Positions 1 through 64,000 of a DNA stretch of 64,000 bases are shown in pieces. A model generated the notes under the pieces. That model searched no databases and was not told the origin of the DNA. It was given only the letters and a program-made list of their open reading frames with translations. Source of the stretch: Actinoallomurus soli (GTDB lineage: Bacteria; Actinomycetota; Actinomycetes; Streptosporangiales; Streptosporangiaceae); assembly GCF_024055715.1 (NCBI RefSeq), contig NZ_JAMXMV010000004.1:1-64000 (forward strand), in the 5' to 3' direction. How positions within the stretch are numbered: the first letter of the stretch is position 1; each line of letters starts with the position of its first letter. Position numbers and translations under genes: made by a program.

Positions 1-11
1 CCTCGGGGGGC

Positions 12-31
12 TCGGGGGGTCGTCCCCCCGA
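12..31. terminator. GC-rich hairpin downstream of ssrA
   Basis: A perfect 8-bp inverted repeat (TCGGGGGG / CCCCCCGA) encloses a 4-base loop. It lies 67 bases beyond the 3' end of the tmRNA in the direction of its transcription. No T tract follows, so this would be a GC-hairpin terminator of the kind common in actinomycetes. The function is inferred from position only. Confidence 0.4.
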
Positions 32-98
32 AAGAAATGACGAAGGGCCAGCGGGGAAGGGAGCGTCAGCTCCCGACCACACTGGCCCCAGGCCCGAG

Positions 99-470
99 TG
101 GAGGTGGCGGGAATCGAACCCGCGTCCTTCAGTACCAAGACAGGGCTTCTCCGGGCGCAGCCTGCTAGTCGTTTTCTCAGCCCCGGCGCTCACGCAGGCG
201 TGTCGCCGACAGGCTCAGCCACTGTTAGGTTTCCCTGTCGCTCCCGTGGCCGGAGCGGCAGGTTGAGTCTCCTAGCGATGCCAGGTCCCGGGCCGGAGAC
301 ACTCCCGGGCTGACAAGTTCGCTATCTCGCCTTAGGCGGCGAGGGCGAACTGAGTGCGCTTAGAGTTGGCACTTGTTCTTTTGCGGTTACAGGATTTACG
401 AGGTCACAACCGCAACCCTCGGCCCGCTTCCCCGTGTCTCGACATACCGAAGTCGAAACCGGTCACCCCC
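99..470 (-). ncRNA. ssrA: transfer-messenger RNA (tmRNA)
   Basis: This is the tRNA/mRNA hybrid that, with SmpB, rescues stalled ribosomes and tags the nascent chain for proteolysis. Read on the minus strand, the 5' end GGGGGTGACCGG followed by TTTCGACTTCG pairs with the 3' acceptor CACCTCC (seven pairs, one G-U). The 3' T arm is GCGGG-TTCGATT-CCCGC. The terminal CCA is not encoded, since the discriminator A at 99 is followed by CTC. The tag frame begins at a GCC resume codon and reads ANSKRTQFALAA before TAA, ending in the expected ALAA degron. The gene lies downstream of smpB on the same strand, as in other actinobacteria. It is about 372 nt and in one piece. Confidence 0.96.
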
Positions 471-847
471 TCTTGAGTTGTCAACCGGGCACCGAAGCGC
501 CCGTCACGCCGACCGTACATCTTCAACACCGGGGATGCCAACGTCATTCCCGCCGGAGGGCCGGTCCGGGTGATGGGTGATCGGGGGCCGGAGAGATGAG
601 AACCCCCGTGGGTGTGGACTAGGCACACCCACGGGGGTGACCGGCAGGGTCGGGCCGGTCCGGACGACAGAGCCTCCCCCGAGACGAGGCTCTGGTCTCA
701 TCACGGCGACTGAGTCCGCAACCCCCCAAGCGGTATCTCAGTCACTCGTTAAGACGCCCGGTCACAGGCGGATGGTTGCGGCCCGAGAGTCAAGAAATGA
801 CAAAGCCGTCACGCCGGTCACTTCGGCCGGTCAGGACACCTCGGCGT
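471..847. other. gene-free spacer between the PBP-like gene and ssrA, with two hairpins
   Basis: No coding region is convincing here. The spacer holds a perfect 15-bp inverted repeat with a 7-base loop (602-616 / 624-638) and a 9-bp inverted repeat (668-676 / 685-693). Both lie after the stop of the PBP-like gene and before ssrA, so they most likely end the smpB operon transcript. The ssrA promoter should lie between about 480 and 600 on the minus strand, but I could not pick out a convincing -10/-35 pair. Confidence 0.5.
602..638. terminator. 15-bp perfect stem-loop, candidate terminator of the smpB operon
   Basis: Arms at 602-616 (ACCCCCGTGGGTGTG) and 624-638 are exact reverse complements around the loop GACTAGG. 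It is 210 bases beyond the stop of the PBP-like gene and 130 bases before ssrA on the minus strand. There is no U run. Its symmetry means it could act on either strand. Confidence 0.5.
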
Positions 848-2722
848 TCAGTGCTTCGCCCGCAGGAACGCCGCCGCCAGGCTCGCCGCCGAGACCTTGC
901 CCTCGACCGCGATCGCGAAGGCGACGTCCTGCCGGTACCCGACGAACCAGGAGACGACCTTGCCGTTGCCGTCCGGCACCATCGCGGTGACGCCGGCCAC
1001 TGGACGAGGGGGGACCTTCGCCTGCCGGGCCGCGCCGCTGCGGACGGACGTCTGCATGAGGCTCTGGAGCTGCGTGATCGAGTCGGTGCTGCCGCTCAGC
1101 GGCTGAGGCTGGATCGGCTGCGGGGAATCCTTCAGGAGCTGCGGCGGCCGCCAGGTGCCGCTCGCGACGGCGCCGGCGACCAGCGCCATCGACAGCGGGC
1201 TGACCTCGATCTTCCCCTGACCGACCATCTCGGCGGCCCGCTCGGCGTCATTGGCCGCCAGGGGCACCGAGCCGGAGAACGCCGGCACGGGCAGGCTCCA
1301 CGGCGCGCCGAGCCCGAAGCGGGCCGCGCTGACGCGCAGGTCCTGTGGGGCGACGTTGCGGTACAGCGCGGCGAACGCCGTCGTGCAGCTCACGGCGAAG
1401 TTGGACGAGAAGGTCTTGCCGACCCGCCCGGAGTAGGTGAACTCCTGCCCGCCGATGTTCTGCGTGCCCCTCTTGCAGGGCGGCGAGGTGATCTTCTGGT
1501 CGTGCTGCAGGAGCGCCCGGGTCGTCACGATGCTGAACGTCATGCCCGGCGGATAGTGGCCGTTCAGCGCGGTGCTGCCCTGCTGCGAGGGGTCATCGCT
1601 CTGGCGGGCGTCGTTCTTGCGCTGGGCCGGGGGGTTGTCCGCGGCCGCGAGGACGGCGCCGGTGTACGGGTCGATCGCGGCGAGGGACGCCGGGTAGGGC
1701 ACCCCCTTCAGCGCGGCCTCGGCGGCGTCCTGCGTCCTGCGGTCGATCGTCGTGGCGACGGACTGGCTCTGCGTGCCGCGGACCTCGTTGAGGATCTTCT
1801 CGTCGGCCCCGGAGGGGTCCTGCGCCACGACCTGGACGGTGGGGGTACCGGCCAGCTTCCGCTGCTCCAGCACCTGCAGTCCGGAGACGCCGATCGTGTC
1901 ACCGGGCTGGTACGGCGCGCCGACCTGCTGAAGGCGCTCGGCGGTGGCCGGGCCGAGGTCGCCCACGATCTCATCGGCGACCGCGGGCGCGACGTACGCC
2001 GGCTTGGACCGCAGCTCCACGCCGGGCACCTGCCGGAGCTGGGCGGCGTCGCCGGCCTGCTGGGGTACCTGGAGGGTCACCAGCGGCAGGAACTTCTGCG
2101 GCGGCGCGGACCGCACGTGGGCGAGCACACGGTCCTTGTCCAGATGGGTGATCTTCGCCAGCTGGCCGAGCGTCTGCTCGGCGTTGGCGAGCCTGCCGGG
2201 CGTCACGCCGAAGACGTCGACCTCGACCTTCTTGAGGAGCGTCTTGCCCTTGTTGTCGACGATGGGCTGGCGCGTCGGCGTCATGGTGACGATGGCGAGC
2301 CGCTGGCCCTGGCCCAGCTGCGGGTGGATGATCGACGGACTCCAGACGACCTTCCATTTGCCGTTCGTCCGGTGCAGGCGCATCGAGCTGCCGTAGCTCC
2401 AGGGCTGGCCGCCGTCGCCGAGGTCGATGCTGACCGCGAACTGGGCCGTCGCGTCCTCGCCGGTCTGCCGCACGCGGCCGAGCGCGAGGCGCAGCGACGC
2501 CAGGTCCAGCTGGGACGGCAGGGCGGAGAGGACCGCCGCGACCGCGGTCCGGTCCCCGTCGGTCTCCTTCGCGGCGTTACGGTAGTTGCCGTTCTGCCAG
2601 GACACGAGGAAGTTGCGGATCGTCGGCAGCGGCGAGGGCTCGGCGAAACAGCCGGCGGTCGCCGTCGTGGCCAGCAGGGCCGCGGCCAGTCCGGCCGCCG
2701 ACCGGAGCCGTCGGATACCCAC
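848..2722 (-). CDS. penicillin-binding-protein-like lipoprotein with degenerate transpeptidase motifs
   Basis: This 624-residue lipoprotein has a signal peptide ending in the lipobox TAGC (Cys about 25). An NTF2/MecA-N-like domain occupies roughly residues 30-150, a dimerisation-like region follows, and a class B PBP transpeptidase fold covers about 345-620, recognisable from AIDPYTGAVLA, YPPG, GQGKIEVSPLSMA and VSWFVGY. The three active-site motifs are all altered. The SxxK position is M-T-F-S (394-397), so both nucleophile and Lys are missing. The SxN motif is S-C-T (445-447). The KTG position is V-A-G (575-577). It is therefore probably not an active transpeptidase or beta-lactam target and may act as a structural or regulatory pseudoenzyme. 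The GTG start lies 2 bases after the smpB stop, so the two are probably co-translated. The family assignment is firm; the loss of activity is inferred. Confidence 0.87.
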   Translation of the reverse strand: MGIRRLRSAAGLAAALLATTATAGCFAEPSPLPTIRNFLVSWQNGNYRNAAKETDGDRTAVAAVLSALPSQLDLASLRLALGRVRQTGEDATAQFAVSIDLGDGGQPWSYGSSMRLHRTNGKWKVVWSPSIIHPQLGQGQRLAIVTMTPTRQPIVDNKGKTLLKKVEVDVFGVTPGRLANAEQTLGQLAKITHLDKDRVLAHVRSAPPQKFLPLVTLQVPQQAGDAAQLRQVPGVELRSKPAYVAPAVADEIVGDLGPATAERLQQVGAPYQPGDTIGVSGLQVLEQRKLAGTPTVQVVAQDPSGADEKILNEVRGTQSQSVATTIDRRTQDAAEAALKGVPYPASLAAIDPYTGAVLAAADNPPAQRKNDARQSDDPSQQGSTALNGHYPPGMTFSIVTTRALLQHDQKITSPPCKRGTQNIGGQEFTYSGRVGKTFSSNFAVSCTTAFAALYRNVAPQDLRVSAARFGLGAPWSLPVPAFSGSVPLAANDAERAAEMVGQGKIEVSPLSMALVAGAVASGTWRPPQLLKDSPQPIQPQPLSGSTDSITQLQSLMQTSVRSGAARQAKVPPRPVAGVTAMVPDGNGKVVSWFVGYRQDVAFAIAVEGKVSAASLAAAFLRAKH

Positions 2723-2724
2723 CC

Positions 2725-3198
2725 TCAGCGCCTCCGCAGCCGTGCGGCGCGGGCCCGCTCCATCTCCCGGACGGCGTCCCGCTTGGCGATGTCCTGTCGC
2801 TTGTCGTACTCGCGCTTGCCGCGCGCGACCGCGATCTCCACCTTCGCCTTGCCGTCCTTGAAATAGAGGGTGAGCGGGATCAGCGTACGGCCGGGCTCGT
2901 TGGTCTTACCGATCAGCTTGCCGATCTCTCGCCGGTGCAGCAACAGCTTCCGGGGACGACGCGCCGCGTGGTTGGTCCACGTCCCCATCGTGTATTCGGG
3001 AATGTGCACTCCCTCGAGCCAGACCTCTCCGTCGCGGATCAGAGCGTACCCGTCCGTGAGGTTGGCCCGCCCGGCGCGCAGTGACTTCACCTCGGTGCCG
3101 GTGAGCACGAGGCCCGCCTCGTAGGTGTCCTCTATGTGGTAATCGTGACGCGCGCGCTTGTTCTGCGCGATCAGTTTGCGTCCCTCTTCGCGTGGCAA
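2725..3198 (-). CDS. smpB: SsrA-binding protein SmpB
   Basis: SmpB binds the tRNA-like part of tmRNA and delivers it to stalled ribosomes. The 157-residue product has the full family pattern: [15 protein letters not shown] at the N terminus, a central OB-fold with [14 protein letters not shown] and [21 protein letters not shown], then the KLLLHRREI segment and a basic C-terminal tail [20 protein letters not shown] chose the TTG at 3198. It gives the standard MPREEGRK start, it lies 4 bases after the stop of the S41 protease, and it follows a GGACCGAGG ribosome-binding site. A longer reading would overlap the protease in low-complexity sequence. Its target ssrA is about 2.2 kb downstream on the same strand. 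Confidence 0.96.
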
Positions 3199-3202
3199 TG
3201 AC

Positions 3203-4444
3203 TCAGCCTCGGTCCTTCTTCGGCAGGGTGGCCGACAGCCCGCGCACGACCGTGAGCGCGCGTCGCTCGGCCTCCCGGGGTGGGCGGTTCGCGTTGACCG
3301 CGACGTCGGGGTCGATCCCGGACCCATCGAGGTTACGGCCACTCGGAGTCCGGTATCGACCGACGGTGAGTTCGATCGCGGATCCGTCGGCCAGCCGCAA
3401 CGGCTCCTGCACCGACCCCTTTCCGAAGGTACGCGATCCGACGATCACTGCGCGATCTCGGTCCCGCAATGAGCCCGCGACCACCTCGGCGGCGCTGGCC
3501 GTGCCCCCGTCGACGAGGACGACGAGCGGGTCCGCGGTGTCGCCGCCCGGACCGGCCAGGAGCCGCTCCGGCGGGGCCCCGGCCCGTTCGAAGGTCGCCA
3601 CGGGGCCGCCCGGCAGGAAGACCGAGGCGGTGTCGACGGCCTCGTCCAGCAGGCCGCCGGGGTTCGCCCGCAGGTCGAGCAGGACGCCGCCGCGCCGCCC
3701 GGGCCGGCCGGTCACCGCCGCGCGCACCTCCCGCCCGACTCCCCGGGTGAACGCCGCGATCCGGATCACGACCACGCCGTCGGCGGTGAGGGACGCGCTC
3801 ACGTCGTGCGACGGCACGGCCGTCCGTACCAGCGCGAACCGCAGGGGCGCGCCGTTCCGGCGGACGGCGAGGCCGACGCCCGTGCCGGGCCGTCCCCGCA
3901 GAGCCGCGGCGACGGCGGCGACCGTCAGGTCACGGGTCGCGGTGCCGTCGACCGCCGAGACGACATCGCCGGGGCGCACGCCCGCGCTCTCGGCGGGTGA
4001 GCCCGGCTGGACGCCGACGATCCGGACGTCGTTCCCGGCCTTCGCCAGCCACAGGCCGACGCCGCTGTACCAGCCGTTCAGGGTGGCCTCCAGGCCGCCG
4101 AACTCCGCCGCCGTGTAGAACCGCGCCCAGCGGTCGCCGATGCGGCGCAGCGTCTCCGCGATCACGGCGCGCTCCTCCGCCGGGTCCGGCGCCGCCGCGA
4201 CGCCCGCCATCACCGGGGCGCCCGGCGGGACCGGGGCGTCCGGCGCCGCCGAGGCGGGATCCGGCACCGCCGGGGCCGGCTCGATCGCCGCCCGTCCGGC
4301 CGGCCGGGCGCTCCGCCCGGGCGGCTTCCGCCGCGCCGACGCGTGGGTGCCCCTCCCGCCCGCCCCGGCGTCCATGACGTACACCACCGCCAGAGCGGCC
4401 ACGGCGGCCGCCCCGCGGAGCACACGACCGGTCAGCCGGGGCAT
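3203..4444 (-). CDS. S41-family C-terminal processing peptidase
   Basis: This 413-residue protein is anchored by an N-terminal hydrophobic segment (about 8-28) and followed by an Ala/Pro/Arg-rich linker. A PDZ domain (about 150-220, with GVGLWL and [15 protein letters not shown]) precedes the S41 protease core. The catalytic pair is visible: Ser317 in [12 protein letters not shown] and Lys342 in TFGKGSVQ, exactly 25 residues apart as in CtpA/D1P enzymes. It should act outside the membrane on C termini of exported proteins. It sits between ftsX and smpB and is 4 bases from smpB, so they are likely co-transcribed. Its substrate is unknown. The ATG at 4444 has only a weak ribosome-binding site. 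Confidence 0.92.
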
Positions 4445-4499
4445 GCGAGGATTCTACGAGCGACCTGATCACCGGACCGGCATATCGCCGGGAGCAGCG

Positions 4500-5405
4500 T
4501 CAGATCTTGAGATAGCGGCGCAGAGTGAGGAAGGACGCCAGGGCGCACAGCAGGATGCCGAAGCACATCGACGCGACGATGACCGTGGTCACGTCGAGCC
4601 AGCCGAGCGGCGTCGCGAGTTGCAGGTTCTTCTGCAGCCTGCCGAGCAGGAAGACCTTCGAGAAGCTCAGCAGGATGGCCGCGAACACACCGCCGACCAG
4701 GCCCGCGATCGCGCCCTCGAGGACGAACGGCAACTGGATGTAGACGTTCGAGGCGCCGACCAGCCGCATGATGCCGGTCTCCCGCCTCCGGTTGAACGCC
4801 GACAGGCGGATGGTGTTCGCCACCAGGAGGACGGCCGCGATGAGCTGGATCGCCGCGATGATCAGCGCCGCCCACTGCAGACCACTGAGGATCTTGAAGA
4901 ACTTGTCCAGGATGGCGCGCTCGTTGACCACCTGGTCGACGCCCTCCCGGTTGCTCATCTGGGCGACGACCGCCGCGAAGTTCTTCGGGTCCTTGAGCTT
5001 CACCCGGAAGGAGTCGGGGATGTCACCCGGCTGAATCGAGCCGGCGATGCCCGGGCTGTCCTTGAACTGCTCCTTGGCGCGCTGGTACGCCTCCTGCGCC
5101 GTCTCCGGGACGACCTTCGCGACCTGCGGCATCGACTCGAGCTGCTTGCGGATCGCGTCCTTCTCGCTCTGGTTCGGCTCCGTCTTCTTGCAGTTCGGGT
5201 TGGCGCTGAGCTTGTTGCACAGGTAGATCGAGACCTCGACCTTGTCCGACCAGTAGTTGTTCGACTTGTCGACCTGCATCTTCAGCAGCACACCCGTGCC
5301 GAACAGCGCCATCGCGATCGCGACGGTGACGATGAGCGCGATGGTCATCGTGAGGTTCCGGCGGAGACCGATCCAGATCTCCTGAAGAACGAACTGTACC
5401 CGCAT
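4500..5405 (-). CDS. ftsX: cell division ABC transporter-like permease FtsX
   Basis: FtsX is the membrane partner of FtsE and passes ATP-driven conformational changes to periplasmic or wall hydrolases during division. The 301-residue protein begins with MRVQFVLQEIWIGLRRN and a first membrane helix. An extracellular domain of about 130 residues contains a short Cys-bounded loop (SIYLC to NPNCKK), and three further helices form the FtsX core (LIIAAIQLIAAVLLVANTI and ETGIMRLVGAS). It lies downstream of ftsE with a 123-bp gap. The ATG is preceded by GCGAGG. RipC-type NlpC/P60 hydrolases are the usual actinobacterial partners, but none is in this window. Confidence 0.96.
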   Translation of the reverse strand: MRVQFVLQEIWIGLRRNLTMTIALIVTVAIAMALFGTGVLLKMQVDKSNNYWSDKVEVSIYLCNKLSANPNCKKTEPNQSEKDAIRKQLESMPQVAKVVPETAQEAYQRAKEQFKDSPGIAGSIQPGDIPDSFRVKLKDPKNFAAVVAQMSNREGVDQVVNERAILDKFFKILSGLQWAALIIAAIQLIAAVLLVANTIRLSAFNRRRETGIMRLVGASNVYIQLPFVLEGAIAGLVGGVFAAILLSFSKVFLLGRLQKNLQLATPLGWLDVTTVIVASMCFGILLCALASFLTLRRYLKI

Positions 5406-5528
5406 GCCTCGCTGTCCTTGGTCGTCCGGGTGTTGGTCGTGGCGGCGCGGCGGCGCGGTCGGCGAGGGGCCGTTCCGCGCCTGGCCGGCGGTCTGTCGAA
5501 CGCCGGCCCGCGCCTGGTGGGCGGTCCG

Positions 5529-6227
5529 CTAGACGCCGCCGTACGCCTGGCCGTAGACGCCGCGCGACTGATCGCGCACGACGCGGCCGTCCTCCAGCTC
5601 GACCACTCGCTTGCGGAACGCGTCGACGATCGCCGCGTCGTGCGTCGCCATCACGACGGTCGTGCCCGTCCGGTTGATCCGGTCGAGCACCTTCATGATG
5701 CCGATGCTGGTCGCCGGGTCGATGTTCCCCGTCGGCTCGTCGGCCAGGAGGATCATCGGCCGGTTGACGAACGCCCGCGCGATGGCGACGCGCTGCTGCT
5801 CGCCGCCGGAGAGCTCGTCGGGCATCCGATGGGCCTTGCCCTCGAGGCCGACCAGGTCGATGACCTCGGGGACCACCTTACGGATGAAACGCCGTGGCTT
5901 CCCGATGACCTCGAGAGCGAACGCGACGTTCTCGTAGACGTTCTTGTTGGGCAGCAACCGGAAGTCCTGGAACACGCAGCCGATACGGCGGCGCAGGTGC
6001 GGGACCTTCCAGTTGCTCAGCCGACTCAGGTCCTTGCCGGCGACGTGGATACCGCCCTGCGTCGGCCGCTCCTCCTTGAGGATCAGGCGCAGGAAGGTCG
6101 ACTTGCCGGACCCGGAAGGACCGACGAGAAAGACGAACTCGCCCTTCTCCACGGCCACGTTGACACCCTGGAGGGCCGGTCGACTCTGGTGCGAATAGAC
6201 CTTGGTGACGTTATCAAAGTGGATCAC
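5529..6227 (-). CDS. ftsE: cell division ATP-binding protein FtsE
   Basis: This is the cytoplasmic ATPase of the FtsEX complex. The 232-residue protein carries Walker A (GPSGSGKST), the FtsE-typical [20 protein letters not shown], the ABC signature [14 protein letters not shown], Walker B ([13 protein letters not shown]) and the switch His in THD. I chose the GTG at 6227 because it gives the standard [11 protein letters not shown] start. The frame continues upstream, but that part has no similarity to FtsE. It is transcribed with ftsX. Confidence 0.96.
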
Positions 6228-6494
6228 GGCTGCATCACGACGTGCCAGTCTAGGGGCTGGGGACGGCGACGACTGTCTTTCCGTCTGACAGACGCCCTGC
6301 CGCGGCTTCCCGGCTTGGCGGGCCGATTGGCCAAGCAGCAGTCTAGAGGGGAGACTGGCATGGATAGTCCAACTTGGGTACACCGAGGGAAAGCAACCGG
6401 GCATCACGGACACCCGTCGCCGATTGACGGCGGACCACCGGCCAGGAACGCATAGGCTGAACGGATTCCCGCCCGACGTTCAGGAAGGAGCCGG
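6228..6494. promoter_or_regulatory. divergent control region between ftsE and the small zinc-ribbon gene
   Basis: These 267 bases separate the minus-strand ftsE start from the plus-strand small gene at 6495. No convincing open frame is present. A strong AGGAAGGAG ribosome-binding site precedes 6495. I could not assign -10/-35 boxes confidently. Confidence 0.35.
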
Positions 6495-6683
6495 ATGAGC
6501 TGCGAACATCTGATCTGCGCGCGATGCTCGGGCCCCGTCGTCGAGGGGCGCTGCCCCGCCTGCCGCGCGGCACGGGCGGAGGTGCACCGTACCGGGCCGT
6601 TCGGCCTGTCCCCCGTCCTCATCGTCGGCGCCCTGATCCTGGCGCTGACGCTGCTGATCGCGCTCAGGCTGGGCCTGCACTGA
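6495..6683 (+). CDS. small zinc-ribbon, single-pass membrane protein
   Basis: The 62-residue protein has two CxxC pairs (CEHLICARC and CPAC, about residues 3-29), forming a likely zinc ribbon. One membrane helix follows (about 35-58, LSPVLIVGALILALTLLIAL). A clear AGGAAGGAG ribosome-binding site 6 bases before the ATG supports a real gene despite its size. It is convergent with prfB and divergent from ftsE. The function is unknown; similar tiny Cys-rich membrane proteins are common in actinobacteria. Confidence 0.7.
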   Translation: MSCEHLICARCSGPVVEGRCPACRAARAEVHRTGPFGLSPVLIVGALILALTLLIALRLGLH

Positions 6684-6733
6684 CCTGGCCGGGCCCCCGG
6701 GCCCGGTCCAGGCCTTCGGCCGCGTCGTAGGGT

Positions 6734-7855
<1,122 letters not shown>

Positions 7856-7995
7856 GTTCGAAGCCTACCCGTGCCCGTACTCTCCGCGTACGCGCTCCGC
7901 CGGTCTTCCACGGGCCCCGGGACCGGACCGCGCGAGGGCGTACTCGGAGATCCCTGGCATACTCTGCCCGATAGCTGTAGCGAAGGCCGGGGAAC

Positions 7996-9048
7996 ATGAA
8001 CAAGGCGGTTGCGTCCACACTCGTGGCGGTGCTCACCATCACCGCCGCCGCGGGTTGCTCGGGCAAGCCACACCGCACCGTACGCGCGAGCCCGGTCGCC
8101 GCCGAGAGCAGCAGCCCCCCGCCCGAGCCGCTGACCCCCGACGTCGCGGCCAAGGCGTTCCACTCGTTCGTGAACAACGACGACGTGGCCCGGGCCAGCG
8201 GGGACGAGCGCCTCGCCCTGTGGTGGACCAGCGAGGGGCAGTCGCAGCTCACGGCCGCGGCGTTCCGGCGGGCGGTCGCGGCGGGCGACCCGGTCCCCCG
8301 CTACGTCTACGGGAAACCGGTCTTCTACGTGCCGCACCTGCTGCTGACGGGACCGCAGTGGTTCGTGGTGAGCGCGCGCCGGACGACGACGGACGGCAAG
8401 GATCCCCACACCGTGTACATGGGGTTCCTGCGGACCAAGTCGGTCCAGCGCTGGCGGCTGAGCGCGCTGGCGGTGCTCGACGACAAGCAGAAGCCCCCGA
8501 AGGTCGCGGTCGACTCCGACGGCTACGCCAAGGCCCTGGCCACCTTCGACAACGCCCTGCTGATCCCGCCGCGGCTGGTGCCCTCGATCCAGGCGACACT
8601 CGCCGAGGAGGGCCCGCAGAACGTCGCCGCCCAGGTCATGCGCGCCGGGAAGTACACCACCGGCTACTACGCGACCGACCAGAAGGCGATGAAGAACAAG
8701 AAGGCGAAGAAGGCCGGGCTGCACAACAGCGTCGTGTACGCCGCGACGTCCTTCCCGATCTTCCCGCTGGCGACCGCGGACGGCGGAGGGCTCGTGCTCT
8801 ACGCCCTCAGCCGCGACACGGTGATCACCAAGAGCAAGGACAAGGACAAGTCGGACCGCTTCCCGGTCCCCGACGACGCCGCGCCCTTCCTGACGTCGAA
8901 GTCCGTCAAGAGCGAGATCGACATCAGCCAGACGATGCAGTACGTCGCGGTGGTCCCGGCCAAGCCGAAGAAGGAGGACGGCACCGTCAAGGCGCAGATC
9001 ATCGGCGCCGACGGCGGCACCGTCAAGGCGTCCGTCCCCACCAAGTAG
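7996..9048 (+). CDS. lipoprotein, paralogue 1 of 3
   Basis: This 350-residue lipoprotein has the lipobox TAAAGC (Cys about 21) and a Ser/Pro linker. The body shares a pattern with the next two genes: a YVP-x-L/R-x(n)-W-F-V-V segment near residue 115, a W-x-L strand, D-GYA-A, then DGG-x-x-V-x-Y near residue 260 and a final VVP strand. A Lys-rich stretch (KAMKNKKAKKAG) lies near residue 235. I do not recognise a named function. An extracytoplasmic, surface-anchored role is all the sequence supports. It converges on paralogue 2 with 12 bases between the stops. The ATG follows GCCGGGG. Confidence 0.8.
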   Translation: MNKAVASTLVAVLTITAAAGCSGKPHRTVRASPVAAESSSPPPEPLTPDVAAKAFHSFVNNDDVARASGDERLALWWTSEGQSQLTAAAFRRAVAAGDPVPRYVYGKPVFYVPHLLLTGPQWFVVSARRTTTDGKDPHTVYMGFLRTKSVQRWRLSALAVLDDKQKPPKVAVDSDGYAKALATFDNALLIPPRLVPSIQATLAEEGPQNVAAQVMRAGKYTTGYYATDQKAMKNKKAKKAGLHNSVVYAATSFPIFPLATADGGGLVLYALSRDTVITKSKDKDKSDRFPVPDDAAPFLTSKSVKSEIDISQTMQYVAVVPAKPKKEDGTVKAQIIGADGGTVKASVPTK

Positions 9049-9060
9049 GCGTTCGCGATC

Positions 9061-10014
9061 TCAGGACGCCTGGGCGGAGGCCAGGTCGAAGGCCTCGATC
9101 AGCACCGTCGCCCGGCCCCGTACGGGCAGGTAGGTGACGGCCTGCCAGACCCAGGTCGCCGTCACCCGGTGCGCGGACCTGCCGTGGAGGTAGGTGCGGA
9201 CGTCCGCCGGCAGGACCGCGACATCGCCGCTGCCGGTCGCCGTGTAGGTCGTCGTACGGCGCAGCGAGTAGGACACGATGGCGCCGCCGTCGTCGGTCCG
9301 CAGCGCGTAGACGGGATAGCCGGTGGGCGCGGACCGGCCGGAGACGGTCACCCCGTGATCACGTAGCTGCCGCTCCTGTCCGGCCTCGGCGGTCCGCCAG
9401 GTGCGGGCGGTGGTACCCGGCACGATCGAGTCGTCGTTCCCGCGATCGAGGTACGCGGCGTGCGCCGCCGGCAGCGCGGCCGGCGCCGTCGCAAGCGTGG
9501 TCGTGTCCGGGTCGACCGCGACGGCGTAACCCTGATCGCCGGTGGCGATCTTGGGCGGCTCCCCGTGGAAGTACATCCTGCTCGACAGCCGCCAGGCCGA
9601 CTTCGCGTTCTTCTGCGCGAACACCGCGAAGAGCGGGCGCTCGGTGCCGCCCTTACGCTCCAGCGCCGACACCGCGAACCACCGGGGCGTGCCGCGCAGC
9701 CGCGGGACGTACATCACGGGGTTGCGCAGGGAGATCGCGCCGGTGCGCGGTGGCCGTCCGCCGCCGAGGCGCAGGGCGGCCTCGGCGGTGGCGCCGATCG
9801 CGTCGGTGCCCACCTCCCGCCACTCCTTGACGTCGCCCGCCGTGACCGCCCGGTTGTAGTGGCGTACGTAGGCCGCCAGGACCTGCGCCGAGGTGTCGGC
9901 CGAGACGGCGGGAACGGCGGTGTCGCCCGTGGTGTCACCGTCGTCGTGGCCGTCCTGGCAGCCGGCGAGCAGGAGGATCGCCAGCACGGCCGGCGCGACA
10001 CGGCGGTGACGCAT
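9061..10014 (-). CDS. lipoprotein, paralogue 2 of 3
   Basis: This 317-residue lipoprotein has the lipobox LLAGC. It shares the block order of its neighbours: YVPRLRGTPRWFAVSA, W-RLSS, GYAVAVDP, VYALRTDDGGAIVSYSLRR and a C-terminal VTYLPVRG strand. The unknown function, the tandem arrangement and the low identity between copies point to an old duplication. It lies 31 bases downstream of paralogue 3 on the same strand, so the two are probably one transcript. Confidence 0.8.
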   Translation of the reverse strand: MRHRRVAPAVLAILLLAGCQDGHDDGDTTGDTAVPAVSADTSAQVLAAYVRHYNRAVTAGDVKEWREVGTDAIGATAEAALRLGGGRPPRTGAISLRNPVMYVPRLRGTPRWFAVSALERKGGTERPLFAVFAQKNAKSAWRLSSRMYFHGEPPKIATGDQGYAVAVDPDTTTLATAPAALPAAHAAYLDRGNDDSIVPGTTARTWRTAEAGQERQLRDHGVTVSGRSAPTGYPVYALRTDDGGAIVSYSLRRTTTYTATGSGDVAVLPADVRTYLHGRSAHRVTATWVWQAVTYLPVRGRATVLIEAFDLASAQAS

Positions 10015-10045
10015 GCCACGAATTCTGACATTCGCCGCATCATCG

Positions 10046-10957
10046 CTAGGACGCGGTGGCCTGGATCGCCTTGCGGTAGCTTCCGACGACCTTGGCCGCG
10101 CCCTGCGGAGGGACCACGGCGAGGTACTGCGTCAGCGCGGTGGTGTCCAGGTGCCGGCGGACCTTCCCGTTGATCAGGCCGGCCAGGTCGCCGCCGTTGC
10201 CGATGAGCCCCGGCTTGGCCAGGTCGTAGCTCTCACTCTGCCGCACGACGTACCAGACGAGCGCGCCGCCGTCGGTGGTGCGCAGCGCGAACGCCTGCTG
10301 GCGGTCCGGCCGGAAGTCGGAGGTGAGCGTCACGCCCCGGCGCTTGAGCGCGGCCTCCGCCTTGACCAGCGCGTCGTGCGCCTGGTTGGTGTACGGGCCG
10401 GGGGCCATGCCGGACGTGCCGCGCGTCAGCGTGGCGGCGTGCACCGCGGCGATCTTGCCGGGCGCGGGCGCCGTCTTGCCGTCGTCAGGGGCCACGGCGG
10501 TGGCGTAGCCGTCCTTGTCCAGGGCGACGCCGGTGATCGTCTCGGCGGGGAACGGGTCGGCGGTGAGCAGCCAGGGGCCGCCGGGCCGCTCCTGGGTGAA
10601 GACCAGGGCGTGCCGGGTCCGGCCCGCGGTGGCGACGACCGCGAACCACTTGGGGAAGCCCGTCTCGCGCGGGATGTAGTAGGCCGGGGCGCTGTAGACG
10701 AACGGCGCGTACTTCTCCTTGGCCGCCGCGCGCCGCCGGTACTCGGCGCGGTCCATGTCGAGCTGGGCTCCGGTCTCGACCGTGGCCAGCAGCCTGTCGT
10801 CGGACGAGCCGTTGGCCCGGTTGTTGACGGACTGGTAGTGGGCGAGCAGCTGCGCGGCCCGGTCCTTGGCCACGGCGGGCGCGGCGACCGCCGGGGAACC
10901 GGCGCACGCGGCCAGGGGCAGCAGGACGACCGTCAGGGCGGTGAGGTGTCGAAGCAT
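10046..10957 (-). CDS. lipoprotein, paralogue 3 of 3
   Basis: This 303-residue lipoprotein has the lipobox LAAC (Cys about 18). Shared blocks are YYIPRETGFPKWFAVVA, GYATAVAP, AFALRTTDGGALVWYVVRQ and a final YLAVVPPQG strand. It is probably the first gene of a two-gene unit with paralogue 2. No clear Shine-Dalgarno sequence precedes the ATG. Instead a perfect 16-bp inverted repeat ends 7 bases upstream of it, which may control expression. The function is unknown. Confidence 0.8.
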   Translation of the reverse strand: MLRHLTALTVVLLPLAACAGSPAVAAPAVAKDRAAQLLAHYQSVNNRANGSSDDRLLATVETGAQLDMDRAEYRRRAAAKEKYAPFVYSAPAYYIPRETGFPKWFAVVATAGRTRHALVFTQERPGGPWLLTADPFPAETITGVALDKDGYATAVAPDDGKTAPAPGKIAAVHAATLTRGTSGMAPGPYTNQAHDALVKAEAALKRRGVTLTSDFRPDRQQAFALRTTDGGALVWYVVRQSESYDLAKPGLIGNGGDLAGLINGKVRRHLDTTALTQYLAVVPPQGAAKVVGSYRKAIQATAS

Positions 10958-10964
10958 GCCGACA

Positions 10965-11000
10965 GATTCGCACAGTGATCATTCGATCACTGTGCGAATC
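10965..11000. promoter_or_regulatory. perfect 16-bp inverted repeat abutting the start of lipoprotein 3
   Basis: Arms GATTCGCACAGTGATC (10965-10980) and its exact complement (10985-11000) enclose the 4-base loop ATTC. It begins 7 bases from the ATG of the lipoprotein gene. A separate hairpin (11021-11052) already serves as a terminator for the upstream gdh gene. This repeat could be a repressor operator, a 5'-UTR structure that hides the start, or a second terminator. No U run follows on either strand. Confidence 0.55.
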
Positions 11001-11020
11001 CGGAAAGAATCATCGGGCGG

Positions 11021-11052
11021 AGAGACGCCCCGGCGACCACCGGGGCATCTCT
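11021..11052 (-). terminator. stem-loop terminator after gdh
   Basis: A 13-bp stem with one C-A mismatch (11021-11033 / 11040-11052, core GCCCCGG/CCGGGGC) and a 6-base loop begins 10 bases after the gdh stop on the minus strand. It has the form of a GC-rich intrinsic terminator, without a strong U run. Confidence 0.6.
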
Positions 11053-11062
11053 CGCCGGCGGG

Positions 11063-14000
11063 TCAGCCGGGCAGGGTGCTGGCGGTGACCAGCGTGCGGA
11101 TCGCGCGCAGCGCCACCGAGAGGGTCGCGATGCCGAAGCTGTCGCTCTCCCAGATCTCGCCGAGGGTCTGGCCCGCGCGCGAGACCGCGGCGCTGTTCTT
11201 CTCGGCCCAGATCGCCAGGCGCTCCTCGGGATCCGCGCCGGGCTCGCTGGTGGCGAGCACGTCGCGGGCGAGGGCGGCGTGCGCGGCGTACAGGTCGTCG
11301 CGCAGCGCCGACCGGGCCATCGACTGCCAGCGGTCGTCGCGCGGGAGCGCGATGACGCGCTCGCGCAGCCGCGCGATCTGCAGGCGCTCGGCCAGGTCGA
11401 AGTAGACCTCGGCGGCCTCTTCGAGCGGGCGGCCCGTGCTGTGCGCGATCTCCACCAAGTCGAAGGTGGAGTAGGCCGGGACCATGATCGCGACCTGCTC
11501 GGCCAGCTCGCCCGGCACGCCCGCCTCGGCGAAGCGGTCCCGCCGCTCCTCGAAGCCCGCCAGGTCACGGCCGGTGAGCAGCTTCGGCAGCTGCGGCGCG
11601 AGGATGGCCGCGCCTCCGGCGAAGAAGTCGACCGTCTCCTTCAGGTCGAACGGCATCCGCCGGTTGTGCAGCAGCCAGCGGGCGCCGCGCTCGGTCAGCT
11701 TGCGCGCCTCCAGCCGCATCCGGATCTGCGTCGCGGTGTCGACCTGGGACTCCAGGGCGTCCACCGAGCCCCAGAACCGCGGCATGTCGAACACCGCGCG
11801 CGCCACCAGGTAGGCGCGGGCGATGTCGGAGGCCGAGGCGCCGGTCTCCTCGTTCATCCGGAACGCGAAGGTGGTGCCGCTGTTGTTGACCAGGCTGTTG
11901 ACGACGGACGTGGAGATGATCTCCCGGCGCAGGGGGTGCCGGTCCATGTAGTCGCGGAACCGCTCCCGCAGCGGCGTGGGGAAGTACTCCACGAGCCGGG
12001 TGGCGAGGTGCGGGTCGTCCGGCAGGTCGGAGGCCCGGATCTCCTCCTCCAGCGTCAGCTTGCTGTAGGCGAGCAGCGTGGCGAACTCCGGGCCGGTCAG
12101 GCCGAGGCCCGCCTGCCGCCGTTCGGCGAGTGCCTTGTCGTCGGGCAGGTCCTCCAGCCGCCGCTTCAGCTTGCCGTCGCGTTCGAGCTTGCGCAGGTGG
12201 CGGGCGTGTACGTGCAGCATGGAGGAGGCCTGCGTGCGGGCGGCGGCGAGCACGACGTTCTGCTGGTAGTTGTCGCGCAGGACCAGGTCGGCCACCTCGT
12301 CGGTCATCTGGAGGAACAGCGCGTCCCGCTGCTTGCGGGTCATCTCTCCGTCGCGGACGACCTGGTCGAGGAGGATCTTGATGTTGACCTCGTGGTCGGA
12401 GGTGTCCACCCCGGCGGAGTTGTCGATGAAGTCGGTGTTCACCAGGCCGCCGCCGAGGGAGAACTCGATCCGGGCCCGCTGGGTGAGCCCCAGGTTGCCG
12501 CCCTCGCCGATCACCTTGCAGCGCAGCTCGGTGGCGTCGGCGCGCAGCGCGTCGTTGGCCCGGTCGCCGACGTCGGCGTTGTTCTCGTTCGACGCCTTGA
12601 CGTACGTGCCGATCCCGCCGTTCCACAGCAGGTCGACAGGGGCGCACAGGATCGCGTGGATCAGCTCGTGCGGGGTCATCGCCGTGACCCCGTCGTCGAT
12701 GCCGAGCGCCGCGCGCACCTGCGGGGTGATCGAGATCCGCTTGGCGGTGCGCGGGTGCACGCCGCCGCCCTTGGAGATCAGCGAGGAGTCGTAGTCGGCC
12801 CAGGAGCTGCGCGGCAGCGCGAACATCCGCGTGCGCTCCCGGAACGACGCCGCCGGGTCGGGGTCCGGGTCGAGGAAGATGTGCCGGTGGTCGAACGCGG
12901 CGACCAGCTTGATGTGCTCGGACAGCAGCATGCCGTTGCCGAACACGTCACCGGACATGTCGCCGACGCCGACGACGGTGAAGTCCTCCTTCTGCACGTC
13001 CACGCCGAGCCCGCGGAAGTGGTACTTCACCGACTCCCACGCGCCGCGCGCCGTGATGCCCATCGCCTTGTGGTCGTAGCCGACCGAACCGCCGGAGGCG
13101 AACGCGTCGCCCAGCCAGAAGTCGTACGACGCGGCGACCTCGTTGGCGATGTCGGAGAACGTCGCGGTGCCCTTGTCCGCCGCGACGACCAGGTAGGTGT
13201 CGTCCCCGTCGTGCCGCACCACGTCCGGTGCCGGCACGACCTGCATCTGGCCGGCCCCCTTACGGGTGCCCACCCCCGCCTCTCCGCCGACGAGGTTGTC
13301 GGTGATGTCGAGCAGGCCGCTGATGAACTGCTTGTACGACGCGACGCCCTCGGCGAGGAACGCCTCGCGGTCGCTGGGGTCCGGCAGCCGCTTGCAGACG
13401 AACCCGCCCTTGGCACCCGCCGGGACGATGACGGTGTTCTTCACCGCCTGTGCCTTGACCAGGCCGAGGATCTCGGTGCGGAAGTCCTCCTTGCGGTCGG
13501 ACCAGCGCAGGCCGCCGCGGGCCACCGACCCGAACCGCAGGTGCACGCCCTCCAGGCGCGGGGAGTACACGAAGATCTCGAACTTGGGGCGCGGCTGCGG
13601 CAGGTCCGGGATCGCCTCGGGGTCGAACTTCAGCGACAGGTACGGCTTCGGCCTGCCCTCGGCGGTCCGCTGGTAGTGGTTGGTGCGCAGGGTCGCGCGG
13701 ATCATCGCCAGGTAGCTGCGGAGGATGCGGTCCTCGTCGAGGCTGGAGACCGCGTCGAGCGCGCCCTCGATCTCCTCGGTGATGGCCGCCTCGAGCTCCT
13801 CGTGGGCGGCGGCGGACCGGTCGTCGCCGGCGTGGTTGAGGCGCGGGTCCAGCCGCGCCTCGAACAGCCGGACGAGGAGGCGGGCGACGCGCGGGTTGGC
13901 GACGAGCACCTCCTCGATGTACCGCTCGCTGAAGGTGGTCTTGGTCTGGCGGAGGTAGCGGGCGTACGCGCGCAGCACCATGGCGGACCGCCAGTCCAGG

Positions 14001-15994
14001 CCGGCGCGCAGCACCAGCGCGTTGAACCGGTCGCTCTCCACCCTGCCGTCCCAGAGCGCCTCGAACGCCTCCTGGAACAGCCCCTTGACCTCGGTCTCGT
14101 CCACATCGGGCGACGGGTCGTACCGCAGGCCCAGGTCGTAGATCCACGCCTCGCGGCCGTCGGCGCGGGCGATCTCGTACGGCCGCTCGTCCACGACCTC
14201 GACGCCCATCTCCTGCAGCAGCGGCAGGATCTGGGACAGCGAGATCGGCGGGCCGAGCCGGTAGATCTTCAGCCGGCGCTCGCCGGCCTGCGCGTCGTAC
14301 GGCTCGTACAGGTTGATCGAGATCTCGCCGGGCTCGGTGAGCTCCTCGAGCCGGGTGAGGTCGGCGCACGCCGTACGGGCGGGGAAGTCGGCCTTGTAGC
14401 CCTCGGGGAACGCGTCGGTGTAGCGCCGGGTGAGCGCGCTCGCCTGCTCCTCGCCGCACTGCTGAACGATCGCCTCGGCGAGGTCGTCGGTCCAGGACCG
14501 GGTCGCGGCGATCAGGCGCCGCTCCAGGTCGGCCGGGTCGACCTCGGGCAGCGGGCGGCCCCGCTCACCGCGGACGACGACGTGCAGGCGGGCGAGGATC
14601 GAGTCGCCGACCATCGCGCTGTAGTCGACGGAGATGCCCTCGTACGCCTTGAGCAGGATGTCCTGGATGCGCAGCCGGATCTGCGTGGTGTAGCGGTCGC
14701 GGGGCAGGAAGACCAGGCACGACATGTACCGGCCGTACTCGTCCTTGCGGACGAACAGCTTCAGCTGCTTGCGCTCCCGCAGCCGCAGCACGCCGAGCGC
14801 GATCGGCAGCAGCTCGGCGACGGAGATCTGGAAGAGGTCGTCGCGGGGGTAGGTCTCGAGGATCTCGATGAGGTCCTTGCCGTCGTAGCTGTCGGCGGCC
14901 AGCCCGGCGCGGCCCAGGACCTCCTCCACCTTGTGCCGCAGCACGGGGATGTGCTCGATGCTCTCGCTGTAGGCGGTGTGGGTGAACAGCCCGAGGAAGC
15001 GGCGCTCGCCGACGACCTCACCGTTGTCCCCGAACTTCTTGACCCCGACGTAGTCGAGGTACGCCGAGCGGTGCACGGTCGCCCGCGAGTTGGCCTTGGT
15101 GAGGATCAGCAGCTGCGGCTCCCGCGCCTTCGAGCGCACCTCCTGTGGGAGGGACGCGAAGCTCGTGGACTCCGCCTGGTCGGAGCGCAGGATGCCCAGG
15201 CCGGTGCCGGGAATCGCGCGCAGCTGCTCGCCGTCCGGCCCGTCCTCCAGCTTGTACTCGCGGTAGCCGAGGAAGGTGAAGTGGTCGTCGGCCAGCCAGT
15301 CCAGCAGCTCGACGCCGTCGATGATCTCCCGGTCCGGCAGCGGCGGCCGCGTCTCGTTCACCTCGACCGCGATCGCGCCCGCCAGCGCGCGCATCTTCTG
15401 CTCGTCCTCGACGGCGGCGCGCACGTCGCCCAGCACCCGCTGCAGGTCGGCCTCGAGCTCGTCGAGCAGCACCCGGTCGCTCTGCCGGTCGATCTCGATG
15501 TGGATCCAGGACTCCTCCAGCACGAGGCCGTCGCCGGCGCCGATCCGCTGGAGGCTGCCGGTCACGTCGCGGGTGACCCTGAGCTGGGGGTGGACGATCA
15601 GGTGCGTCGCAAGGCGGTGCCGGTTGAGCTCCATCACCACCGAGTCGACGAGGTACGGCATGTCGTCGGTGACCACCTGCACGACGCTGTGCCCGGGGTC
15701 CCAGCCGTACTCCTCGATCGTCGGGGTGAACGCCCGCACGTTGGCGCGCCCCTGCGGCCGCTCCTCGCCGAGGTGGCGGTGCACCATCGCGGGACCGCAC
15801 ACGTCCACCGGGTCGCGGTCGAGCAGATCCTCCGGCGCGACGTGGCGGTAGTACGCCCGCAGGTAGCCGAGGATGTCCCCGGCGTCCTGCCGCACGCCCG
15901 GGGTGTGCGTGCACGCCCGTGCCGCGCGCTCCAGCAGTTCGTCCTTGGCGTCGTCGAGTCCGGCGGTGCCGCTGACGTTGGCACTCGCGCTCAT
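11063..15994 (-). CDS. gdh: NAD-specific glutamate dehydrogenase, 180-kDa class
   Basis: The enzyme catalyses oxidative deamination of glutamate to 2-oxoglutarate and ammonium with NAD. The 1,643-residue product is typical of the large GDH class of Streptomyces and Mycobacterium, with a long N-terminal ACT-like regulatory half and a catalytic core. The core shows SVARGGLRWSDRKEDFRTE, the catalytic-lysine segment VIVPAGAKGGFVCK, GDMSGDVFGNGM and WNGGIGTYVKAS. I chose the ATG at 15994, preceded by GAGGGGCGAGG. An in-frame TTG at 16027 would add 11 residues but lacks a good ribosome-binding site. In mycobacteria this class is inhibited by the FHA protein GarA under Ser/Thr-kinase control; a membrane kinase gene lies just upstream here. 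Confidence 0.95.
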   Translation of the reverse strand: MSASANVSGTAGLDDAKDELLERAARACTHTPGVRQDAGDILGYLRAYYRHVAPEDLLDRDPVDVCGPAMVHRHLGEERPQGRANVRAFTPTIEEYGWDPGHSVVQVVTDDMPYLVDSVVMELNRHRLATHLIVHPQLRVTRDVTGSLQRIGAGDGLVLEESWIHIEIDRQSDRVLLDELEADLQRVLGDVRAAVEDEQKMRALAGAIAVEVNETRPPLPDREIIDGVELLDWLADDHFTFLGYREYKLEDGPDGEQLRAIPGTGLGILRSDQAESTSFASLPQEVRSKAREPQLLILTKANSRATVHRSAYLDYVGVKKFGDNGEVVGERRFLGLFTHTAYSESIEHIPVLRHKVEEVLGRAGLAADSYDGKDLIEILETYPRDDLFQISVAELLPIALGVLRLRERKQLKLFVRKDEYGRYMSCLVFLPRDRYTTQIRLRIQDILLKAYEGISVDYSAMVGDSILARLHVVVRGERGRPLPEVDPADLERRLIAATRSWTDDLAEAIVQQCGEEQASALTRRYTDAFPEGYKADFPARTACADLTRLEELTEPGEISINLYEPYDAQAGERRLKIYRLGPPISLSQILPLLQEMGVEVVDERPYEIARADGREAWIYDLGLRYDPSPDVDETEVKGLFQEAFEALWDGRVESDRFNALVLRAGLDWRSAMVLRAYARYLRQTKTTFSERYIEEVLVANPRVARLLVRLFEARLDPRLNHAGDDRSAAAHEELEAAITEEIEGALDAVSSLDEDRILRSYLAMIRATLRTNHYQRTAEGRPKPYLSLKFDPEAIPDLPQPRPKFEIFVYSPRLEGVHLRFGSVARGGLRWSDRKEDFRTEILGLVKAQAVKNTVIVPAGAKGGFVCKRLPDPSDREAFLAEGVASYKQFISGLLDITDNLVGGEAGVGTRKGAGQMQVVPAPDVVRHDGDDTYLVVAADKGTATFSDIANEVAASYDFWLGDAFASGGSVGYDHKAMGITARGAWESVKYHFRGLGVDVQKEDFTVVGVGDMSGDVFGNGMLLSEHIKLVAAFDHRHIFLDPDPDPAASFRERTRMFALPRSSWADYDSSLISKGGGVHPRTAKRISITPQVRAALGIDDGVTAMTPHELIHAILCAPVDLLWNGGIGTYVKASNENNADVGDRANDALRADATELRCKVIGEGGNLGLTQRARIEFSLGGGLVNTDFIDNSAGVDTSDHEVNIKILLDQVVRDGEMTRKQRDALFLQMTDEVADLVLRDNYQQNVVLAAARTQASSMLHVHARHLRKLERDGKLKRRLEDLPDDKALAERRQAGLGLTGPEFATLLAYSKLTLEEEIRASDLPDDPHLATRLVEYFPTPLRERFRDYMDRHPLRREIISTSVVNSLVNNSGTTFAFRMNEETGASASDIARAYLVARAVFDMPRFWGSVDALESQVDTATQIRMRLEARKLTERGARWLLHNRRMPFDLKETVDFFAGGAAILAPQLPKLLTGRDLAGFEERRDRFAEAGVPGELAEQVAIMVPAYSTFDLVEIAHSTGRPLEEAAEVYFDLAERLQIARLRERVIALPRDDRWQSMARSALRDDLYAAHAALARDVLATSEPGADPEERLAIWAEKNSAAVSRAGQTLGEIWESDSFGIATLSVALRAIRTLVTASTLPG

Positions 15995-16361
15995 GCGCCC
16001 TCGCCCCTCATTCCAAGTCTCCCTCAATACCTTCGCAGATTCAGTGCTTCACGTGGTCGCGGGCTCGGCGACCGTTGTTCCCGCCAGGACGGGTCGGGAA
16101 CGCGGTCGGCCACGGGGACGGTGATTCCGTGGGATGGCCGGCCGTGCGGGGGGCGCCGCAGCGCCACTGATCTCGTCGGATTCGAGAAGATCTTCGGCGA
16201 GTCGCCGGGGGTCGTCGTTTACGAAGCTACGCCCGGGCACGCGGGATCCGTGTCCGGACACGCCGGAAGCGAACGCGGCCGCACCACGCCGTTGTGGTGT
16301 TGTGCTCACGGCGGCCAGGTTAACGCGAAAACGGAGATTGTCCGACCCGGATGAGACCCGG
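15995..16361. other. gene-free spacer upstream of gdh
   Basis: These 367 bases separate the kinase stop from the gdh start, both on the minus strand. I see no credible coding frame. A 14-bp self-complementary sequence CGTGTCCGGACACG sits at 16249-16262 and may be an operator or terminator core. The gdh promoter should lie within about 16020-16200 but was not resolved. Confidence 0.4.
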
Positions 16362-18248
16362 TCACGCGCCTCCGGCACTGGTCGTGGCGTTGGCGTGACC
16401 GCCGGGCGCGCCCTGGGAGCCCACGTCCTGACCGGTCCCACCGGACCCACCGGTCCCCGTGCCACCGCCTGATCCCGTACCGGTGCCCGTTCCGCCGCCG
16501 GTGCCCGTTCCTCCCCCGGTCCCCGTGCCGCCGCCGGTGTGGCCCGAGCCCGTTCCGGTTCCGGTGCTCGATCCGCCTCCGGTCCCACTGGTGGGGGTCG
16601 ACGTGTGGGTCGGGGTGGAGGTGTGGGTCGGCGTGGGGGTGTCGGTCGGTGTGGGCGAGGAGGTCGGCGTCGGTGTGTCCGTCGGCGTGGGCGTGTCCGT
16701 CGGCGTCGACGTCGGGTGCGACTGATGCGAGGAGGGCACGTCGACCGGCACGTTGTGGTTGTCCTGGCTGCTCTGGGAGGGGGACACGCTGCTCTGCGTG
16801 CCGTTCGGGGTGTAGCCGGTGTTCTGCCCGGTGCGGTCGTTCCCGGTGAAGGCCAGGGCCAGCGTGACGACGACCGCGGCGGCCGCGACGACCGCCGCTC
16901 CGGCGGCGGCGAGCCTCCGGCGGCCACGGGACAGCTCCGACCAGCGCCCGTGGGGGACCGGCGCGGCGCCGGGCACGGGCGGGAGCACCGGCGAGGTCGC
17001 CTCTCCGGCGAAGGGCGCCTGGGCCGACTGCCCGGCGTACGGCGCCTGGGCGGCCTCCCCGGCGTAGGGCGCCCGGGCGGCCTCCCCGGCGTAGGGCGCC
17101 CGGGCGGGCTGTCCGGCGTAGGGCGGCTGGGCCGGGGTCCCGGCGACGGGCGGCGTGACCGGCTCGGTGCGCTCCCCCACCCCGACGGTGGGCGTCCGCT
17201 CCACTCCCGCGACGGGGTACTTGGCGGCGACGGGGTACTTCGGTCCGGTGGCGCCCGAACCCGGCGCGCCGGCGAGGGCCGTGCCGCCGGGCGGGGTCCG
17301 CTGGGCGGCGACCGTGGCCGCGTGCTCGAGCAGGTCGGCGGGGACCGCCAGGGGACCGCCGGCCATGGTGGCGACGGGCGGCAGCACCTTGGTCGGGGAG
17401 GACTCCTGCCGCTGGGCCTGCTCACCGCCGCCGAGCAGGCGCAGCAGGAGGGCGTCGGCGGTGAGCCGCTTCTCCGGGTCCTTCTCCAGGCAGCCGGCGA
17501 CCAGCGCGTGCAGCGGCGCCGGCAGGTCGCCGAGCCGGGGCTCCTCGGTCAGGATCCGGTTGACCACCGCGGAGATCATGTCGCTGCCGAACGGCGGGGT
17601 CCCGGTGGCCGCGAAGACCATCGTGGCGGCCCACGCGAAAATGTCGACGGGCGGTCCGACCGTCTCGCCGCGGATCTGCTCCGGGGCCATGTAGGCGGGG
17701 GTGCCGACGACCCGGCTGGAGACCGTCGAGGTGCCGTCCAGCGCCCGCGCGATGCCGAAGTCGATCACCCGGGGACCGTCGGGTCCGAGCAGCACGTTGT
17801 GCGGCTTGAGATCGCGGTGGACGACACCCGCCTGGTGGATGGCGACGAGCGCGGTGACCGTGCCGATCGCGAGCCGCTCCAGCGCGGCGCCGCCGATCGG
17901 CCCGCTCTCCTTGATCACGTCGTAGAGCGAACGCCCGGGGACGTACTCGCTGACGATGTACGGGCGGTCCCCCGCGACGTCGGCGTCGAGCACCTGCGCG
18001 GTGCAGAACCGCGCGACCCGCTTGGCGGCGGTCACCTCACGCTCGAAGCGGGTCCGTGCCTTGGTGTCCTGGGCGAGCTCGGGGTGGAGCAGCTTGATGG
18101 CGACCTGCGCGCCCTCGGGGGATCTGCCCAGGAAGACGGCGCCCTGGCCGCCCCTCCCCAGCCGCCCGACGACCTCGTACTCCCCCAGCCGCCGAGGATC
18201 ACCTGGCTGCAGGGGATTCGCATTATGGTCCACCGCAGTCCGGTCCAT
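16362..18248 (-). CDS. membrane Ser/Thr protein kinase with repeat linker and Ser/Thr/Gly-rich extracellular tail
   Basis: This 628-residue kinase has an N-terminal Hanks-type domain (about 20-275): GRLGRGGQGAVFLG glycine loop, VAIKLL lysine, HRDLKPHNVLL catalytic loop, DFG and APEQIRGE. A juxtamembrane linker carries five nine-residue repeats of the form PYAGxAAxA. One membrane helix follows (about 440-462, AAAVVVTLALAFTG). The outside part is a Thr/Pro/Ser tail (TPTDTP-like repeats) ending in a Gly/Thr-rich stretch. No PASTA domains are present, so the ligand, if any, is not obviously muropeptide. I chose the ATG at 18248, giving MDRTAVDHNANP after GGAAGGG; in-frame starts at 18260 and 18302 are possible. 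Its position directly upstream of gdh makes nitrogen signalling worth considering, but that is inference. Confidence 0.9.
   Translation of the reverse strand: MDRTAVDHNANPLQPGDPRRLGEYEVVGRLGRGGQGAVFLGRSPEGAQVAIKLLHPELAQDTKARTRFEREVTAAKRVARFCTAQVLDADVAGDRPYIVSEYVPGRSLYDVIKESGPIGGAALERLAIGTVTALVAIHQAGVVHRDLKPHNVLLGPDGPRVIDFGIARALDGTSTVSSRVVGTPAYMAPEQIRGETVGPPVDIFAWAATMVFAATGTPPFGSDMISAVVNRILTEEPRLGDLPAPLHALVAGCLEKDPEKRLTADALLLRLLGGGEQAQRQESSPTKVLPPVATMAGGPLAVPADLLEHAATVAAQRTPPGGTALAGAPGSGATGPKYPVAAKYPVAGVERTPTVGVGERTEPVTPPVAGTPAQPPYAGQPARAPYAGEAARAPYAGEAAQAPYAGQSAQAPFAGEATSPVLPPVPGAAPVPHGRWSELSRGRRRLAAAGAAVVAAAAVVVTLALAFTGNDRTGQNTGYTPNGTQSSVSPSQSSQDNHNVPVDVPSSHQSHPTSTPTDTPTPTDTPTPTSSPTPTDTPTPTHTSTPTHTSTPTSGTGGGSSTGTGTGSGHTGGGTGTGGGTGTGGGTGTGTGSGGGTGTGGSGGTGQDVGSQGAPGGHANATTSAGGA
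17004..17138. repeat. five tandem 27-bp repeats inside the kinase linker
   Basis: Five consecutive 27-bp units (starting at 17004, 17031, 17058, 17085 and 17112) share the core CCGGCGTAGGGCGCC. They encode nine-residue units PYAGxAAxA. The two middle units are nearly identical, which suggests recent slippage. Copy number probably varies between strains. Confidence 0.8.
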
Positions 18249-18497
18249 GGCCGACCGCATCCCTTCCGTCGCTCCCCGCCGACCGTCCCCACGGTCGGGC
18301 ATATCGGTTGAGATGCGGTCGATGTCCCGCTGGTTCGGCCGGCCGGCCGGGGTCGTTCACTCCCCTGCCGGCTCGCCGATCGGAGCATGGGCGACGAACC
18401 GCATCTGCCGAACATATCCCCACCGACTCCGCGTGCCCAGGGCGGGCCGCGGCAGGTGACGGACATGTCTCGTACGAGAGACGCGCCCGGCTCCTGG
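18249..18497. other. spacer between aacS stop and kinase start
   Basis: The spacer is 249 bases if the kinase starts at 18248. It holds no credible gene. A 12-bp palindrome (TCTCGTACGAGA, 18468-18479) lies about 20 bases past the aacS stop. It has no loop, so it looks more like an operator core than a terminator. The promoter for the kinase is unresolved. Confidence 0.35.
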
Positions 18498-20474
18498 TCA
18501 GGAATCCGGAGTGAAGTGGCGCAGCACCTCGGGGTTGGCCATCGCGTCCGGATTCGCCGCCTTGTCGATGGGCGTGCCGAGCAAGATCTTACGGACTGGA
18601 ACCTCCAGTTTCTTACCGGACAGGGTGCGCGGCACTCCGGGCACGACCCGGATCTCGTCGGGCACGTGCCGGGGCGACAGCGTCGAGCGCAGGGCGGCGC
18701 GCAGCCGGCCGACCAGGTCCTCGGACAGGTCGACCCCCTCGGCGAGCTGGACGTACAGCAGCAGCCGGCCCTCGGCGCCGAGCTGCCCGGTGTCGACGAC
18801 GAGCGAGTCGGCGATCTCGTCGAAGCCCTCGACCACGCGGTAGAAGTCGGCGGTGCCCATGCGGACGCCCCCGCGGTTGAGGGTGGAGTCGGACCGCCCG
18901 TAGATCACGCATCCGCCGTCGGGCAGCACCTTGATCCAGTCACCGTGCCGCCAGACGCCCTCGTACACCCCGAAGTAGGAGTCGCGGTAGCGCTCGCCGT
19001 CCTCGTCGTTCCAGAAGGAGATCGGCATGGACGGCATCGGCGCGGTGAGCACGAGCTCCCCGACCTCGCCGACGACCGGCTCGCCCTTCTCGTCGTACGC
19101 CTCGATCCTCGCGCCGAGCCCGCGGCACTGGATGACGCCGGCGCGCAACGGCAGCAGCGGGCAGGGCCCGACGAACCCGGTGGCCACGTCCGTGCCGCCG
19201 GAGAACGAGCCGACCAGCGCGTCCCGGCCGACGTGGTCGTACAGCCAGCCGAATCCCTCCGGCGGCAGCGGCGAGCCGGTCGAGCCGATCCCGCGCAGCC
19301 GGGACAGGTCATGCGTCCGGCCGGGGTCGAGGCCCGCCTTCATCGACGCCAGGACGTACGGCGCGCCGACCCCGAAGTAGGTGACCCCGGTCTCGGCGGC
19401 CAGCCGCCACAGCGCGTCGCCGCCGGGCGCGCCGTCGTACAGCACGATCGTCGCGCCGACGAGCAGGCCGCCGATGAGGTAGTTCCACATCATCCAGCCG
19501 GTCGTCGTGTACCAGAAGAACACGTCGCCGGGGCCGAGGTCCTGATGGAAGGTGAGGGCCTTGAGATGCTCCAGCACGATGCCGCCGTGGCCGTGCACGA
19601 TCGGCTTGGGCAGGCCCGTGGTGCCCGAGGAGTACAGGATCCACAGCGGGTGGTCGAAGGGCACCTCCTCGAAGGCGAGCGGCTCTCCGGAGCGCCGCAG
19701 CTCGGCGTACCGGAGTGCCCGGCCGTCCCCGATCGCGGCGGCGTCCGGGTCGAGGTACGGGATCGTGACGGTGGCCGTCAGCGTGGGCAGTGCCGCCGCG
19801 ATGTCGCGGACCACCGAGGACCGGTCGAACCGCTTGCCGTTGTAGGCGTAGCCGTCCACCGCGATCAGCACCTTCGGCTCGATCTGGGTGAACCGGTCGA
19901 TCACGCTCGGCGCGCCGAAGTCCGGCGAGCAGGACGACCAGATCGCGCCCAGGGACGCGGTCGCGAGGAAGGCGACCAGGGCCTCGGGCATGTTCGGGAC
20001 GTACGCCGCGACGCGGTCGCCCCGGCCGACGCCGAGCGCCCGCAGCCCGGCGCGCACCTCGGCGACCTCGGCGGCGAGCTCTCCGTAGGTCAGCGTCCGC
20101 GAGCGGGCCGGCCCGTCGGAGCCCTCGCCGGCCGGGGAGCCGTCGTCGGCCTCCGTGCGGAAGACCACCGCCGTGGCGCCGGGGTCCTCCTCGGCCCGGC
20201 GCAGGGCGTTCCGCGCGTGGTTGAGCGTCGCGCCGGGGAACCAGCGCGCGCCCGGCATCTCGGCGCGCTCCAGCGCCGGCCCGTCGCCGCGGTCGCCCAG
20301 CACCCCGAAGGAGGACCAGATCGTGTCCCAGAACGCGCCCACGTCGGTGACGGACCAGCGCCACAGCTCGTCATAGGAGCCGAACCCGCGCTCTCGCATG
20401 AACCGGGCGACACGGGCGCTGCGGCGGACCTCCTCGGACGGCTCCCACAACAGGTCACCCTCGGCAACGGACAC
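18498..20474 (-). CDS. aacS: acetoacetate--CoA ligase
   Basis: The enzyme activates acetoacetate to acetoacetyl-CoA with ATP, feeding ketone bodies or branched-chain and polyhydroxybutyrate breakdown products into central metabolism. The 658-residue protein is an ANL-superfamily adenylating enzyme. It has the AMP-binding motif YSSGTTGLPKPIVHGHGG, the subgroup-typical ASLGAIWSSCSPDFG and GYAYNGKRFDR, and the C-terminal catalytic lysine region RTLSGKKLEVPV. These subgroup motifs separate it from acetyl-CoA synthetase. The GTG start follows a strong GAGGAGG. It appears monocistronic. Confidence 0.92.
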   Translation of the reverse strand: MSVAEGDLLWEPSEEVRRSARVARFMRERGFGSYDELWRWSVTDVGAFWDTIWSSFGVLGDRGDGPALERAEMPGARWFPGATLNHARNALRRAEEDPGATAVVFRTEADDGSPAGEGSDGPARSRTLTYGELAAEVAEVRAGLRALGVGRGDRVAAYVPNMPEALVAFLATASLGAIWSSCSPDFGAPSVIDRFTQIEPKVLIAVDGYAYNGKRFDRSSVVRDIAAALPTLTATVTIPYLDPDAAAIGDGRALRYAELRRSGEPLAFEEVPFDHPLWILYSSGTTGLPKPIVHGHGGIVLEHLKALTFHQDLGPGDVFFWYTTTGWMMWNYLIGGLLVGATIVLYDGAPGGDALWRLAAETGVTYFGVGAPYVLASMKAGLDPGRTHDLSRLRGIGSTGSPLPPEGFGWLYDHVGRDALVGSFSGGTDVATGFVGPCPLLPLRAGVIQCRGLGARIEAYDEKGEPVVGEVGELVLTAPMPSMPISFWNDEDGERYRDSYFGVYEGVWRHGDWIKVLPDGGCVIYGRSDSTLNRGGVRMGTADFYRVVEGFDEIADSLVVDTGQLGAEGRLLLYVQLAEGVDLSEDLVGRLRAALRSTLSPRHVPDEIRVVPGVPRTLSGKKLEVPVRKILLGTPIDKAANPDAMANPEVLRHFTPDS

Positions 20475-20561
20475 GACACGGCCTCCTCACGTCTTCGTGG
20501 CACCCAGCATTCACGGGGGCGGCCACCGATCGCAATGTCGGGTTCCCACCCGACTCTGCCG

Positions 20562-21272
20562 TCACGCCTGTGGGGTCGCGGTGAGCTCCTCGATCGCGGC
20601 GACGACCGCGCCGGTCTCGGTGAGGCTCGGCAGCACCACGTCGGCGCCCGCGCCGCGCAGCTCCGCCTGGGTGGCCGTGCCCGTCGCGACCGCGATCATC
20701 TTCGCCCGGGCGATCTTCGCCGCCTGCACGTCGCGTGGCGAGTCGGCCACGAGCACGGTCGCGGCCTCGGCGATCACGCCGCCGTGCCGCTCCGCCGCGC
20801 GGGTGCGGGCCAGTTCGACGAGGGCGGCCTTGGGATAGGTCTCCGAGCCGTACCCGCCGACCTCGAAGTCGAGGTACTTGGCCAGGCCGAGGGCCTTGAG
20901 CTTGGTGACGGTGTTCGGCCGGATCGCGCCGGTCAGCACCGACTGCACGACGTCGCGCCGCTTGGCCACCGCCGCGAGGGCCTCGCGGGCGCCCGGCAGC
21001 ACCCGCCCGGCGCCCCGGACCGCGCCCTTGCGCGCCGCGAACGCGTCGGCGAGCGCGGCCATGAACTCCGGCAGGTGGTCCTCGGTCGGGGGGACGTCGT
21101 TGAACGCCAGGGTCTCGAAGATGATCTCCGATTCGGTGCGCCCGGCGGTCGGCGCGAGGCGGACGAGCGGCCGTCCGGTCACGCGCTCGAACGCCTCGGC
21201 GTACGCCTCCCGGGTCACCTTGCCGACGTCGACCAGTGTGTGATCGACGTTCCACAGCACCAGACGAGGCAT
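20562..21272 (-). CDS. HAD-superfamily protein with Asn in place of the nucleophile Asp
   Basis: This 236-residue HAD protein of the phosphoglycolate-phosphatase type has a helical cap. Motif I reads LVLWNVDHTLVD, so the expected nucleophilic Asp is Asn8; Asp10 is kept. Motif II is SVLTGAI, the lysine region is YPKAAL, and motif III/IV is VLVADSPRDV. Loss of the first Asp normally abolishes phosphoryl transfer, so the protein may be a non-catalytic relative, or deamidation may restore activity. I chose the ATG at 21272, six bases after GGAG; a GTG one codon upstream is possible. No operon partner is obvious. Confidence 0.83.
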   Translation of the reverse strand: MPRLVLWNVDHTLVDVGKVTREAYAEAFERVTGRPLVRLAPTAGRTESEIIFETLAFNDVPPTEDHLPEFMAALADAFAARKGAVRGAGRVLPGAREALAAVAKRRDVVQSVLTGAIRPNTVTKLKALGLAKYLDFEVGGYGSETYPKAALVELARTRAAERHGGVIAEAATVLVADSPRDVQAAKIARAKMIAVATGTATQAELRGAGADVVLPSLTETGAVVAAIEELTATPQA

Positions 21273-21357
21273 CACGGTCTCCGCACACGGTCAACACAGG
21301 GGGCCGGTCAATCGTGAAGGCCCCGGCCCGTCCGCGCAAACCCGGCCGGTCACGGCG

Positions 21358-21903
21358 TCAGGGGAACCGCCCCGTGGTCGCCCTGACCTCGCCAATCACC
21401 TCGAGCGGGATCGTCCCGCCGACCGGCCCGGTGAACCGGCCCAGGAACGTGTTGATCGTCATCCGCCCGCGCGGCGGCCGGTCGTCCGGGGTGTTCACGA
21501 CGACGCGCACGGTCCTGGTCTCCCCCGGGCCCAGCCGCTGGAAGATGCACTCCACCCGGCCCATCCCCCAGCACGACGGGTCGCTGACGGACACGACGGC
21601 CAGCCGGTCGTCGGTTCCGGGCGCCGCGACCTTGACGCTGCGCGCCACGACGTGACGGACGGCCTCCGGGCCCGCGTTGGTCACGGTGAAGGCGTACCGG
21701 GCCGGGCGGCCGGGCACGAGCCGGTGACCGGTCACCGGGACCAGCCGCGGATCCGCCCGGATCGACAGGTGGGCGAGGTCGGCGTCCCCGTCGGCGTCGA
21801 CGACACGGGCGGGCCGCGGCTCGGGCACGGTGAGCGCCTTCACCGCGTACCCGGCCGCCGCCGCGCAGCCCACGAGGGCGGCCACTGACGCCAGACGCCG
21901 CAC
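21358..21903 (-). CDS. exported protein with one DUF11/CARDB-like beta-sandwich domain
   Basis: This 181-residue protein has an N-terminal hydrophobic segment (about 4-24) that is a signal peptide or anchor. A single beta-sandwich follows: YAFTVTNAGPEAVRHVVARS, then a Cys pair (PSCWGMGRVEC) and GPGETRTVRVVVNT. The order matches DUF11/CARDB-type extracellular adhesion modules. Length and domain count suggest a small secreted or membrane-tethered protein. The function is unknown. Confidence 0.7.
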   Translation of the reverse strand: MRRLASVAALVGCAAAAGYAVKALTVPEPRPARVVDADGDADLAHLSIRADPRLVPVTGHRLVPGRPARYAFTVTNAGPEAVRHVVARSVKVAAPGTDDRLAVVSVSDPSCWGMGRVECIFQRLGPGETRTVRVVVNTPDDRPPRGRMTINTFLGRFTGPVGGTIPLEVIGEVRATTGRFP

Positions 21904-21983
21904 ACAGCCCCCCGGTCTGTCCTACGCGTCACGCGTTCTGCCTGGTCACAGGCCAGGTTACTCGCCGGGAGACGCGAAGGCGA

Positions 21984-23612
21984 TCACCCCATGTGCGGGT
22001 ACCGGTGGTCGGTCGGCGGCACGAACGTCTCCTTGACCGCGCGCGTGCTCACCCATCGCGTCAGGTTGAAGATCGAGCCGGCCTTGTCGTTGGTGCCGCT
22101 GGCCCGCGACCCGCCGAAGGGCTGCTGCCCGACGACCGCGCCGGTCGGCTTGTCGTTGACGTAGAAGTTGCCGGCGGCGAACCGCAGCTTCTCCGACGCC
22201 TCGGCGATGGCCCGGCGGTCCTGGGCGATGACCGACCCGGTCAGGCCGTACGGCGCGGCGTTCTCCATCTGGGTGAGCACCGTGTCGTAGTCGGCGTCGT
22301 CGTAGACGTGGACGCCGAGGATCGGGCCGAAGTACTCCGTCGTGAAGATCTCGTCCTCCGGGTCGGCGCTCCGCAGCACCGTCGGCTGGACGAAGTAGCC
22401 CTCGGAGTCGTCGAGGCCGCCGCCGACCAGGATGTCGATGGCGTCGTGCGAGCGGGCCCGCTCGATCGCGGCCCGGTGCTTGGCGAACGCCCGGTCGTCG
22501 ATCACGGCGCCCATGAACACCGACAGGTCCTCGGCGACGTCGCCCATCGTCAGGGACTCGACCGTGCCGAGGAAGTCGTCGCGCATGGTGTTCCACACCG
22601 AGCGCGGGACGTACGCGCGGGAGGCGGCGGAGCACTTCTGGCCCTGGTACTCGAACGCGCCGCGGATCAGCACGGTGGAGAGCACCCGCGGGTCGGCCGA
22701 CGGGTGGGCGACGACGAAGTCCTTGCCGCCCGTCTCGCCGACGAGCCGCGGGTAGGTGCGGTAGCCGGCGATGTTCTCCCCGACGGTGCGCCACAGGTGC
22801 TGGAACGTCGCGGTGGAGCCGGTGAAGTGGATGCCCGCCAGGTCCGGGTGCCGCAGCGCGACGTTCGAGACCGCCTCGCCGTTGCCGGTGACCAGGTTGA
22901 TCACCCCGGGCGGCAGGCCGGCCGCCTCCAGCAGGCGCATCGTGAAGTGCGCCGCGAACTGCTGCGTCGGCGACGGCTTCCACACGACGACGTTGCCCAT
23001 GAGCGCGGCGGAGGTGGGGAGGTTCCCGGCGATCGCCGTGAAGTTGAACGGCGTGATCGCGAGGACGAAGCCCTCCAGCGGCCGGTACTCCGCGCGGTTC
23101 CACACGCCCGGTGAGCTGATCGGCTGCTGGGCGTAGAGCTCGCGCGCGAACGAGACGTTGAAGCGCAGGAAGTCGATGAACTCGCACGCCGCGTCGATCT
23201 CGGCCTGCTGCACCGACTTGGACTGGCCGAGGATGGTCGCGGCGTTCAAGGTGTTCCGCCAGGGACCGGACAGCAGGTCGGCGGCCTTGAGGAAGATCGC
23301 GGCGCGGTCGTCGAACGACAGCGCCCGCCAGCCCGGCGCGGCCCGCCTCGCGGCCTCGATGGCCGCGCGCACGTCGTCGTCGGTCGCCTCACGGGCCTGG
23401 CCGAGGACGTGCCGGTGCTTGTGCGGCTGCACCGTGTCGACGGGCCGTCCGCCGCCGAGCCGCTGCTCGCCGCCGATGGTCATCGTGAGGTCGATCCGCT
23501 CGCCGGCGAGTTCCTTGATCTTCGCCTCGAGGCCGGTCCGGTCCTGGCCGCCGGGGGCGTACGCCCTCACCGGCTCGTTCACGGGGACCGGTACGTTCGT
23601 GACAGCGTCCAT
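21984..23612 (-). CDS. pruA: L-glutamate gamma-semialdehyde (P5C) dehydrogenase
   Basis: The enzyme oxidises glutamate-5-semialdehyde/P5C to glutamate with NAD, the second step of proline catabolism. The 542-residue protein is an aldehyde dehydrogenase of the P5CDH subgroup. It shows ITPFNFTAIAGNLP, VVWKPSPTQ, HFTGSTATF, the catalytic Glu region LVGETGGKDFVV, the catalytic Cys in GQKCSAASRAYVP and FFGP-like EYFGPILGVHVY. I chose the ATG at 23612 after GGGGAGAG. A proline dehydrogenase gene is not adjacent. It fits functionally with gdh, which would deaminate the glutamate produced. Confidence 0.95.
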   Translation of the reverse strand: MDAVTNVPVPVNEPVRAYAPGGQDRTGLEAKIKELAGERIDLTMTIGGEQRLGGGRPVDTVQPHKHRHVLGQAREATDDDVRAAIEAARRAAPGWRALSFDDRAAIFLKAADLLSGPWRNTLNAATILGQSKSVQQAEIDAACEFIDFLRFNVSFARELYAQQPISSPGVWNRAEYRPLEGFVLAITPFNFTAIAGNLPTSAALMGNVVVWKPSPTQQFAAHFTMRLLEAAGLPPGVINLVTGNGEAVSNVALRHPDLAGIHFTGSTATFQHLWRTVGENIAGYRTYPRLVGETGGKDFVVAHPSADPRVLSTVLIRGAFEYQGQKCSAASRAYVPRSVWNTMRDDFLGTVESLTMGDVAEDLSVFMGAVIDDRAFAKHRAAIERARSHDAIDILVGGGLDDSEGYFVQPTVLRSADPEDEIFTTEYFGPILGVHVYDDADYDTVLTQMENAAPYGLTGSVIAQDRRAIAEASEKLRFAAGNFYVNDKPTGAVVGQQPFGGSRASGTNDKAGSIFNLTRWVSTRAVKETFVPPTDHRYPHMG

Positions 23613-23645
23613 GAGACAGCTCTCCCCGCAGTTCGTGACAGCGTC
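23595..23645. repeat. 15-bp direct repeat straddling the pruA start
   Basis: The sequence GTTCGTGACAGCGTC occurs exactly at 23595-23609 and 23631-23645, 36 bases apart. One copy encodes the first residues of PruA and the other lies in its 5' leader. The spacing is a multiple of three, so the leader would encode the same DAVTN peptide in frame. It may reflect a small duplication that shifted the start. Confidence 0.6.
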
Positions 23646-23701
23646 GTCAGAATGATCCGGGTGAGGATCGTGGACGCGGCCCCTCGTGAGGACCGCGCAG
23701 G

Positions 23702-24337
23702 TCAAATGTACGCGGAGACCTCGGTGAGCCGCTCCACCACCGGGACCCCGAGACGTTCCAGGTCCGCCCGCGCGTGCGTCCCCCCGGCGTACAGGATCGC
23801 GCGCGCGCCCGCGTGCCGGGCGGCCGCCGCGTCATCGACGCTGTCCCCGACCGCCACGACCTCGGCCGGGTCGACCCCCAGCCGGGACAGATGCCGGACC
23901 ATGAACTCCGCCTTCGACCCGCCGGCCTCGCCCGGTCGCAGGCCGTCGACCCGGCGGAAGATCTCGCCGATCCCGTGCTCGCGCACCGCGACGGTCAGCC
24001 GGTCGTGGTGCCACATCGACAGCAGGGACTGGGTGTGCCCGGCGTCGGTCAGGGCGTCGATCGCGTGCCGGGCGTCCGCCGCGAGCCGGCAGCGCTCCAT
24101 CAGCCGGTGGTAGGAGTCGTGGAACGCCGCGTCGAGCCGCTCCCACTCCCCCTCCTCCAACGCGCGGCCCAGCAGGCGCTCGTAGCAGGCCCAGATCGGA
24201 CGGCTGTAGATCGCCTGGAACCCCGCCCGGTCCATCATCGGCAGGCCGTACGACGCGAAGACCTCGTTGGTCGCGTCCACGGTCGCGTCGATGTCGTCGA
24301 AGAGGGTGCCGTTCCAGTCCCAAACGATGTGCGCCAT
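23702..24337 (-). CDS. HAD-family hydrolase
   Basis: This 211-residue HAD phosphatase has motif I IVWDWNGTLFDD (nucleophile Asp present, second position Asn, common in this subgroup). A helical C1 cap follows, then motif II LLSMWHH, a Lys near GGSKAEFM and motif IV VVAVGDSVDDAAAA. The substrate is unknown; small phosphorylated metabolites are typical. I chose the ATG at 24337, since translation from there begins four residues before motif I. The upstream in-frame part is Arg/Ala-rich and unlike the family. It lies 41 bases downstream of the DUF6912-type gene on the same strand. Confidence 0.85.
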   Translation of the reverse strand: MAHIVWDWNGTLFDDIDATVDATNEVFASYGLPMMDRAGFQAIYSRPIWACYERLLGRALEEGEWERLDAAFHDSYHRLMERCRLAADARHAIDALTDAGHTQSLLSMWHHDRLTVAVREHGIGEIFRRVDGLRPGEAGGSKAEFMVRHLSRLGVDPAEVVAVGDSVDDAAAARHAGARAILYAGGTHARADLERLGVPVVERLTEVSAYI

Positions 24338-24378
24338 AGCCAGTCGAGCATAAGCCAGCCCGCTCGCCGGCCGGAACC

Positions 24379-24885
24379 TCATGGGACCAGGTGACGCAGC
24401 TCCTGCGTGGCGTACCACATGAGGTCGTGCCCGGCGGCGCCGTCGACGGTGAACATCGCGTCGTCGTCGCCCGCGTCGGCCGCCTCGACCGCCGCGCGCG
24501 CGGCGCGGACGTCCGCCTCTGCCTCGGCGTCGTCGATGTGCCCGGACACGATCCGGCTGAACGGGATCGTCTCGGAGATCCGGACGACGGCCCGGTCCTC
24601 GGCGTCGACCAGGTCACCCACGACGGAGGTCACGAGCGTGTCGGGGACCTCGGCGGCGATGACGACCCGGCGGGACGGCGCCTCCGGATCCGCGGCCAGC
24701 AGCCGGAGGGACGCCTTCGCGGCGTCCGACATCGCGGCGTACTCGAGCTCCTCGAGGTCCGCGGAGGCGTACCACTCGCGCAGCGCCGGCGTCACGGCGT
24801 AGGCGGTCAGCGGCACCGGCCCGAGCTCCCGATCGCGGAGGATCCGGGCCAGGCCGTTCAGTGTGGACGGTAGATAAACGCGCAT
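24379..24885 (-). CDS. DUF6912-type protein
   Basis: This 168-residue protein begins MRVYLPSTLNGLA and contains LTAYAVTPALREWYASADLEELEYAAM and SRRVVIAAEVPD, a pattern I recognise from a conserved actinobacterial family of unknown function (DUF6912). It is soluble and acidic, with no membrane segment or obvious catalytic motif. In many actinobacteria it lies near HAD-type genes, as here. Assignment is from memory of the family pattern. Confidence 0.8.
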   Translation of the reverse strand: MRVYLPSTLNGLARILRDRELGPVPLTAYAVTPALREWYASADLEELEYAAMSDAAKASLRLLAADPEAPSRRVVIAAEVPDTLVTSVVGDLVDAEDRAVVRISETIPFSRIVSGHIDDAEAEADVRAARAAVEAADAGDDDAMFTVDGAAGHDLMWYATQELRHLVP

Positions 24886-25056
24886 GTCCCTGCAGAGTGT
24901 GCCAGCACGGGACCGCCGATGCGCGTGCTATCCGGCCGACACCCGCAGGACGGAAAAGCCTTTGCCGCTCCCCCGGCGAGGGGGTTACCTTCGGCGGACC
25001 CTCGGCCGACCTGGGCTTTCCCAGGTTCCGTCGTCCCCTTTCCCCCTGGAGACGCC

Positions 25057-25938
25057 TTGACCGTCCGCATCACTGCGTTGATCGACCCGGACACCGATCC
25101 GTCCCATCGACGCCTGGCATGGCTGGCATCCGACGCCGACGGCGCCCCCGTCGGGTCGGCGTTCCTTCGCCTCTTCACCGGGACCGGGCAGGACCACCTC
25201 GCCGAGTTGCAGCTGAACGTCCATCCGGCGGAGCGGCGCAGGCACACCGGCTCCCGCCTCCTTGACTCGGTCGTTGCCGCCGCACGTGAAGACGGCCGAC
25301 GGTGCGTGATCGCCCAGGCCACGGCCGGCTCTGCCGGTGACCGGTTCCTGTCCGCCCGGGGCTTCCGCAAAGTCCTGACCCTGACCTACACCCGGCTACC
25401 GCTGGCCGACGCGGACGTCGCGGCTCTCCTCAGGATCATCGAACAGCCGCATCCCGGGTACCGGCTGGCGTCATGGGACGGCGCGGTCCCCGACGAACTC
25501 GCCGAGACGTTCGTGGTGTCACGTCACGCCATGGACGACATGCCGACGGGCAGCACCGATTTCGGCACGGTGACCTGGGACCTGGAGCGGGTTCGGGCCG
25601 CCGCTTCCGCCGTCGAGAAGCGGGGCGACCGCCTGCACACCGTCGTCGCCATCAGCGAGACGGATGGTGCGATCGCCGGATTCACCGAGCTGGTCGTCCC
25701 CGGCGACGGCAAGGGCGATGCCCAGCACTACGGCACCGGCGTTCTTCCTGAGCATCGCGGGCATGGCCTGGGCCTATGGATGAAGGCCGCTTCGATCCGG
25801 CAGGCCCGTGAGCGGTACCCCCAACTCGGCGGCCTGCTCACCGACACCGCCGACGACAACCCCTACATGCAGCGCATCAACGACTCGCTCGGCTACACGC
25901 CGACGCACACGGCCTACGAGTACCAGCTCGACCTCTAA
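25057..25938 (+). CDS. tandem GNAT acetyltransferase
   Basis: This 293-residue protein has two GNAT-like halves. The N-terminal half has an acyl-CoA loop-like QLNVHPAERRRHTGSRLL and the C-terminal half has GTGVLPEHRGHGLGLWMK, closer to the consensus R/Q-x-x-G-x-G/A and probably the active one. Similar double-GNAT proteins include mycothiol synthase, but I see no reason to assign that role. I chose the TTG at 25057 (MTVRITALIDPD) because of a GGAG 7 bases upstream and because upstream residues are unlike the family. Its TAA overlaps the stop of the convergent HAD gene. Confidence 0.83.
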   Translation: MTVRITALIDPDTDPSHRRLAWLASDADGAPVGSAFLRLFTGTGQDHLAELQLNVHPAERRRHTGSRLLDSVVAAAREDGRRCVIAQATAGSAGDRFLSARGFRKVLTLTYTRLPLADADVAALLRIIEQPHPGYRLASWDGAVPDELAETFVVSRHAMDDMPTGSTDFGTVTWDLERVRAAASAVEKRGDRLHTVVAISETDGAIAGFTELVVPGDGKGDAQHYGTGVLPEHRGHGLGLWMKAASIRQARERYPQLGGLLTDTADDNPYMQRINDSLGYTPTHTAYEYQLDL

Positions 25939-26597
25939 GGCCGCTGCCCGCCGTCCCCGAGCGGAATGCCGAGCAGCCCCTCCAGCCGCACGACCGTGCT
26001 CTCCGCGTCCACGTAGTGCACGCCGGTGATGCCGAGCTCCTCGGCGGCGCGGACGTTGTGCTCGATGTCGTCGACGAACGCGCACTCCTCCGGCGTCAGC
26101 CCGATCAGCTCCAGCGCGTGATGGAAGATCGCCGGGTCCGGCTTGCGGAGCCGCACCTCCGAGGAGATGACGACCGCGTCGAACATCTCGGCGAACAGCT
26201 CACGCGGATAGGTGTTGCCCCAGGAGTTGGACAGCAGGCACGTACGGACACCGGCGGCCTTCGCGTTACGCAGCGCGTCGTACATCGGCTCGACCGGCTC
26301 GAACGCGAGGAACATCCGCGTCAGCAGCCCGTCGGCGGGCACCGCCGTGCCGGTCCGGGTCCGCAGCCGCTCGGCCAGCAGGCGCTCGAACTCGGCGGGG
26401 CTCAGCGACCCGTCCTCCAGCCCGTGGATCGGGTTGACCGCGCCGTCACCGGCGTACGCCTGGGTCACCCACTCCTTCATCACGAGCTTGTACGCGTCGG
26501 GATCGATGTCGTCCGCCTCGATCCACGCCGTGATCGTCTCTTTCAGCGGCGTGGTGAGCACGCCGCCCCAGTCGGTGATGAGCCCGCGAACCGTCAC
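25935..26597 (-). CDS. HAD-IA family hydrolase
   Basis: This 220-residue protein has motif I LITDWGGVLTTP, motif II CLLSNSWGN, the lysine region LRKPDPAIFHHAL and motif IV CAFVDDIEHNVRAAEELG. This matches the haloacid dehalogenase/epoxide hydrolase N-like HAD-IA group. The second Asp of motif I is Gly, usual in this subgroup. The GTG start has no strong ribosome-binding site. Its stop TAG shares bases with the TAA of the convergent GNAT gene, so the two genes overlap by 4 bases. Confidence 0.85.
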   Translation of the reverse strand: MTVRGLITDWGGVLTTPLKETITAWIEADDIDPDAYKLVMKEWVTQAYAGDGAVNPIHGLEDGSLSPAEFERLLAERLRTRTGTAVPADGLLTRMFLAFEPVEPMYDALRNAKAAGVRTCLLSNSWGNTYPRELFAEMFDAVVISSEVRLRKPDPAIFHHALELIGLTPEECAFVDDIEHNVRAAEELGITGVHYVDAESTVVRLEGLLGIPLGDGGQRP

Positions 26598-26641
26598 GAA
26601 GCCGATCGTAAGCCACCGCTCCCCAAGAACCGAACGGGGTT

Positions 26642-27339
26642 CTACCTCGTTGAGGCCGACTCCGCAACCACGGCCCCGACCTCAACGCACTGGCCACCCG
26701 TGTCGCCATCAAAGTAAAAGCGCCCATAACGCCGGCATAGGCACCTGTACGGCTCGGGACGATCTGTACGGTGATGTTGGGTTGCTCGGCGAGTTCGATC
26801 AAGTGGTTTATCTGCTCTCTGCGTGTTTCCTCGTCACCGATCGGCCGGTGCAGGACGTTCTCGTCGAGGACCAGGACGATTTCGGGCGGGTCCTCGCGGA
26901 CCAGAATCTGCTGACGTTCCATCCGTGTGGCGACCAGATGTTCGACCGCCTCTGGCTTGCGGCCGGTCGTGAGCACCTCGCGGGCGTACTGCGGGGTCTG
27001 GAAGAGGCCGGTGACGACCATGTTCTCGAAGATGCACATCATCGTCGCCTTGGCCTCTAGTTCGAGGAAGCCGGAGAAGCCCGGAGGTAGTGCGGCGTGT
27101 TTGCCGGCACGGCGGATCTCCAGCCACATGCGGTGGAAGGTCTCGGGGGTCTTGAAGTAGGTGTCGAGGTCTTCCGACGTTGCCTCCGAGGGGGCGCGGA
27201 GGGCGGTCTCGAGCTTTTCGATCCATTGCGGGGTGCAGCCGAGCGCCTGGGCGAGGGCGGGCCGGGAGAGTTTCGCGGCTTCGCGGTGGCCGCGCAGGAC
27301 CGCGCCGAAGGCTCGCCATGGCGAACGGCGCCGACTCAC
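26642..27339 (-). pseudogene. truncated XRE/DUF5753 regulator with a DUF397-like remnant at its 3' end
   Basis: From a GTG at 27339 the frame encodes an N-terminal helix-turn-helix (REAAKLSRPALAQALGCTPQWIEKLE) and most of a DUF5753 domain (NMVVTGLFQTPQYAREVL, VLDENVLHRPIGDEE, NITVQIVPSRTGAYAGVMGAFTLM). After GAFT the frame loses all family similarity and runs into the neighbouring HAD gene. One base shift at about 26715 opens a short frame FDGDTGGQCVEV that ends at TAG (26642-26644). GGQCVEV is a hallmark of the DUF397 partner normally encoded just downstream. The gene therefore looks frameshifted and deleted, with the end of the regulator and the start of the DUF397 gene lost. Confidence 0.7.
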
Positions 27340-27633
27340 TGGCGCGGCGACCGCCGTCGGAGGCGAGGGAACTGCTCCAGCTGGACTTCCTCGTCCGCAA
27401 GTACCCGGCCGCCGCGCGCATGAGTCTGCAGCGGCGGCAGCGGGCCGACGCCGACCTCCCGGCGCCGCCGCAAGGCTGGTCGGCGGTACTGGACACGGGT
27501 GGAACGGGCCCCGCCGAAGCCGGGCGGCAACGGGGCGTTCTCTGCGACCGGCGCGGCGCGGCCACCACGCCGCAGGACATAACGCACGATCAGGGCATGT
27601 CAGACGCCTCCGGAGGCACCTCGCTTCCCACGC

Positions 27634-27672
27634 CGTCTACTTAGAGGAGAATTCGTCTCCTGTGAGTAGACG
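27634..27672. repeat. interrupted 14-bp inverted repeat
   Basis: Outer arms CGTCTACT (27634-27641) and AGTAGACG (27665-27672) pair, followed by a 3-base internal loop and inner arms AGGAGA/TCTCCT around ATTCG. It could be a terminator or the end of a lost mobile element; nothing else decides this. Confidence 0.45.
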
Positions 27673-27813
27673 CCGCAGAACGCGATGGGTCCACCCGGCG
27701 AGGGAAACGCCCGATTATGTGGATATTCGCGCCGACCGGGCCCTGAAGAGAGCCCCGACCGAGGCCGTTCCGCACGGGCCACCGTTGCCGCGCCCTGTCC
27801 GCCGGCGACCGCG

Positions 27814-27864
27814 GTGCACCACCCCGTCCCGTTCGAGCACGCGCAGGTTCTGGGTGAGCTCTTG
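27814..27864 (-). pseudogene. fragment of an HxlR-type regulator gene
   Basis: These 51 bases match 29169-29220 inside the intact HxlR gene with one mismatch and one missing base. On the minus strand they encode LTQNLRVLERDGVVHR, the recognition-helix region of the HxlR family. Flanking sequence does not resemble the family, so only a scrap of a second copy remains. It lies on the same strand as the intact gene, about 1.35 kb away. Confidence 0.65.
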
Positions 27865-28010
27865 GTCGTAGCCACGGCCCGCCCGGGCCGGTGGCACTCG
27901 GCCGAACCCTCCGGACCCGCCCCGAGCGATTCGGCGCTGACGAACCCACCCCCGGCCGGCCAAGGAGCACGCTGCTCCGCGTCGGCAGAGGAGGGCAGTA
28001 CTGTGCGCGG

Positions 28011-28937
28011 ATGATCGCTGACCTGGTCGACCGCATCCTGTCCGGCGACGATGACGCCGCGTGGGAGCTCGAGGAGCTCGTGGAAGACGATCCGGACGCT
28101 CTCCGGCCCTACCTGTCGCGCCTGCTCGACGCCGACGACGTCTACCTTCCGGAGGCGCTGTTCCGCGAGGCGGACGAGGACGTGCAGCGCGATGCCGTGG
28201 CGCGGATCGACGCCGGTTCCCCGAACGTGTGGCTGGTGACGATGCTCACGGCCACCCACGGTCCGGTGGCCGAGGCGGCGTTCCGGCGATGGCTGAAGCA
28301 GGCGCCACCGGGTATCGAGGCCGAGACCCTCGCCAACGTGCTTCCCCGGTACGGCTGGGACTTCGAGGCCGACGGGCAGGCTCGGGAGATCCGCGGAGCG
28401 ACGGCGTACGAGCTGGTGCCCGAGGACGGCGCCGCGTCGGCCGAGGAGGAATGCCCCTGGTGCGGCGGCCCGCTCTGGGTGGTCCTCGACATGGACACCA
28501 CGGACCCGCGCGTCGCCGCCGCGCTCGCTCACACCGGTTGGCGGGGGCGGCTGCGGATCGTCGCCTGCTTCCTCTGCTGCATCTACCCCAGGGTCTCCTT
28601 CGCGGAGGTGACCCCGGACGGCGACGCCACGTGGTCCGCGCACACCGTCCGGCCCGGTTACCTGGACGGGAAGAAACTGGAGAAGGCGGACCCGCCGCCC
28701 GTACGCCTGACCGTCGGGGAGCGGCGGCCTGACCGGTACCTGGGCGGGCCGACGCTCGGCGGGGAGCCCGACTGGGTCCAGGATCCGGACTACCCGGCCT
28801 GCCCCGCCTGCGGGAAGGTCATGAACTACGTCGGCGGTATGACCGGAACGGTCATCCGCGAATACATCGACTGCGACTTCTTCCTCTTCCTGCACGCTCC
28901 CTGCGGCCTGGCCGCCGTGGTCACCCAGACCGACTGA
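28011..28937 (+). CDS. uncharacterised protein with two CxxC zinc-ribbon pairs
   Basis: This 308-residue soluble protein has an acidic helical N-terminal part (about 1-140; alternating LLD/EED segments resembling HEAT-like helices). A CPWCGGPLWVVLDMD element near residue 147, a Cys pair in ACFLCC and a second CPACGKVMNYVGG element near 265 follow. The C-terminal half resembles the general plan of DUF1963-like proteins, but I do not claim the family. I chose the ATG at 28011; a GAGGAGGG lies 14 bases upstream. The function is unknown. Confidence 0.72.
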   Translation: MIADLVDRILSGDDDAAWELEELVEDDPDALRPYLSRLLDADDVYLPEALFREADEDVQRDAVARIDAGSPNVWLVTMLTATHGPVAEAAFRRWLKQAPPGIEAETLANVLPRYGWDFEADGQAREIRGATAYELVPEDGAASAEEECPWCGGPLWVVLDMDTTDPRVAAALAHTGWRGRLRIVACFLCCIYPRVSFAEVTPDGDATWSAHTVRPGYLDGKKLEKADPPPVRLTVGERRPDRYLGGPTLGGEPDWVQDPDYPACPACGKVMNYVGGMTGTVIREYIDCDFFLFLHAPCGLAAVVTQTD

Positions 28938-28997
28938 AGCCTTCTTCCGGTCCCCGGGGGCGGCGGGCCGGCCCGCCCCGTACCGTCACCCTCGGGT

Positions 28998-29399
28998 TCA
29001 CCGGGCGGCGCCGCCGTCCTTGGCGTCGAAACAACGCCGGGCCGCTTCGATGTGGTCGAGGTAGCGGCGGGTCCACGCGCACATGCCGCTGACCGTGTCC
29101 CGCAGGGCACGGCCCGCCTCGGTGAGGCGGTAGTCGACGCGTGGCGGCACCGTGGGGTGCACCGTCCTGTGCACCACCCCGTCCCGTTCGAGCGCGCGCA
29201 GGTTCTGGGTGAGCATCTTGTGGCTGATGCCCTCGACCTCCGTGCGCAGCTCGGTGAACCGCAGCGTGCGCTCACCCAGCACGTTGATGATCAGCAGGGC
29301 CCACTTGTTGGCCACGCCGGAGAAGATCTCGCGGGCCAGGGAGTCGGCGCGCGTCACATCCGCGTCGTCGGGTGCGCGCGTGACCTGCTCGGTTTCCAC
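28998..29399 (-). CDS. HxlR-family transcriptional regulator
   Basis: This 133-residue winged-helix regulator has the family pattern: IFSGVANKWALLIINVLGERTLRFTELRTEVEGISHKMLTQNLRALERDGVVHR, then the wing PRVDYRLTEAGRAL. HxlR proteins often sense electrophiles or aldehydes, usually through a Cys near the N terminus; no N-terminal Cys is present here. The GTG start is preceded by GAGAGGGGAA. It is divergent from the alpha/beta hydrolase at 29539, its likely target. Confidence 0.9.
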   Translation of the reverse strand: METEQVTRAPDDADVTRADSLAREIFSGVANKWALLIINVLGERTLRFTELRTEVEGISHKMLTQNLRALERDGVVHRTVHPTVPPRVDYRLTEAGRALRDTVSGMCAWTRRYLDHIEAARRCFDAKDGGAAR

Positions 29400-29538
29400 G
29401 AGGTTCCCCTCTCACCGAAAAGTGCGTTCTTCCATGTCAGAGCATACTCACTTACGGTTCCCAGGTAACCAGAAGAGAGCAGCGCCGCGGCCCGGCCCAC
29501 CGGCCGGACCGCGGCCGAGTGGAAGAGTCAGTGGAGCG
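29400..29538. promoter_or_regulatory. divergent promoter region, HxlR regulator / hydrolase
   Basis: These 139 bases separate the two divergent starts. The stretch from about 29440 to 29470 is relatively AT-rich for this genome (ACTCACTTACGGTTCC and AGGTAACC) and is the likely site of both promoters and of an HxlR operator. I could not define a clean symmetric site. Confidence 0.4.
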
Positions 29539-30420
29539 ATGCTTCTCGACCATCGTGACGAACCCGTCCGTACCGGCCGCGCCTCCGTCAACGGAACGAG
29601 TCTGCATTACCGAACGGCCGGCTCCGGTCCGGCGGTCGTGCTGCTGCACGGGGTGCCCAAGACCGGCTATCACTGGCGGCACCTCGTCCCGAAGCTGACG
29701 CCGCGGTACACGGTCGTCGTGCCCGACCTGCGCGGTCTCGGCGACTCCGCCCGCCCCGCCGGCGGCTACGACTCCGCGACGATGAGCGACGACATCGCCG
29801 CGCTGATGGCCCACCTGGGGCACGCCTCCTACACCGTGGTCGGGGAGGACTGGGGGGCGGTGATCGGCTACCAGCTCGCCGCCCGGCACCGTGACCACGT
29901 CAACGCGCTGGTGTTCGCCGAGGCGCTGTTCCCCGGGTTCGGCTTCGAGGACCACACCGCGCTCACCCCCGAGAACGTCTCGAGCGGGATGCACCTGTGG
30001 CACCTCGGCTTCTACTTCCAGCCGGACGTGCCCGAGATGTTGATCACCGGGCACGAACGCGAGCTCATCACCTACATGATCAAGAACGAGCGCCTCTACC
30101 CCGACACCGCGACCCCGGACGCCGTGGAGGAGTACGTGCGCTGCTACTCCATGCCCGGCGGCATCCGCGCGATGCTGGCGATCTACCGCGCGATGCTCCT
30201 CGACGCCGAACAGAACCGGCAGAGCTCCCAGAAGAAACTGGACATCCCGGTCCTGGCGCTCGGCGGCTCGGCGTTCATCGCCGACCGCAACGAGACGCAG
30301 ATGCGGATCATGGCCGACGACGTCACCGGCCACGTCTTCACCGCCGGACACGACCTCGCCGAGGAGGTCCCCGACGAGATGGCCGAGGTCGTGCTGTCGT
30401 TCCTGACCGAACGGCTGTAG
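29539..30420 (+). CDS. alpha/beta hydrolase, epoxide hydrolase-like
   Basis: This 293-residue soluble enzyme has the oxyanion motif LLHGVPKTGYHW, the DLRGLGDS strand, the nucleophile elbow VVGEDWGAVIGY (Asp104) and the catalytic His271 in AGHDLAEEVPDE. The Asp nucleophile in E-D-W-G and HGxP are typical of soluble epoxide hydrolases and fluoroacetate or haloalkane dehalogenases. I cannot fix the substrate. I chose the ATG at 29539 after GTGGAG; the upstream in-frame sequence has no family similarity. Control by the divergent HxlR regulator is likely. Confidence 0.86.
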   Translation: MLLDHRDEPVRTGRASVNGTSLHYRTAGSGPAVVLLHGVPKTGYHWRHLVPKLTPRYTVVVPDLRGLGDSARPAGGYDSATMSDDIAALMAHLGHASYTVVGEDWGAVIGYQLAARHRDHVNALVFAEALFPGFGFEDHTALTPENVSSGMHLWHLGFYFQPDVPEMLITGHERELITYMIKNERLYPDTATPDAVEEYVRCYSMPGGIRAMLAIYRAMLLDAEQNRQSSQKKLDIPVLALGGSAFIADRNETQMRIMADDVTGHVFTAGHDLAEEVPDEMAEVVLSFLTERL

Positions 30421-31237
30421 CCGTACCTGCCGCCCTGTGCCCTCTCCGCTCGTGCCACGCCTCCCGGGAACCCGGCGAACAGCAGCGCGACCACCATTAG
30501 CAGTACCAGACGTTTTGCCATTTACGCGCCGACAACCGGCTCACGACAACTCCACTAGGGCAGTCGAAATCAAATCCAGAGCGCGCTGACGCGCCTGGAA
30601 CTGGCGTCAGGAATAGTCGAAGACCGAATGACCCACTGAGGGCAGGAGTGACGATGACCCGTTAGGTCGGGCCGCGGGCAGGCGAAGTGACAGCCACTAC
30701 CACCGAACCTCCGCAACAGACTGGCCGCTCGGGCTCGCCGGCAGCGAGCGCGCTTCGCCAGCGATCTTCACTCGGCGGTTTACGGCGGTCAAGGCAGGTC
30801 AGAGCGGACGGTGGCCGCAAAGAGGCCGTCAAGGCAGAGACCGGAGTCCCCCCAAGACCAAGCGTCCGGGGTCCTCGAAATGTCACACCTTCCCGCCAGG
30901 ATGGCAACAGCCGGTCAGCTCAGACCGGCGCCGGTCGACGATCCGTAGCGCACCGGTCACTCTTCGCATGGACCCACCGAGAAGATAACAATTTAATCAC
31001 GACGCCTAATCGGCGAGATCCCGAATCTGCCTGGCTCAACTCCTAAAAGCGTGTTAACCTTCCGCCGCTCTTTCAGAAAATCGCGGTCATTGATGAGCTC
31101 GATCGACTATCTCCGCACGGGTGCAAGGGGTGGCATGCCAGGGCAGGGAACGGCGGCGCCTCGCGAGCACTCCGGAGGCAGGGCGGACGGTCAGGACGCC
31201 GTCTCGCCCCATGCCGGTGACCGGCGCCGGCCCGACC
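30421..31237. other. gene-poor, relatively AT-rich spacer
   Basis: These 817 bases hold no gene I can support. GC content falls visibly around 30480-30620 and 30980-31090. Two oddities occur: a minus-strand frame starting at 30521 whose first 25 residues look like a signal peptide (MAKRLVLLMVVALLFAG) but which then runs antisense into the hydrolase gene, and a well-placed AGGAG before ATG-ACC-CGT-TAG at 30654. The ECF sigma factor promoter is expected in the last 150 bases. Confidence 0.5.
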
Positions 31238-31870
31238 ATGAACCCTGACCGCCGGGCCGAGTCCTGTCTGGAAGGCGATCCCTCCGAGGAAGACGCAGGC
31301 CCGCCCGCCCCGATGTCCTCCGGCCCGTACCAAGCAGCGTCCGATTCCGATGTCGTCGCCGCGCAACACGGCGACGAATCCGCTTTCCGCCGTCTCTACC
31401 ACGACGTTCAGCCGCGGTTGCTGCGTTACCTGGGCGCGCTCGCCGGAGCCGAGGCTGAGGACATCGCCGCCGAGACGTGGCTGCAGATCGCACGGGACCT
31501 GCACCGCTTCCGCGGGGATCTGGCCGCGTTCCGTGCCTGGGCCGCCCGGATCGGCCGCAACCGGGCCATCGACCAGCTCCGCCGTGCCCGGCGACGCCCC
31601 ATCGCCGACGTACGCGCCGACGAGCTCACCGATCTGGCCGACCGCGAGCTTCCCGAGGAGACCGTCATGGCGCGGCTCGCCGCGGCCGAGGCGTTCCGGC
31701 TCATCGCGACTCTGCCGCCCGACCAGGCCGAGGCGGTCCTGCTGCGCGTGGTGATGGACCTCGACGCCAAGCATGCCGGTCGCGTACTCGGCAAGCGCGC
31801 CGGTGCCGTACGCACCGCCGCGCACCGTGGCCTTCGCGCGCTCGCGCGGCGGCTGGCCGGCGACACGTGA
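31238..31870 (+). CDS. ECF-family RNA polymerase sigma factor
   Basis: This 210-residue sigma-70-family factor has region 2 (about 50-115: FRRLYHDVQPRLLRYLG, AEDIAAETWLQIARDLHRFRG, FRAWAARIGRNRAIDQLRRARR) and region 4 (about 145-205: IATLPPDQAEAVLLRVVMDLDAKHAGRVLGKRAGAVRTAAHRGLRALARRL). No anti-sigma factor with a zinc-binding domain is adjacent. The membrane protein at 34364 is a possible functional partner. The start is uncertain: ATGs at 31238 and 31313 are both plausible and neither has a good ribosome-binding site. It precedes the secreted amidase by 82 bases and may direct its transcription. Confidence 0.85.
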   Translation: MNPDRRAESCLEGDPSEEDAGPPAPMSSGPYQAASDSDVVAAQHGDESAFRRLYHDVQPRLLRYLGALAGAEAEDIAAETWLQIARDLHRFRGDLAAFRAWAARIGRNRAIDQLRRARRRPIADVRADELTDLADRELPEETVMARLAAAEAFRLIATLPPDQAEAVLLRVVMDLDAKHAGRVLGKRAGAVRTAAHRGLRALARRLAGDT

Positions 31871-31952
31871 CGAGCCCTGTCTCCTGAGGTGTAACAGCGA
31901 CGGACCCTCCTGCGCTCTCGGTCGTACTGCGCTCTCTCGCAATGGAGGATTG

Positions 31953-34187
31953 ATGAGATTTCGCGTGCGACCGCGCACCGCCGTCGCCGTCACCGCGGTG
32001 GTGCTCGGCTCGGCAGGCGTCGCCGTCCCGCTGCTGGCCTCGTCCGGAACGACCGCTCCTCGAAAACCCGCGGCGGCGGAGGTGACCGGTCCCATCGACG
32101 GGAACGTGCACACGGTCGGTCTGCGGACCACCGGTGCCAAGGCCGGCGCCCCGGCCCAGTCGACCTCGCCGTTCAGCCTGCTCGGTGTGGTCTGGGACCG
32201 GCCCGGTACGCGGCTGAGGGGAACCGTGAAGGTACGCACCCGCAGTGCGACGACCGGTACGTGGTCGGCCTGGCGGCCCGTCACCGTCGCCGATGATGAC
32301 GTCCCCGACGGCACTAAGCGCGAACGGTCCCGTCAGGGCACCACCGCACCATTGTGGGTGGGCCCCTCCAACGGCGTCGCCGTTCAGGTGACCGGGCACC
32401 GCCGCCTGCCCGCCGGGCTGCGGGCCGTCCTCATCGACCCGGGTGCCAGACGGCGCCGTCCCGCCCGCACCGGCGTGCGGCACCCCGCGCACGCCGCCGG
32501 GCACCAGGGCGTGCGGGTCGCCCTCGCCGCGGACAGCGGCAGTCCTGATCCGTCCGCGCCGCCCGCGGACTCCCCCAGCGCGGCCCCGACCGCGAGCACC
32601 AGCGTCTCTCCGCCGCAGTCCCCCGCCCCGACCACCGGCCCGAGCGACTCGCCCCTCCCGTCGGCCTCCGCATCGCCGACTCCCCGAACCGGCACGGCGC
32701 CCCGCCCGACGATCGTCTCCCGTGCCCAGTGGGGCGCCGATGAGTCACTGGTCGCCACGCCCAACGCGTACGCGGACCAGGTCAAAGCGGTGTTCGTCCA
32801 CCACACCGACACCGGCAACGACTACTCCTGCGCGGACTCGGCGGCGGTCGTCCGCTCGATCTTCCTGTACCACGTGAAGACGAACGGCTGGAACGACGTC
32901 GGCTACAACTTCCTCGTCGACAAGTGCGGCACCCTCTTCGAGGGACGGTCCGGAGGCGTCGACCGGCCGGTGATCGGCGCGCACGCCTACGGCTTCAACA
33001 CCGACTCCGCCGGCGTGGCGGTCCTGGGCACCTTCACGAACGTCGCACCGCCCCAGGCGGCACTCGACACCGTCGCCAAGGTCGCCGCCTGGAAACTCGG
33101 CCTCGACGGCGGTGACCCCACCGGTTCCACGACACTCACCGAGGGCGTGAAGGACGGCAACTTCACGTACGGTTCGCAGGTCCCCTTCAAGACCATCTCC
33201 GGACACCGCGACGCCAACAGCACCGCCTGTCCCGGGCTCCTGTACGACAAGCTGTCCACGATCCGTACGGCCGCCAAGCAGTGGAGCACCCCGGCCGACC
33301 TCACCGCCGTCTCCCTCACGGGGGCGACGAAGGTGAACACGACGTACTACACCAAGGGCACGGTCACCCTCGGCTGGCACCCCGCCGCGGCCACCGGATA
33401 CCGACTGCTCGACAACGGCACCGCGATCGCCCACCCCACGGCGTCGGCGACCTCGGTCACGGCCACGCTGCGCTCCGGGACCCACCAGCTTCAGGTCATC
33501 GCCGACAACATCGACGGCACCACCGCCAAGTCCTCCGCCTTCTCCGTCGTCGCCGACGCGACCAGACCCGTCTTCAGCAGTTCCGCCGCCCTGTCCGTGC
33601 GGACCGGCACCGTCAGCTCCACGAAGATCCCCGTCAGCCTCACGTGGAAGGCCACCGACGACCGGCTGCTGCGATCGGTGAAGGCCACCTCCCCAGCCGC
33701 CGTGACGTTCACGCCGACCACCACGGCCTGGTCCGCCTACGCAAAGCCCGCGACGTCCACGGCCTGGTCACTGACCGCGACGGACGCCGCCGGCAACACC
33801 GCGACCAGTTCCGCGACCCGGACGGCGTCGCTGCGGTCCGACTCCTCTTCCAGCCGCACCGGAACCTGGAAGACGACCACGAACAGCCACTACCTCGGCG
33901 GGACGGGCATCTACTCCAGCGCCAAGGGAGCCACCGCCTCATGGACCGTCACCGCCCGCTCGGTCGCACTGATCGACAAACGCGCCACCACCGCCGGCAA
34001 GTACTACGTCTACGTCGACGGCACCTATGTCGCCACGGTCGACACCAAGGCGTCCTCCAGCCTCTACCGGCAGATCCAGTGGACCCGGACCTGGAGCAGC
34101 AGCTCCCGCCACACCATCAAGATCAAGGTCGCCGGCACGTCCGGGCGTCCGACCATCGCCCTCGACGGCCTGGCCTACATCGGCTGA
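31953..34187 (+). CDS. secreted N-acetylmuramoyl-L-alanine amidase (PGRP type) with C-terminal wall-binding-like domains
   Basis: This 744-residue exported protein has a signal peptide (1-32) and an N-terminal beta-rich domain (about 40-190). A Ser/Pro/Thr linker leads to an Amidase_2/PGRP zinc amidase domain at about 250-450. Likely zinc ligands are the His in VFVHHTDT, the His in VIGAHAYGFN and ISGHRDANSTACPG; the Tyr in YNFLVDKCG is also present. The C-terminal 300 residues are Thr/Ser-rich Ig-like or bacterial-surface repeats ending in a TIALDGLAYIG strand. It should cleave the amide between MurNAc and the stem peptide outside the cell. The ATG follows GGAGG. It lies just downstream of the ECF sigma gene. 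Confidence 0.9.
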   Translation: MRFRVRPRTAVAVTAVVLGSAGVAVPLLASSGTTAPRKPAAAEVTGPIDGNVHTVGLRTTGAKAGAPAQSTSPFSLLGVVWDRPGTRLRGTVKVRTRSATTGTWSAWRPVTVADDDVPDGTKRERSRQGTTAPLWVGPSNGVAVQVTGHRRLPAGLRAVLIDPGARRRRPARTGVRHPAHAAGHQGVRVALAADSGSPDPSAPPADSPSAAPTASTSVSPPQSPAPTTGPSDSPLPSASASPTPRTGTAPRPTIVSRAQWGADESLVATPNAYADQVKAVFVHHTDTGNDYSCADSAAVVRSIFLYHVKTNGWNDVGYNFLVDKCGTLFEGRSGGVDRPVIGAHAYGFNTDSAGVAVLGTFTNVAPPQAALDTVAKVAAWKLGLDGGDPTGSTTLTEGVKDGNFTYGSQVPFKTISGHRDANSTACPGLLYDKLSTIRTAAKQWSTPADLTAVSLTGATKVNTTYYTKGTVTLGWHPAAATGYRLLDNGTAIAHPTASATSVTATLRSGTHQLQVIADNIDGTTAKSSAFSVVADATRPVFSSSAALSVRTGTVSSTKIPVSLTWKATDDRLLRSVKATSPAAVTFTPTTTAWSAYAKPATSTAWSLTATDAAGNTATSSATRTASLRSDSSSSRTGTWKTTTNSHYLGGTGIYSSAKGATASWTVTARSVALIDKRATTAGKYYVYVDGTYVATVDTKASSSLYRQIQWTRTWSSSSRHTIKIKVAGTSGRPTIALDGLAYIG

Positions 34188-34363
34188 GCCACGGGCCGCC
34201 TACCGCTGTCACGTGAAGCATGGTGTCGCGGCGGCATACGGCATGATCGGTGAGAGACCGTCCTCAGCCGTCCCCCGCCCACGCCGTCGCGACATCCACG
34301 GCGGCCCGGCACCGTCCGAGCAGCACGCCGCCCGAGCAATCCCAACCGACCGGAACGCCAGCG

Positions 34364-34912
34364 ATGAACGATCCACGGCTCGATCCCGAAACCGCCGAAC
34401 GCCTGCTGCGCGGGGAGCACACGAGCCCGACCGAACTCGCCGAAATCCTCGCCGCCGCCTCCACCGCCCCGGTCGACGAGGACCCGAGGCGGGAGGAGGC
34501 AGCCGTCGCCGCGTTCCACGACGCCCGGACACGCCATCACCGGCGACTACCGATCCCACGCGTACTGCTCACCGCGAAAGCGGCACTCATCGCCGTTCTG
34601 CTGGCCCTCACCGGCGGCATCGCCGCCGTCGCCGCGTCACAGCACGTGCCCCTCCCAACAGGACACCACCACTCACGCGGCACTCACCAGCCGAGACGAT
34701 CCCCCGCCCCCACAGCCACCGACTCACCGTCCCCGGGAGCCCTGCTCCCGCCGACGTCCCCCGGGCGCAGCCCGTCCCACGGGCACTCCGGGGAGCACCC
34801 GAAGCACTCGCACAAGCCGCATCCGGCGAGGAAGCACCCGACGAAGAAAAAGCCCAAGGGCAAGCCCTCGACCCATCAACCGCCGGGACGGTCGTCGCAC
34901 CGCCTCTCGTGA
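34364..34912 (+). CDS. small membrane protein with His/Pro/Lys-rich tail
   Basis: This 182-residue protein begins MNDPRLDPETAERLLRGE, an N-terminal cytoplasmic helix pattern I associate with short proteins encoded near ECF sigma genes in Streptomyces-like genomes. One membrane helix follows (about 68-90, LLTAKAALIAVLLALTGGIAAVAA), then an extracellular tail of His, Pro, Ser and Lys runs. It may act as an anti-sigma-like anchor for the sigma factor at 31238, but this is inference. The ATG at 34364 has a weak ribosome-binding site. It converges on the ABC transporter operon. Confidence 0.65.
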   Translation: MNDPRLDPETAERLLRGEHTSPTELAEILAAASTAPVDEDPRREEAAVAAFHDARTRHHRRLPIPRVLLTAKAALIAVLLALTGGIAAVAASQHVPLPTGHHHSRGTHQPRRSPAPTATDSPSPGALLPPTSPGRSPSHGHSGEHPKHSHKPHPARKHPTKKKPKGKPSTHQPPGRSSHRLS

Positions 34913-34928
34913 GGCGCCCCGGCCACGG

Positions 34929-36629
34929 TCAGTCGCGGGCGGCCCTCAGTTCGGCCGCGCGGGCGCGGCGTTCGCGCTGCTCGACCGGGTCGGGTACGGG
35001 GGCGGAGCTGATCAGGCGGCGCGTGTAGTCCTCGCGCGGGTCGAACAGCACCTGGTCGCGCGGGCCCTCCTCGACCAGCTTGCCCTGGTTCAGCACCGCC
35101 ACGCGGTCGGACACCAGCCCGACGACGGCGAGGTCGTGCGTGATGAACAGGCAGGCGAAGCCGAGGCGGGCCTGCAGCTCCAGGAAGACGTCCAGCACGG
35201 CCGCCTGCACCGAGACGTCCAGCGCGCTGGTCGGCTCGTCGGCGATCACGAGGTCGGGGTCGAGGGCGAGCGCCCGCGCGATGCCGATCCGCTGCCGCTG
35301 CCCGCCGGACAGCTCGTGCGGGTAGCGGAGCCGTACGGCGGGGTCGAGCCGGACGCTCTCCAGCAGGGCGACGACCCGCTCGTCGCGGTCGCCGACCTTG
35401 TTGATGACCAGGGGCTCGGCGATGCAGTCGCCGACGGTCATCCGGGGGTCCAGGGACGAGGCGGGGTCCTGGAACACGATGCCGCAGCGTCGCCGCAGCC
35501 GCCGCAGCGCGCTCCCCCGCGCGCCGGTCAGCGAGTCGCCGAGCAGCCGTACGGTGCCCGAGGCCGGGGTGATCAGCCCGATCGCCGCGCGGCCCAGGGT
35601 CGACTTGCCGGATCCGGACTCGCCCACCAGGCCGAGGACCTCGCCCTTGGCGACGGTGAGGGAGACGTTGTCGACCGCGCGGACCTTCGCGCCGCCCTTG
35701 CCGCGGAACTGCACGACGAGGTTCTCGATGGCGAGCGCCGCCTCGCCCGGCGCCGCCGGTTCGCCCGCGACCGCCGGTTCACCGGTGCGCTCGTCGCCCC
35801 GCGGCCTGAGGCGCGGGACGGCGCCCAGCAGGCGCTTGGTGTAGTCCGCGCGCGGGCCGGCGAACAGCTCCTCGACCGGGGCCTCCTCGACGACCTTGCC
35901 CTGGTACATGACGACGACCCGGTCGGCGATGTCAGCGACGACGCCCATGTTGTGGGTGATGACCAGCATCGCCGTGCCGAACCGCTCCCGCAGGTCGCGC
36001 AGGAGGTCGAGGATCTCCGCCTGCACGGTGACGTCCAGCGCGGTGGTGGCCTCGTCGGCGATCAGCACCTTCGGCTCGCACGCGATCGCCATCGCGATCA
36101 TGACGCGCTGGCGGAGGCCGCCGGACAGCTCGTGCGGGTACTGCCCGAGCCTGCGCCGCGCGTCCCGGATGCCGACCGTCTCCAGGAGCTCGGCGGCGCG
36201 GTCCAGGGCCTGTTTCCGTGACAGGCCGTCGATGTGCAGGCGCAGCGCCTCGGCGACCTGCCAGCCGACGGTGAACGCCGGGTTCAGCGCGGTCATCGGC
36301 TCCTGGAAGACCATGGCGATCTCCGAGCCGCGTACGGCGCGCAGCGCGGGGCCGTCCAGCGTCGTGACGTCGACCCCGCCGACCCGGACGCTGCCGCTCG
36401 TGGAGGCCGTGGGCGGCAGCAGGCCGAGGGTCGACATGGACGTGACGCTCTTGCCGGACCCGGACTCGCCGACCACCGCGACGATCTCGCCCGGGTCGAC
36501 GCGGATGCTGACGCCGTCGACCGCGCGGACCTTCCCGGAGCCGCCCGAGCCCGAGAAGGAGACGTGCAGGTCCTCGATGGCCAGAGCCGGGGAGTCGCTC
36601 ACCGTCTCACCTTTCGTCCGGTCGCTCAT
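34929..36629 (-). CDS. fused double ATPase of a peptide-type ABC transporter
   Basis: This 566-residue protein is a fusion of two ABC ATPases, equivalent to DppD and DppF. The first domain (about 12-275) has GESGSGKSV, LSGGLRQRVMIAMAIA and VLIADEATTALD. The second (about 298-550) has GESGSGKST, LSGGQRQRIGIARALA and LVIADEPTSALD. Both show the oligopeptide-subfamily extension after the ATPase core. The ATG at 36629 overlaps the stop of the permease gene in ATGA, indicating translational coupling. A GTG at 36602 with its own AAAGGTGAG is an alternative start. Confidence 0.94.
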   Translation of the reverse strand: MSDRTKGETVSDSPALAIEDLHVSFSGSGGSGKVRAVDGVSIRVDPGEIVAVVGESGSGKSVTSMSTLGLLPPTASTSGSVRVGGVDVTTLDGPALRAVRGSEIAMVFQEPMTALNPAFTVGWQVAEALRLHIDGLSRKQALDRAAELLETVGIRDARRRLGQYPHELSGGLRQRVMIAMAIACEPKVLIADEATTALDVTVQAEILDLLRDLRERFGTAMLVITHNMGVVADIADRVVVMYQGKVVEEAPVEELFAGPRADYTKRLLGAVPRLRPRGDERTGEPAVAGEPAAPGEAALAIENLVVQFRGKGGAKVRAVDNVSLTVAKGEVLGLVGESGSGKSTLGRAAIGLITPASGTVRLLGDSLTGARGSALRRLRRRCGIVFQDPASSLDPRMTVGDCIAEPLVINKVGDRDERVVALLESVRLDPAVRLRYPHELSGGQRQRIGIARALALDPDLVIADEPTSALDVSVQAAVLDVFLELQARLGFACLFITHDLAVVGLVSDRVAVLNQGKLVEEGPRDQVLFDPREDYTRRLISSAPVPDPVEQRERRARAAELRAARD

Positions 36630-37528
36630 CAGCGCCCCTGGAGCCGTACTTCGAAGGCGTCGCGCAGGCCGTCACCGATGCAGTTGAACGCGCACACGAC
36701 CAGCACGATCGCCAGGCCCGCCGGGAAGATCAGCCACCAGTAGCCCTCGGAGGTGTAGGAGATGCCCTTGCTGAGCATGCCGCCCCAGTCGGTCTTCGGC
36801 GGGGCCACGCCGAGGCCCAGGAAGCTGACGTAGGCGATGAGCAGGATCGCGTCGGCGACCTGGAAGGTGGCGTTGACGACGACCGTGCCGATGGCGTTCG
36901 GGATGACGTGCCGGAAGACCGCGCGGCCGTGGCCGCCGCCCATCGCCTTCATCGCCTGGACGTAGTCGCGGCTGCGCAGGGACAGCGCCTCGGCGCGTAC
37001 GAGCCTGGCCGGCACGAGCCAGGACACGCAGCCGATGATCAGGATCTGCACCGGCACCGTCGGGCGGAGGATCGTCGCGGTCACGAGGAGCAGGAACAGC
37101 GCGGGGATCGCGATGCCCGCGTCGACCACGCGCATCATCACCGCGTCGATCCAGCCGCCGGCGTACCCGGAGATGGCGCCCCAGACCGTACCGATCAGCG
37201 TCGCCAGCAGCCCGGCGGCGATGCCGATCTCCAGGGACGTCTGGCCGCCGACCATCAGGCGGCCCAGCACGTCCCGGCCGACGTCGTCGGTGCCCAGGAG
37301 GTGGCCGCGCGTGCCGGGCGAGAGGGTCGCGTCGGCCAGCTGCGTGTGGACCTGGTCGGTGTGGTGGATCAGCGGGCCGATGAAGCAGAACACGAGCAGC
37401 AGACCGAGGATGACCAGGCCCGTGACGGCCAGCCGGTTGGCGAGGAACATCCGCACCATGCGGCGGTACGGCCCGGCCGCCGTGGTGGCGGGCGCCTGCT
37501 CGGTCATCAGCGGAGCGGAGACCGTCAT
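36629..37528 (-). CDS. peptide-type ABC transporter permease (DppC-like)
   Basis: This 299-residue permease has an N-terminal membrane helix (FLANRLAVTGLVILGLLLVF), the OppC/DppC-typical HLLGTDDVGRDVLGRLMVGGQTSL and an EAA loop (ALSLRSRDYVQAMKAMGGGHGRAVFRHVIPN). Five further helices are visible. I chose the ATG at 37528 for its AAGGAG at 5 bases; the in-frame upstream extension overlaps the spacer. It follows the DppB-like gene by 31 bases. Confidence 0.94.
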   Translation of the reverse strand: MTVSAPLMTEQAPATTAAGPYRRMVRMFLANRLAVTGLVILGLLLVFCFIGPLIHHTDQVHTQLADATLSPGTRGHLLGTDDVGRDVLGRLMVGGQTSLEIGIAAGLLATLIGTVWGAISGYAGGWIDAVMMRVVDAGIAIPALFLLLVTATILRPTVPVQILIIGCVSWLVPARLVRAEALSLRSRDYVQAMKAMGGGHGRAVFRHVIPNAIGTVVVNATFQVADAILLIAYVSFLGLGVAPPKTDWGGMLSKGISYTSEGYWWLIFPAGLAIVLVVCAFNCIGDGLRDAFEVRLQGR

Positions 37529-37559
37529 GGTTTCTCCTTCGCGGTACGGGACGCGCGGG

Positions 37560-38513
37560 TCATCGGATCGATCCTCGGACACGGGGGTCGACGAGCGCCT
37601 GGACGATGTCGGCGAGCAGCGAGCCGATGACGGTGGCGAGCGCGATCACCAGGACGGTGCCGAGCAGGATCGGGTAGTCGGACGTCTGCGCGGCGTTCCA
37701 GAACAACAGCCCCATGCCGGGGTAGTTGAACACCGACTCGATGACCAGCGCGCCGGAGAACAGCACCGGCAGGTAGTAGCCGAGCATCGCGATGATCGGC
37801 GTCAGCGAGTTGCGCATGATGTGGAGCCACACGACCCGGCGTTCCGAGGCTCCCTTGGCCCGCGCGGTCCGTACGTAGTCCTCGGCGAGGTTGTCGAGCA
37901 CCGCCGACCGCATGTACCGGCTGAACGCCGCGACCGTCGCGATGGCCCCGGCGAGGACGGGCAGGATCAGCGCACGGGAGTCGGCGAACAGCGCGCCGAG
38001 CGTCTGGGCCTGCGGCGCCTGCGGGGGCAGGATCGGGATCTTCTCGGTGAAGACGATCACGAGGATGAGCGCCAGGAAGAAGACCGGCGTCGCGTATCCG
38101 ACGAACACCAGGGTGGTGACCGTGTAGTCGGTCAGGCCCCGGCGCCGCCGGCCCTGCCACACGCCGAGCGGGATCGCGATGACCAGCGCCACGAGCGTCG
38201 ACAGCCCGGTCAGGACGAGCGTCTTGGGCAGCCGCTGCCCGATGAGCGAGCCCACCGACTGGTTCAGCGTGTACGAGTCGCCGAGGTCGCCGTGCAGCAG
38301 GCGGCTGAGGAACGCCCAGTACTGCTGGACCAGCGACTTGTCGAAGCCGTGCTCGTGGTTGAAGGCCGCGATGGCCTGCGGGCTGGCCTGGGGACCGAGG
38401 ATGCCCCGCGCGGGCCCGCCGGGGACCGAGTGCAGCAGCAGGAAGACGATCACGGTCACCAGCAGGATGACGACGATCGCCTGCCCGAGGCGCTTTGCCA
38501 GGAAGCGGATCAA
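37560..38513 (-). CDS. peptide-type ABC transporter permease (DppB-like)
   Basis: This 317-residue permease begins with MIRFLAKRLGQAIVVILLVTVIVFLLLHSVPGG, the family's first helix, and contains LGDSYTLNQSV and an EAA loop (DYVRTARAKGASERRVVWLHIMRNSLTPII). It has six predicted helices. The TTG start follows GGAGGAAC. It is the second gene of the operon, 72 bases after the binding protein. Confidence 0.94.
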   Translation of the reverse strand: MIRFLAKRLGQAIVVILLVTVIVFLLLHSVPGGPARGILGPQASPQAIAAFNHEHGFDKSLVQQYWAFLSRLLHGDLGDSYTLNQSVGSLIGQRLPKTLVLTGLSTLVALVIAIPLGVWQGRRRRGLTDYTVTTLVFVGYATPVFFLALILVIVFTEKIPILPPQAPQAQTLGALFADSRALILPVLAGAIATVAAFSRYMRSAVLDNLAEDYVRTARAKGASERRVVWLHIMRNSLTPIIAMLGYYLPVLFSGALVIESVFNYPGMGLLFWNAAQTSDYPILLGTVLVIALATVIGSLLADIVQALVDPRVRGSIR

Positions 38514-38585
38514 CGGGGTTCCTCCGGCCAGGGTGAGGTCAGGATGAGGGCCCGGGACGGCCGGCGGCCGTCCCGGGCGCGCCGG

Positions 38586-40424
38586 TCACTTCGCGAGATA
38601 CCAGCGCTGCGGCTGCATGAAGGCCAGGGGGTCCTGGACGACGCCGCGCAGGTTGTTGCGGATGGCCGACACCTGGTAGGCGGGGTTCGGCATCCAGATC
38701 ACCGGGAGCTGCTTGGCGAGGTAGGAGCTGTACTGCTGCATGGCCTGGGGGTCCGACGAGCTCGTCGACTCCTTGACCAGCTTGTCGGCCGTGGGGTCGC
38801 TGTAGCTGCCGAGGTTGGTGCCTCCGTCGGTGGCGAAGATCTGCTCACCGCTCGGGTACGCCGGGAAGTACCAGCTGCCCTGGGTGCCGAAGAAGGAGAG
38901 CTGCCAGGAGCAGGTCGACTGGTTCGGCTTGCACTCCGGGCTGTGGTCGAGGACGGAGTTGAGCGGCTCCGACTTGATCGACAGCGCGATGCCGATCTTC
39001 GACAGGGAGGACTGCAGCTCCTGCATCGTGTTGTCGGTCTCGGTGCTGCCGCTCTCGGTCAGCAGCGAGAACTTCAGCTGCGTGCCCGCCTTGATCCCGG
39101 CGCCGCACTGGTCGGCCCCGGTGCCCGGCTTCGTGCAGGAGGCGATGTTGCCCGCGATCGTCCAGCCGTGCGACGTGAGCAGCGCCTTGGCCTTGTTCAC
39201 GTCGTAGGGGTACGGGTTGTTCTTCTGGTCCTGGGACAGGTACTTCGACACCGGCTGCTGGGGCACCGGCCCGTACCCGGGGGCGGCCTGGTCGTGCCAG
39301 ATGACGCGCGAGATCGTCGCCTGGTCGATCGACATCTGCACGGCCTGCCGGATGTAGAGCTGCTTGAAGACCGCGCCCATCTCCGGGTTGTTGAAGTTGT
39401 ACGGAATGTAGGTGATCGCCCAGCCGTTCCACGGCTTGACCTGGTACCCGCTGTTCTCGATCGTCTTCTGCTGCGAGACGGCGAGCGCCGGCAGGTAGCC
39501 GTAGTCGACGCCGCCGGAGCGCAGGACGTTGAACTCCGCCTGGGCCGAGGTGAAGGGCTTGAACGTCACGGCGTCCAGGTGGGCGGCGTCGTCGCCGGTG
39601 TACTTGGCGTTCTTGGCGAGCGTCACCTGGCCGGTGGTGGTGAACTCCTTGACCGTGAACGGCCCGTCCGCGACCTTCCACAGCGGGTTGCTCGCGTACT
39701 CCGACAGCTTGCCGGCCTCGCCGATGAGGTACTTGAAGACCTTCTTGGCGCCGTCGGTCGTGCGGTCGTAGTCGCCGACCTTGCCGCTCGCGTCCTCGAC
39801 GTCCCAGGCCGACTGCGGCATGGGCGTGACGTAGGTGAGCTGGTTGGCGGTGAACCACTCCGGGTTGTACGCCTTGGTCAGGTCGAGCTTGAACGTCGTG
39901 TCGTTCACCGTCGTGAACTTCGCGACGTTGTCCGGCAGGTCGCCCTTGCTGTAGTTGCCCCACTGGGCCTTGTTGGCCTTGGCCAGGTTGAACCAGAACT
40001 CCACGTCCCGGGTGGTGACCTTCTGGCCGTTCGCCCAGGTGAGGCCGTCCTTCAGCGTGATCGTGACCGTCTTGCCGCCGTTGGAGTAGACCGGGGCCTT
40101 GGCCGCGCCGGCCTTCTCGTCCATGGCGACGGTGCCGCTCGACCCGTTGTAGGCGTACAGCGGCAGGAAGACGTTCTGCCGGATCGCGCTGTTGTACCCG
40201 GCCAGGTGACCGGGGGTGCCCAGCGGGAAGATCCAGTTCGGTGTGGCGTTGGGCGGCAGCGCGAACGTCACCGAACCGCCCTGCTGCGGCGTGCCGCCGG
40301 TCGCCGACGACCCTCCCTGCCCACTGCCGGAGGAACATCCGGCCACGAGCAGTGTGGCGGCCACGCCGAGCACCGCCAGCGGGGTGCGCGCGGTCGCCGG
40401 GAACGAAGGCGATCGTCTTCTCAT
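38586..40424 (-). CDS. peptide/nickel-type ABC transporter substrate-binding lipoprotein (SBP family 5)
   Basis: This 612-residue lipoprotein has the lipobox LVAGC (Cys about 30) and the SBP_bac_5 fold. Recognisable parts are VTITLKDGLTWANGQKVTTRDVEFWFN, YIPYNFNNPEMGAVFKQLYIRQAVQMSID and LPVIWMPNPAYQVSAIRNNLRGV. Substrate cannot be read from sequence. The ATG at 40424 is preceded by AGGAG. It is the first gene of a four-gene operon and is divergent from a ROK regulator, its likely controller. Confidence 0.93.
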   Translation of the reverse strand: MRRRSPSFPATARTPLAVLGVAATLLVAGCSSGSGQGGSSATGGTPQQGGSVTFALPPNATPNWIFPLGTPGHLAGYNSAIRQNVFLPLYAYNGSSGTVAMDEKAGAAKAPVYSNGGKTVTITLKDGLTWANGQKVTTRDVEFWFNLAKANKAQWGNYSKGDLPDNVAKFTTVNDTTFKLDLTKAYNPEWFTANQLTYVTPMPQSAWDVEDASGKVGDYDRTTDGAKKVFKYLIGEAGKLSEYASNPLWKVADGPFTVKEFTTTGQVTLAKNAKYTGDDAAHLDAVTFKPFTSAQAEFNVLRSGGVDYGYLPALAVSQQKTIENSGYQVKPWNGWAITYIPYNFNNPEMGAVFKQLYIRQAVQMSIDQATISRVIWHDQAAPGYGPVPQQPVSKYLSQDQKNNPYPYDVNKAKALLTSHGWTIAGNIASCTKPGTGADQCGAGIKAGTQLKFSLLTESGSTETDNTMQELQSSLSKIGIALSIKSEPLNSVLDHSPECKPNQSTCSWQLSFFGTQGSWYFPAYPSGEQIFATDGGTNLGSYSDPTADKLVKESTSSSDPQAMQQYSSYLAKQLPVIWMPNPAYQVSAIRNNLRGVVQDPLAFMQPQRWYLAK

Positions 40425-40748
40425 CGATGCTCCTGACGGGGGGAACGGACGTCGTCCGCAGGTTTCAGCGAGTCGGTTCGGCCGACCGGCCGGGGGCTTC
40501 GTTCGAGTGGCCGGTCCGGCGGGGGTCGGTGGCGATGTGGCGGTGACGATACAGCGCCCCATCGAACGAAGACAAGACCGAATCGAAACAAGTAACGCAG
40601 TCGACGCAACAGGCGCGCCTGGTCACGGTCGTGTTACGCGGCCGACCGGTGGACTGCCGTCACAGCGATTGCTATTGTCCGACCGAATCAACCGAAGTAA
40701 CGTTCGGATCCGAAGCAAGTCTGCTGAACATTCGACTAAGGAGCCACC
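40425..40748. promoter_or_regulatory. divergent control region, ABC transporter operon / ROK regulator
   Basis: These 324 bases are without a gene. The part next to the ROK gene (40660-40740) is relatively AT-rich and contains repeated CGAA/TTCG elements. Among them are a perfect 12-bp palindrome TTCGGATCCGAA at 40703-40714 and an overlapping CCGAA-6-TTCGG. This is the likely promoter/operator zone for both transcripts. Confidence 0.5.
40703..40714. promoter_or_regulatory. 12-bp palindrome, candidate ROK operator
   Basis: TTCGGATCCGAA is self-complementary and lies 34 bases upstream of the ROK start codon. TTCG/CGAA half-sites recur nearby. ROK repressors commonly bind AT-flanked inverted repeats upstream of their own genes. 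The assignment rests on symmetry and position only. Confidence 0.45.
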
Positions 40749-41861
40749 GTGTCGGCCGCGCACATCATCGGGCTCGTGGCGTCGGGCCAGGCCACGTCGC
40801 GGGCCGAGCTGGCCCGGTTGCTCGGCTGGGCTCCGTCGACGGTCTCCGCCCACGTCCAGGAGCTGCTGGACGCCGGCCTGCTCCTGGAGTCCGGCGAGGG
40901 CCGCTCGCGCGGCGGCCGGCGGCCGCGGTTGCTCAGCGTCCCCGCCGGTGAGGGCGTGATGCTGGCCGCCGACCTCGGCGGCCACCACGCGCGCCTCGCG
41001 ACGCTGGACGGGACGGGCCGGCCCCAGAAGATCCGCGATCTGGAGATGGACGTCAGCGCCGGGCCGGAACCCGTCCTGGACCAGATCATGGACGCGCTCG
41101 AAGAGCTCAGCGACGGCCGCCCGGTGCTCGGCGCCGGGATCGGGCTGCCCGGGCCGGTCGACCTGGACGGCGTCATGGTCGGGCCCTCCCGCATGCCCGG
41201 CTGGCACGGCTTCTCCGTACGTGAGCGGATGAGCGGGCGGTTCCAGGCCCCCCTCGTCGTGGAGAACGACGCCAACCTCATGGCGATGGGCGAAACGGTC
41301 GCCCGCGGGCCGGATCTCCGCGACTTCGTCTTCGTCAAGGCCGGCACCGGCGTCGGCGCGGCGGTCGTGAGCGACGGCCGGCTGCACCGGGGGGCCCGCG
41401 GCTTCGCCGGCGACATCACCCACAACCGCGTCCCGGCGGGCGGCGACCGGCCGTGCAGCTGCGGCAACTTCGGCTGCCTGGAGACGATCGCCAGCGGCGC
41501 CGCGCTGGTCGCCGCCGTGAGCGCCGAGGGCGTCGACGTGAAGAGCACCGCCGACCTCGTACGCCTCGCCCGCGACAGGCATCCGACGGTCACGACCAAC
41601 GTCAGGTTCGCCGGTCGGCAGCTCGGCGAGGTCCTCACCACGATCGTGAACTTCCTGAACCCCCAGGCGGTCATCCTCAGCGGCGCGCTCGCCGCCTGCG
41701 ACCTGTTCGTCGCCGCCGCGCGCGGCGTCCTGTACGAGCGGTGCCTGCCCCCGACCACCCAGGACCTGGAGATCGCCGAGAGCGTCGCCGGGCCCGACGC
41801 CGGCCTGCTGGGCATCGGCCGCCTCATCCTCGACCAGGGCGTGGCCCTGGCCTCCTCCTGA
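40749..41861 (+). CDS. ROK-family transcriptional regulator
   Basis: This 370-residue protein has an N-terminal winged helix (SRAELARLLGWAPSTVSAHVQELLDAGLLLESGEGRSRGGRRPRLL) and a ROK sugar-kinase-like domain. The latter shows LAADLGGHHARLA, GAGIGLPGPVD, VENDANLMAMGE, FVKAGTGVGAAVV and the zinc motif CSCGNFGCLE. ROK repressors usually respond to sugars or sugar phosphates, which is unusual for control of a peptide-type transporter. The GTG at 40749 follows AAGGAG at 5 bases. Confidence 0.92.
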   Translation: MSAAHIIGLVASGQATSRAELARLLGWAPSTVSAHVQELLDAGLLLESGEGRSRGGRRPRLLSVPAGEGVMLAADLGGHHARLATLDGTGRPQKIRDLEMDVSAGPEPVLDQIMDALEELSDGRPVLGAGIGLPGPVDLDGVMVGPSRMPGWHGFSVRERMSGRFQAPLVVENDANLMAMGETVARGPDLRDFVFVKAGTGVGAAVVSDGRLHRGARGFAGDITHNRVPAGGDRPCSCGNFGCLETIASGAALVAAVSAEGVDVKSTADLVRLARDRHPTVTTNVRFAGRQLGEVLTTIVNFLNPQAVILSGALAACDLFVAAARGVLYERCLPPTTQDLEIAESVAGPDAGLLGIGRLILDQGVALASS

Positions 41862-41891
41862 CCCCCGCCGCCCCGAACGAAAGATCCACCC

Positions 41892-43352
41892 GTGAGAGCA
41901 CTCCGCATCGGCATTGCCGGCATCGCGATCGAGTCGAGCACCTTCTCCCCGCACCTGACCCGCCTGGACGACTTCACGGTCACCCGCGACGACGCCCTGC
42001 TCGCGCGGTACGCCTGGATCCGGGAACCGCGGGCGTGGTGCGAGGGCGTGGAGTGGGTGCCGCTGCTGCACGCGGTCTCGCTGCCCGGCGGCGCCGTCGA
42101 CCCCGACGTGTACGACGCCCTCGAGGCCGAGATCGTGGAACGTGCCAAGGCGGCGGGCCCCCTGGACGGCCTACTCTTCGACATCCACGGGGCGATGAGC
42201 GTCACCGGGCGCACCGACGCGGAGGCCGGCCTGGCCGCCGCCGTACGCGCCGCCGTCGGCCCCGACACGCTGATCTCCGCGTCCATGGACCTGCACGGCA
42301 ACGTCTCCCGCGAGCTCGCCGCCACGGTCGACCTGATCACCTGCTACCGGATGGCGCCGCACGAGGACGCCTGGGAGTCCCGTGAACGCGCGGCGCGCAA
42401 CCTCGTGACCCGGCTGCGCGACGGCGGCCGGCCGCGCAAGGCCTGGGTGCAGGTGCCGGTCCTGCTGCCCGGCGAGAAGACCAGCACCCGCATCGAGCCC
42501 GCCAAGAGCCTGTACGCCCGCGTATCCGAGGTCGAGGCGATGCCCGGCGTGCTGGACGCCGCCATCTGGGTCGGGTACGCCTGGGCCGACGAGCCCCGCT
42601 GCCGGGCGGCCGTCGTCGTCACGGGCGACGACGAGGCGACGATCACCCAGCAGGCGCGCGGGCTCGCCGAGGCGTACTGGAAGGCCCGCGCGGACTTCGC
42701 CTTCGTCGCCCCCACCGGAAGCCTCGCCGACTGCGTCCGGTCCGCGATCGACAGCGACGCCCGGCCGTTCCTGATCAGCGACTCCGGCGACAACCCGACC
42801 GCCGGCGGCGCCGGTGACGTCTCCGCGGCCCTGGAGTACCTGCTCGGCGTCGAGGACATCCGCCTCGGGAGGGTCAGCGCGATCTACGCGAGCATCCAGG
42901 ACCCCGAGGCGGTGGCCGCCGCGTTCGCCGCCGGGGAGGACGCCGAGGTCGTGCTCCGCGTCGGCGGAAAGATCGACTCCGGCCCGGCGGGGCCGGTCAC
43001 CCTCGCCGGGACCGTCCAGGCCCTCCGCCGCGACGACCCGGTCGGCGGCGACATCGCCGTGATCCGGACCGGCGGCCTGCGGGTCATCGTCACCGCCCGC
43101 CGCAAGCCGTACCACGAGATCCGCGACTTCACCTTCCTCGGCCTCGACCCGGCGGCGACCGACCTGGTCATCGTCAAGATCGGCTACCTGGAGCCGGAGC
43201 TGTACGACCTGGCCGCAGACTGGCTGCTCGCGCTCACCCCCGGCGGCGTCGACCAGGACCTGCTCCGCCTCGGCCACCACGGCGTACGGCGGCCGCTGTT
43301 CCCCTTCGACTCCGACATGCCCGACCCGGATCTGACGCCCGAGCTGCTCTGA
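41892..43352 (+). CDS. M81 family metallopeptidase-like protein (MlrC type)
   Basis: This 486-residue protein is of the MlrC/M81 family, whose founding member degrades linearised microcystin. It shows GIAGIAIESSTFSP at the N terminus, LLFDIHGAMSVTGRTDAEAGL, the metal-site segment SASMDLHGNVSRELA, CYRMAPHEDAWESRERA and DSGDNPTAGGAGDVSAAL. The putative metal ligands Asp/His in these blocks are present. True substrates in bacteria are largely unknown. It follows the ROK gene by 30 bases and precedes cutC, so the three form an operon divergent from the transporter. Confidence 0.9.
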   Translation: MRALRIGIAGIAIESSTFSPHLTRLDDFTVTRDDALLARYAWIREPRAWCEGVEWVPLLHAVSLPGGAVDPDVYDALEAEIVERAKAAGPLDGLLFDIHGAMSVTGRTDAEAGLAAAVRAAVGPDTLISASMDLHGNVSRELAATVDLITCYRMAPHEDAWESRERAARNLVTRLRDGGRPRKAWVQVPVLLPGEKTSTRIEPAKSLYARVSEVEAMPGVLDAAIWVGYAWADEPRCRAAVVVTGDDEATITQQARGLAEAYWKARADFAFVAPTGSLADCVRSAIDSDARPFLISDSGDNPTAGGAGDVSAALEYLLGVEDIRLGRVSAIYASIQDPEAVAAAFAAGEDAEVVLRVGGKIDSGPAGPVTLAGTVQALRRDDPVGGDIAVIRTGGLRVIVTARRKPYHEIRDFTFLGLDPAATDLVIVKIGYLEPELYDLAADWLLALTPGGVDQDLLRLGHHGVRRPLFPFDSDMPDPDLTPELL

Positions 43353-43381
43353 TCCACCTCCCCCGCGAAAGGAACCGAAAC

Positions 43382-44122
43382 GTGCGTTACGAGATCTGCC
43401 TGGAGTCCGCCGACGGCGTCGCGGCCGCAGCGGAGGCCGGCGCGGACCGGGTCGAGCTCTGCGCCGCCCTCCTGGAGGGCGGGATCACGCCGAGCATCGG
43501 GATGGTCGAACAGGCCGTCGCCCTCGCGGCCGGCCGGATCAAGATCCACGTGATCATCCGCCCGCGCGGCGGGGACTTCGTGTACGGCCCGGCCGAGGCC
43601 GCGGCGATGCTGCGCGACATCGAGGCCGTCAAGGCCGCCGGTGTGGACGGCGTCGTCATCGGCGCCCTGACCCCGGACGCGGAGATCGACACCGAGCTGT
43701 GCGCGCGGCTCGTCGAGGCCGCCCGCCCGCTCAGCGTCACCTTCCACCGAGCGTTCGACGTCACCCGCGACCCCGAGGCGGCGTTCGAGGACGTCGTCGG
43801 GCTCGGCGTGGACCGGCTGCTCACCTCCGGCGCGGCCCCCTCGGCCCTGGAGGGCGCGGACCTGATCGCGCGTCTCGTCGCGAAGGCCGCCGGGCGGATC
43901 ATCATCCTGCCGGCCGCCGGCATCAACGAACGCACCGCCGCCCGCGTCCTCGAGCAGACGGGCGCCCAGGAGCTGCACTTCACGGCCTCGGAGGACCGGC
44001 CGTCGTCGTCCCGCTTCACCCGGCCGGGCATCTACATGGGCGGCGCGCTCTACCCGCCGGAGACCGTTCGCTCCGTCACCACCACCGCGCGCGTCCAAAG
44101 CATCATCGCCGCCGTCGGCTGA
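43382..44122 (+). CDS. cutC: CutC family TIM-barrel protein
   Basis: This 246-residue protein has the CutC pattern: ICLESADGVAAAAEAGADRVELCAALLEGGITPS, VIIRPRGGDFVY, GVDGVVIGALTPD, VTFHRAFDVTRDP, RLLTSGAAPSALEG and IILPAAGINERTAARVL. It was named for copper homeostasis, but bacterial CutC proteins in sugar or peptide operons probably have an enzymatic role. The GTG start follows GAAAGGAA. It is the last gene of the ROK operon. Copper function is not supported by the context here. Confidence 0.93.
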   Translation: MRYEICLESADGVAAAAEAGADRVELCAALLEGGITPSIGMVEQAVALAAGRIKIHVIIRPRGGDFVYGPAEAAAMLRDIEAVKAAGVDGVVIGALTPDAEIDTELCARLVEAARPLSVTFHRAFDVTRDPEAAFEDVVGLGVDRLLTSGAAPSALEGADLIARLVAKAAGRIIILPAAGINERTAARVLEQTGAQELHFTASEDRPSSSRFTRPGIYMGGALYPPETVRSVTTTARVQSIIAAVG

Positions 44123-44166
44123 CCGAAAGGCCCCCAGAACGACCGAAATCATGCACACTGCAGGGG

Positions 44167-44742
44167 ATGAAGATTTCCGACGGCGAACTACGGCGTATCC
44201 GGCTCGGCCCCAGCGAGGATGACGACGACGAGGGCCTGTTCCTCCTCCGCGTGTTCTTCACGGCGACCGACCCGGAGGCCGTGATCGCCCGTGCGCGTGA
44301 AGTGCTCGGCTGCGTTCTCGAGCGGGTGGACTCATGGCCGCCGGACGAAGAGTGGCCGAAGATCCTTCCTTCCTGGTTCGTCGAACGGTTCGCACCGGAG
44401 CCCACGCCTCCCGCCCCTGCGCCGATCTTCGATCCCGCCGCCAGAGCCGCCGCCTGGCTGCAGATGTGGCAGTCGGCGACTGCGGTCGAGGAGACCGCTC
44501 CTGACACGACGGACGAGGCCGAAGAGACGGACGAGGGCCCCGGGAGGCTTTCGGACTGGCTCTTCCACTTCGACCCGAGCGAGGAAGAGGGCGGCGGCGA
44601 CCGGAGCTGGTGGTGGTGGGACGCCGGAATCGACGCGCTGGGCACCGGCTGGATCGACGTCGCCACCCCCCGGCTGCCTTTCGGCACCGAAGCCCTGTAC
44701 CGGCTGATCGAGGCGAGCGGCGGCGCGAACCCCGGGTACTGA
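44167..44742 (+). CDS. uncharacterised acidic protein
   Basis: This 191-residue acidic protein begins MKISDGELRRIRLGPSEDDDDEG, has a Pro/Ala hinge near residue 80 and an acidic centre, and contains W-rich segments (WPPDEEWPKILPSWFV and DRSWWWWDAG). I do not recognise a family. The plan resembles small effector-immunity or phage-like accessory proteins only in being acidic and soluble. The ATG lies directly after AGGGG. It is 44 bases downstream of cutC. Confidence 0.65.
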   Translation: MKISDGELRRIRLGPSEDDDDEGLFLLRVFFTATDPEAVIARAREVLGCVLERVDSWPPDEEWPKILPSWFVERFAPEPTPPAPAPIFDPAARAAAWLQMWQSATAVEETAPDTTDEAEETDEGPGRLSDWLFHFDPSEEEGGGDRSWWWWDAGIDALGTGWIDVATPRLPFGTEALYRLIEASGGANPGY

Positions 44743-44799
44743 TCGCGCCCGCCACCCTGCGGAACCCGCGGTGAGCTCTTCGCAATCTTCGTGAAACAC

Positions 44800-44815
44800 G
44801 AAACACGCGGGTAAC
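44800..44815 (+). promoter_or_regulatory. GlnR-like box upstream of amt
   Basis: GAAAC at 44800-44804 and GTAAC at 44811-44815 are separated by exactly six bases. This is the GaAAC-n6-gTnAC arrangement of actinobacterial GlnR boxes. Another GAAAC lies at 44793. The box is about 90 bases before the amt start, a normal place for nitrogen control. I found it by eye. Confidence 0.6.
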
Positions 44816-44906
44816 ACGCCTGTACTCGACCGGAAACGTGGGCTGGCGACCCTTCCCAGAGCCGCCCGGGCATCGCCCGGGCCGATCGGGAGGACGACAC
44901 ACCGAC

Positions 44907-46220
44907 ATGCCGACCGGATTCGATGCCGGCGACACCGCCTGGCTGCTGACCAGCACCGCACTCGTTCTCATGATGACGCCGGGCCTGGCGCTGTTCTACG
45001 GCGGCATGGTCCGGACCAAGAGCGTGCTCAACATGCTGATGATGAGCTTCGTCTCGATCGCCGTGGTGACCGTCGTCTGGCTGCTCGCCGGCTACACGCT
45101 CGCCTTCGGTCCCGACCTGGGAGGCTGGGGGCTGCTCGGCGGCCTGCGGTACGTCGGCATGCACGGCATCGGGCCGAGGAGTCTCACCGGGCACGTACCG
45201 ACCCTGATCTTCGCCGCGTTCCAACTCGCGTTCGCCGTCATCACGGCCGCGCTGATCAGCGGGGCCATCGCCGATCGGGCCAAGTTCGGCGCGTGGGTGG
45301 TCTTCGTCGCCGCCTGGACGCTGCTGGTCTACGTACCGGTGGCCCACTGGGTCTTCGCGCCCGGCGGCTGGATCCTCACCCGGCTGCACGCGCTGGACTT
45401 CGCCGGGGGCACCGTGGTCGAGGTGAACTGCGGCGCCTCCGGTCTGGCGCTCGCGTTGCTCCTCGGACCGCGCCTCGGCTTCAGGAAGGAGGCCATGCGT
45501 CCGCACAACCTGCCGCTGGTGCTCCTCGGCGCGGGGCTGCTGTGGTTCGGCTGGTTCGGATTCAACGCGGGCTCGGCGATGGGCGCCAACGGCCTGGCGG
45601 CGGCCGCCTTCGTCAACACCCAGGCGGCCGGCTGCACCGGCATGCTGGGCTGGCTGGCGGTGGAGAAGCGCAGGGACGGCCACGCCACCACGCTCGGCGC
45701 CGCCTCCGGCGCGGTCGCCGGCCTGGTCGCCATCACCCCCTCCTGCGGCTCTGTGGGCGTCTTCGGCGCGCTGGTGATCGGCCTGGTGGCCGGTGTGCTG
45801 TGCTCGTACGCGGTGAGCTGGAAGTACCGCTTCGGCTATGACGACTCCCTGGACGTCGTCGGGGTCCACCTGGTCGCGGGCGTCGTCGGCACCGTGCTGA
45901 TCGGCGTCTTCGCCACCGCGGTGATGACCGGGGGCGCCACCGGGCTGCTCTCCGGCGGCGGAGGAGGCCAGCTGCTCAGGCAGGTCACGGCGGTGCTCGT
46001 GGTGGGCGCCTACGCGTTCACCGTGACGTACGGGATCGGGAAGCTGATCGACCGGATCATGGGCTTCCGGGCCTCGGCCCAGGACGAGCAGGCCGGCCTG
46101 GACCTGGCGGTACACGCCGAGAGCGCCTACGACCACGGCGTTCTGGGACACGGCACGACGCAGAACGCCAACCGGCGCCCGGCGACGCATCCGGACCGGA
46201 CCCCGGCCCCCGAGAGCTGA
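44907..46220 (+). CDS. amt: ammonium transporter
   Basis: This 437-residue membrane protein has 11 predicted helices of the Amt/MEP/Rh family. It shows TPGLALFYGGMVRTKSVLNMLMMSF, GAIADRAKFGAW, LDFAGGTVV and DDSLDVVGVHLVAG. The conserved Asp before FAGG is present. The first pore histidine is replaced by Glu172 (GGTVVEVNCG), while the second, His321, is kept. That E-H pair is known from fungal Mep1/Mep3 but is not usual in bacteria. No glnK or glnD gene is adjacent. The ATG lies 13 bases after GGGAGGA. Regulation by GlnR is likely from the upstream box. Confidence 0.93.
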   Translation: MPTGFDAGDTAWLLTSTALVLMMTPGLALFYGGMVRTKSVLNMLMMSFVSIAVVTVVWLLAGYTLAFGPDLGGWGLLGGLRYVGMHGIGPRSLTGHVPTLIFAAFQLAFAVITAALISGAIADRAKFGAWVVFVAAWTLLVYVPVAHWVFAPGGWILTRLHALDFAGGTVVEVNCGASGLALALLLGPRLGFRKEAMRPHNLPLVLLGAGLLWFGWFGFNAGSAMGANGLAAAAFVNTQAAGCTGMLGWLAVEKRRDGHATTLGAASGAVAGLVAITPSCGSVGVFGALVIGLVAGVLCSYAVSWKYRFGYDDSLDVVGVHLVAGVVGTVLIGVFATAVMTGGATGLLSGGGGGQLLRQVTAVLVVGAYAFTVTYGIGKLIDRIMGFRASAQDEQAGLDLAVHAESAYDHGVLGHGTTQNANRRPATHPDRTPAPES

Positions 46221-46368
46221 GCCGTGACCTTCTCCGCCGCCTGAAGCCGCATACGCGACACATGCCCTTCCTGATCACAGGGCGGTCACGAAGTGATTCT
46301 GACGTTGATCAACCCCGTCCGTCAGGCGTTGTCAGGAGACGTGGTCCCTTCCGCAGGCGGGAGCGGTG

Positions 46369-47580
46369 ATGCAGAGGATCATCTCGGTCGTCGCGGCGAT
46401 CGTCGCGTTGGTGTTCGGCGCCCTCCCAGTGCCGGCCGCCTCGGCTCGGCCGGGGGCGGCGCGTCCGGCGACGACGCCGGTCTCGCCGCTGTCGCTGCCG
46501 CGTCCCACGGGGCCGTACCGGATCGGGACGGTCTCGCTGCACCTCGTCGACCCGTCCCGGCGTGACCCCTGGGTGGAGTCGCATCCGGTACGGGAGCTGA
46601 TGGCGCAACTGTGGTACCCGGCCGCCCGGACCGCGGGGCTGCCCCGCGCGCCGTACATGCCGCCCCTCGCCGGAAGGCACCTGGACGCCTTCACCGCGCA
46701 GGCGCTGGGCGCACAGGTGCCGGAGGGGACGTTCCACGGGCTCCGCACACACTCGTTCGAAGGCGCTCCGGTCGCGCGGCCGCCGCGTACGGGATGGCCG
46801 GTCGTCGTCTTCTCCCCCGGTGACGGCATGGACCGGTCCTCACTGACCGGTCTCGCCGAGGACCTGGCGAGCCACGGGTTCGCCGTCGTCGGCGTCGACC
46901 ACACCCACGACGCCGGCGAGGTGGAGTTCCCGGGCGGCCGGCTCGAGGTGGGGGGCGTCATCCCGCCGGGCAAGGCCGACGAGGAGACGCTGGTGCGCGC
47001 CGCCGACGTACGGTTCGTGCTCGACCGGCTCGCCGTGCTCGACGCGGGCGCCGACCCCGACGCCGAGGGGCGGTGGCTCCCCGCCTTCCGGGAGATGCTC
47101 GACCTCACGCGGGTCGGCATGTTCGGTCACTCACACGGGGCCGAGGCCACCGCCGAGACGATGCTGCAGGACCGGCGCGTGATCGCGGGGCTGGGGCTGG
47201 ACGGTGGGGTCAGCGACCGCGTCGCCGCCGCCGGCCTGCCGGCGCCGTACATGGTCATCAGCGGGGCCACCGCCGCGAGCCCGCTGACGGAACGGAACCT
47301 GACCGCCCTCTGGCCGCACATCACGGCCTGGCACCGCTGGCTCCGGTTGCGCGACTCAGGCCACCTCACCTTCACCGACTTCGAGACCTTCGCCGGCGCC
47401 CTCGGGGTGCCGCAGCCCGTACGAGAGCAGCTGTTCGGCACGCTCGTCCCCGAGCGGGCCGTCGCCGTCGGACGGGCGTACGTGGAGGCCTTCTTCATGG
47501 AGCACCTGGATCACCACCACCGCCCGATCCTCGACCGGCCCTCGCCCCGCTACCCGGAGATGACGTTCGAGCCGAGCTGA
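46369..47580 (+). CDS. secreted alpha/beta hydrolase, PAF acetylhydrolase/lipase-like
   Basis: This 403-residue exported hydrolase has a signal peptide (1-27, AVALVFGALPVPAASA). It shows the ELMAQLWYPA strand, the VVVFSPGDGMDRSSL oxyanion region, the nucleophile elbow FGHSHGAEA (Ser255), and candidate Asp and His in GLGLDGG and SGHLTFTDF. The plan matches PAF-acetylhydrolase-like lipases and the related dienelactone-hydrolase type. The ATG at 46369 has GGGAG five bases upstream; a GTG one codon earlier is possible. It stands alone. Confidence 0.85.
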   Translation: MQRIISVVAAIVALVFGALPVPAASARPGAARPATTPVSPLSLPRPTGPYRIGTVSLHLVDPSRRDPWVESHPVRELMAQLWYPAARTAGLPRAPYMPPLAGRHLDAFTAQALGAQVPEGTFHGLRTHSFEGAPVARPPRTGWPVVVFSPGDGMDRSSLTGLAEDLASHGFAVVGVDHTHDAGEVEFPGGRLEVGGVIPPGKADEETLVRAADVRFVLDRLAVLDAGADPDAEGRWLPAFREMLDLTRVGMFGHSHGAEATAETMLQDRRVIAGLGLDGGVSDRVAAAGLPAPYMVISGATAASPLTERNLTALWPHITAWHRWLRLRDSGHLTFTDFETFAGALGVPQPVREQLFGTLVPERAVAVGRAYVEAFFMEHLDHHHRPILDRPSPRYPEMTFEPS

Positions 47581-47943
47581 TCGCCTTCAGGCGGGCCACG
47601 AAAACCGCAACACAAATCGACCCAGATTTCGGATGTCCGTAATTCAACCCCCGGGGATACGCCTTTACCATCTCTTGCCTAGAAGATGGCATTTTTGCTA
47701 CCTTGCCGCTACCTACCTCACTTTCGGATGGCTGGTCGAGTCGATTCCATCGACGCGCCTGTCAGATGTACCGCAGACGCTCATGGCCGGCCCAGTTCAT
47801 CCGAAGGGACCCGCGTATCGCGCCCGCGGTCCATCGATGGAGCGGACCGGTGAAAGCCGTCCGCGACGACGATTGGGAGCACATTGGCGGGAGCGGGGAG
47901 AGCACCGGCCCTGAGGGGTCATTCGCGTGGCAGTCGGCCACTG
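47581..47943. other. spacer with lower GC upstream of the secreted multidomain protein
   Basis: These 363 bases hold no credible gene. From about 47600 to 47760 GC content is clearly lower than in neighbouring genes. A possible intrinsic terminator lies at 47668-47696. The rest is the leader of the 47944 gene, which lacks a good Shine-Dalgarno sequence. Confidence 0.45.
47668..47696 (+). terminator. candidate intrinsic terminator with U run
   Basis: CCATCT (47668-47673) pairs with AGATGG (47684-47689), followed by CATTTTTG. This is one of the few hairpins in the window followed by a T tract. It lies 88 bases past the hydrolase stop. The stem is short. Confidence 0.4.
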
Positions 47944-50900
47944 ATGCGGCGGTCCCGATGGAGCGCCGGCCTGGTGACCGCGATGGTCACCGTGACCGTT
48001 GTAGCGGTGACCGGAAGTGAGCGTGCATCCGCCGGGGAACGATCACCGTCGCGGGATCCGCGCACTGTGGCCTCGCAGACGGCGAAAGCACGCGGCACGA
48101 AAGTCGAAGTGCAGGACGATCGGACGGATAATTCGACCACATGGGCAAACCCGGACGGCACATTCACGATGGAGTCCTTCAGCGGACCTGTCCGGGTGAA
48201 CAAAGATGGCACGTGGCGCTCGATCGATACCTCACTCACGCCGAACAGCGCTGCCACGGAACTACGACCGAAGACCGCCGCAGCCGACATTCAACTGTCG
48301 GACGGCGGCGCCGGCCCATTCGCCACTCTGCAGCGCGCGAATCGGTCGTTCTCCGTCGCGTGGCGCGATTCCCTCCCGAGCCCGCGGGTACAAGGGGACA
48401 CCGCGATTTATGAGGATGTCGTTCCCGACGGCGACCTGGTGGTCAAAGCACTGCCCAACGGCTTCAGCCACTCGCTCGTTCTCCGGAAGCAGCCGAAGCA
48501 GGACCTCGAGATTCCGCTATCGGTCGATACCGAGGGACTGACTCTCGCCGCCTCCAGTGAGCACGGCCTGGATCTGCGCGACTCCTCGGGCCGGCTCGTG
48601 GCATCGGCACCCGAGCCGAGGATGTGGGACTCCGGAACCGATCCGCGCTCCGGCGAGCCGTCGCACCAGGCCGCCGTCGACACCACCATCCAGCAGACCG
48701 CCGACGGTCCGGTGCTGCGACTGAAACCCGACGCGCGGTTCCTCGCCGACCCCGCGGTTCGCTATCCCGTGACGATCGATCCCACCAGCACCCTGACCGT
48801 GCAGACGGACACCTGGGTGCAGACCGACTTCCCCGACTCCCAGCGAGGGTCCACCGAACTCAAGGCGGGAACGTACGACGGCACTCACATCGCGCGCTCG
48901 TACCTGAGGTTCAACCATGTCGATGACCTCCGGGGAACTCAGATCATCGACGCCGATCTCCGGTTGTGGGCCTTCTGGTCTTCTGTCTGCAAAGACCCGA
49001 GCGCCGGTGTCCAGGCCCGCCGGGTCACGTCCACCTGGGATCCCGACACGATCAGGTACGGCAGCGAGCCGAACACCACGACGACGGGGGCCGTGACCAG
49101 CGTCGCCGCGCCCGGTGCCGCGAGTTGTCCCCAGGACTTCATGCACTGGAACGTCGGCACCATCGTCAAGGCGTGGGCGGACGGACAGCCCGACTACGGC
49201 ATCCAGCTTCGCGGCGCGGATGAGAAGGACCCGTCCACCTGGAGGAGGTTCTACTCCTCCAACTATGTGGCCGGGGCTCAGGGGGAGAAGGAACCGGCTC
49301 TGAGCGTCACCTTCAACTACAGGCTGCCGACGCCTACGAATGTCGGTGCCTCACCCAAGGCATCCGACCTGACGACATCGCCGACCGTGGCGTCCACCAG
49401 GCCGACCCTCTCCGCGCAGATCACCGAACCCAACGGCAAGCCGGTCGACTACACATTCGAGGTGGCGAAGTCCGCCGGTCGAACGACGGTGGTGACCGGC
49501 AGCGCGAATGCCGTCGCTTCGGGAGCGACTGCGACATGGCAAGTCCCCGACGGCCGGCTGAAGAACCCCGGGTCGTACATCTTCCGGGTCAGAGCCATGA
49601 GCGCCACCGGCGCCGGCGGCTGGTCGGCGTGGCAGCCGCTGATCACCGACGCGGCTCAGACTCCGCAGTCGCTGGCGACGGGAACCGATGAGTCCGGATC
49701 GACCGTGCTCTCGGGCGTGCTGTCTCGGCCCTCAGGGGCCGAGGTGGGCGCTCATTTCTACCTCTATGACACGAGCGGCGCGGTGATCGGAGGAACGCCG
49801 CTCGGCCAGGGAAGTGTGCAGAGTGGGCAGCGGATGAGTCTGCGGGTTCCGGCGGGGTTGACCAAGCCCGGCCAGTCCTATCGCTGGCAGATGGACGCCT
49901 GCGTGAAGGAGGTCTGCACTCCCAAGACCCCGAGCATCGCCTTCACCGCTCCCCAGCCGAGATCGTCCACCGGAACCCAACGCGTCACCATCGCGAAGAA
50001 CAAGATGACCATCAGGACCGCCCAGTCGGATCCGGCGGCGTGCGGCGGGGCGGCCTGCCCGCTCACCGCGGACGACGCCGTTCGAGTCGGCGGAGCCGGC
50101 ACGGCCCAGCGGGTCACCCACCTGAAGGTCGATCTGGACGCGCTGCCTGCAGGGGCGAGGATCACCGCGGCGAGCCTGAATCTCGGAGCGCCGGACTGCG
50201 GAGCCGGCTGTCCGAGCAGCGGCTCGGTGTCCGGTGAGCAGCCGGAGAGCGACCTCGCGGACAACGCGACAGGCGCCGACGCGGCAGAGGTGGCGGTGAG
50301 GGACCCGGATGCGCCGCCGACGAGCATCGCCGACCCTCAGGTGGACATCACGGGCCTGGCCGGTATCTGGTACCAGGATTCCTCTCAGAACAGCGGGATC
50401 ATCCTCGAAGCCGACGGAAGCGATCTGCCGGTCCTCTCGTATGGGAATGGGTCAAGCTCGATCAACGTGACGATCGACTACCTTCCCCCCACGCCGCCGG
50501 GGAAGGTCTCCAACATCTCCACCCGAGGCGGCGACGGCGGGGTACTGGTCTCCTGGGCCGCCCCTCAGGACGTCGGCGCGAGCACCTCCCCGGGCACAGG
50601 CGCCGACGACGACCCGATGGCCTCACCCATCAGTTCGTACGACGTCCAGGCCCTGGACGGGAACAACAACGTCGTACAGTCCAAGACCGTCGTGAACGAA
50701 GCGACGATCGTCTCCGGACTGGCGAATGGCACGTCCTATCATTTTCAGGTCCGGGCGCACAGCAAGTACGGCGACGGGCCATGGCTGACCACCCCGGCTG
50801 TCGCCCCTGCCGGAATCCCGGGCGACAAGGCGGCCTATGTGGACGCGGTGAAACAGCTGGTACAGGGCCGCGAGGCGATCACGGAAGGCCGCTTCTCCGA

Positions 50901-51885
50901 CGCGGACGCCGTCCTGGCGGCGAGCCCGGACGCCGACTACTTCGGCGCGGCGCTCAAGGCGCAGTCCGCCGACCTGGTCGCCGGCCGTGACGACGCAGCA
51001 CAGGAACAACTCACTCAGGCCGACTCGACGATCACATTCCCGGAGATCTTCGCGAGCTACTCCCCATCGAACGACGCGGTCACCATCCGCGCCGCCTACG
51101 AAGGCCAGGAGGTGTTCGTGAACAACGCGGGCACGGCCGCGGAGAGTAAGGTGACGAACGATTTCTCGAGGGAGAGCGACTTCGTCTTCAACAGGCCATT
51201 GATCAACGCCCAGGGCGACGCCGATGAGCCCGCCCCCGTCCTGGCCTCCGAGACGGACTCGAGCGCGATCGACACTCAAGTCGACGGCGGTGGCGAGATC
51301 AACGCGTTCACCCCCGAACAGCTGACGGCGTCGGTGACTCCTAAGGCCGCCTCCGGTTCCGATCTGGACAAGGCTTCTCTACGAGCGGCGGCGAAGGTGG
51401 ACCATCCGGGAATCGCGAGGTGGGCCGTGAACCACGCCAAGAGCGAAAAAGCAGAGTACAAGTACGACTGCACGAACTTCGTGTCCAAGGCCCTTAACCG
51501 GGGCGGTCACATACCGATGAGAACGGGGTGGTACCGCAGCGACCGTTCCTGGTGGGACAACTGGCTCAACGCCTCCTACCCCTGGGCGGCCGCGGACCAC
51601 CACAAGAAGCACTTCGCGACCGCGTGGGACGGCAAGAAGCCGCGCGTGTACTGGGAACGCAACTACGGCGAAGTCGAACTCGGTGATGCCATCTACTTCG
51701 AACGCCCCGCGGGGACACCCGTGCACATGGCGATCGTCAGCTACAAGGCCGCGTCCAGCATAGGCGGTATCTACTTCGCGCAGCACAACCGCGCCAAAGG
51801 CCATCAGCACTACGACACCTACAAGCCTCTGTCGCTGGTCTACGGGAACTACCGCAACATCGGATTCGGATACATATGGAAGTAA
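47944..51885 (+). CDS. large secreted multidomain protein with C-terminal Cys/His/Asn amidase-like domain (candidate effector)
   Basis: This 1,313-residue exported protein has a signal peptide (about 1-30, VTVTVVAVTGSERASA). A beta-rich N-terminal region (about 40-280) resembles the leader of RHS/DNRLRE-type secreted proteins. A DNRLRE-like domain covers about 283-455 (DTWVQTDFPDSQRGSTELKAG, ARSYLRF) and a second, Cys-containing one about 690-845. A fibronectin type III domain lies at 850-955, followed by a helical linker. The C-terminal 145 residues match the putative amidase (PF12671-like) fold with Cys1176 in YDCTNFVSKAL, His1261 in PVHMAIVS and Asn1282 in FAQHN. A hydrolase at the C-terminal tip of a long secreted scaffold is the plan of polymorphic toxins and of large wall hydrolases. 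The ATG at 47944 is chosen for the signal peptide; it lacks a clear ribosome-binding site. Its 5' third has lower GC than its neighbours. Confidence 0.85.
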   Translation: MRRSRWSAGLVTAMVTVTVVAVTGSERASAGERSPSRDPRTVASQTAKARGTKVEVQDDRTDNSTTWANPDGTFTMESFSGPVRVNKDGTWRSIDTSLTPNSAATELRPKTAAADIQLSDGGAGPFATLQRANRSFSVAWRDSLPSPRVQGDTAIYEDVVPDGDLVVKALPNGFSHSLVLRKQPKQDLEIPLSVDTEGLTLAASSEHGLDLRDSSGRLVASAPEPRMWDSGTDPRSGEPSHQAAVDTTIQQTADGPVLRLKPDARFLADPAVRYPVTIDPTSTLTVQTDTWVQTDFPDSQRGSTELKAGTYDGTHIARSYLRFNHVDDLRGTQIIDADLRLWAFWSSVCKDPSAGVQARRVTSTWDPDTIRYGSEPNTTTTGAVTSVAAPGAASCPQDFMHWNVGTIVKAWADGQPDYGIQLRGADEKDPSTWRRFYSSNYVAGAQGEKEPALSVTFNYRLPTPTNVGASPKASDLTTSPTVASTRPTLSAQITEPNGKPVDYTFEVAKSAGRTTVVTGSANAVASGATATWQVPDGRLKNPGSYIFRVRAMSATGAGGWSAWQPLITDAAQTPQSLATGTDESGSTVLSGVLSRPSGAEVGAHFYLYDTSGAVIGGTPLGQGSVQSGQRMSLRVPAGLTKPGQSYRWQMDACVKEVCTPKTPSIAFTAPQPRSSTGTQRVTIAKNKMTIRTAQSDPAACGGAACPLTADDAVRVGGAGTAQRVTHLKVDLDALPAGARITAASLNLGAPDCGAGCPSSGSVSGEQPESDLADNATGADAAEVAVRDPDAPPTSIADPQVDITGLAGIWYQDSSQNSGIILEADGSDLPVLSYGNGSSSINVTIDYLPPTPPGKVSNISTRGGDGGVLVSWAAPQDVGASTSPGTGADDDPMASPISSYDVQALDGNNNVVQSKTVVNEATIVSGLANGTSYHFQVRAHSKYGDGPWLTTPAVAPAGIPGDKAAYVDAVKQLVQGREAITEGRFSDADAVLAASPDADYFGAALKAQSADLVAGRDDAAQEQLTQADSTITFPEIFASYSPSNDAVTIRAAYEGQEVFVNNAGTAAESKVTNDFSRESDFVFNRPLINAQGDADEPAPVLASETDSSAIDTQVDGGGEINAFTPEQLTASVTPKAASGSDLDKASLRAAAKVDHPGIARWAVNHAKSEKAEYKYDCTNFVSKALNRGGHIPMRTGWYRSDRSWWDNWLNASYPWAAADHHKKHFATAWDGKKPRVYWERNYGEVELGDAIYFERPAGTPVHMAIVSYKAASSIGGIYFAQHNRAKGHQHYDTYKPLSLVYGNYRNIGFGYIWK

Positions 51886-52424
51886 GACACAGGGCGGTCA
51901 CCGGAATTCTGTGCGCCCTTACGCTGATGGCGTCATCCGGTGCGTGCGGCGATCGGAGCCGCCCGTCGCTTCCGGACAACGCGACCGTGACAGGAGACGC
52001 GGACCGCGGTGTGCGATCGACGGTGGCGGAGTTCCTGACGCGGATCAGGGCGCACGACGTCGACGGCGTAGCACGGCTCGAGGTGAAGCCGCACGACAAG
52101 GACTGGACGACCGCGCACGCGGGATCCGGCTGGCTGGTCGGCAACTACGCCGACGCGCTCCGTGGCGCCGTACGTGCCGAGGTCAGGGACGAGACCGAGC
52201 TGGAGCAGCAGTGGCACGTGTGCCTGCGATTCGGCTCCCCGGAGCGGAGTCTCCGCCTGACCGTCCTGGAGAGCGGATCGGACGGTCATTTCTCCGCGAA
52301 CGGTGGCCATCGTAAGTTGCTGCTCTCCGGCTTCGCCGAGCTCAGAGGGGCACCGAAACCGGATCCAACCGTCAAGCCCGGCACCTTCTGCGCCGCCGGC
52401 ATCGTCGGTCCGCAGTGGGGTTGA
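51876..52424 (+). CDS. lipoprotein overlapping the secreted multidomain protein; possible immunity or partner
   Basis: This 182-residue lipoprotein has a signal peptide with a lipobox-like SSGAC (Cys about 24). A small alpha/beta domain follows with RSTVAEFLTRIRAHDVDGVARLE and ETELEQQWHVCLRFGSPERSLRLTVLE; the plan recalls NTF2-like folds. Its ATG overlaps the last 10 bases of the preceding gene (the ATGGAAGTAA overlap), so it is almost certainly translationally coupled to it. Tight coupling and surface location suit an immunity protein against the amidase domain, or a wall-side partner. Neither is proven by sequence. Confidence 0.78.
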   Translation: MEVRHRAVTGILCALTLMASSGACGDRSRPSLPDNATVTGDADRGVRSTVAEFLTRIRAHDVDGVARLEVKPHDKDWTTAHAGSGWLVGNYADALRGAVRAEVRDETELEQQWHVCLRFGSPERSLRLTVLESGSDGHFSANGGHRKLLLSGFAELRGAPKPDPTVKPGTFCAAGIVGPQWG

Positions 52425-52432
52425 GGGGTCGT

Positions 52433-52466
52433 CAGGAGCCGGCGTGTGACCACACGCCGGCTCCTG
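52433..52466. terminator. 16-bp perfect stem, bidirectional terminator
   Basis: CAGGAGCCGGCGTGTG (52433-52448) is exactly complementary to 52451-52466, with only two bases between the arms. It sits in the 63-base gap between the convergent lipoprotein and permease genes, so it probably ends both transcripts. Confidence 0.7.
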
Positions 52467-52487
52467 GCACCCTTCTCTCACAGTCGT

Positions 52488-53384
52488 TCACTTGGACATT
52501 CCGGCGGTCAGGCCTGCGACGATCTGTTTGGTGGCCACGAGGAAGAGGACCACGAGGGGGATCGTCGTGATGACCAATCCGGCGGACAGCGTCGCGTGCG
52601 CGGACTCGAACTCGCCGAAGAACCGCGTCAGGCCCGTCGGCAGAGTCCACTGGTCGTCCCTCAGCAGCACCAACGGGAAGAAGAAGTCGTTCCAGAGTGG
52701 GATGAACTGGAACAGCGCCACCGTGGTCAGCGCCGGGCGGACCATCGGGACCATGATCCGGGCGAAGATCCGCAGCTCGCCGGCGCCGTCGATGCGGGCC
52801 GCCTCCTCCAGCTCCATCGGCAGCTGCCGGAAGAACGCCGTCAGCACGAAGACCGAGAACGGCACGCCGCTGCCCGCGTACACGCAGATCAGCCAGAACC
52901 GCGTGTCGACCCCCGGCAGTGACTGCGTGAGCGAGTTGACCAGGTAGAACACCGGGACGGCGCCCAGCCGGATCGGCAGCATCAGGCCGGCCAGGAAGTA
53001 GGACGACAGCGCTCCCCGGCCGCGGAAGCGGTAGCGCCCCAGCGGGTAGGCGGCGAGCACCGAGACCCCCGTGCCGAGCACGACCGAGAACACCGTGATC
53101 ACGACGGAGTTCACGAAGTAGGTGCTGAAGTTGCCCTCGGACCAGGCGCGGGAGTAGTTCCCGAAGTCCGGGTGCAGGGGCAGGCCGAGGGGCTGGTTCG
53201 CCAGGTCCTGCTCGGTGCGCAGCGAGTTGAACGCCATGATGATGAGCGGCGCGAGGGCCGCCAGGGCGTACACCCACAGCAGGATGACCGAGGCCGCTCC
53301 GCCGACCCGGATCCGCCTGCGCGGCGCACGGGGCCGCGCGGCGACGGTGGACCGCTCGCCGACCGTGAGGGTGCTGCTGGTCAT
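52488..53384 (-). CDS. carbohydrate ABC transporter permease (MalG-like)
   Basis: This 298-residue permease has six helices and the MalG-type EAA loop ELEEAARIDGAGELRIFARIMVPMVRPAL. The start motif ILLWVYALAALAPLIIMAFNSLRT and LWNDFFFPLVLLR are typical of the CUT1 sugar family. The ATG overlaps the upstream permease stop in ATGA. It is the last gene of the murR operon. No ATPase gene follows, so the pair probably uses a shared MsiK-like ATPase encoded elsewhere, as is common in actinomycetes. Confidence 0.93.
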   Translation of the reverse strand: MTSSTLTVGERSTVAARPRAPRRRIRVGGAASVILLWVYALAALAPLIIMAFNSLRTEQDLANQPLGLPLHPDFGNYSRAWSEGNFSTYFVNSVVITVFSVVLGTGVSVLAAYPLGRYRFRGRGALSSYFLAGLMLPIRLGAVPVFYLVNSLTQSLPGVDTRFWLICVYAGSGVPFSVFVLTAFFRQLPMELEEAARIDGAGELRIFARIMVPMVRPALTTVALFQFIPLWNDFFFPLVLLRDDQWTLPTGLTRFFGEFESAHATLSAGLVITTIPLVVLFLVATKQIVAGLTAGMSK

Positions 53385-54331
53385 TTGAGGCGTTCCTCCA
53401 TCCGGCGGAAGACCTTGTTGGCCGCCAGCGAGACCCCGAAGATCAGGATGAACATGCAGACGGCGAGCGCGCAGGACTGGCCGATGGCGTTCGGGTCGGG
53501 GTTCTGGAAGGCCGTCCGGTAGAACAGCAGCCCGAGCGTGTCGGTGGCGAACCCGGGGTTGCCCTGGGAACCCTGCAACGCGTAGATCAGGTCGAGCACG
53601 TTGAACGTCCCGATGAAGGTCAGGACGGTGACGATGCCCAGCACCGGCGTGAGCAGCGGCAGCGTGACCCGGCGGAACACCTGCCACGACGAGGCGCCGT
53701 CGACGCGGGCGGCCTGCTCGTACTCGTCGGGGATCCCGGCGAGGGCGGCGCCGAACAGCAGCATCGGGAAGCCGACCCACTGCCAGGCGTTCACGACGAT
53801 CGCGACGGGCAGCGCCAGGTGCGGGTCACCGCGCCACGGTTGCGCCAGCGCGCCGAGGCCGACGTCGCGCAGGGCGGCGTTGATCGCGCCGAACTGCGGG
53901 TTGAGCATGATCGACCAGAGGTAGCCGACCACGATGGGGCTGACCAGGTGCGGCAGCGTGTAGGCGGTCTGCAGGAACCGCTTGCCGCGCCGCGACTTGT
54001 GCAGCAGCACGGCGAACGCCAGGCCGAGGGTGGTCTGGATCAGCATCGTGCCGATGAAGAACAGGCAGTTGTGGCCGAGGGCGCGCCACACCTGCTCGCT
54101 CAGCGGGTACTTGGTGAACAGCTGGTGGAAGTTGGACAGGCCGGCGAAGCCGTCCTGCCTGTTCCCGGACCAGGAGTACAGGCTGTACTCCGCGGCCGAG
54201 ACCAGCGGATAGATGATGAACACCGTGTACAGCGCCAGAGCGGGCAGCAGGAAGGTCAGCAGGACCCGGCGGCGGGGTCGCCCGCCGCCGGCTCCGACCG
54301 GACGCCTCAGCCTCCGCTGGGCTTGAACCAC
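53381..54331 (-). CDS. carbohydrate ABC transporter permease (MalF-like)
   Basis: This 316-residue permease has six helices and CUT1 features: FLLPALALYTVFIIYPLVSAAEYSLYSW, TTLGLAFAVLLH and an EAA loop (EYEQAARVDGASSWQVFRRVTLPLLTPVL). The GTG at 54331 overlaps the end of the binding-protein gene by 25 bases; no later start with a ribosome-binding site exists before the first helix. It forms the transmembrane channel with the MalG-like partner. Confidence 0.92.
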   Translation of the reverse strand: MVQAQRRLRRPVGAGGGRPRRRVLLTFLLPALALYTVFIIYPLVSAAEYSLYSWSGNRQDGFAGLSNFHQLFTKYPLSEQVWRALGHNCLFFIGTMLIQTTLGLAFAVLLHKSRRGKRFLQTAYTLPHLVSPIVVGYLWSIMLNPQFGAINAALRDVGLGALAQPWRGDPHLALPVAIVVNAWQWVGFPMLLFGAALAGIPDEYEQAARVDGASSWQVFRRVTLPLLTPVLGIVTVLTFIGTFNVLDLIYALQGSQGNPGFATDTLGLLFYRTAFQNPDPNAIGQSCALAVCMFILIFGVSLAANKVFRRMEERLK

Positions 54332-55572
54332 GCCGAGATGCCCTTCTGGACGAGCTTGCCCGCGTCCGCGGCCGAGGTGCCGCCCAGCATCTTCTGCAGG
54401 GCCAGCCCCTCCTGGTCACGGCCGAGGGGGTTCCCGTAGCCGAAGTCGACGACCATGATGTACGTCGCCCCGTGCTGCTGGTAGCCCTGGTAGGCCTGGG
54501 TGAGCAGCGGGTCGCCGGGGGTCGTGCCGGGCACGGTCGAGATCTGCTTGAGCGTGCTCGCGTACAGCTGCCCGAACTCCGGCGTCGCCATCCACTTGAC
54601 CAGCTCGAGCGCCTCGCTCTTGTGCTCGGAGTGCGCGTTCACGCCGAACGACCCGTCGACGTAGCCGGAGGTCAGCGGCTGGTTCACCTTGGCGCCCGGC
54701 GCGGGCGGTGCGTCGAACCAGCCGATCTGCAGGTCCGGCGTCGTCTTGGTGAACGGCCCGATCTCGTACGAGCCGCCCGGGTACATCGCGGCCTTGCCGC
54801 TGGTGAACAGCGTCTGCGCGTCGGGGTAGTCGACGGCGGTGACCTGGTTCGGGAAGTACTGCTTCAGGTCCGCGACGGTCTGCAGCGACGCCGTGTAGTC
54901 CGGGTCGGTGAAGTCCTTCTTGCCGGTGAGGACGGCCTGCTCGAAGTCGTTGCCGCCCTCGCGCGTCGCGCCGAAGATCTGGTGGTCGATCGCCAGCACC
55001 CACGGCTGCAGGCCGCTCGTGGCCATCGGCGTGATGCCGGCCTTCTTGAGCTTGTCGCAGGCGGCGGTGAAGTCGGCCCACGTCTTCGGCGGCTGGATGC
55101 CCTGGTCGGCGAAGATCTTCTTGTTGTAGAGGATCCCGAGCGTCTGCAGGGCGTACGGGACGCCGTACAGCTTGCCGTCGTCCTTGCCCTTGGCCGCCTG
55201 CAGCACCTTGTCCTGCCAGCCGCTGACGTTCACCTGGCCGTCGAGCGGCACCAGGTTGCCGGCCTTGATGTAGGACTGCAGCGGCCCGTACGGCTTGAGC
55301 TGGACCACGTCCGGCCCGCCGGTCGCCTTCTTCAGCTCGTTCGGCAGCACCGTCAGGTAGTCGGTGCTCTTGATCGGCTTGTAGTCGACGACGACCTTCG
55401 GGTGCTTCTTCTCGTACGCGTCGAAGATCTTCTGGTAACCCGCGGTGTCCTCCGGCCGCCAGGTCTCGACCGTGAGGTGGACCTTGCCGCCGCCGCCACT
55501 GGTGCTCGGTGCGCACGCCGGGAGGGCGAGGGTTGCGCCCAGCGCCGCGACGAGCGCGCAGAATTTCCGCAT
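54307..55572 (-). CDS. sugar ABC transporter substrate-binding lipoprotein
   Basis: This 421-residue lipoprotein has the lipobox ALPAC (Cys about 20) and the SBP family 1 fold: VHLTVETWRPEDTAGYQKIFDAYEKKHPKVVVDYKPI, LYGVPYALQTLGILYNKKIFADQGI, AMYPGGSYEIGPF and FGVNAHSEHKSEALELVKWMA. The ligand is unknown from sequence. Position directly after murQ, 40 bases away, suggests MurNAc or a GlcNAc-MurNAc muropeptide sugar. The ATG at 55572 has AAAGGGG 11 bases upstream. Confidence 0.92.
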   Translation of the reverse strand: MRKFCALVAALGATLALPACAPSTSGGGGKVHLTVETWRPEDTAGYQKIFDAYEKKHPKVVVDYKPIKSTDYLTVLPNELKKATGGPDVVQLKPYGPLQSYIKAGNLVPLDGQVNVSGWQDKVLQAAKGKDDGKLYGVPYALQTLGILYNKKIFADQGIQPPKTWADFTAACDKLKKAGITPMATSGLQPWVLAIDHQIFGATREGGNDFEQAVLTGKKDFTDPDYTASLQTVADLKQYFPNQVTAVDYPDAQTLFTSGKAAMYPGGSYEIGPFTKTTPDLQIGWFDAPPAPGAKVNQPLTSGYVDGSFGVNAHSEHKSEALELVKWMATPEFGQLYASTLKQISTVPGTTPGDPLLTQAYQGYQQHGATYIMVVDFGYGNPLGRDQEGLALQKMLGGTSAADAGKLVQKGISAWFKPSGG

Positions 55573-55612
55573 GAGGAGGTTGACCCCTTTCTGAGCTGCC
55601 CCCGACGTCTTG

Positions 55613-56539
55613 CTACTGGCCCTCAGGCCGGATCCTGCGCATCGCCTCTCGCACCGAGCCCCCGGTCTCTTCCAGCGCTCCGGCGGCGCGGTCGGAGGGC
55701 ACGTCGCACAACAGGGAGAGCAACGCGATGCGCGTGTCGCCGCCGGCATCCGCCAGCGCCGCCGCGCACGTCTCGGCGTCCAGACCGGTCGCCTCGACCA
55801 GGATCTTGATCACGCGGCCGCGCAGCTTGGAGTTGAGCGCGTTGACGCTGACCATGAGGTTGGAGTAGGTGCGGCCGAGCCGCACCATCGCAGCGGTGGA
55901 CATGGCGTTCAGCACCAGCTTGGTCGCGGTGCCCGCCTTCATCCGGGTCGAGCCGGTGACGGCCTCGGGCCCGGTCTCCACGGCGATGTTGACGTCGACC
56001 TCCGAGCCGAACGCCGTCCGCGGGTTCGAGCTGATCAGCGCGGTGTGCGCGCCCTGCCGGGCCGCGGCGCGCAGCGCGCCCACGACGTACGGCGTGCGGC
56101 CGCTCGCGGTGATGCCGACGGCGAGCTCGCCGAGGCGCACGTCCGCGGCGTCGCGGGCCCCGAGGTCCTCGTCGTCCTCGACGTCCTCGATCGCCTGCGA
56201 GAGCGCGCCGAGCCCGCCCGCGTGGTGGGCGACGAAGAGGTCCGGGCTGACGCCGTACGTCGGCGGGAGCTCGGCGGCGTCCAGCACCGCGAGCCGCCCG
56301 GAGGTGCCGGCGCCGAAGTAGTGCACGCGCCCGCCGCCGCGCAGCGCGTCGACGGCGAAGTCGACGGCCTGGGCGATCTGCGGCAGCACCTTCGCCACCG
56401 CGCCGGGCACCTGCTCGTCCTCGGCGTTGATCAAACGGAGCATGTCCAGGGTGGGCAGCAGGTCGATGTCGATGGTGCGCGGATTGCGACCCTCGGTGGG
56501 GACCCCCCGCAGAACCCCGACGGAGAGACGATCGGTCAC
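55613..56539 (-). CDS. murQ: N-acetylmuramic acid 6-phosphate etherase
   Basis: MurQ splits the lactyl ether of MurNAc-6-phosphate to give GlcNAc-6-phosphate and D-lactate, the key step in MurNAc salvage. The 308-residue protein has the family start TEGRNPRTIDIDLLPTLDMLRLINAED, the SIS domain core VHYFGAGTSGRLAVLDAAELPPTYG (with the catalytic Glu in DAAELPP), VGITASGRTPYVVGAL and TGSTRMKAGTATKLVLNAMSTAAM. The GTG overlaps the murR stop in GTGA. Neighbours form a complete salvage pathway. The name is secure. Confidence 0.96.
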   Translation of the reverse strand: MTDRLSVGVLRGVPTEGRNPRTIDIDLLPTLDMLRLINAEDEQVPGAVAKVLPQIAQAVDFAVDALRGGGRVHYFGAGTSGRLAVLDAAELPPTYGVSPDLFVAHHAGGLGALSQAIEDVEDDEDLGARDAADVRLGELAVGITASGRTPYVVGALRAAARQGAHTALISSNPRTAFGSEVDVNIAVETGPEAVTGSTRMKAGTATKLVLNAMSTAAMVRLGRTYSNLMVSVNALNSKLRGRVIKILVEATGLDAETCAAALADAGGDTRIALLSLLCDVPSDRAAGALEETGGSVREAMRRIRPEGQ

Positions 56540-57465
56540 CTGCGTCTCCGATCTGATCCGACACGGCGGACCCGGACCGCCTCGCGGGTGGCCTCCAGGG
56601 CCTGCCGGGTCGGTTCGTACGTGCGCTGCGCGACGCCGACGAAGACGCAGTCGACGACGGTCAGCTGGGCCAGGCGGCTCGCCGTCGCACCCGACCGGAA
56701 GGTCGTCTCGCGCGCCGCGGTGGTCAGGACGTAGTCGGCGACCTCGGCGATCGGCGAGCGCGGGAAGTTGGTCAGCGCGACGGTGGTGGCGCCGCGCCGC
56801 TTGGCGACGCCGAGCGCGTCGATCGTGTCGACCGTCGTGCCGGTGTGGGAGATGCCGACCGCGACGTCTCCGGGCTCCAGGACGGCCGCGCTGGTGAGCA
56901 TGATGTGCGCGTCGGACCAGCCGTAGGAGATGCGCCCGATGCGGTGCAGCTTCTGCTGGAAGTCCAGGGCGACGAACGCGCTGGCGCCCACGCCGTAGAT
57001 GTCGACCCGGCGGGCGTCGACGATCGCCGCGACGACCCGCTCGAGGGCCTCGATGTCGAGCTGGTTGGCGGTCTCCTCGACCGCCCGCGCGTCGGCGAAG
57101 GAGATCTTCTCCACGACCTGCTGGAGCGTGTCATCGGTGCTGATGTCGCTGCCGACGACGCGCCCGCCGGTCACCCCCTGGGCGCGCCCGGCCTCGGTGG
57201 CCAGGGTCAGCCGCAGCTCGGGATAGCCGGCGAAGCCGATCGCCCGGCAGAACCGGATGACCGTCGTCTCGGAGGTGCCGCACGCCTGCGCGAGCTCGGT
57301 GATGGTGGAATTGGCCACCGCCTCCGGATCGTCGATGACGCGCTGGGCGACACGCGCCTCCGCGGGGGGCAGTGAGGGCAACAGGGAACGGACGCGAACG
57401 ACCGTGCTGAGCGACGCTCCGGCACTGTCGGCCGCGGACCCGGCGTCGGGCCCGACCTTGCTCAT
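56536..57465 (-). CDS. murR: RpiR-family regulator of the MurNAc salvage operon
   Basis: This 309-residue regulator has an N-terminal RpiR-type helix-turn-helix (ANSTITELAQACGTSETTVIRFCRAIGFAGYPELRLTLA) and a C-terminal SIS sugar-phosphate-sensing domain (VDIYGVGASAFVALDFQQKLHRIG, GDVAVGISHTGTTVDTIDAL). MurR of E. coli, in the same family and gene context, represses murQP and responds to MurNAc-6-phosphate. The ATG at 57465 has no Shine-Dalgarno sequence; the promoter at 57473-57501 places the transcript start at about the A of the ATG, so it is probably leaderless. Co-transcribed with murQ and the ABC genes. Confidence 0.9.
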   Translation of the reverse strand: MSKVGPDAGSAADSAGASLSTVVRVRSLLPSLPPAEARVAQRVIDDPEAVANSTITELAQACGTSETTVIRFCRAIGFAGYPELRLTLATEAGRAQGVTGGRVVGSDISTDDTLQQVVEKISFADARAVEETANQLDIEALERVVAAIVDARRVDIYGVGASAFVALDFQQKLHRIGRISYGWSDAHIMLTSAAVLEPGDVAVGISHTGTTVDTIDALGVAKRRGATTVALTNFPRSPIAEVADYVLTTAARETTFRSGATASRLAQLTVVDCVFVGVAQRTYEPTRQALEATREAVRVRRVGSDRRRR

Positions 57466-57468
57466 GCA

Positions 57469-57479
57469 GGAAATTTTCC
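57469..57479. promoter_or_regulatory. inverted repeat overlapping the murR -10, candidate MurR operator
   Basis: GGAAA and TTTCC flank one T at 57469-57479, directly on the -10 of the predicted murR promoter. An autoregulatory MurR site here would also control the divergent kinase gene. Support is symmetry and position only. Confidence 0.4.
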
Positions 57480-57501
57480 GACGAAACCCATTCCCTGTCA
57501 A
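57473..57501 (-). promoter_or_regulatory. promoter of the murR-murQ-ABC operon
   Basis: On the minus strand, a consensus -35 TTGACA (57501-57496) and a GAAAAT -10 (57478-57473) are separated by exactly 17 bases. Transcription should start near 57466, one base before the murR ATG. This suggests a leaderless message. Confidence 0.65.
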
Positions 57502-57507
57502 TATGCG

Positions 57508-58578
57508 ATGTTCTACGGTCACAGTGTGTGTCCCAATTTGAGTGGTCCGTATGTCGTGGGAGTGGACGCCGGCGGCACCAACACCCGTGCCGCGATCGTC
57601 ACGCTCGATGGCATCGTCGCTGGTCGCGGCCGTGGACCTGGTGCCAATCCTAACTCCAGCACCGATCCGGCCGGGGCTCTGGCCAGCGCCGTCGGCGACG
57701 CTCTGGGCGACCTGGACCGACTACAGGTCGTAGGCGGCGTTTTCGGGATCGCCGGCGCCGGCGCGGCCGGACGGTCGAAAGCGGTCGCCGCCGCGACCGC
57801 CGCGTGGCGGGAACTGGGCCTCCTGGGTGAACCGGAGGTCGTCACCGACATCGCGGTCGCGTTCGCCGCCGGGAGCCCCGCGCCCGCCGGGCTCGTCGTC
57901 TTCGGCGGCACCGGAGCGGGTGCGGCCGTGGTCGACGACGGCGAGGTCGTGCGCCGCGCCGACGGCTACGGGTGGCTGGTCGGCGACGAGGGCTCCGGCG
58001 TGTGGATCGGCGCCGAGGCGGTACGCGCGGCGCTGCGCGCCTACGACGGGCGCGGACGGCCCACCACCCTGGCCGAGAGCGTGCCGAGGCTGCTGCTCGG
58101 CGAGGCCGCGGGCCCGCTCCTCGCCGACGTCGATCTGAAGGCCCTGACCGACGGCGCCGGCGACACCGGCGCGGCCGCGATGTCCTCCGGCGCCGCGCTG
58201 CCCCAGGCGGTGCTCAGGGAGGTGTACGGCGGGCCGCCCGCCGGGCTCGGCCGCGCGGCCCCGCTGGTCACCGCCGCGGCCGCGGCGGGCGACGAGGTGG
58301 CGCGGCGGATCGTCGCGGAGGCCGCGGAGTGGTTGCTCGCCGACGTCGACGCCGTGCGCCCCGCGCTGGAGGAGATCATCGGCGCGGGCCGGGACGGCGG
58401 ATCCGGGCCGGGGATCGTGGTCGCCGGTTCGCTTCTGGAGAAGGGACCCATCGCCGAGGCCGTATGGGCCGGGTTGCGCGAGCGGTTCGGCGCCGACGCC
58501 TCCGTGGCCAGTGACGGCACGCTCGGCGCCACCCGCCTGGCCCTGCGCCGGGCGCGATCCCGTACGGCGGACGAATGA
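57508..58578 (+). CDS. nagK: N-acetylglucosamine/N-acetylmuramic acid kinase (BadF/BadG ATPase family)
   Basis: This 356-residue kinase has the family phosphate-1 motif VVGVDAGGTNTRAAIV, FGIAGAGAAGRSKA, a phosphate-2 region TDIAVAFAAG, GLVVFGGTGAGA and VGDEGSGVWIGAEAVRAAL. Related enzymes phosphorylate GlcNAc; the clostridial MurK of this family also acts on MurNAc. Divergent from murR with 42 bases between starts. An ABC importer delivers unphosphorylated sugar, so a kinase is required upstream of MurQ, and this gene fits. The start is uncertain; in-frame GTG 57526 and TTG 57538 are alternatives. Confidence 0.88.
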   Translation: MFYGHSVCPNLSGPYVVGVDAGGTNTRAAIVTLDGIVAGRGRGPGANPNSSTDPAGALASAVGDALGDLDRLQVVGGVFGIAGAGAAGRSKAVAAATAAWRELGLLGEPEVVTDIAVAFAAGSPAPAGLVVFGGTGAGAAVVDDGEVVRRADGYGWLVGDEGSGVWIGAEAVRAALRAYDGRGRPTTLAESVPRLLLGEAAGPLLADVDLKALTDGAGDTGAAAMSSGAALPQAVLREVYGGPPAGLGRAAPLVTAAAAAGDEVARRIVAEAAEWLLADVDAVRPALEEIIGAGRDGGSGPGIVVAGSLLEKGPIAEAVWAGLRERFGADASVASDGTLGATRLALRRARSRTADE

Positions 58579-58617
58579 CCGCTTTACGCGGCGGCGGGTT
58601 CGGGTGAGGATTTGCCA

Positions 58618-58662
58618 GGGGCGTGGGACGGCGACCGGCGGGGTCTCGTCGTCCCACGCCCC
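58618..58662. terminator. 13-bp stem-loop, bidirectional terminator
   Basis: GGGGCGTGGGACG (58618-58630) pairs perfectly with 58650-58662 across a 19-base loop. It lies between the convergent kinase and GH3 genes, 40 bases past the kinase stop. Confidence 0.65.
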
Positions 58663-58687
58663 CTTGCCCGGAAGTTCGGTCCGGGTG

Positions 58688-58719
58688 CCGCCTCATCGAT
58701 CCGGACATCGATGAGGCGG
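58688..58719. terminator. second 13-bp stem-loop between convergent genes
   Basis: CCGCCTCATCGAT (58688-58700) pairs perfectly with 58707-58719 across the 6-base loop CCGGAC. It is 22 bases beyond the GH3 stop on the minus strand, so it probably ends that transcript, while 58618-58662 ends the kinase transcript. Confidence 0.65.
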
Positions 58720-58740
58720 GCACGCCGGCCGGGCGCCTTA

Positions 58741-60573
58741 CTACTTCTTGTGGAAGGTGAGCCCGGTCCCGAAGGGGTACAGGACCTTGGTCGGGTCACC
58801 CGCGACGGGGATCATGACGGGCAGCTTGCCCTTCGGGCTGATCTCGCCGAACAGCACCTTGGTCAGCGACTCCAGCGTCGCCGGCGTGTAGCCGTAGGTG
58901 GCCAGGTAGGTCTGCGCCTCGGGGAAGTACGCGATGTCGTACGCGTCGCGCACCGCCGCCACGATCACCGGCTTGCCGGTGGCCACCAGCGCCTTGACGA
59001 GATCGGCCTGGCCCGGGCCGTTGTGGCCGGAGCCCGGGTCGACGTCCCAGGCGCGGTTGGTCGTGACGACGACGAGGTCGTTGTCCTGGGCCTTGGCGAC
59101 CGCCTGGTCGATCGTCGCCTGCGACGGGCTCGTGCCGGTCTGGTAGACGGTCGTGGCCGGGCCCCGCTTGTGGATGTCGTTGGCGAGCGTCTGAGTCGTC
59201 GCGACGCCGTAGCCGGTCACGAGGACCTTCCGCCCGTCCTTCGGCAGCGGCAGCACGTCGTTCTTGACCAGCGTGATGGTGCGGTCGGTGACCCGCTGCT
59301 CGGTGGCGAGGTGCGCGGGCGTGCCGACGATGTCGGCGACCTTCCCCTCGTCGACGTACGGGTTCGCGAACAGGCCGTGCTTCTTCTTCACCTCGAGGAG
59401 CCGGTAGACCGACTCGTCGATCCGGGACTCGGTCAGCTCGCCGCTCTTCACCGCGTTGATCACGGAGTTGAGCTGCAGGTCGAACAGGCCGTTGCCCTTC
59501 GCGTCCGTCGGCGGCTTCTCCAGCTCGTCCGCGCCCGCCTTGATCGCCAGCACCGGCACGCGGTCGTCGCCGTACTTGTCACGGACGCCCTGCATGCCGA
59601 GCGCGTCGGTGGCGATGACGCCCTTGAAGTGCAGCTGATCGCGCAGGATGCCGGTCAGGATCGGCTTGGACAGCGTCGCCGGGTCACCGGACGGGTCCAG
59701 CGCCGGGACGACGATGTGCGCCGTCATGATCGAGTCGACGCCGTGCGCGATGGCCGCCTTGAAGGGCGGCTCGTCGAGCTTCTCCCACTGCTCCCGCGTG
59801 TGGTTGATGACCGGCACGCCGGTGTGGCTGTCGGTGGCGGCGTCGCCGTGGCCCGGGAAGTGCTTGGCCGTCGGGATGACGCCCGCGGCCTGGTAGCCGT
59901 CGACCTCCGCCGCCACGAACTTCGAGACGAGCTGCGGGTCGGAGCCGAAGGACCGTACGCCGATCACCGGGTTGGCCGGGTTGGTGTTCACGTCGGCGTC
60001 CGGGGCGTAGTCGGTGTTGATGCCGATCGCCCGCAGCTCCTGCCCCGTGATCTTCGAGGTCTCGTACGCGTCGCGGGGCCGGCGTCCGGCCCCGAGGGCC
60101 TGGCTGCCGGGGAACTGGGTGAACGGCGCGGGGACCCGGGTCACCACGCTGCCCTGCTCCTGGTCCGTGACGATCGTCATCGGGATCGGCACCCGCTGGC
60201 GCATCGCGGCCTGCTGGATCCCGTTGGACAGGTGCGCGACCTGCTGCGGGCTCGCGAGGTTCGGCGGATCCACCGAGTAGTAGATGATCCCGCCGGGGTG
60301 GTACTTGTCGATCAGCTGCGCGGCGTTGTCGACGCCGTACAGCTTCCGGTTGGCCGCGACGGCGGCCGGGTCCGTGGTGTCGGCGCTGGTGCCGTACACC
60401 TGCAGGACGAACAGCTGGGCGACCTTCTCCTGGAGGGTCATCGAGTGGAGGATCCGCAGGACGCTCTGGTCCTTGCCGGGCGAGGACGCGGCCTGGGCGG
60501 TTCCCGCGCCCAGACCCGCGATCGCCACCAATGACGCCGTGCTGATCGCGGCGAGCCGTCGGCGACGGGACAT
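58741..60573 (-). CDS. nagZ: secreted GH3 beta-N-acetylhexosaminidase (NagZ type)
   Basis: This 610-residue exported enzyme has a signal peptide (1-28, AGLGAGTAQA), a GH3 TIM barrel and a C-terminal GH3 alpha/beta domain (about 430-605). The NagZ hallmark KHFPGHGDAATDSHTG (catalytic His) and the nucleophile Asp in GVIATDALGM are present, as is YHPGGIIYY. It should release terminal GlcNAc from muropeptides or chitin-like chains outside the cell, as Bacillus NagZ does. The ATG follows GGAAGGAG at 5 bases. It lies opposite the kinase gene and next to a paralogue. Confidence 0.93.
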   Translation of the reverse strand: MSRRRRLAAISTASLVAIAGLGAGTAQAASSPGKDQSVLRILHSMTLQEKVAQLFVLQVYGTSADTTDPAAVAANRKLYGVDNAAQLIDKYHPGGIIYYSVDPPNLASPQQVAHLSNGIQQAAMRQRVPIPMTIVTDQEQGSVVTRVPAPFTQFPGSQALGAGRRPRDAYETSKITGQELRAIGINTDYAPDADVNTNPANPVIGVRSFGSDPQLVSKFVAAEVDGYQAAGVIPTAKHFPGHGDAATDSHTGVPVINHTREQWEKLDEPPFKAAIAHGVDSIMTAHIVVPALDPSGDPATLSKPILTGILRDQLHFKGVIATDALGMQGVRDKYGDDRVPVLAIKAGADELEKPPTDAKGNGLFDLQLNSVINAVKSGELTESRIDESVYRLLEVKKKHGLFANPYVDEGKVADIVGTPAHLATEQRVTDRTITLVKNDVLPLPKDGRKVLVTGYGVATTQTLANDIHKRGPATTVYQTGTSPSQATIDQAVAKAQDNDLVVVTTNRAWDVDPGSGHNGPGQADLVKALVATGKPVIVAAVRDAYDIAYFPEAQTYLATYGYTPATLESLTKVLFGEISPKGKLPVMIPVAGDPTKVLYPFGTGLTFHKK

Positions 60574-60615
60574 TCAGACTCCTTCCGTCCGCCCCCGAGA
60601 CGAAATCGTAAAAAA

Positions 60616-60652
60616 GTGACTAGACGAAACCGGTCTGGCGAAAGTTAGTCAC
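60616..60652. promoter_or_regulatory. inverted repeat upstream of the secreted nagZ gene
   Basis: GTGACTA (60616-60622) and TAGTCAC (60646-60652) are exact complements 23 bases apart, 43 bases before the nagZ start. Between them lie CTAGACG and GGTCTGG elements. The layout suits an operator around the promoter; DasR-like half-sites can be imagined, but no full DasR site is present. Confidence 0.4.
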
Positions 60653-60725
60653 ACATTCGGACGCGCGTCAACGGTCGATCACTCACTCGCTGGTCAGCGG
60701 CCCGCGCGAGCGAGCGCGCGGTGGG

Positions 60726-62012
60726 TCAGCGGCCCGCGCGGACGTGCGCGGCGACCCGCCGCGCGGCCGCCCGGTGCTCCGCGGAGCCCACGATGTCGGA
60801 GGCGCGGGACGCGTCGACGTACGGCGAGCGGAGGATGCCGCGGTCCTGCTTCATCCGCAGGATGCGGGTCACCGCCTGGTCGAGACGGCTCTGCGGGATC
60901 CGGCCCGACCGCACCGCCGACAGGACGGCGCGGTAGGCGCCGTCCAGGCTCGGCGGCATGAGGAGCATGTCCGCGCCGGCCCGTACGGCCCGCACCGCCG
61001 CCTCCGGCGCGCCGTACTTCATCCGCGCGCCCGCCATGCTGAGCGAGTCGGTCACCACGACGCCGTCGTAGCCGAGCTTGTCGCGGAGCAGGCCGGTCAG
61101 GACGGTCTTGGACATCGTCGCCGGGTCGCCGGAGTCGTCGAGGCCGGGCACGACGATGTGCGCCGTCATGATCATGTCGACGTGGTGCGCGATGGCGGTC
61201 TTGAACGGGGGCGCGTCGAGGCGCTCCCACGTCGCCATGGAGTGCTTGATCACCGGCAGGCCGGTGTGGCTGTCGGTCGCGGTGTCGCCGTGCCCGGGGA
61301 AGTGCTTGGCGGTCGCGACGACCCCGGTCGCCCGGTAGGCGTCGATCGCGACGCCGACGAGGTGGGCGACCTCCTTCGGGTCGGCGCCGAACGACCGTAC
61401 GCCGATCACCGGGTTGCGCGGGTTGACGTTGACGTCGGCGACCGGCGCGAAGTCCTGGTTGATGCCGACCGCGCGCAGCTCCTCGCCGGTGACCCGCGCC
61501 GCGGTGCGCACGTCGTCGTCGGGGTCCCTGGTCGACGCGAGCGCCTTGTTGGTCGGGAAGTGCGTGATGTACGGCAGACGGGAGACGATGCCCTGCTCCT
61601 CGTCGGTGCCGATGAGCAGCGGGACGCCGCCGTCCTTCTGCGCGGCGCGCTGCAGGCCGTTGGACAGCGTCGCGGTCTGGTGGGCCGTGCGCAGGTTGTT
61701 CGGGAAGTAGATGACGCCGCCGGGGTGGTACTTCGCGATCATCGCCGCACCGGTGGCCGCGGTCGTGCCCTGCACGGTCGGGATGAACAGCTGACCGACC
61801 TTCTCCGCCGTGCTCATCCGCCGCACGAGCGCCGCGACCGGGTCGGGCGTGGGAGTGGGCGTGGCGCTCGGGGAGGTCCGGACGCCCGCCGCGGTGCGCC
61901 GCGCGTGCCCGTCGTCGGAGCGGGCCGCCGACCCGCCGCACGCGGTCGCCGAGGCCGCCGCGGTCATCACGGCCACCGCGGACAGGAGCCGCAGGCCACC
62001 GGTCCGTCTCAC
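60726..62012 (-). CDS. nagZ: lipoprotein GH3 beta-N-acetylhexosaminidase (NagZ type)
   Basis: This 428-residue lipoprotein has the lipobox ATAC (Cys about 25) and a single GH3 barrel without the C-terminal domain of its neighbour. KHFPGHGDTATDSHTG and the nucleophile Asp in VVVTDSLSM are present, with YHPGGVIYFPNN. It is close to Mycobacterium LpqI, which releases MurNAc-related sugar from muropeptides. I chose the GTG at 62012 for GGGGAGGG 7 bases upstream; an ATG at 62036 in the same frame is possible. The two GH3 genes are tandem duplicates that diverged in anchoring and length. Confidence 0.92.
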   Translation of the reverse strand: MRRTGGLRLLSAVAVMTAAASATACGGSAARSDDGHARRTAAGVRTSPSATPTPTPDPVAALVRRMSTAEKVGQLFIPTVQGTTAATGAAMIAKYHPGGVIYFPNNLRTAHQTATLSNGLQRAAQKDGGVPLLIGTDEEQGIVSRLPYITHFPTNKALASTRDPDDDVRTAARVTGEELRAVGINQDFAPVADVNVNPRNPVIGVRSFGADPKEVAHLVGVAIDAYRATGVVATAKHFPGHGDTATDSHTGLPVIKHSMATWERLDAPPFKTAIAHHVDMIMTAHIVVPGLDDSGDPATMSKTVLTGLLRDKLGYDGVVVTDSLSMAGARMKYGAPEAAVRAVRAGADMLLMPPSLDGAYRAVLSAVRSGRIPQSRLDQAVTRILRMKQDRGILRSPYVDASRASDIVGSAEHRAAARRVAAHVRAGR

Positions 62013-62098
62013 TCGCCGCCCTCCCCGAGCCGTCATCGCACCCGCACGACGCTAACCTCCGGACCCGCATGCGGCAAACGCCCCGGTCGGCGGACCGG

Positions 62099-62581
62099 TC
62101 AGGACGAGCGGTAGCCGGGGTGCACGCCCGGGGTCAGTCCCTGCTGCTCGGCGACACGGCGGAGCAGCGCGGTCAACTGCGTGTGCTCGTCAGGCGAGAG
62201 CGCCGCGCAGACGTCCCGCTCGTGCGCGGCTCCCACCTTGCGCAGCTCGGCCAGCAGCTCGACACCCCGTTCGGTCAGGTACAGCGCGTGCGAGCGCCGG
62301 TCGTCCGGATTCTTGCGCCGCTCGATCAGGCCGCGCGTTTCCAGCTCGTCCGCGAACGGCACGAAGCGGCTCGGCGGCATCCCGAGGTCCTCGGCGAGCC
62401 GGCGCTGGCTGCGGCCGGGCGTCGCGGCCAGCATCCGCAGCAGCCCCGCCTGCGGAGGTGTCAGGTCCAGCGCGGCGATCCGCGCTGCGAACGCCCGTGC
62501 CGCGTGCGCCCCGAGCTGAGCCAGCAGGAAGGCCGCGCCTCCCTGCGTCGCGGAGCGCTCGGCCTCCTCGTTCGTGCCCAT
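62099..62581 (-). CDS. MarR-family transcriptional regulator
   Basis: This 160-residue winged-helix protein has the MarR pattern: LDLTPPQAGLLRMLAATPGRSQRRLAEDLGMPPSRFVPFADELETRGLIERRKNPDDRRSHALYLTERGVELLAEL. The ATG at 62581 gives MGTNEEAERS and has no Shine-Dalgarno sequence; the upstream frame is not MarR-like. It is divergent from the membrane protein at 62661. A 15-bp palindrome in the 79-base gap is its probable operator. Confidence 0.9.
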   Translation of the reverse strand: MGTNEEAERSATQGGAAFLLAQLGAHAARAFAARIAALDLTPPQAGLLRMLAATPGRSQRRLAEDLGMPPSRFVPFADELETRGLIERRKNPDDRRSHALYLTERGVELLAELRKVGAAHERDVCAALSPDEHTQLTALLRRVAEQQGLTPGVHPGYRSS

Positions 62582-62594
62582 ACGGAGAATGTAT

Positions 62595-62609
62595 ACGATT
62601 GACAATCGT
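62595..62609. promoter_or_regulatory. palindrome, candidate MarR operator
   Basis: ACGATTG and CAATCGT flank a single A, giving a perfect 7-bp-arm palindrome. It lies 14 bases from the marR start and overlaps the -35 of the divergent promoter. MarR proteins typically bind such sites. Confidence 0.65.
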
Positions 62610-62628
62610 TCAAATATGTAATCATTAT
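62599..62628 (+). promoter_or_regulatory. promoter of the membrane protein/SDR operon
   Basis: A consensus -35 TTGACA (62599-62604) is followed, after 18 bases, by CATTAT (62623-62628). The -35 is inside the MarR palindrome, so binding would block it. Confidence 0.6.
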
Positions 62629-62660
62629 TGCGTGTACACGATCCGCGTCGAGGAGATGAG

Positions 62661-63200
62661 ATGACCACCGCCTCTGCCGCCCCCGGCGTTAAGCCCCCAG
62701 GCCGCCGCCCGCAGTCCGGCCCTCCCCTGCTCGCACCCGTGCTCGCGTTCACCGCGCTGACCATCGGCTACGTCGTCGCGAACCGCGCTACGCCGCACCC
62801 GGACGCCTCCGGCCTCGCCGTTCTGCACCACGCCCGGACCCACGGCACCCCGATCAAGATCGGGGCCTTCCTGCTGCTCGCCTCCGCGGTGCCCCTCGCC
62901 CTCGTCGCGGCGGTGCTCTACCGGCGGCTGCGGGCGCTCGGCATCACCGCGCCGGGTTCGGCCATCACCCTGGTCGGCGGTGTGCTGGCCGCCGGTGCGC
63001 TCGGCCTGAGCGGGATGTTCGTCTGGAGCGGCGGCCGGACGAAGACCGACCCGGCGCTCGCCCGCGCCCTCGCCGACCTGGCCTTCCTGTCAGGCGGTCC
63101 GGCCTTCGCGGCGATGTTCGCCATGCTCATCGCCGGTATCTCGGTGACAGGCCTGCTCGCCGGCCTGCTGCCGCGTACGCGACCCTCCCGCCACCAGTGA
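62661..63200 (+). CDS. four-helix membrane protein
   Basis: This 179-residue protein has a Pro-rich start and four predicted membrane helices (about 25-40, 68-88, 98-117 and 142-165). No catalytic motif is visible; a loop contains WSGGRTKTDPALARAL. It is preceded by GAGGAGATGAG at the ATG. It is 38 bases upstream of the SDR and probably co-transcribed, under the divergent MarR. The function is unknown. Confidence 0.8.
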   Translation: MTTASAAPGVKPPGRRPQSGPPLLAPVLAFTALTIGYVVANRATPHPDASGLAVLHHARTHGTPIKIGAFLLLASAVPLALVAAVLYRRLRALGITAPGSAITLVGGVLAAGALGLSGMFVWSGGRTKTDPALARALADLAFLSGGPAFAAMFAMLIAGISVTGLLAGLLPRTRPSRHQ

Positions 63201-63238
63201 GAGCCCCGGACCGGGCCGAACACCGAGGAGCCCTTCCC

Positions 63239-64000
63239 ATGACCAGCACCTACTCCGACCTCGCCGGCAAGGTCGTCGTCGTCACCGGCGGGTCGCGCGG
63301 CATCGGCGCGCGGACCGCCCGGGCCTTCGCCGCCCAGGGCGCCGAGGTCTGCGCGGTCGGCCGCGACACGGAAGCCCTCGCGCGGGTGGTCGCCGGGATC
63401 GCCCGGGACGGCGGCGTCGCGATCGACGTGGCCGCCGACGTCACCGACTCCGCCGCGCTCGGCGCCGTACGCGACCAGGTCGAGGCGCGACTCGGCCCGG
63501 TCGACGTCCTCGCCGCCTTCGCCGGCGGCCAGGGCTTCCCGGCCCCCTCCGCGGAGCTGACCGAAGAGCGCTGGCGGGAGGTGCTGGACTCCGACCTCAC
63601 CTCGGTGTTCCTGACCATCAGGGCGTTCCTGCCGGGCATGCTCGAACGCGGCCGGGGCTCGATCATCACGATGTCCTCGGCCGCCGGCCGTCAGCCGAGC
63701 CGGGCCAACCTCGCGTACGGCGTGGCCAACGCGGGGCTGGTCATGCTCACCCGCCACCTCGCCACCGAGGTCGGGCCGCGCGGGGTCCGCGTCAACTGCA
63801 TCGCTCCCTCGGCCATCGCGACGGAGAAGGTCCAGGCCCGCATGCCGGCCGAGGTCCGGGCACAGGTCGCCGCGACGCACCCGCTCGGCCGCATCGGCAC
63901 CACCGACGACGTCGCCCAGACGGCCCTGTTCCTGGCCTCCGATGCCTCGTCCTGGCTGACCGGGATCACCATCGACGTCGCGGGCGGCCGGATCACCGGC
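63239..64000 (+). CDS. short-chain dehydrogenase/reductase, partial at window end
   Basis: The frame opens at ATG 63239, eight bases after GAGGAG, and runs off the window after 254 codons. It has the Rossmann motif VVVTGGSRGIGARTA, ADVTD, a modified NNAG as AFAGG, and the catalytic Ser147 and Tyr160. The catalytic Lys of YxxxK is Asn164 (YGVANAG). The C-terminal part (VNCIAPSAIATEK, FLASDASSWLTG, DVAGG) is typical of classical SDRs and nearly complete, so only a few residues are missing. Activity is uncertain because of the Lys loss. Confidence 0.9.
   Translation, partial: MTSTYSDLAGKVVVVTGGSRGIGARTARAFAAQGAEVCAVGRDTEALARVVAGIARDGGVAIDVAADVTDSAALGAVRDQVEARLGPVDVLAAFAGGQGFPAPSAELTEERWREVLDSDLTSVFLTIRAFLPGMLERGRGSIITMSSAAGRQPSRANLAYGVANAGLVMLTRHLATEVGPRGVRVNCIAPSAIATEKVQARMPAEVRAQVAATHPLGRIGTTDDVAQTALFLASDASSWLTGITIDVAGGRITG

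Follow-up and report, generated by a model that had tools for sequence, protein, structure and literature searches.

Analysis of the window, the 64-kb stretch of DNA under study, identified an ammonium transporter (Amt) in which the first of the two pore histidines (the twin-His pair) is replaced by glutamate and the second is kept. We refer to such Glu/His proteins as E-types and to His/His proteins as H-types. Comparison with Amts from other genomes tips the balance modestly towards a scenario in which prokaryotes, actinobacteria foremost, have repeatedly made a second Amt Glu/His whilst keeping a His/His AmtB (11 to 20 H/E changes, some of them reversals), reaching the division of labour that fungi show between Mep1/3 and Mep2. 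Rather than an invariant residue, the first pore position of prokaryotic Amts would then be a functionally meaningful two-state switch (His or Glu).

The gene occupies positions 44907–46220 of the forward strand, where the open reading frame translates from an ATG start into a full-length Amt of 437 aa. An in-frame GTG lies upstream at 44838, and alignments with the nearest relatives begin at the first residue encoded from the ATG. The assignment is supported by profile matches, alignment to PDB chains and fold comparison. The protein spanned the whole of TIGR00836 (profile positions 1–406 of 406; 450.2 bits against a cut-off of 343.3) and scored 404.9 bits for PF00909 (cut-off 23.2), exceeding at full length both curated cut-offs for the Amt/Mep/Rh ammonium transporters. 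An AlphaFold2 model (pLDDT 91.7, pTM 0.89) displayed the Amt fold, matching A. fulgidus Amt-1 (2b2f) with a Z score of 65.4 and an rmsd of 1.2 Å over 391 aligned residues, and GlnK-bound AmtB with a Z score of 64.2. F109 and F219, which match the Phe gate F107/F215 of AmtB named in PMC10794816, were invariant in a 46-row alignment (A1), as were W216 and D164, and the C-terminal tail could be aligned to that of E. coli AmtB. By these measures the protein is a member of the Amt/Mep family and is predicted to move ammonium. The whole fold, the gate, W216, D164, the second pore His and the tail are shared with E. coli AmtB and A. fulgidus Amt-1, but the window protein differs from them in its Glu for the first pore His and in having no adjacent glnK.

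The pore substitution lies in the segment LDFAGGTVVEVNCG, which contains Glu172. Alignment to E. coli AmtB chains was gap-free in this vicinity and matched Glu172 (codon GAG, 45420–45422, + strand, bases read directly) to His168, the first twin-His residue, and His321 (codon CAC, 45867–45869, + strand), which was invariant in A1, to His318, the second. The initial annotation had placed Glu172 at the first position with His321 kept, and this was borne out, with no different His placed in the pore. Its likening of the protein to fungal Mep1 and Mep3, for which the same Glu/His arrangement is reported (PMC9040831, PMC7048316), also held: the pore departs from the twin-His type and follows the Mep1/3 type, with Glu at the first position and the second His kept. 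The resemblance extends to the His/His paralogue alongside, but the residue before the second His is Val320, whereas ScMep1 has Glu directly before its second His as well (PMC9040831). The top scorer among the E. coli AmtB chains listed, 2now, also has Glu at position 168. This engineered H168E protein is a homologue (about 45% identity) whose pore carries Glu at the equivalent place; the window Glu, by contrast, is natural, clade-conserved and perhaps accompanied by linked positions (175, 242). The Glu was kept with a different codon (GAG/GAA, a silent change) in a 94% identical orthologue, and also in relatives of about 70–81% identity, and is therefore not a chance or sequencing event.

Glutamate at this position proved far from odd for a bacterium, contrary to the premise of the initial annotation that bacterial Amts have His there. 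A class sample of 69 Actinomycetes genomes yielded 107 Amt match rows, of which all except two fragments were read, giving 105 genes or pieces. His/His was found in 81, Glu/His in 22 and, in one piece truncated before the second position, Glu, the remaining sequence being a Tyr/Ala outlier. The 23 Glu carriers were spread over 23 of the 66 Amt-bearing genomes, every one of which also carried a His/His Amt, whilst all 34 single-Amt genomes were His/His. In a family sample of 120 genomes, apparently Streptosporangiaceae, E-types occurred in at least 14 genomes among the match rows read. Streptosporangium-like genomes contained a second E-type subgroup (L034–L042, e.g. L035 1001–2209) with short tails of the GSDLQFG or GLDTELRIG type in place of the window protein's longer C-terminal one. 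A very divergent Amt-like sequence (L264, 1510–2754; 23–26% identical) displayed Tyr and Ala at the pore positions.

Mapping the trait onto phylogenies indicated that it has changed many times. In a FastTree tree of 295 Amts (127 E and 168 H, trait column left out), a minimum of 20 H/E changes was needed against 86–104 in 20 label shuffles; the set was E-rich by choice, these counts are of changes and not frequencies, and the minimum number of gains is smaller than the number of changes. Collapsing branches under 90, 95 and 99 left 19, 16 and 13 changes. A quick IQ-TREE tree of 104 representatives likewise required 20, and 16, 16 and 11 after the same collapses, and one His-rooted reconstruction on it comprised 13 changes to Glu and seven back to His. 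The alignment and mapping of H-to-E proposed in the initial annotation confirmed the position of the Glu and gave at least 20 changes (13 after collapse) among the 295 Amts. The window protein fell within a 50-member E-clade of Streptomyces, Kitasatospora, Actinomadura, Nocardia, Mycobacterium and Rhodococcus sequences, with support of 93 in the FastTree tree and 60 for a smaller matching group in the 104-representative tree. Among the matches listed, its nearest kin outside the genus were Streptomyces and Kitasatospora proteins of approximately 80% identity with a PII gene just after. A PII gene followed amt in six of the 45 E-clade members checked, all belonging to Streptomyces, Kitasatospora or family f15, and transfer of amt into the window lineage without glnK is a possible reading of this pattern.

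Whole-gene comparison of the window gene with its 94% orthologue gave a dN/dS of 0.22, indicative of purifying selection. Across 463 aligned Amt stretches, a set that includes duplicates and pattern-picked loci, the first pore place was His 303 times, Glu 159 times and Tyr once, and never Asp or Gln. The path from a His to a Glu codon takes two base changes and runs via an Asp or Gln codon. These data bear on the alternative that Glu is tolerated and functionally equal to His, the second Amt being a spare copy in which the residue swaps by drift. The seven reversals beside 13 forward changes in the reconstruction above would fit such drift, as would the transport still seen for engineered H168E in part of the published tests (PMC9040831, PMC3647058). 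We nevertheless regard it as unlikely, given the lack of Asp or Gln intermediates, the purifying selection, the occurrence of E in none of the 34 class-sample genomes with a single Amt and the 50-member E-clade around the window. The initial annotation had held that its reading would fail were the substitution general and neutral in actinobacterial Amts. It is indeed widespread, as a second-copy class, but the recurrent change, the restriction to His or Glu and the His/His copy that accompanied every E-type of the class sample are evidence against neutrality.

A scan of 335 columns with independent pairs ranked position 175 first for association with Glu. In the window protein this is Cys175 (codon TGC, 45429–45431, + strand), located in the tree-set alignment three residues, or one helix turn, after Glu172. 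Of 16 pairs, 8.2 showed loss of Ala at 175 and 0.2 its gain (p 0.008 uncorrected, non-significant after correction for 335 columns). Within the tree set, Ser or Cys was present in 121 of 127 E-types and Ala in 141 of 168 H-types; Ser is not E-specific, being found in 23 of the 168 H-types, and the window has Cys, not Ser. Column 329 had appeared E-linked under a grouping chosen post hoc and was rejected at p 0.125 in the 335-column scan. A fungal N356/L338 difference, lying equally far beyond the second His, is described in PMC7048316.

Searches of the whole genome matched Amt twice and PII once. The other Amt was found on a separate contig, with His/His at the pore and the PII gene (glnK) directly after it, and was 55–59% identical to the window protein. 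A tblastn search of the 64-kb window with the genome's own PII protein detected no PII gene, and the window gene does not display the arrangement of glnK next to amtB. The absence of an adjacent glnK, remarked on in the initial annotation, is therefore true at the window but not typical of E-types: in the class sample, 13 of 23 E-types (and 59 of 81 H-types) had a PII gene no more than 700 bases downstream, and the nearest Streptomyces and Kitasatospora relatives listed have one too. Judging from its retained C-terminal tail, the window protein could still be closed by the genome's single GlnK.

Pfam matches upstream of amt comprised a CutC family protein (43382–44122, + strand), an M81 peptidase and a ROK regulator, and downstream a PAF-AH-like hydrolase (46366–47580, + strand; PAF-AH_p_II match). 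None of the eight neighbouring proteins scanned was a nitrogen-uptake partner. Of eight loci compared, only that of the 94% relative shared surroundings with the window (43.4–44.8 and 52.5–60 kb); it carried approximately 3 kb extra between the shared upstream stretch and amt and lacked the window's 46.3–52.4 kb. The CutC gene was matched in this relative alone and the hydrolase had a strong match in none of the eight; no operon was found in this comparison. A large ORF (47884–51885), which encodes 1333 aa, matches fn3 and carries a putative amidase domain (Amidase_6) at its C-terminal end, falls within the stretch missing at the same place in the 94% relative. GlnR-type boxes upstream were scored over nine positions against a consensus. 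The window gene scored 7/9, a score equalled by 56 of 255 background tiles (four reached 8), and the genome's own His/His amtB 8/9. Scores of at least 8 were obtained for 42 of 135 E-types and 126 of 215 H-types; these counts are uncorrected for kinship or taxon, and the box was therefore dropped as a line of evidence.

The neighbourhood without a nitrogen-uptake partner would suit an E-type specialised for another job, whether a different amine, ammonium release or sensing, and not for general uptake. Methylammonium transport is reported to be kept in AmtB H168E (PMC9040831, PMC3647058), and in the class sample E-types occurred solely as additional copies, both of which would agree with this. 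The fold and gate residues, however, are those of uptake Amts, and 437 aa is too short for the extra domain of Amt receptor chains (644–661 aa), leaving such specialisation a distinctly unlikely explanation. That E-type subunits work chiefly by joining His/His subunits in mixed trimers and thereby tune the main transporter would accord with the nine of 23 E-bearing class-sample genomes in which E and H genes were clustered in the same orientation (aligned ends 39 to 690 bases apart, with a PII match between them in eight of nine) and with the 14 of 104 E-bearing loci holding both among the matches listed from the wider scan below, but is very improbable for a window copy that stands alone and differs so much from its own AmtB. 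Side-by-side His/His and Glu/His pairs were seen at L195, L212, L229, L233, L234, L242, L243, L245 and L248 (families f5, f12, f13 and f20), and some paired loci had a further PII gene after the E-type.

In preference to these alternatives, we consider it reasonably probable that the window protein mediates inward ammonium transport driven by the membrane potential, and that its affinity is lower and its flux higher than those of the genome's His/His Amt, perhaps with a different pH response as well. This reading draws on the residue identity, fold, conservation, repeated change, His/His Amt in the genome and lack of its own glnK, all read directly from the sequence and its distribution, and for the transport role it extrapolates from published AmtB H168E and Mep studies. 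AmtB H168E is reported to have a Km of 12.9 mM against 0.8 mM and larger currents, with methylammonium but no potassium currents for the single change (PMC9040831). Mep1 is described as electrogenic and Mep2 as electroneutral, and Mep2 H194E displayed Mep1-like pH effects in yeast; in oocytes this variant was unstable and gave no current (PMC7048316). The AmtB kinetics lend weight to the altered rate suggested in the initial annotation and, taken with the Mep1/Mep3-like Glu–His pore, make altered rate or affinity the most likely consequence of Glu172. The acidic group may wet the hydrophobic pore and ease the passage of charge, a mechanism put forward for both AmtB H168E and Mep2 H194E. A second uptake mode would thereby be open to the cell, of use at another pH or when ammonium is not limiting, in a division of labour parallel to that of fungal Mep1/3 beside Mep2. 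Counting against this reading are the mixed published effects of the change, AmtB H168E and H168D having left yeast growth on 1 mM ammonium unrestored at 3 days and weak at 5 (PMC9040831), as opposed to the good growth on low ammonium with an H168 change (Hall and Kustu as cited in PMC3647058). The Val320 where ScMep1 has Glu, the non-significance of the 175 link after correction and three exceptions to the two-copy rule (G196, G197 and G413, described below) also weigh against it.

E-types were also found beyond the actinobacteria, where they are sparse. A Glu-motif scan of public genome contigs returned at least 117 loci; its pattern fixes neighbouring codons, and E-types with other surroundings are therefore missed. 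Among the matches listed, an Amt with Glu was present in at least 104 of the at least 117 loci (second His read in 98, six cut short by the locus end), and 13 had no Amt hit. These E-types came from many actinobacterial genera, Methanobrevibacter, Methanovirga, Methanoregula, Desulfosporosinus, Cyanobium/Synechococcus, Verrucomicrobia, Planctomycetota, proteobacterial MAGs and Sulfurihydrogenibium. Whole-genome searches of 26 genomes from the scan recovered an E-type in 24, of which 22 also had a His/His Amt. The exceptions were a Methanovirga MAG (G196) whose single Amt is an E-type and a Sulfurihydrogenibium draft (G197) with only a fragment beside the E-type; in a methanobacterial genome (G413), one unread match with nine stops accompanied the E-type. 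In class samples, each with some match rows unread, E-types were confined to the seed genome in cyanobacteria (20 genomes, 31 loci read, about ten of 41 match rows unread) and verrucomicrobia (19 genomes, 29 loci read), and were present in the seed and four of 19 others in Methanobacteria (30 loci read), G413 belonging to this last sample.

Glu, present in a number of fungal Amts, is described as the sole natural variant that is common (PMC3647058), and the His pair as widely conserved except in fungal Mep1-like proteins (PMC7048316); the role of the natural Glu in Mep1/3 is said in PMC9040831 to have been unclear before the model put forward there. Our literature search, which covered few subscription papers, found no Glu variant outside fungi, and mention elsewhere is possible. 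The swap has been described so far mainly from fungi, yet is common in actinobacteria with many back-and-forth changes, so that its purpose is now testable; what the first pore His does is still debated. Naturally occurring E/H pairs are numerous, frequently share a genome and in some cases a gene cluster, and offer ready-made comparisons of pore state in bacteria and archaea that lend themselves to expression in standard laboratory strains. Annotation of amtB as a single marker lumps E- and H-types as one function.

The Corynebacterium AmtA/AmtB pair resembles the present case in comprising two Amts in one actinobacterium, one of them with glnK. All 43 Amts read in a Corynebacterium-like genus (of 93 match rows) were His/His, which leaves C. 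glutamicum AmtA unsupported as a characterized bacterial E-type; judging from these sequences, the published AmtA/AmtB difference is probably not the Glu/His one. Two loci in this genus (L361 and L362; G292:C2 and G383:C1) carried two and three His/His amt genes, respectively, within a few kilobases.
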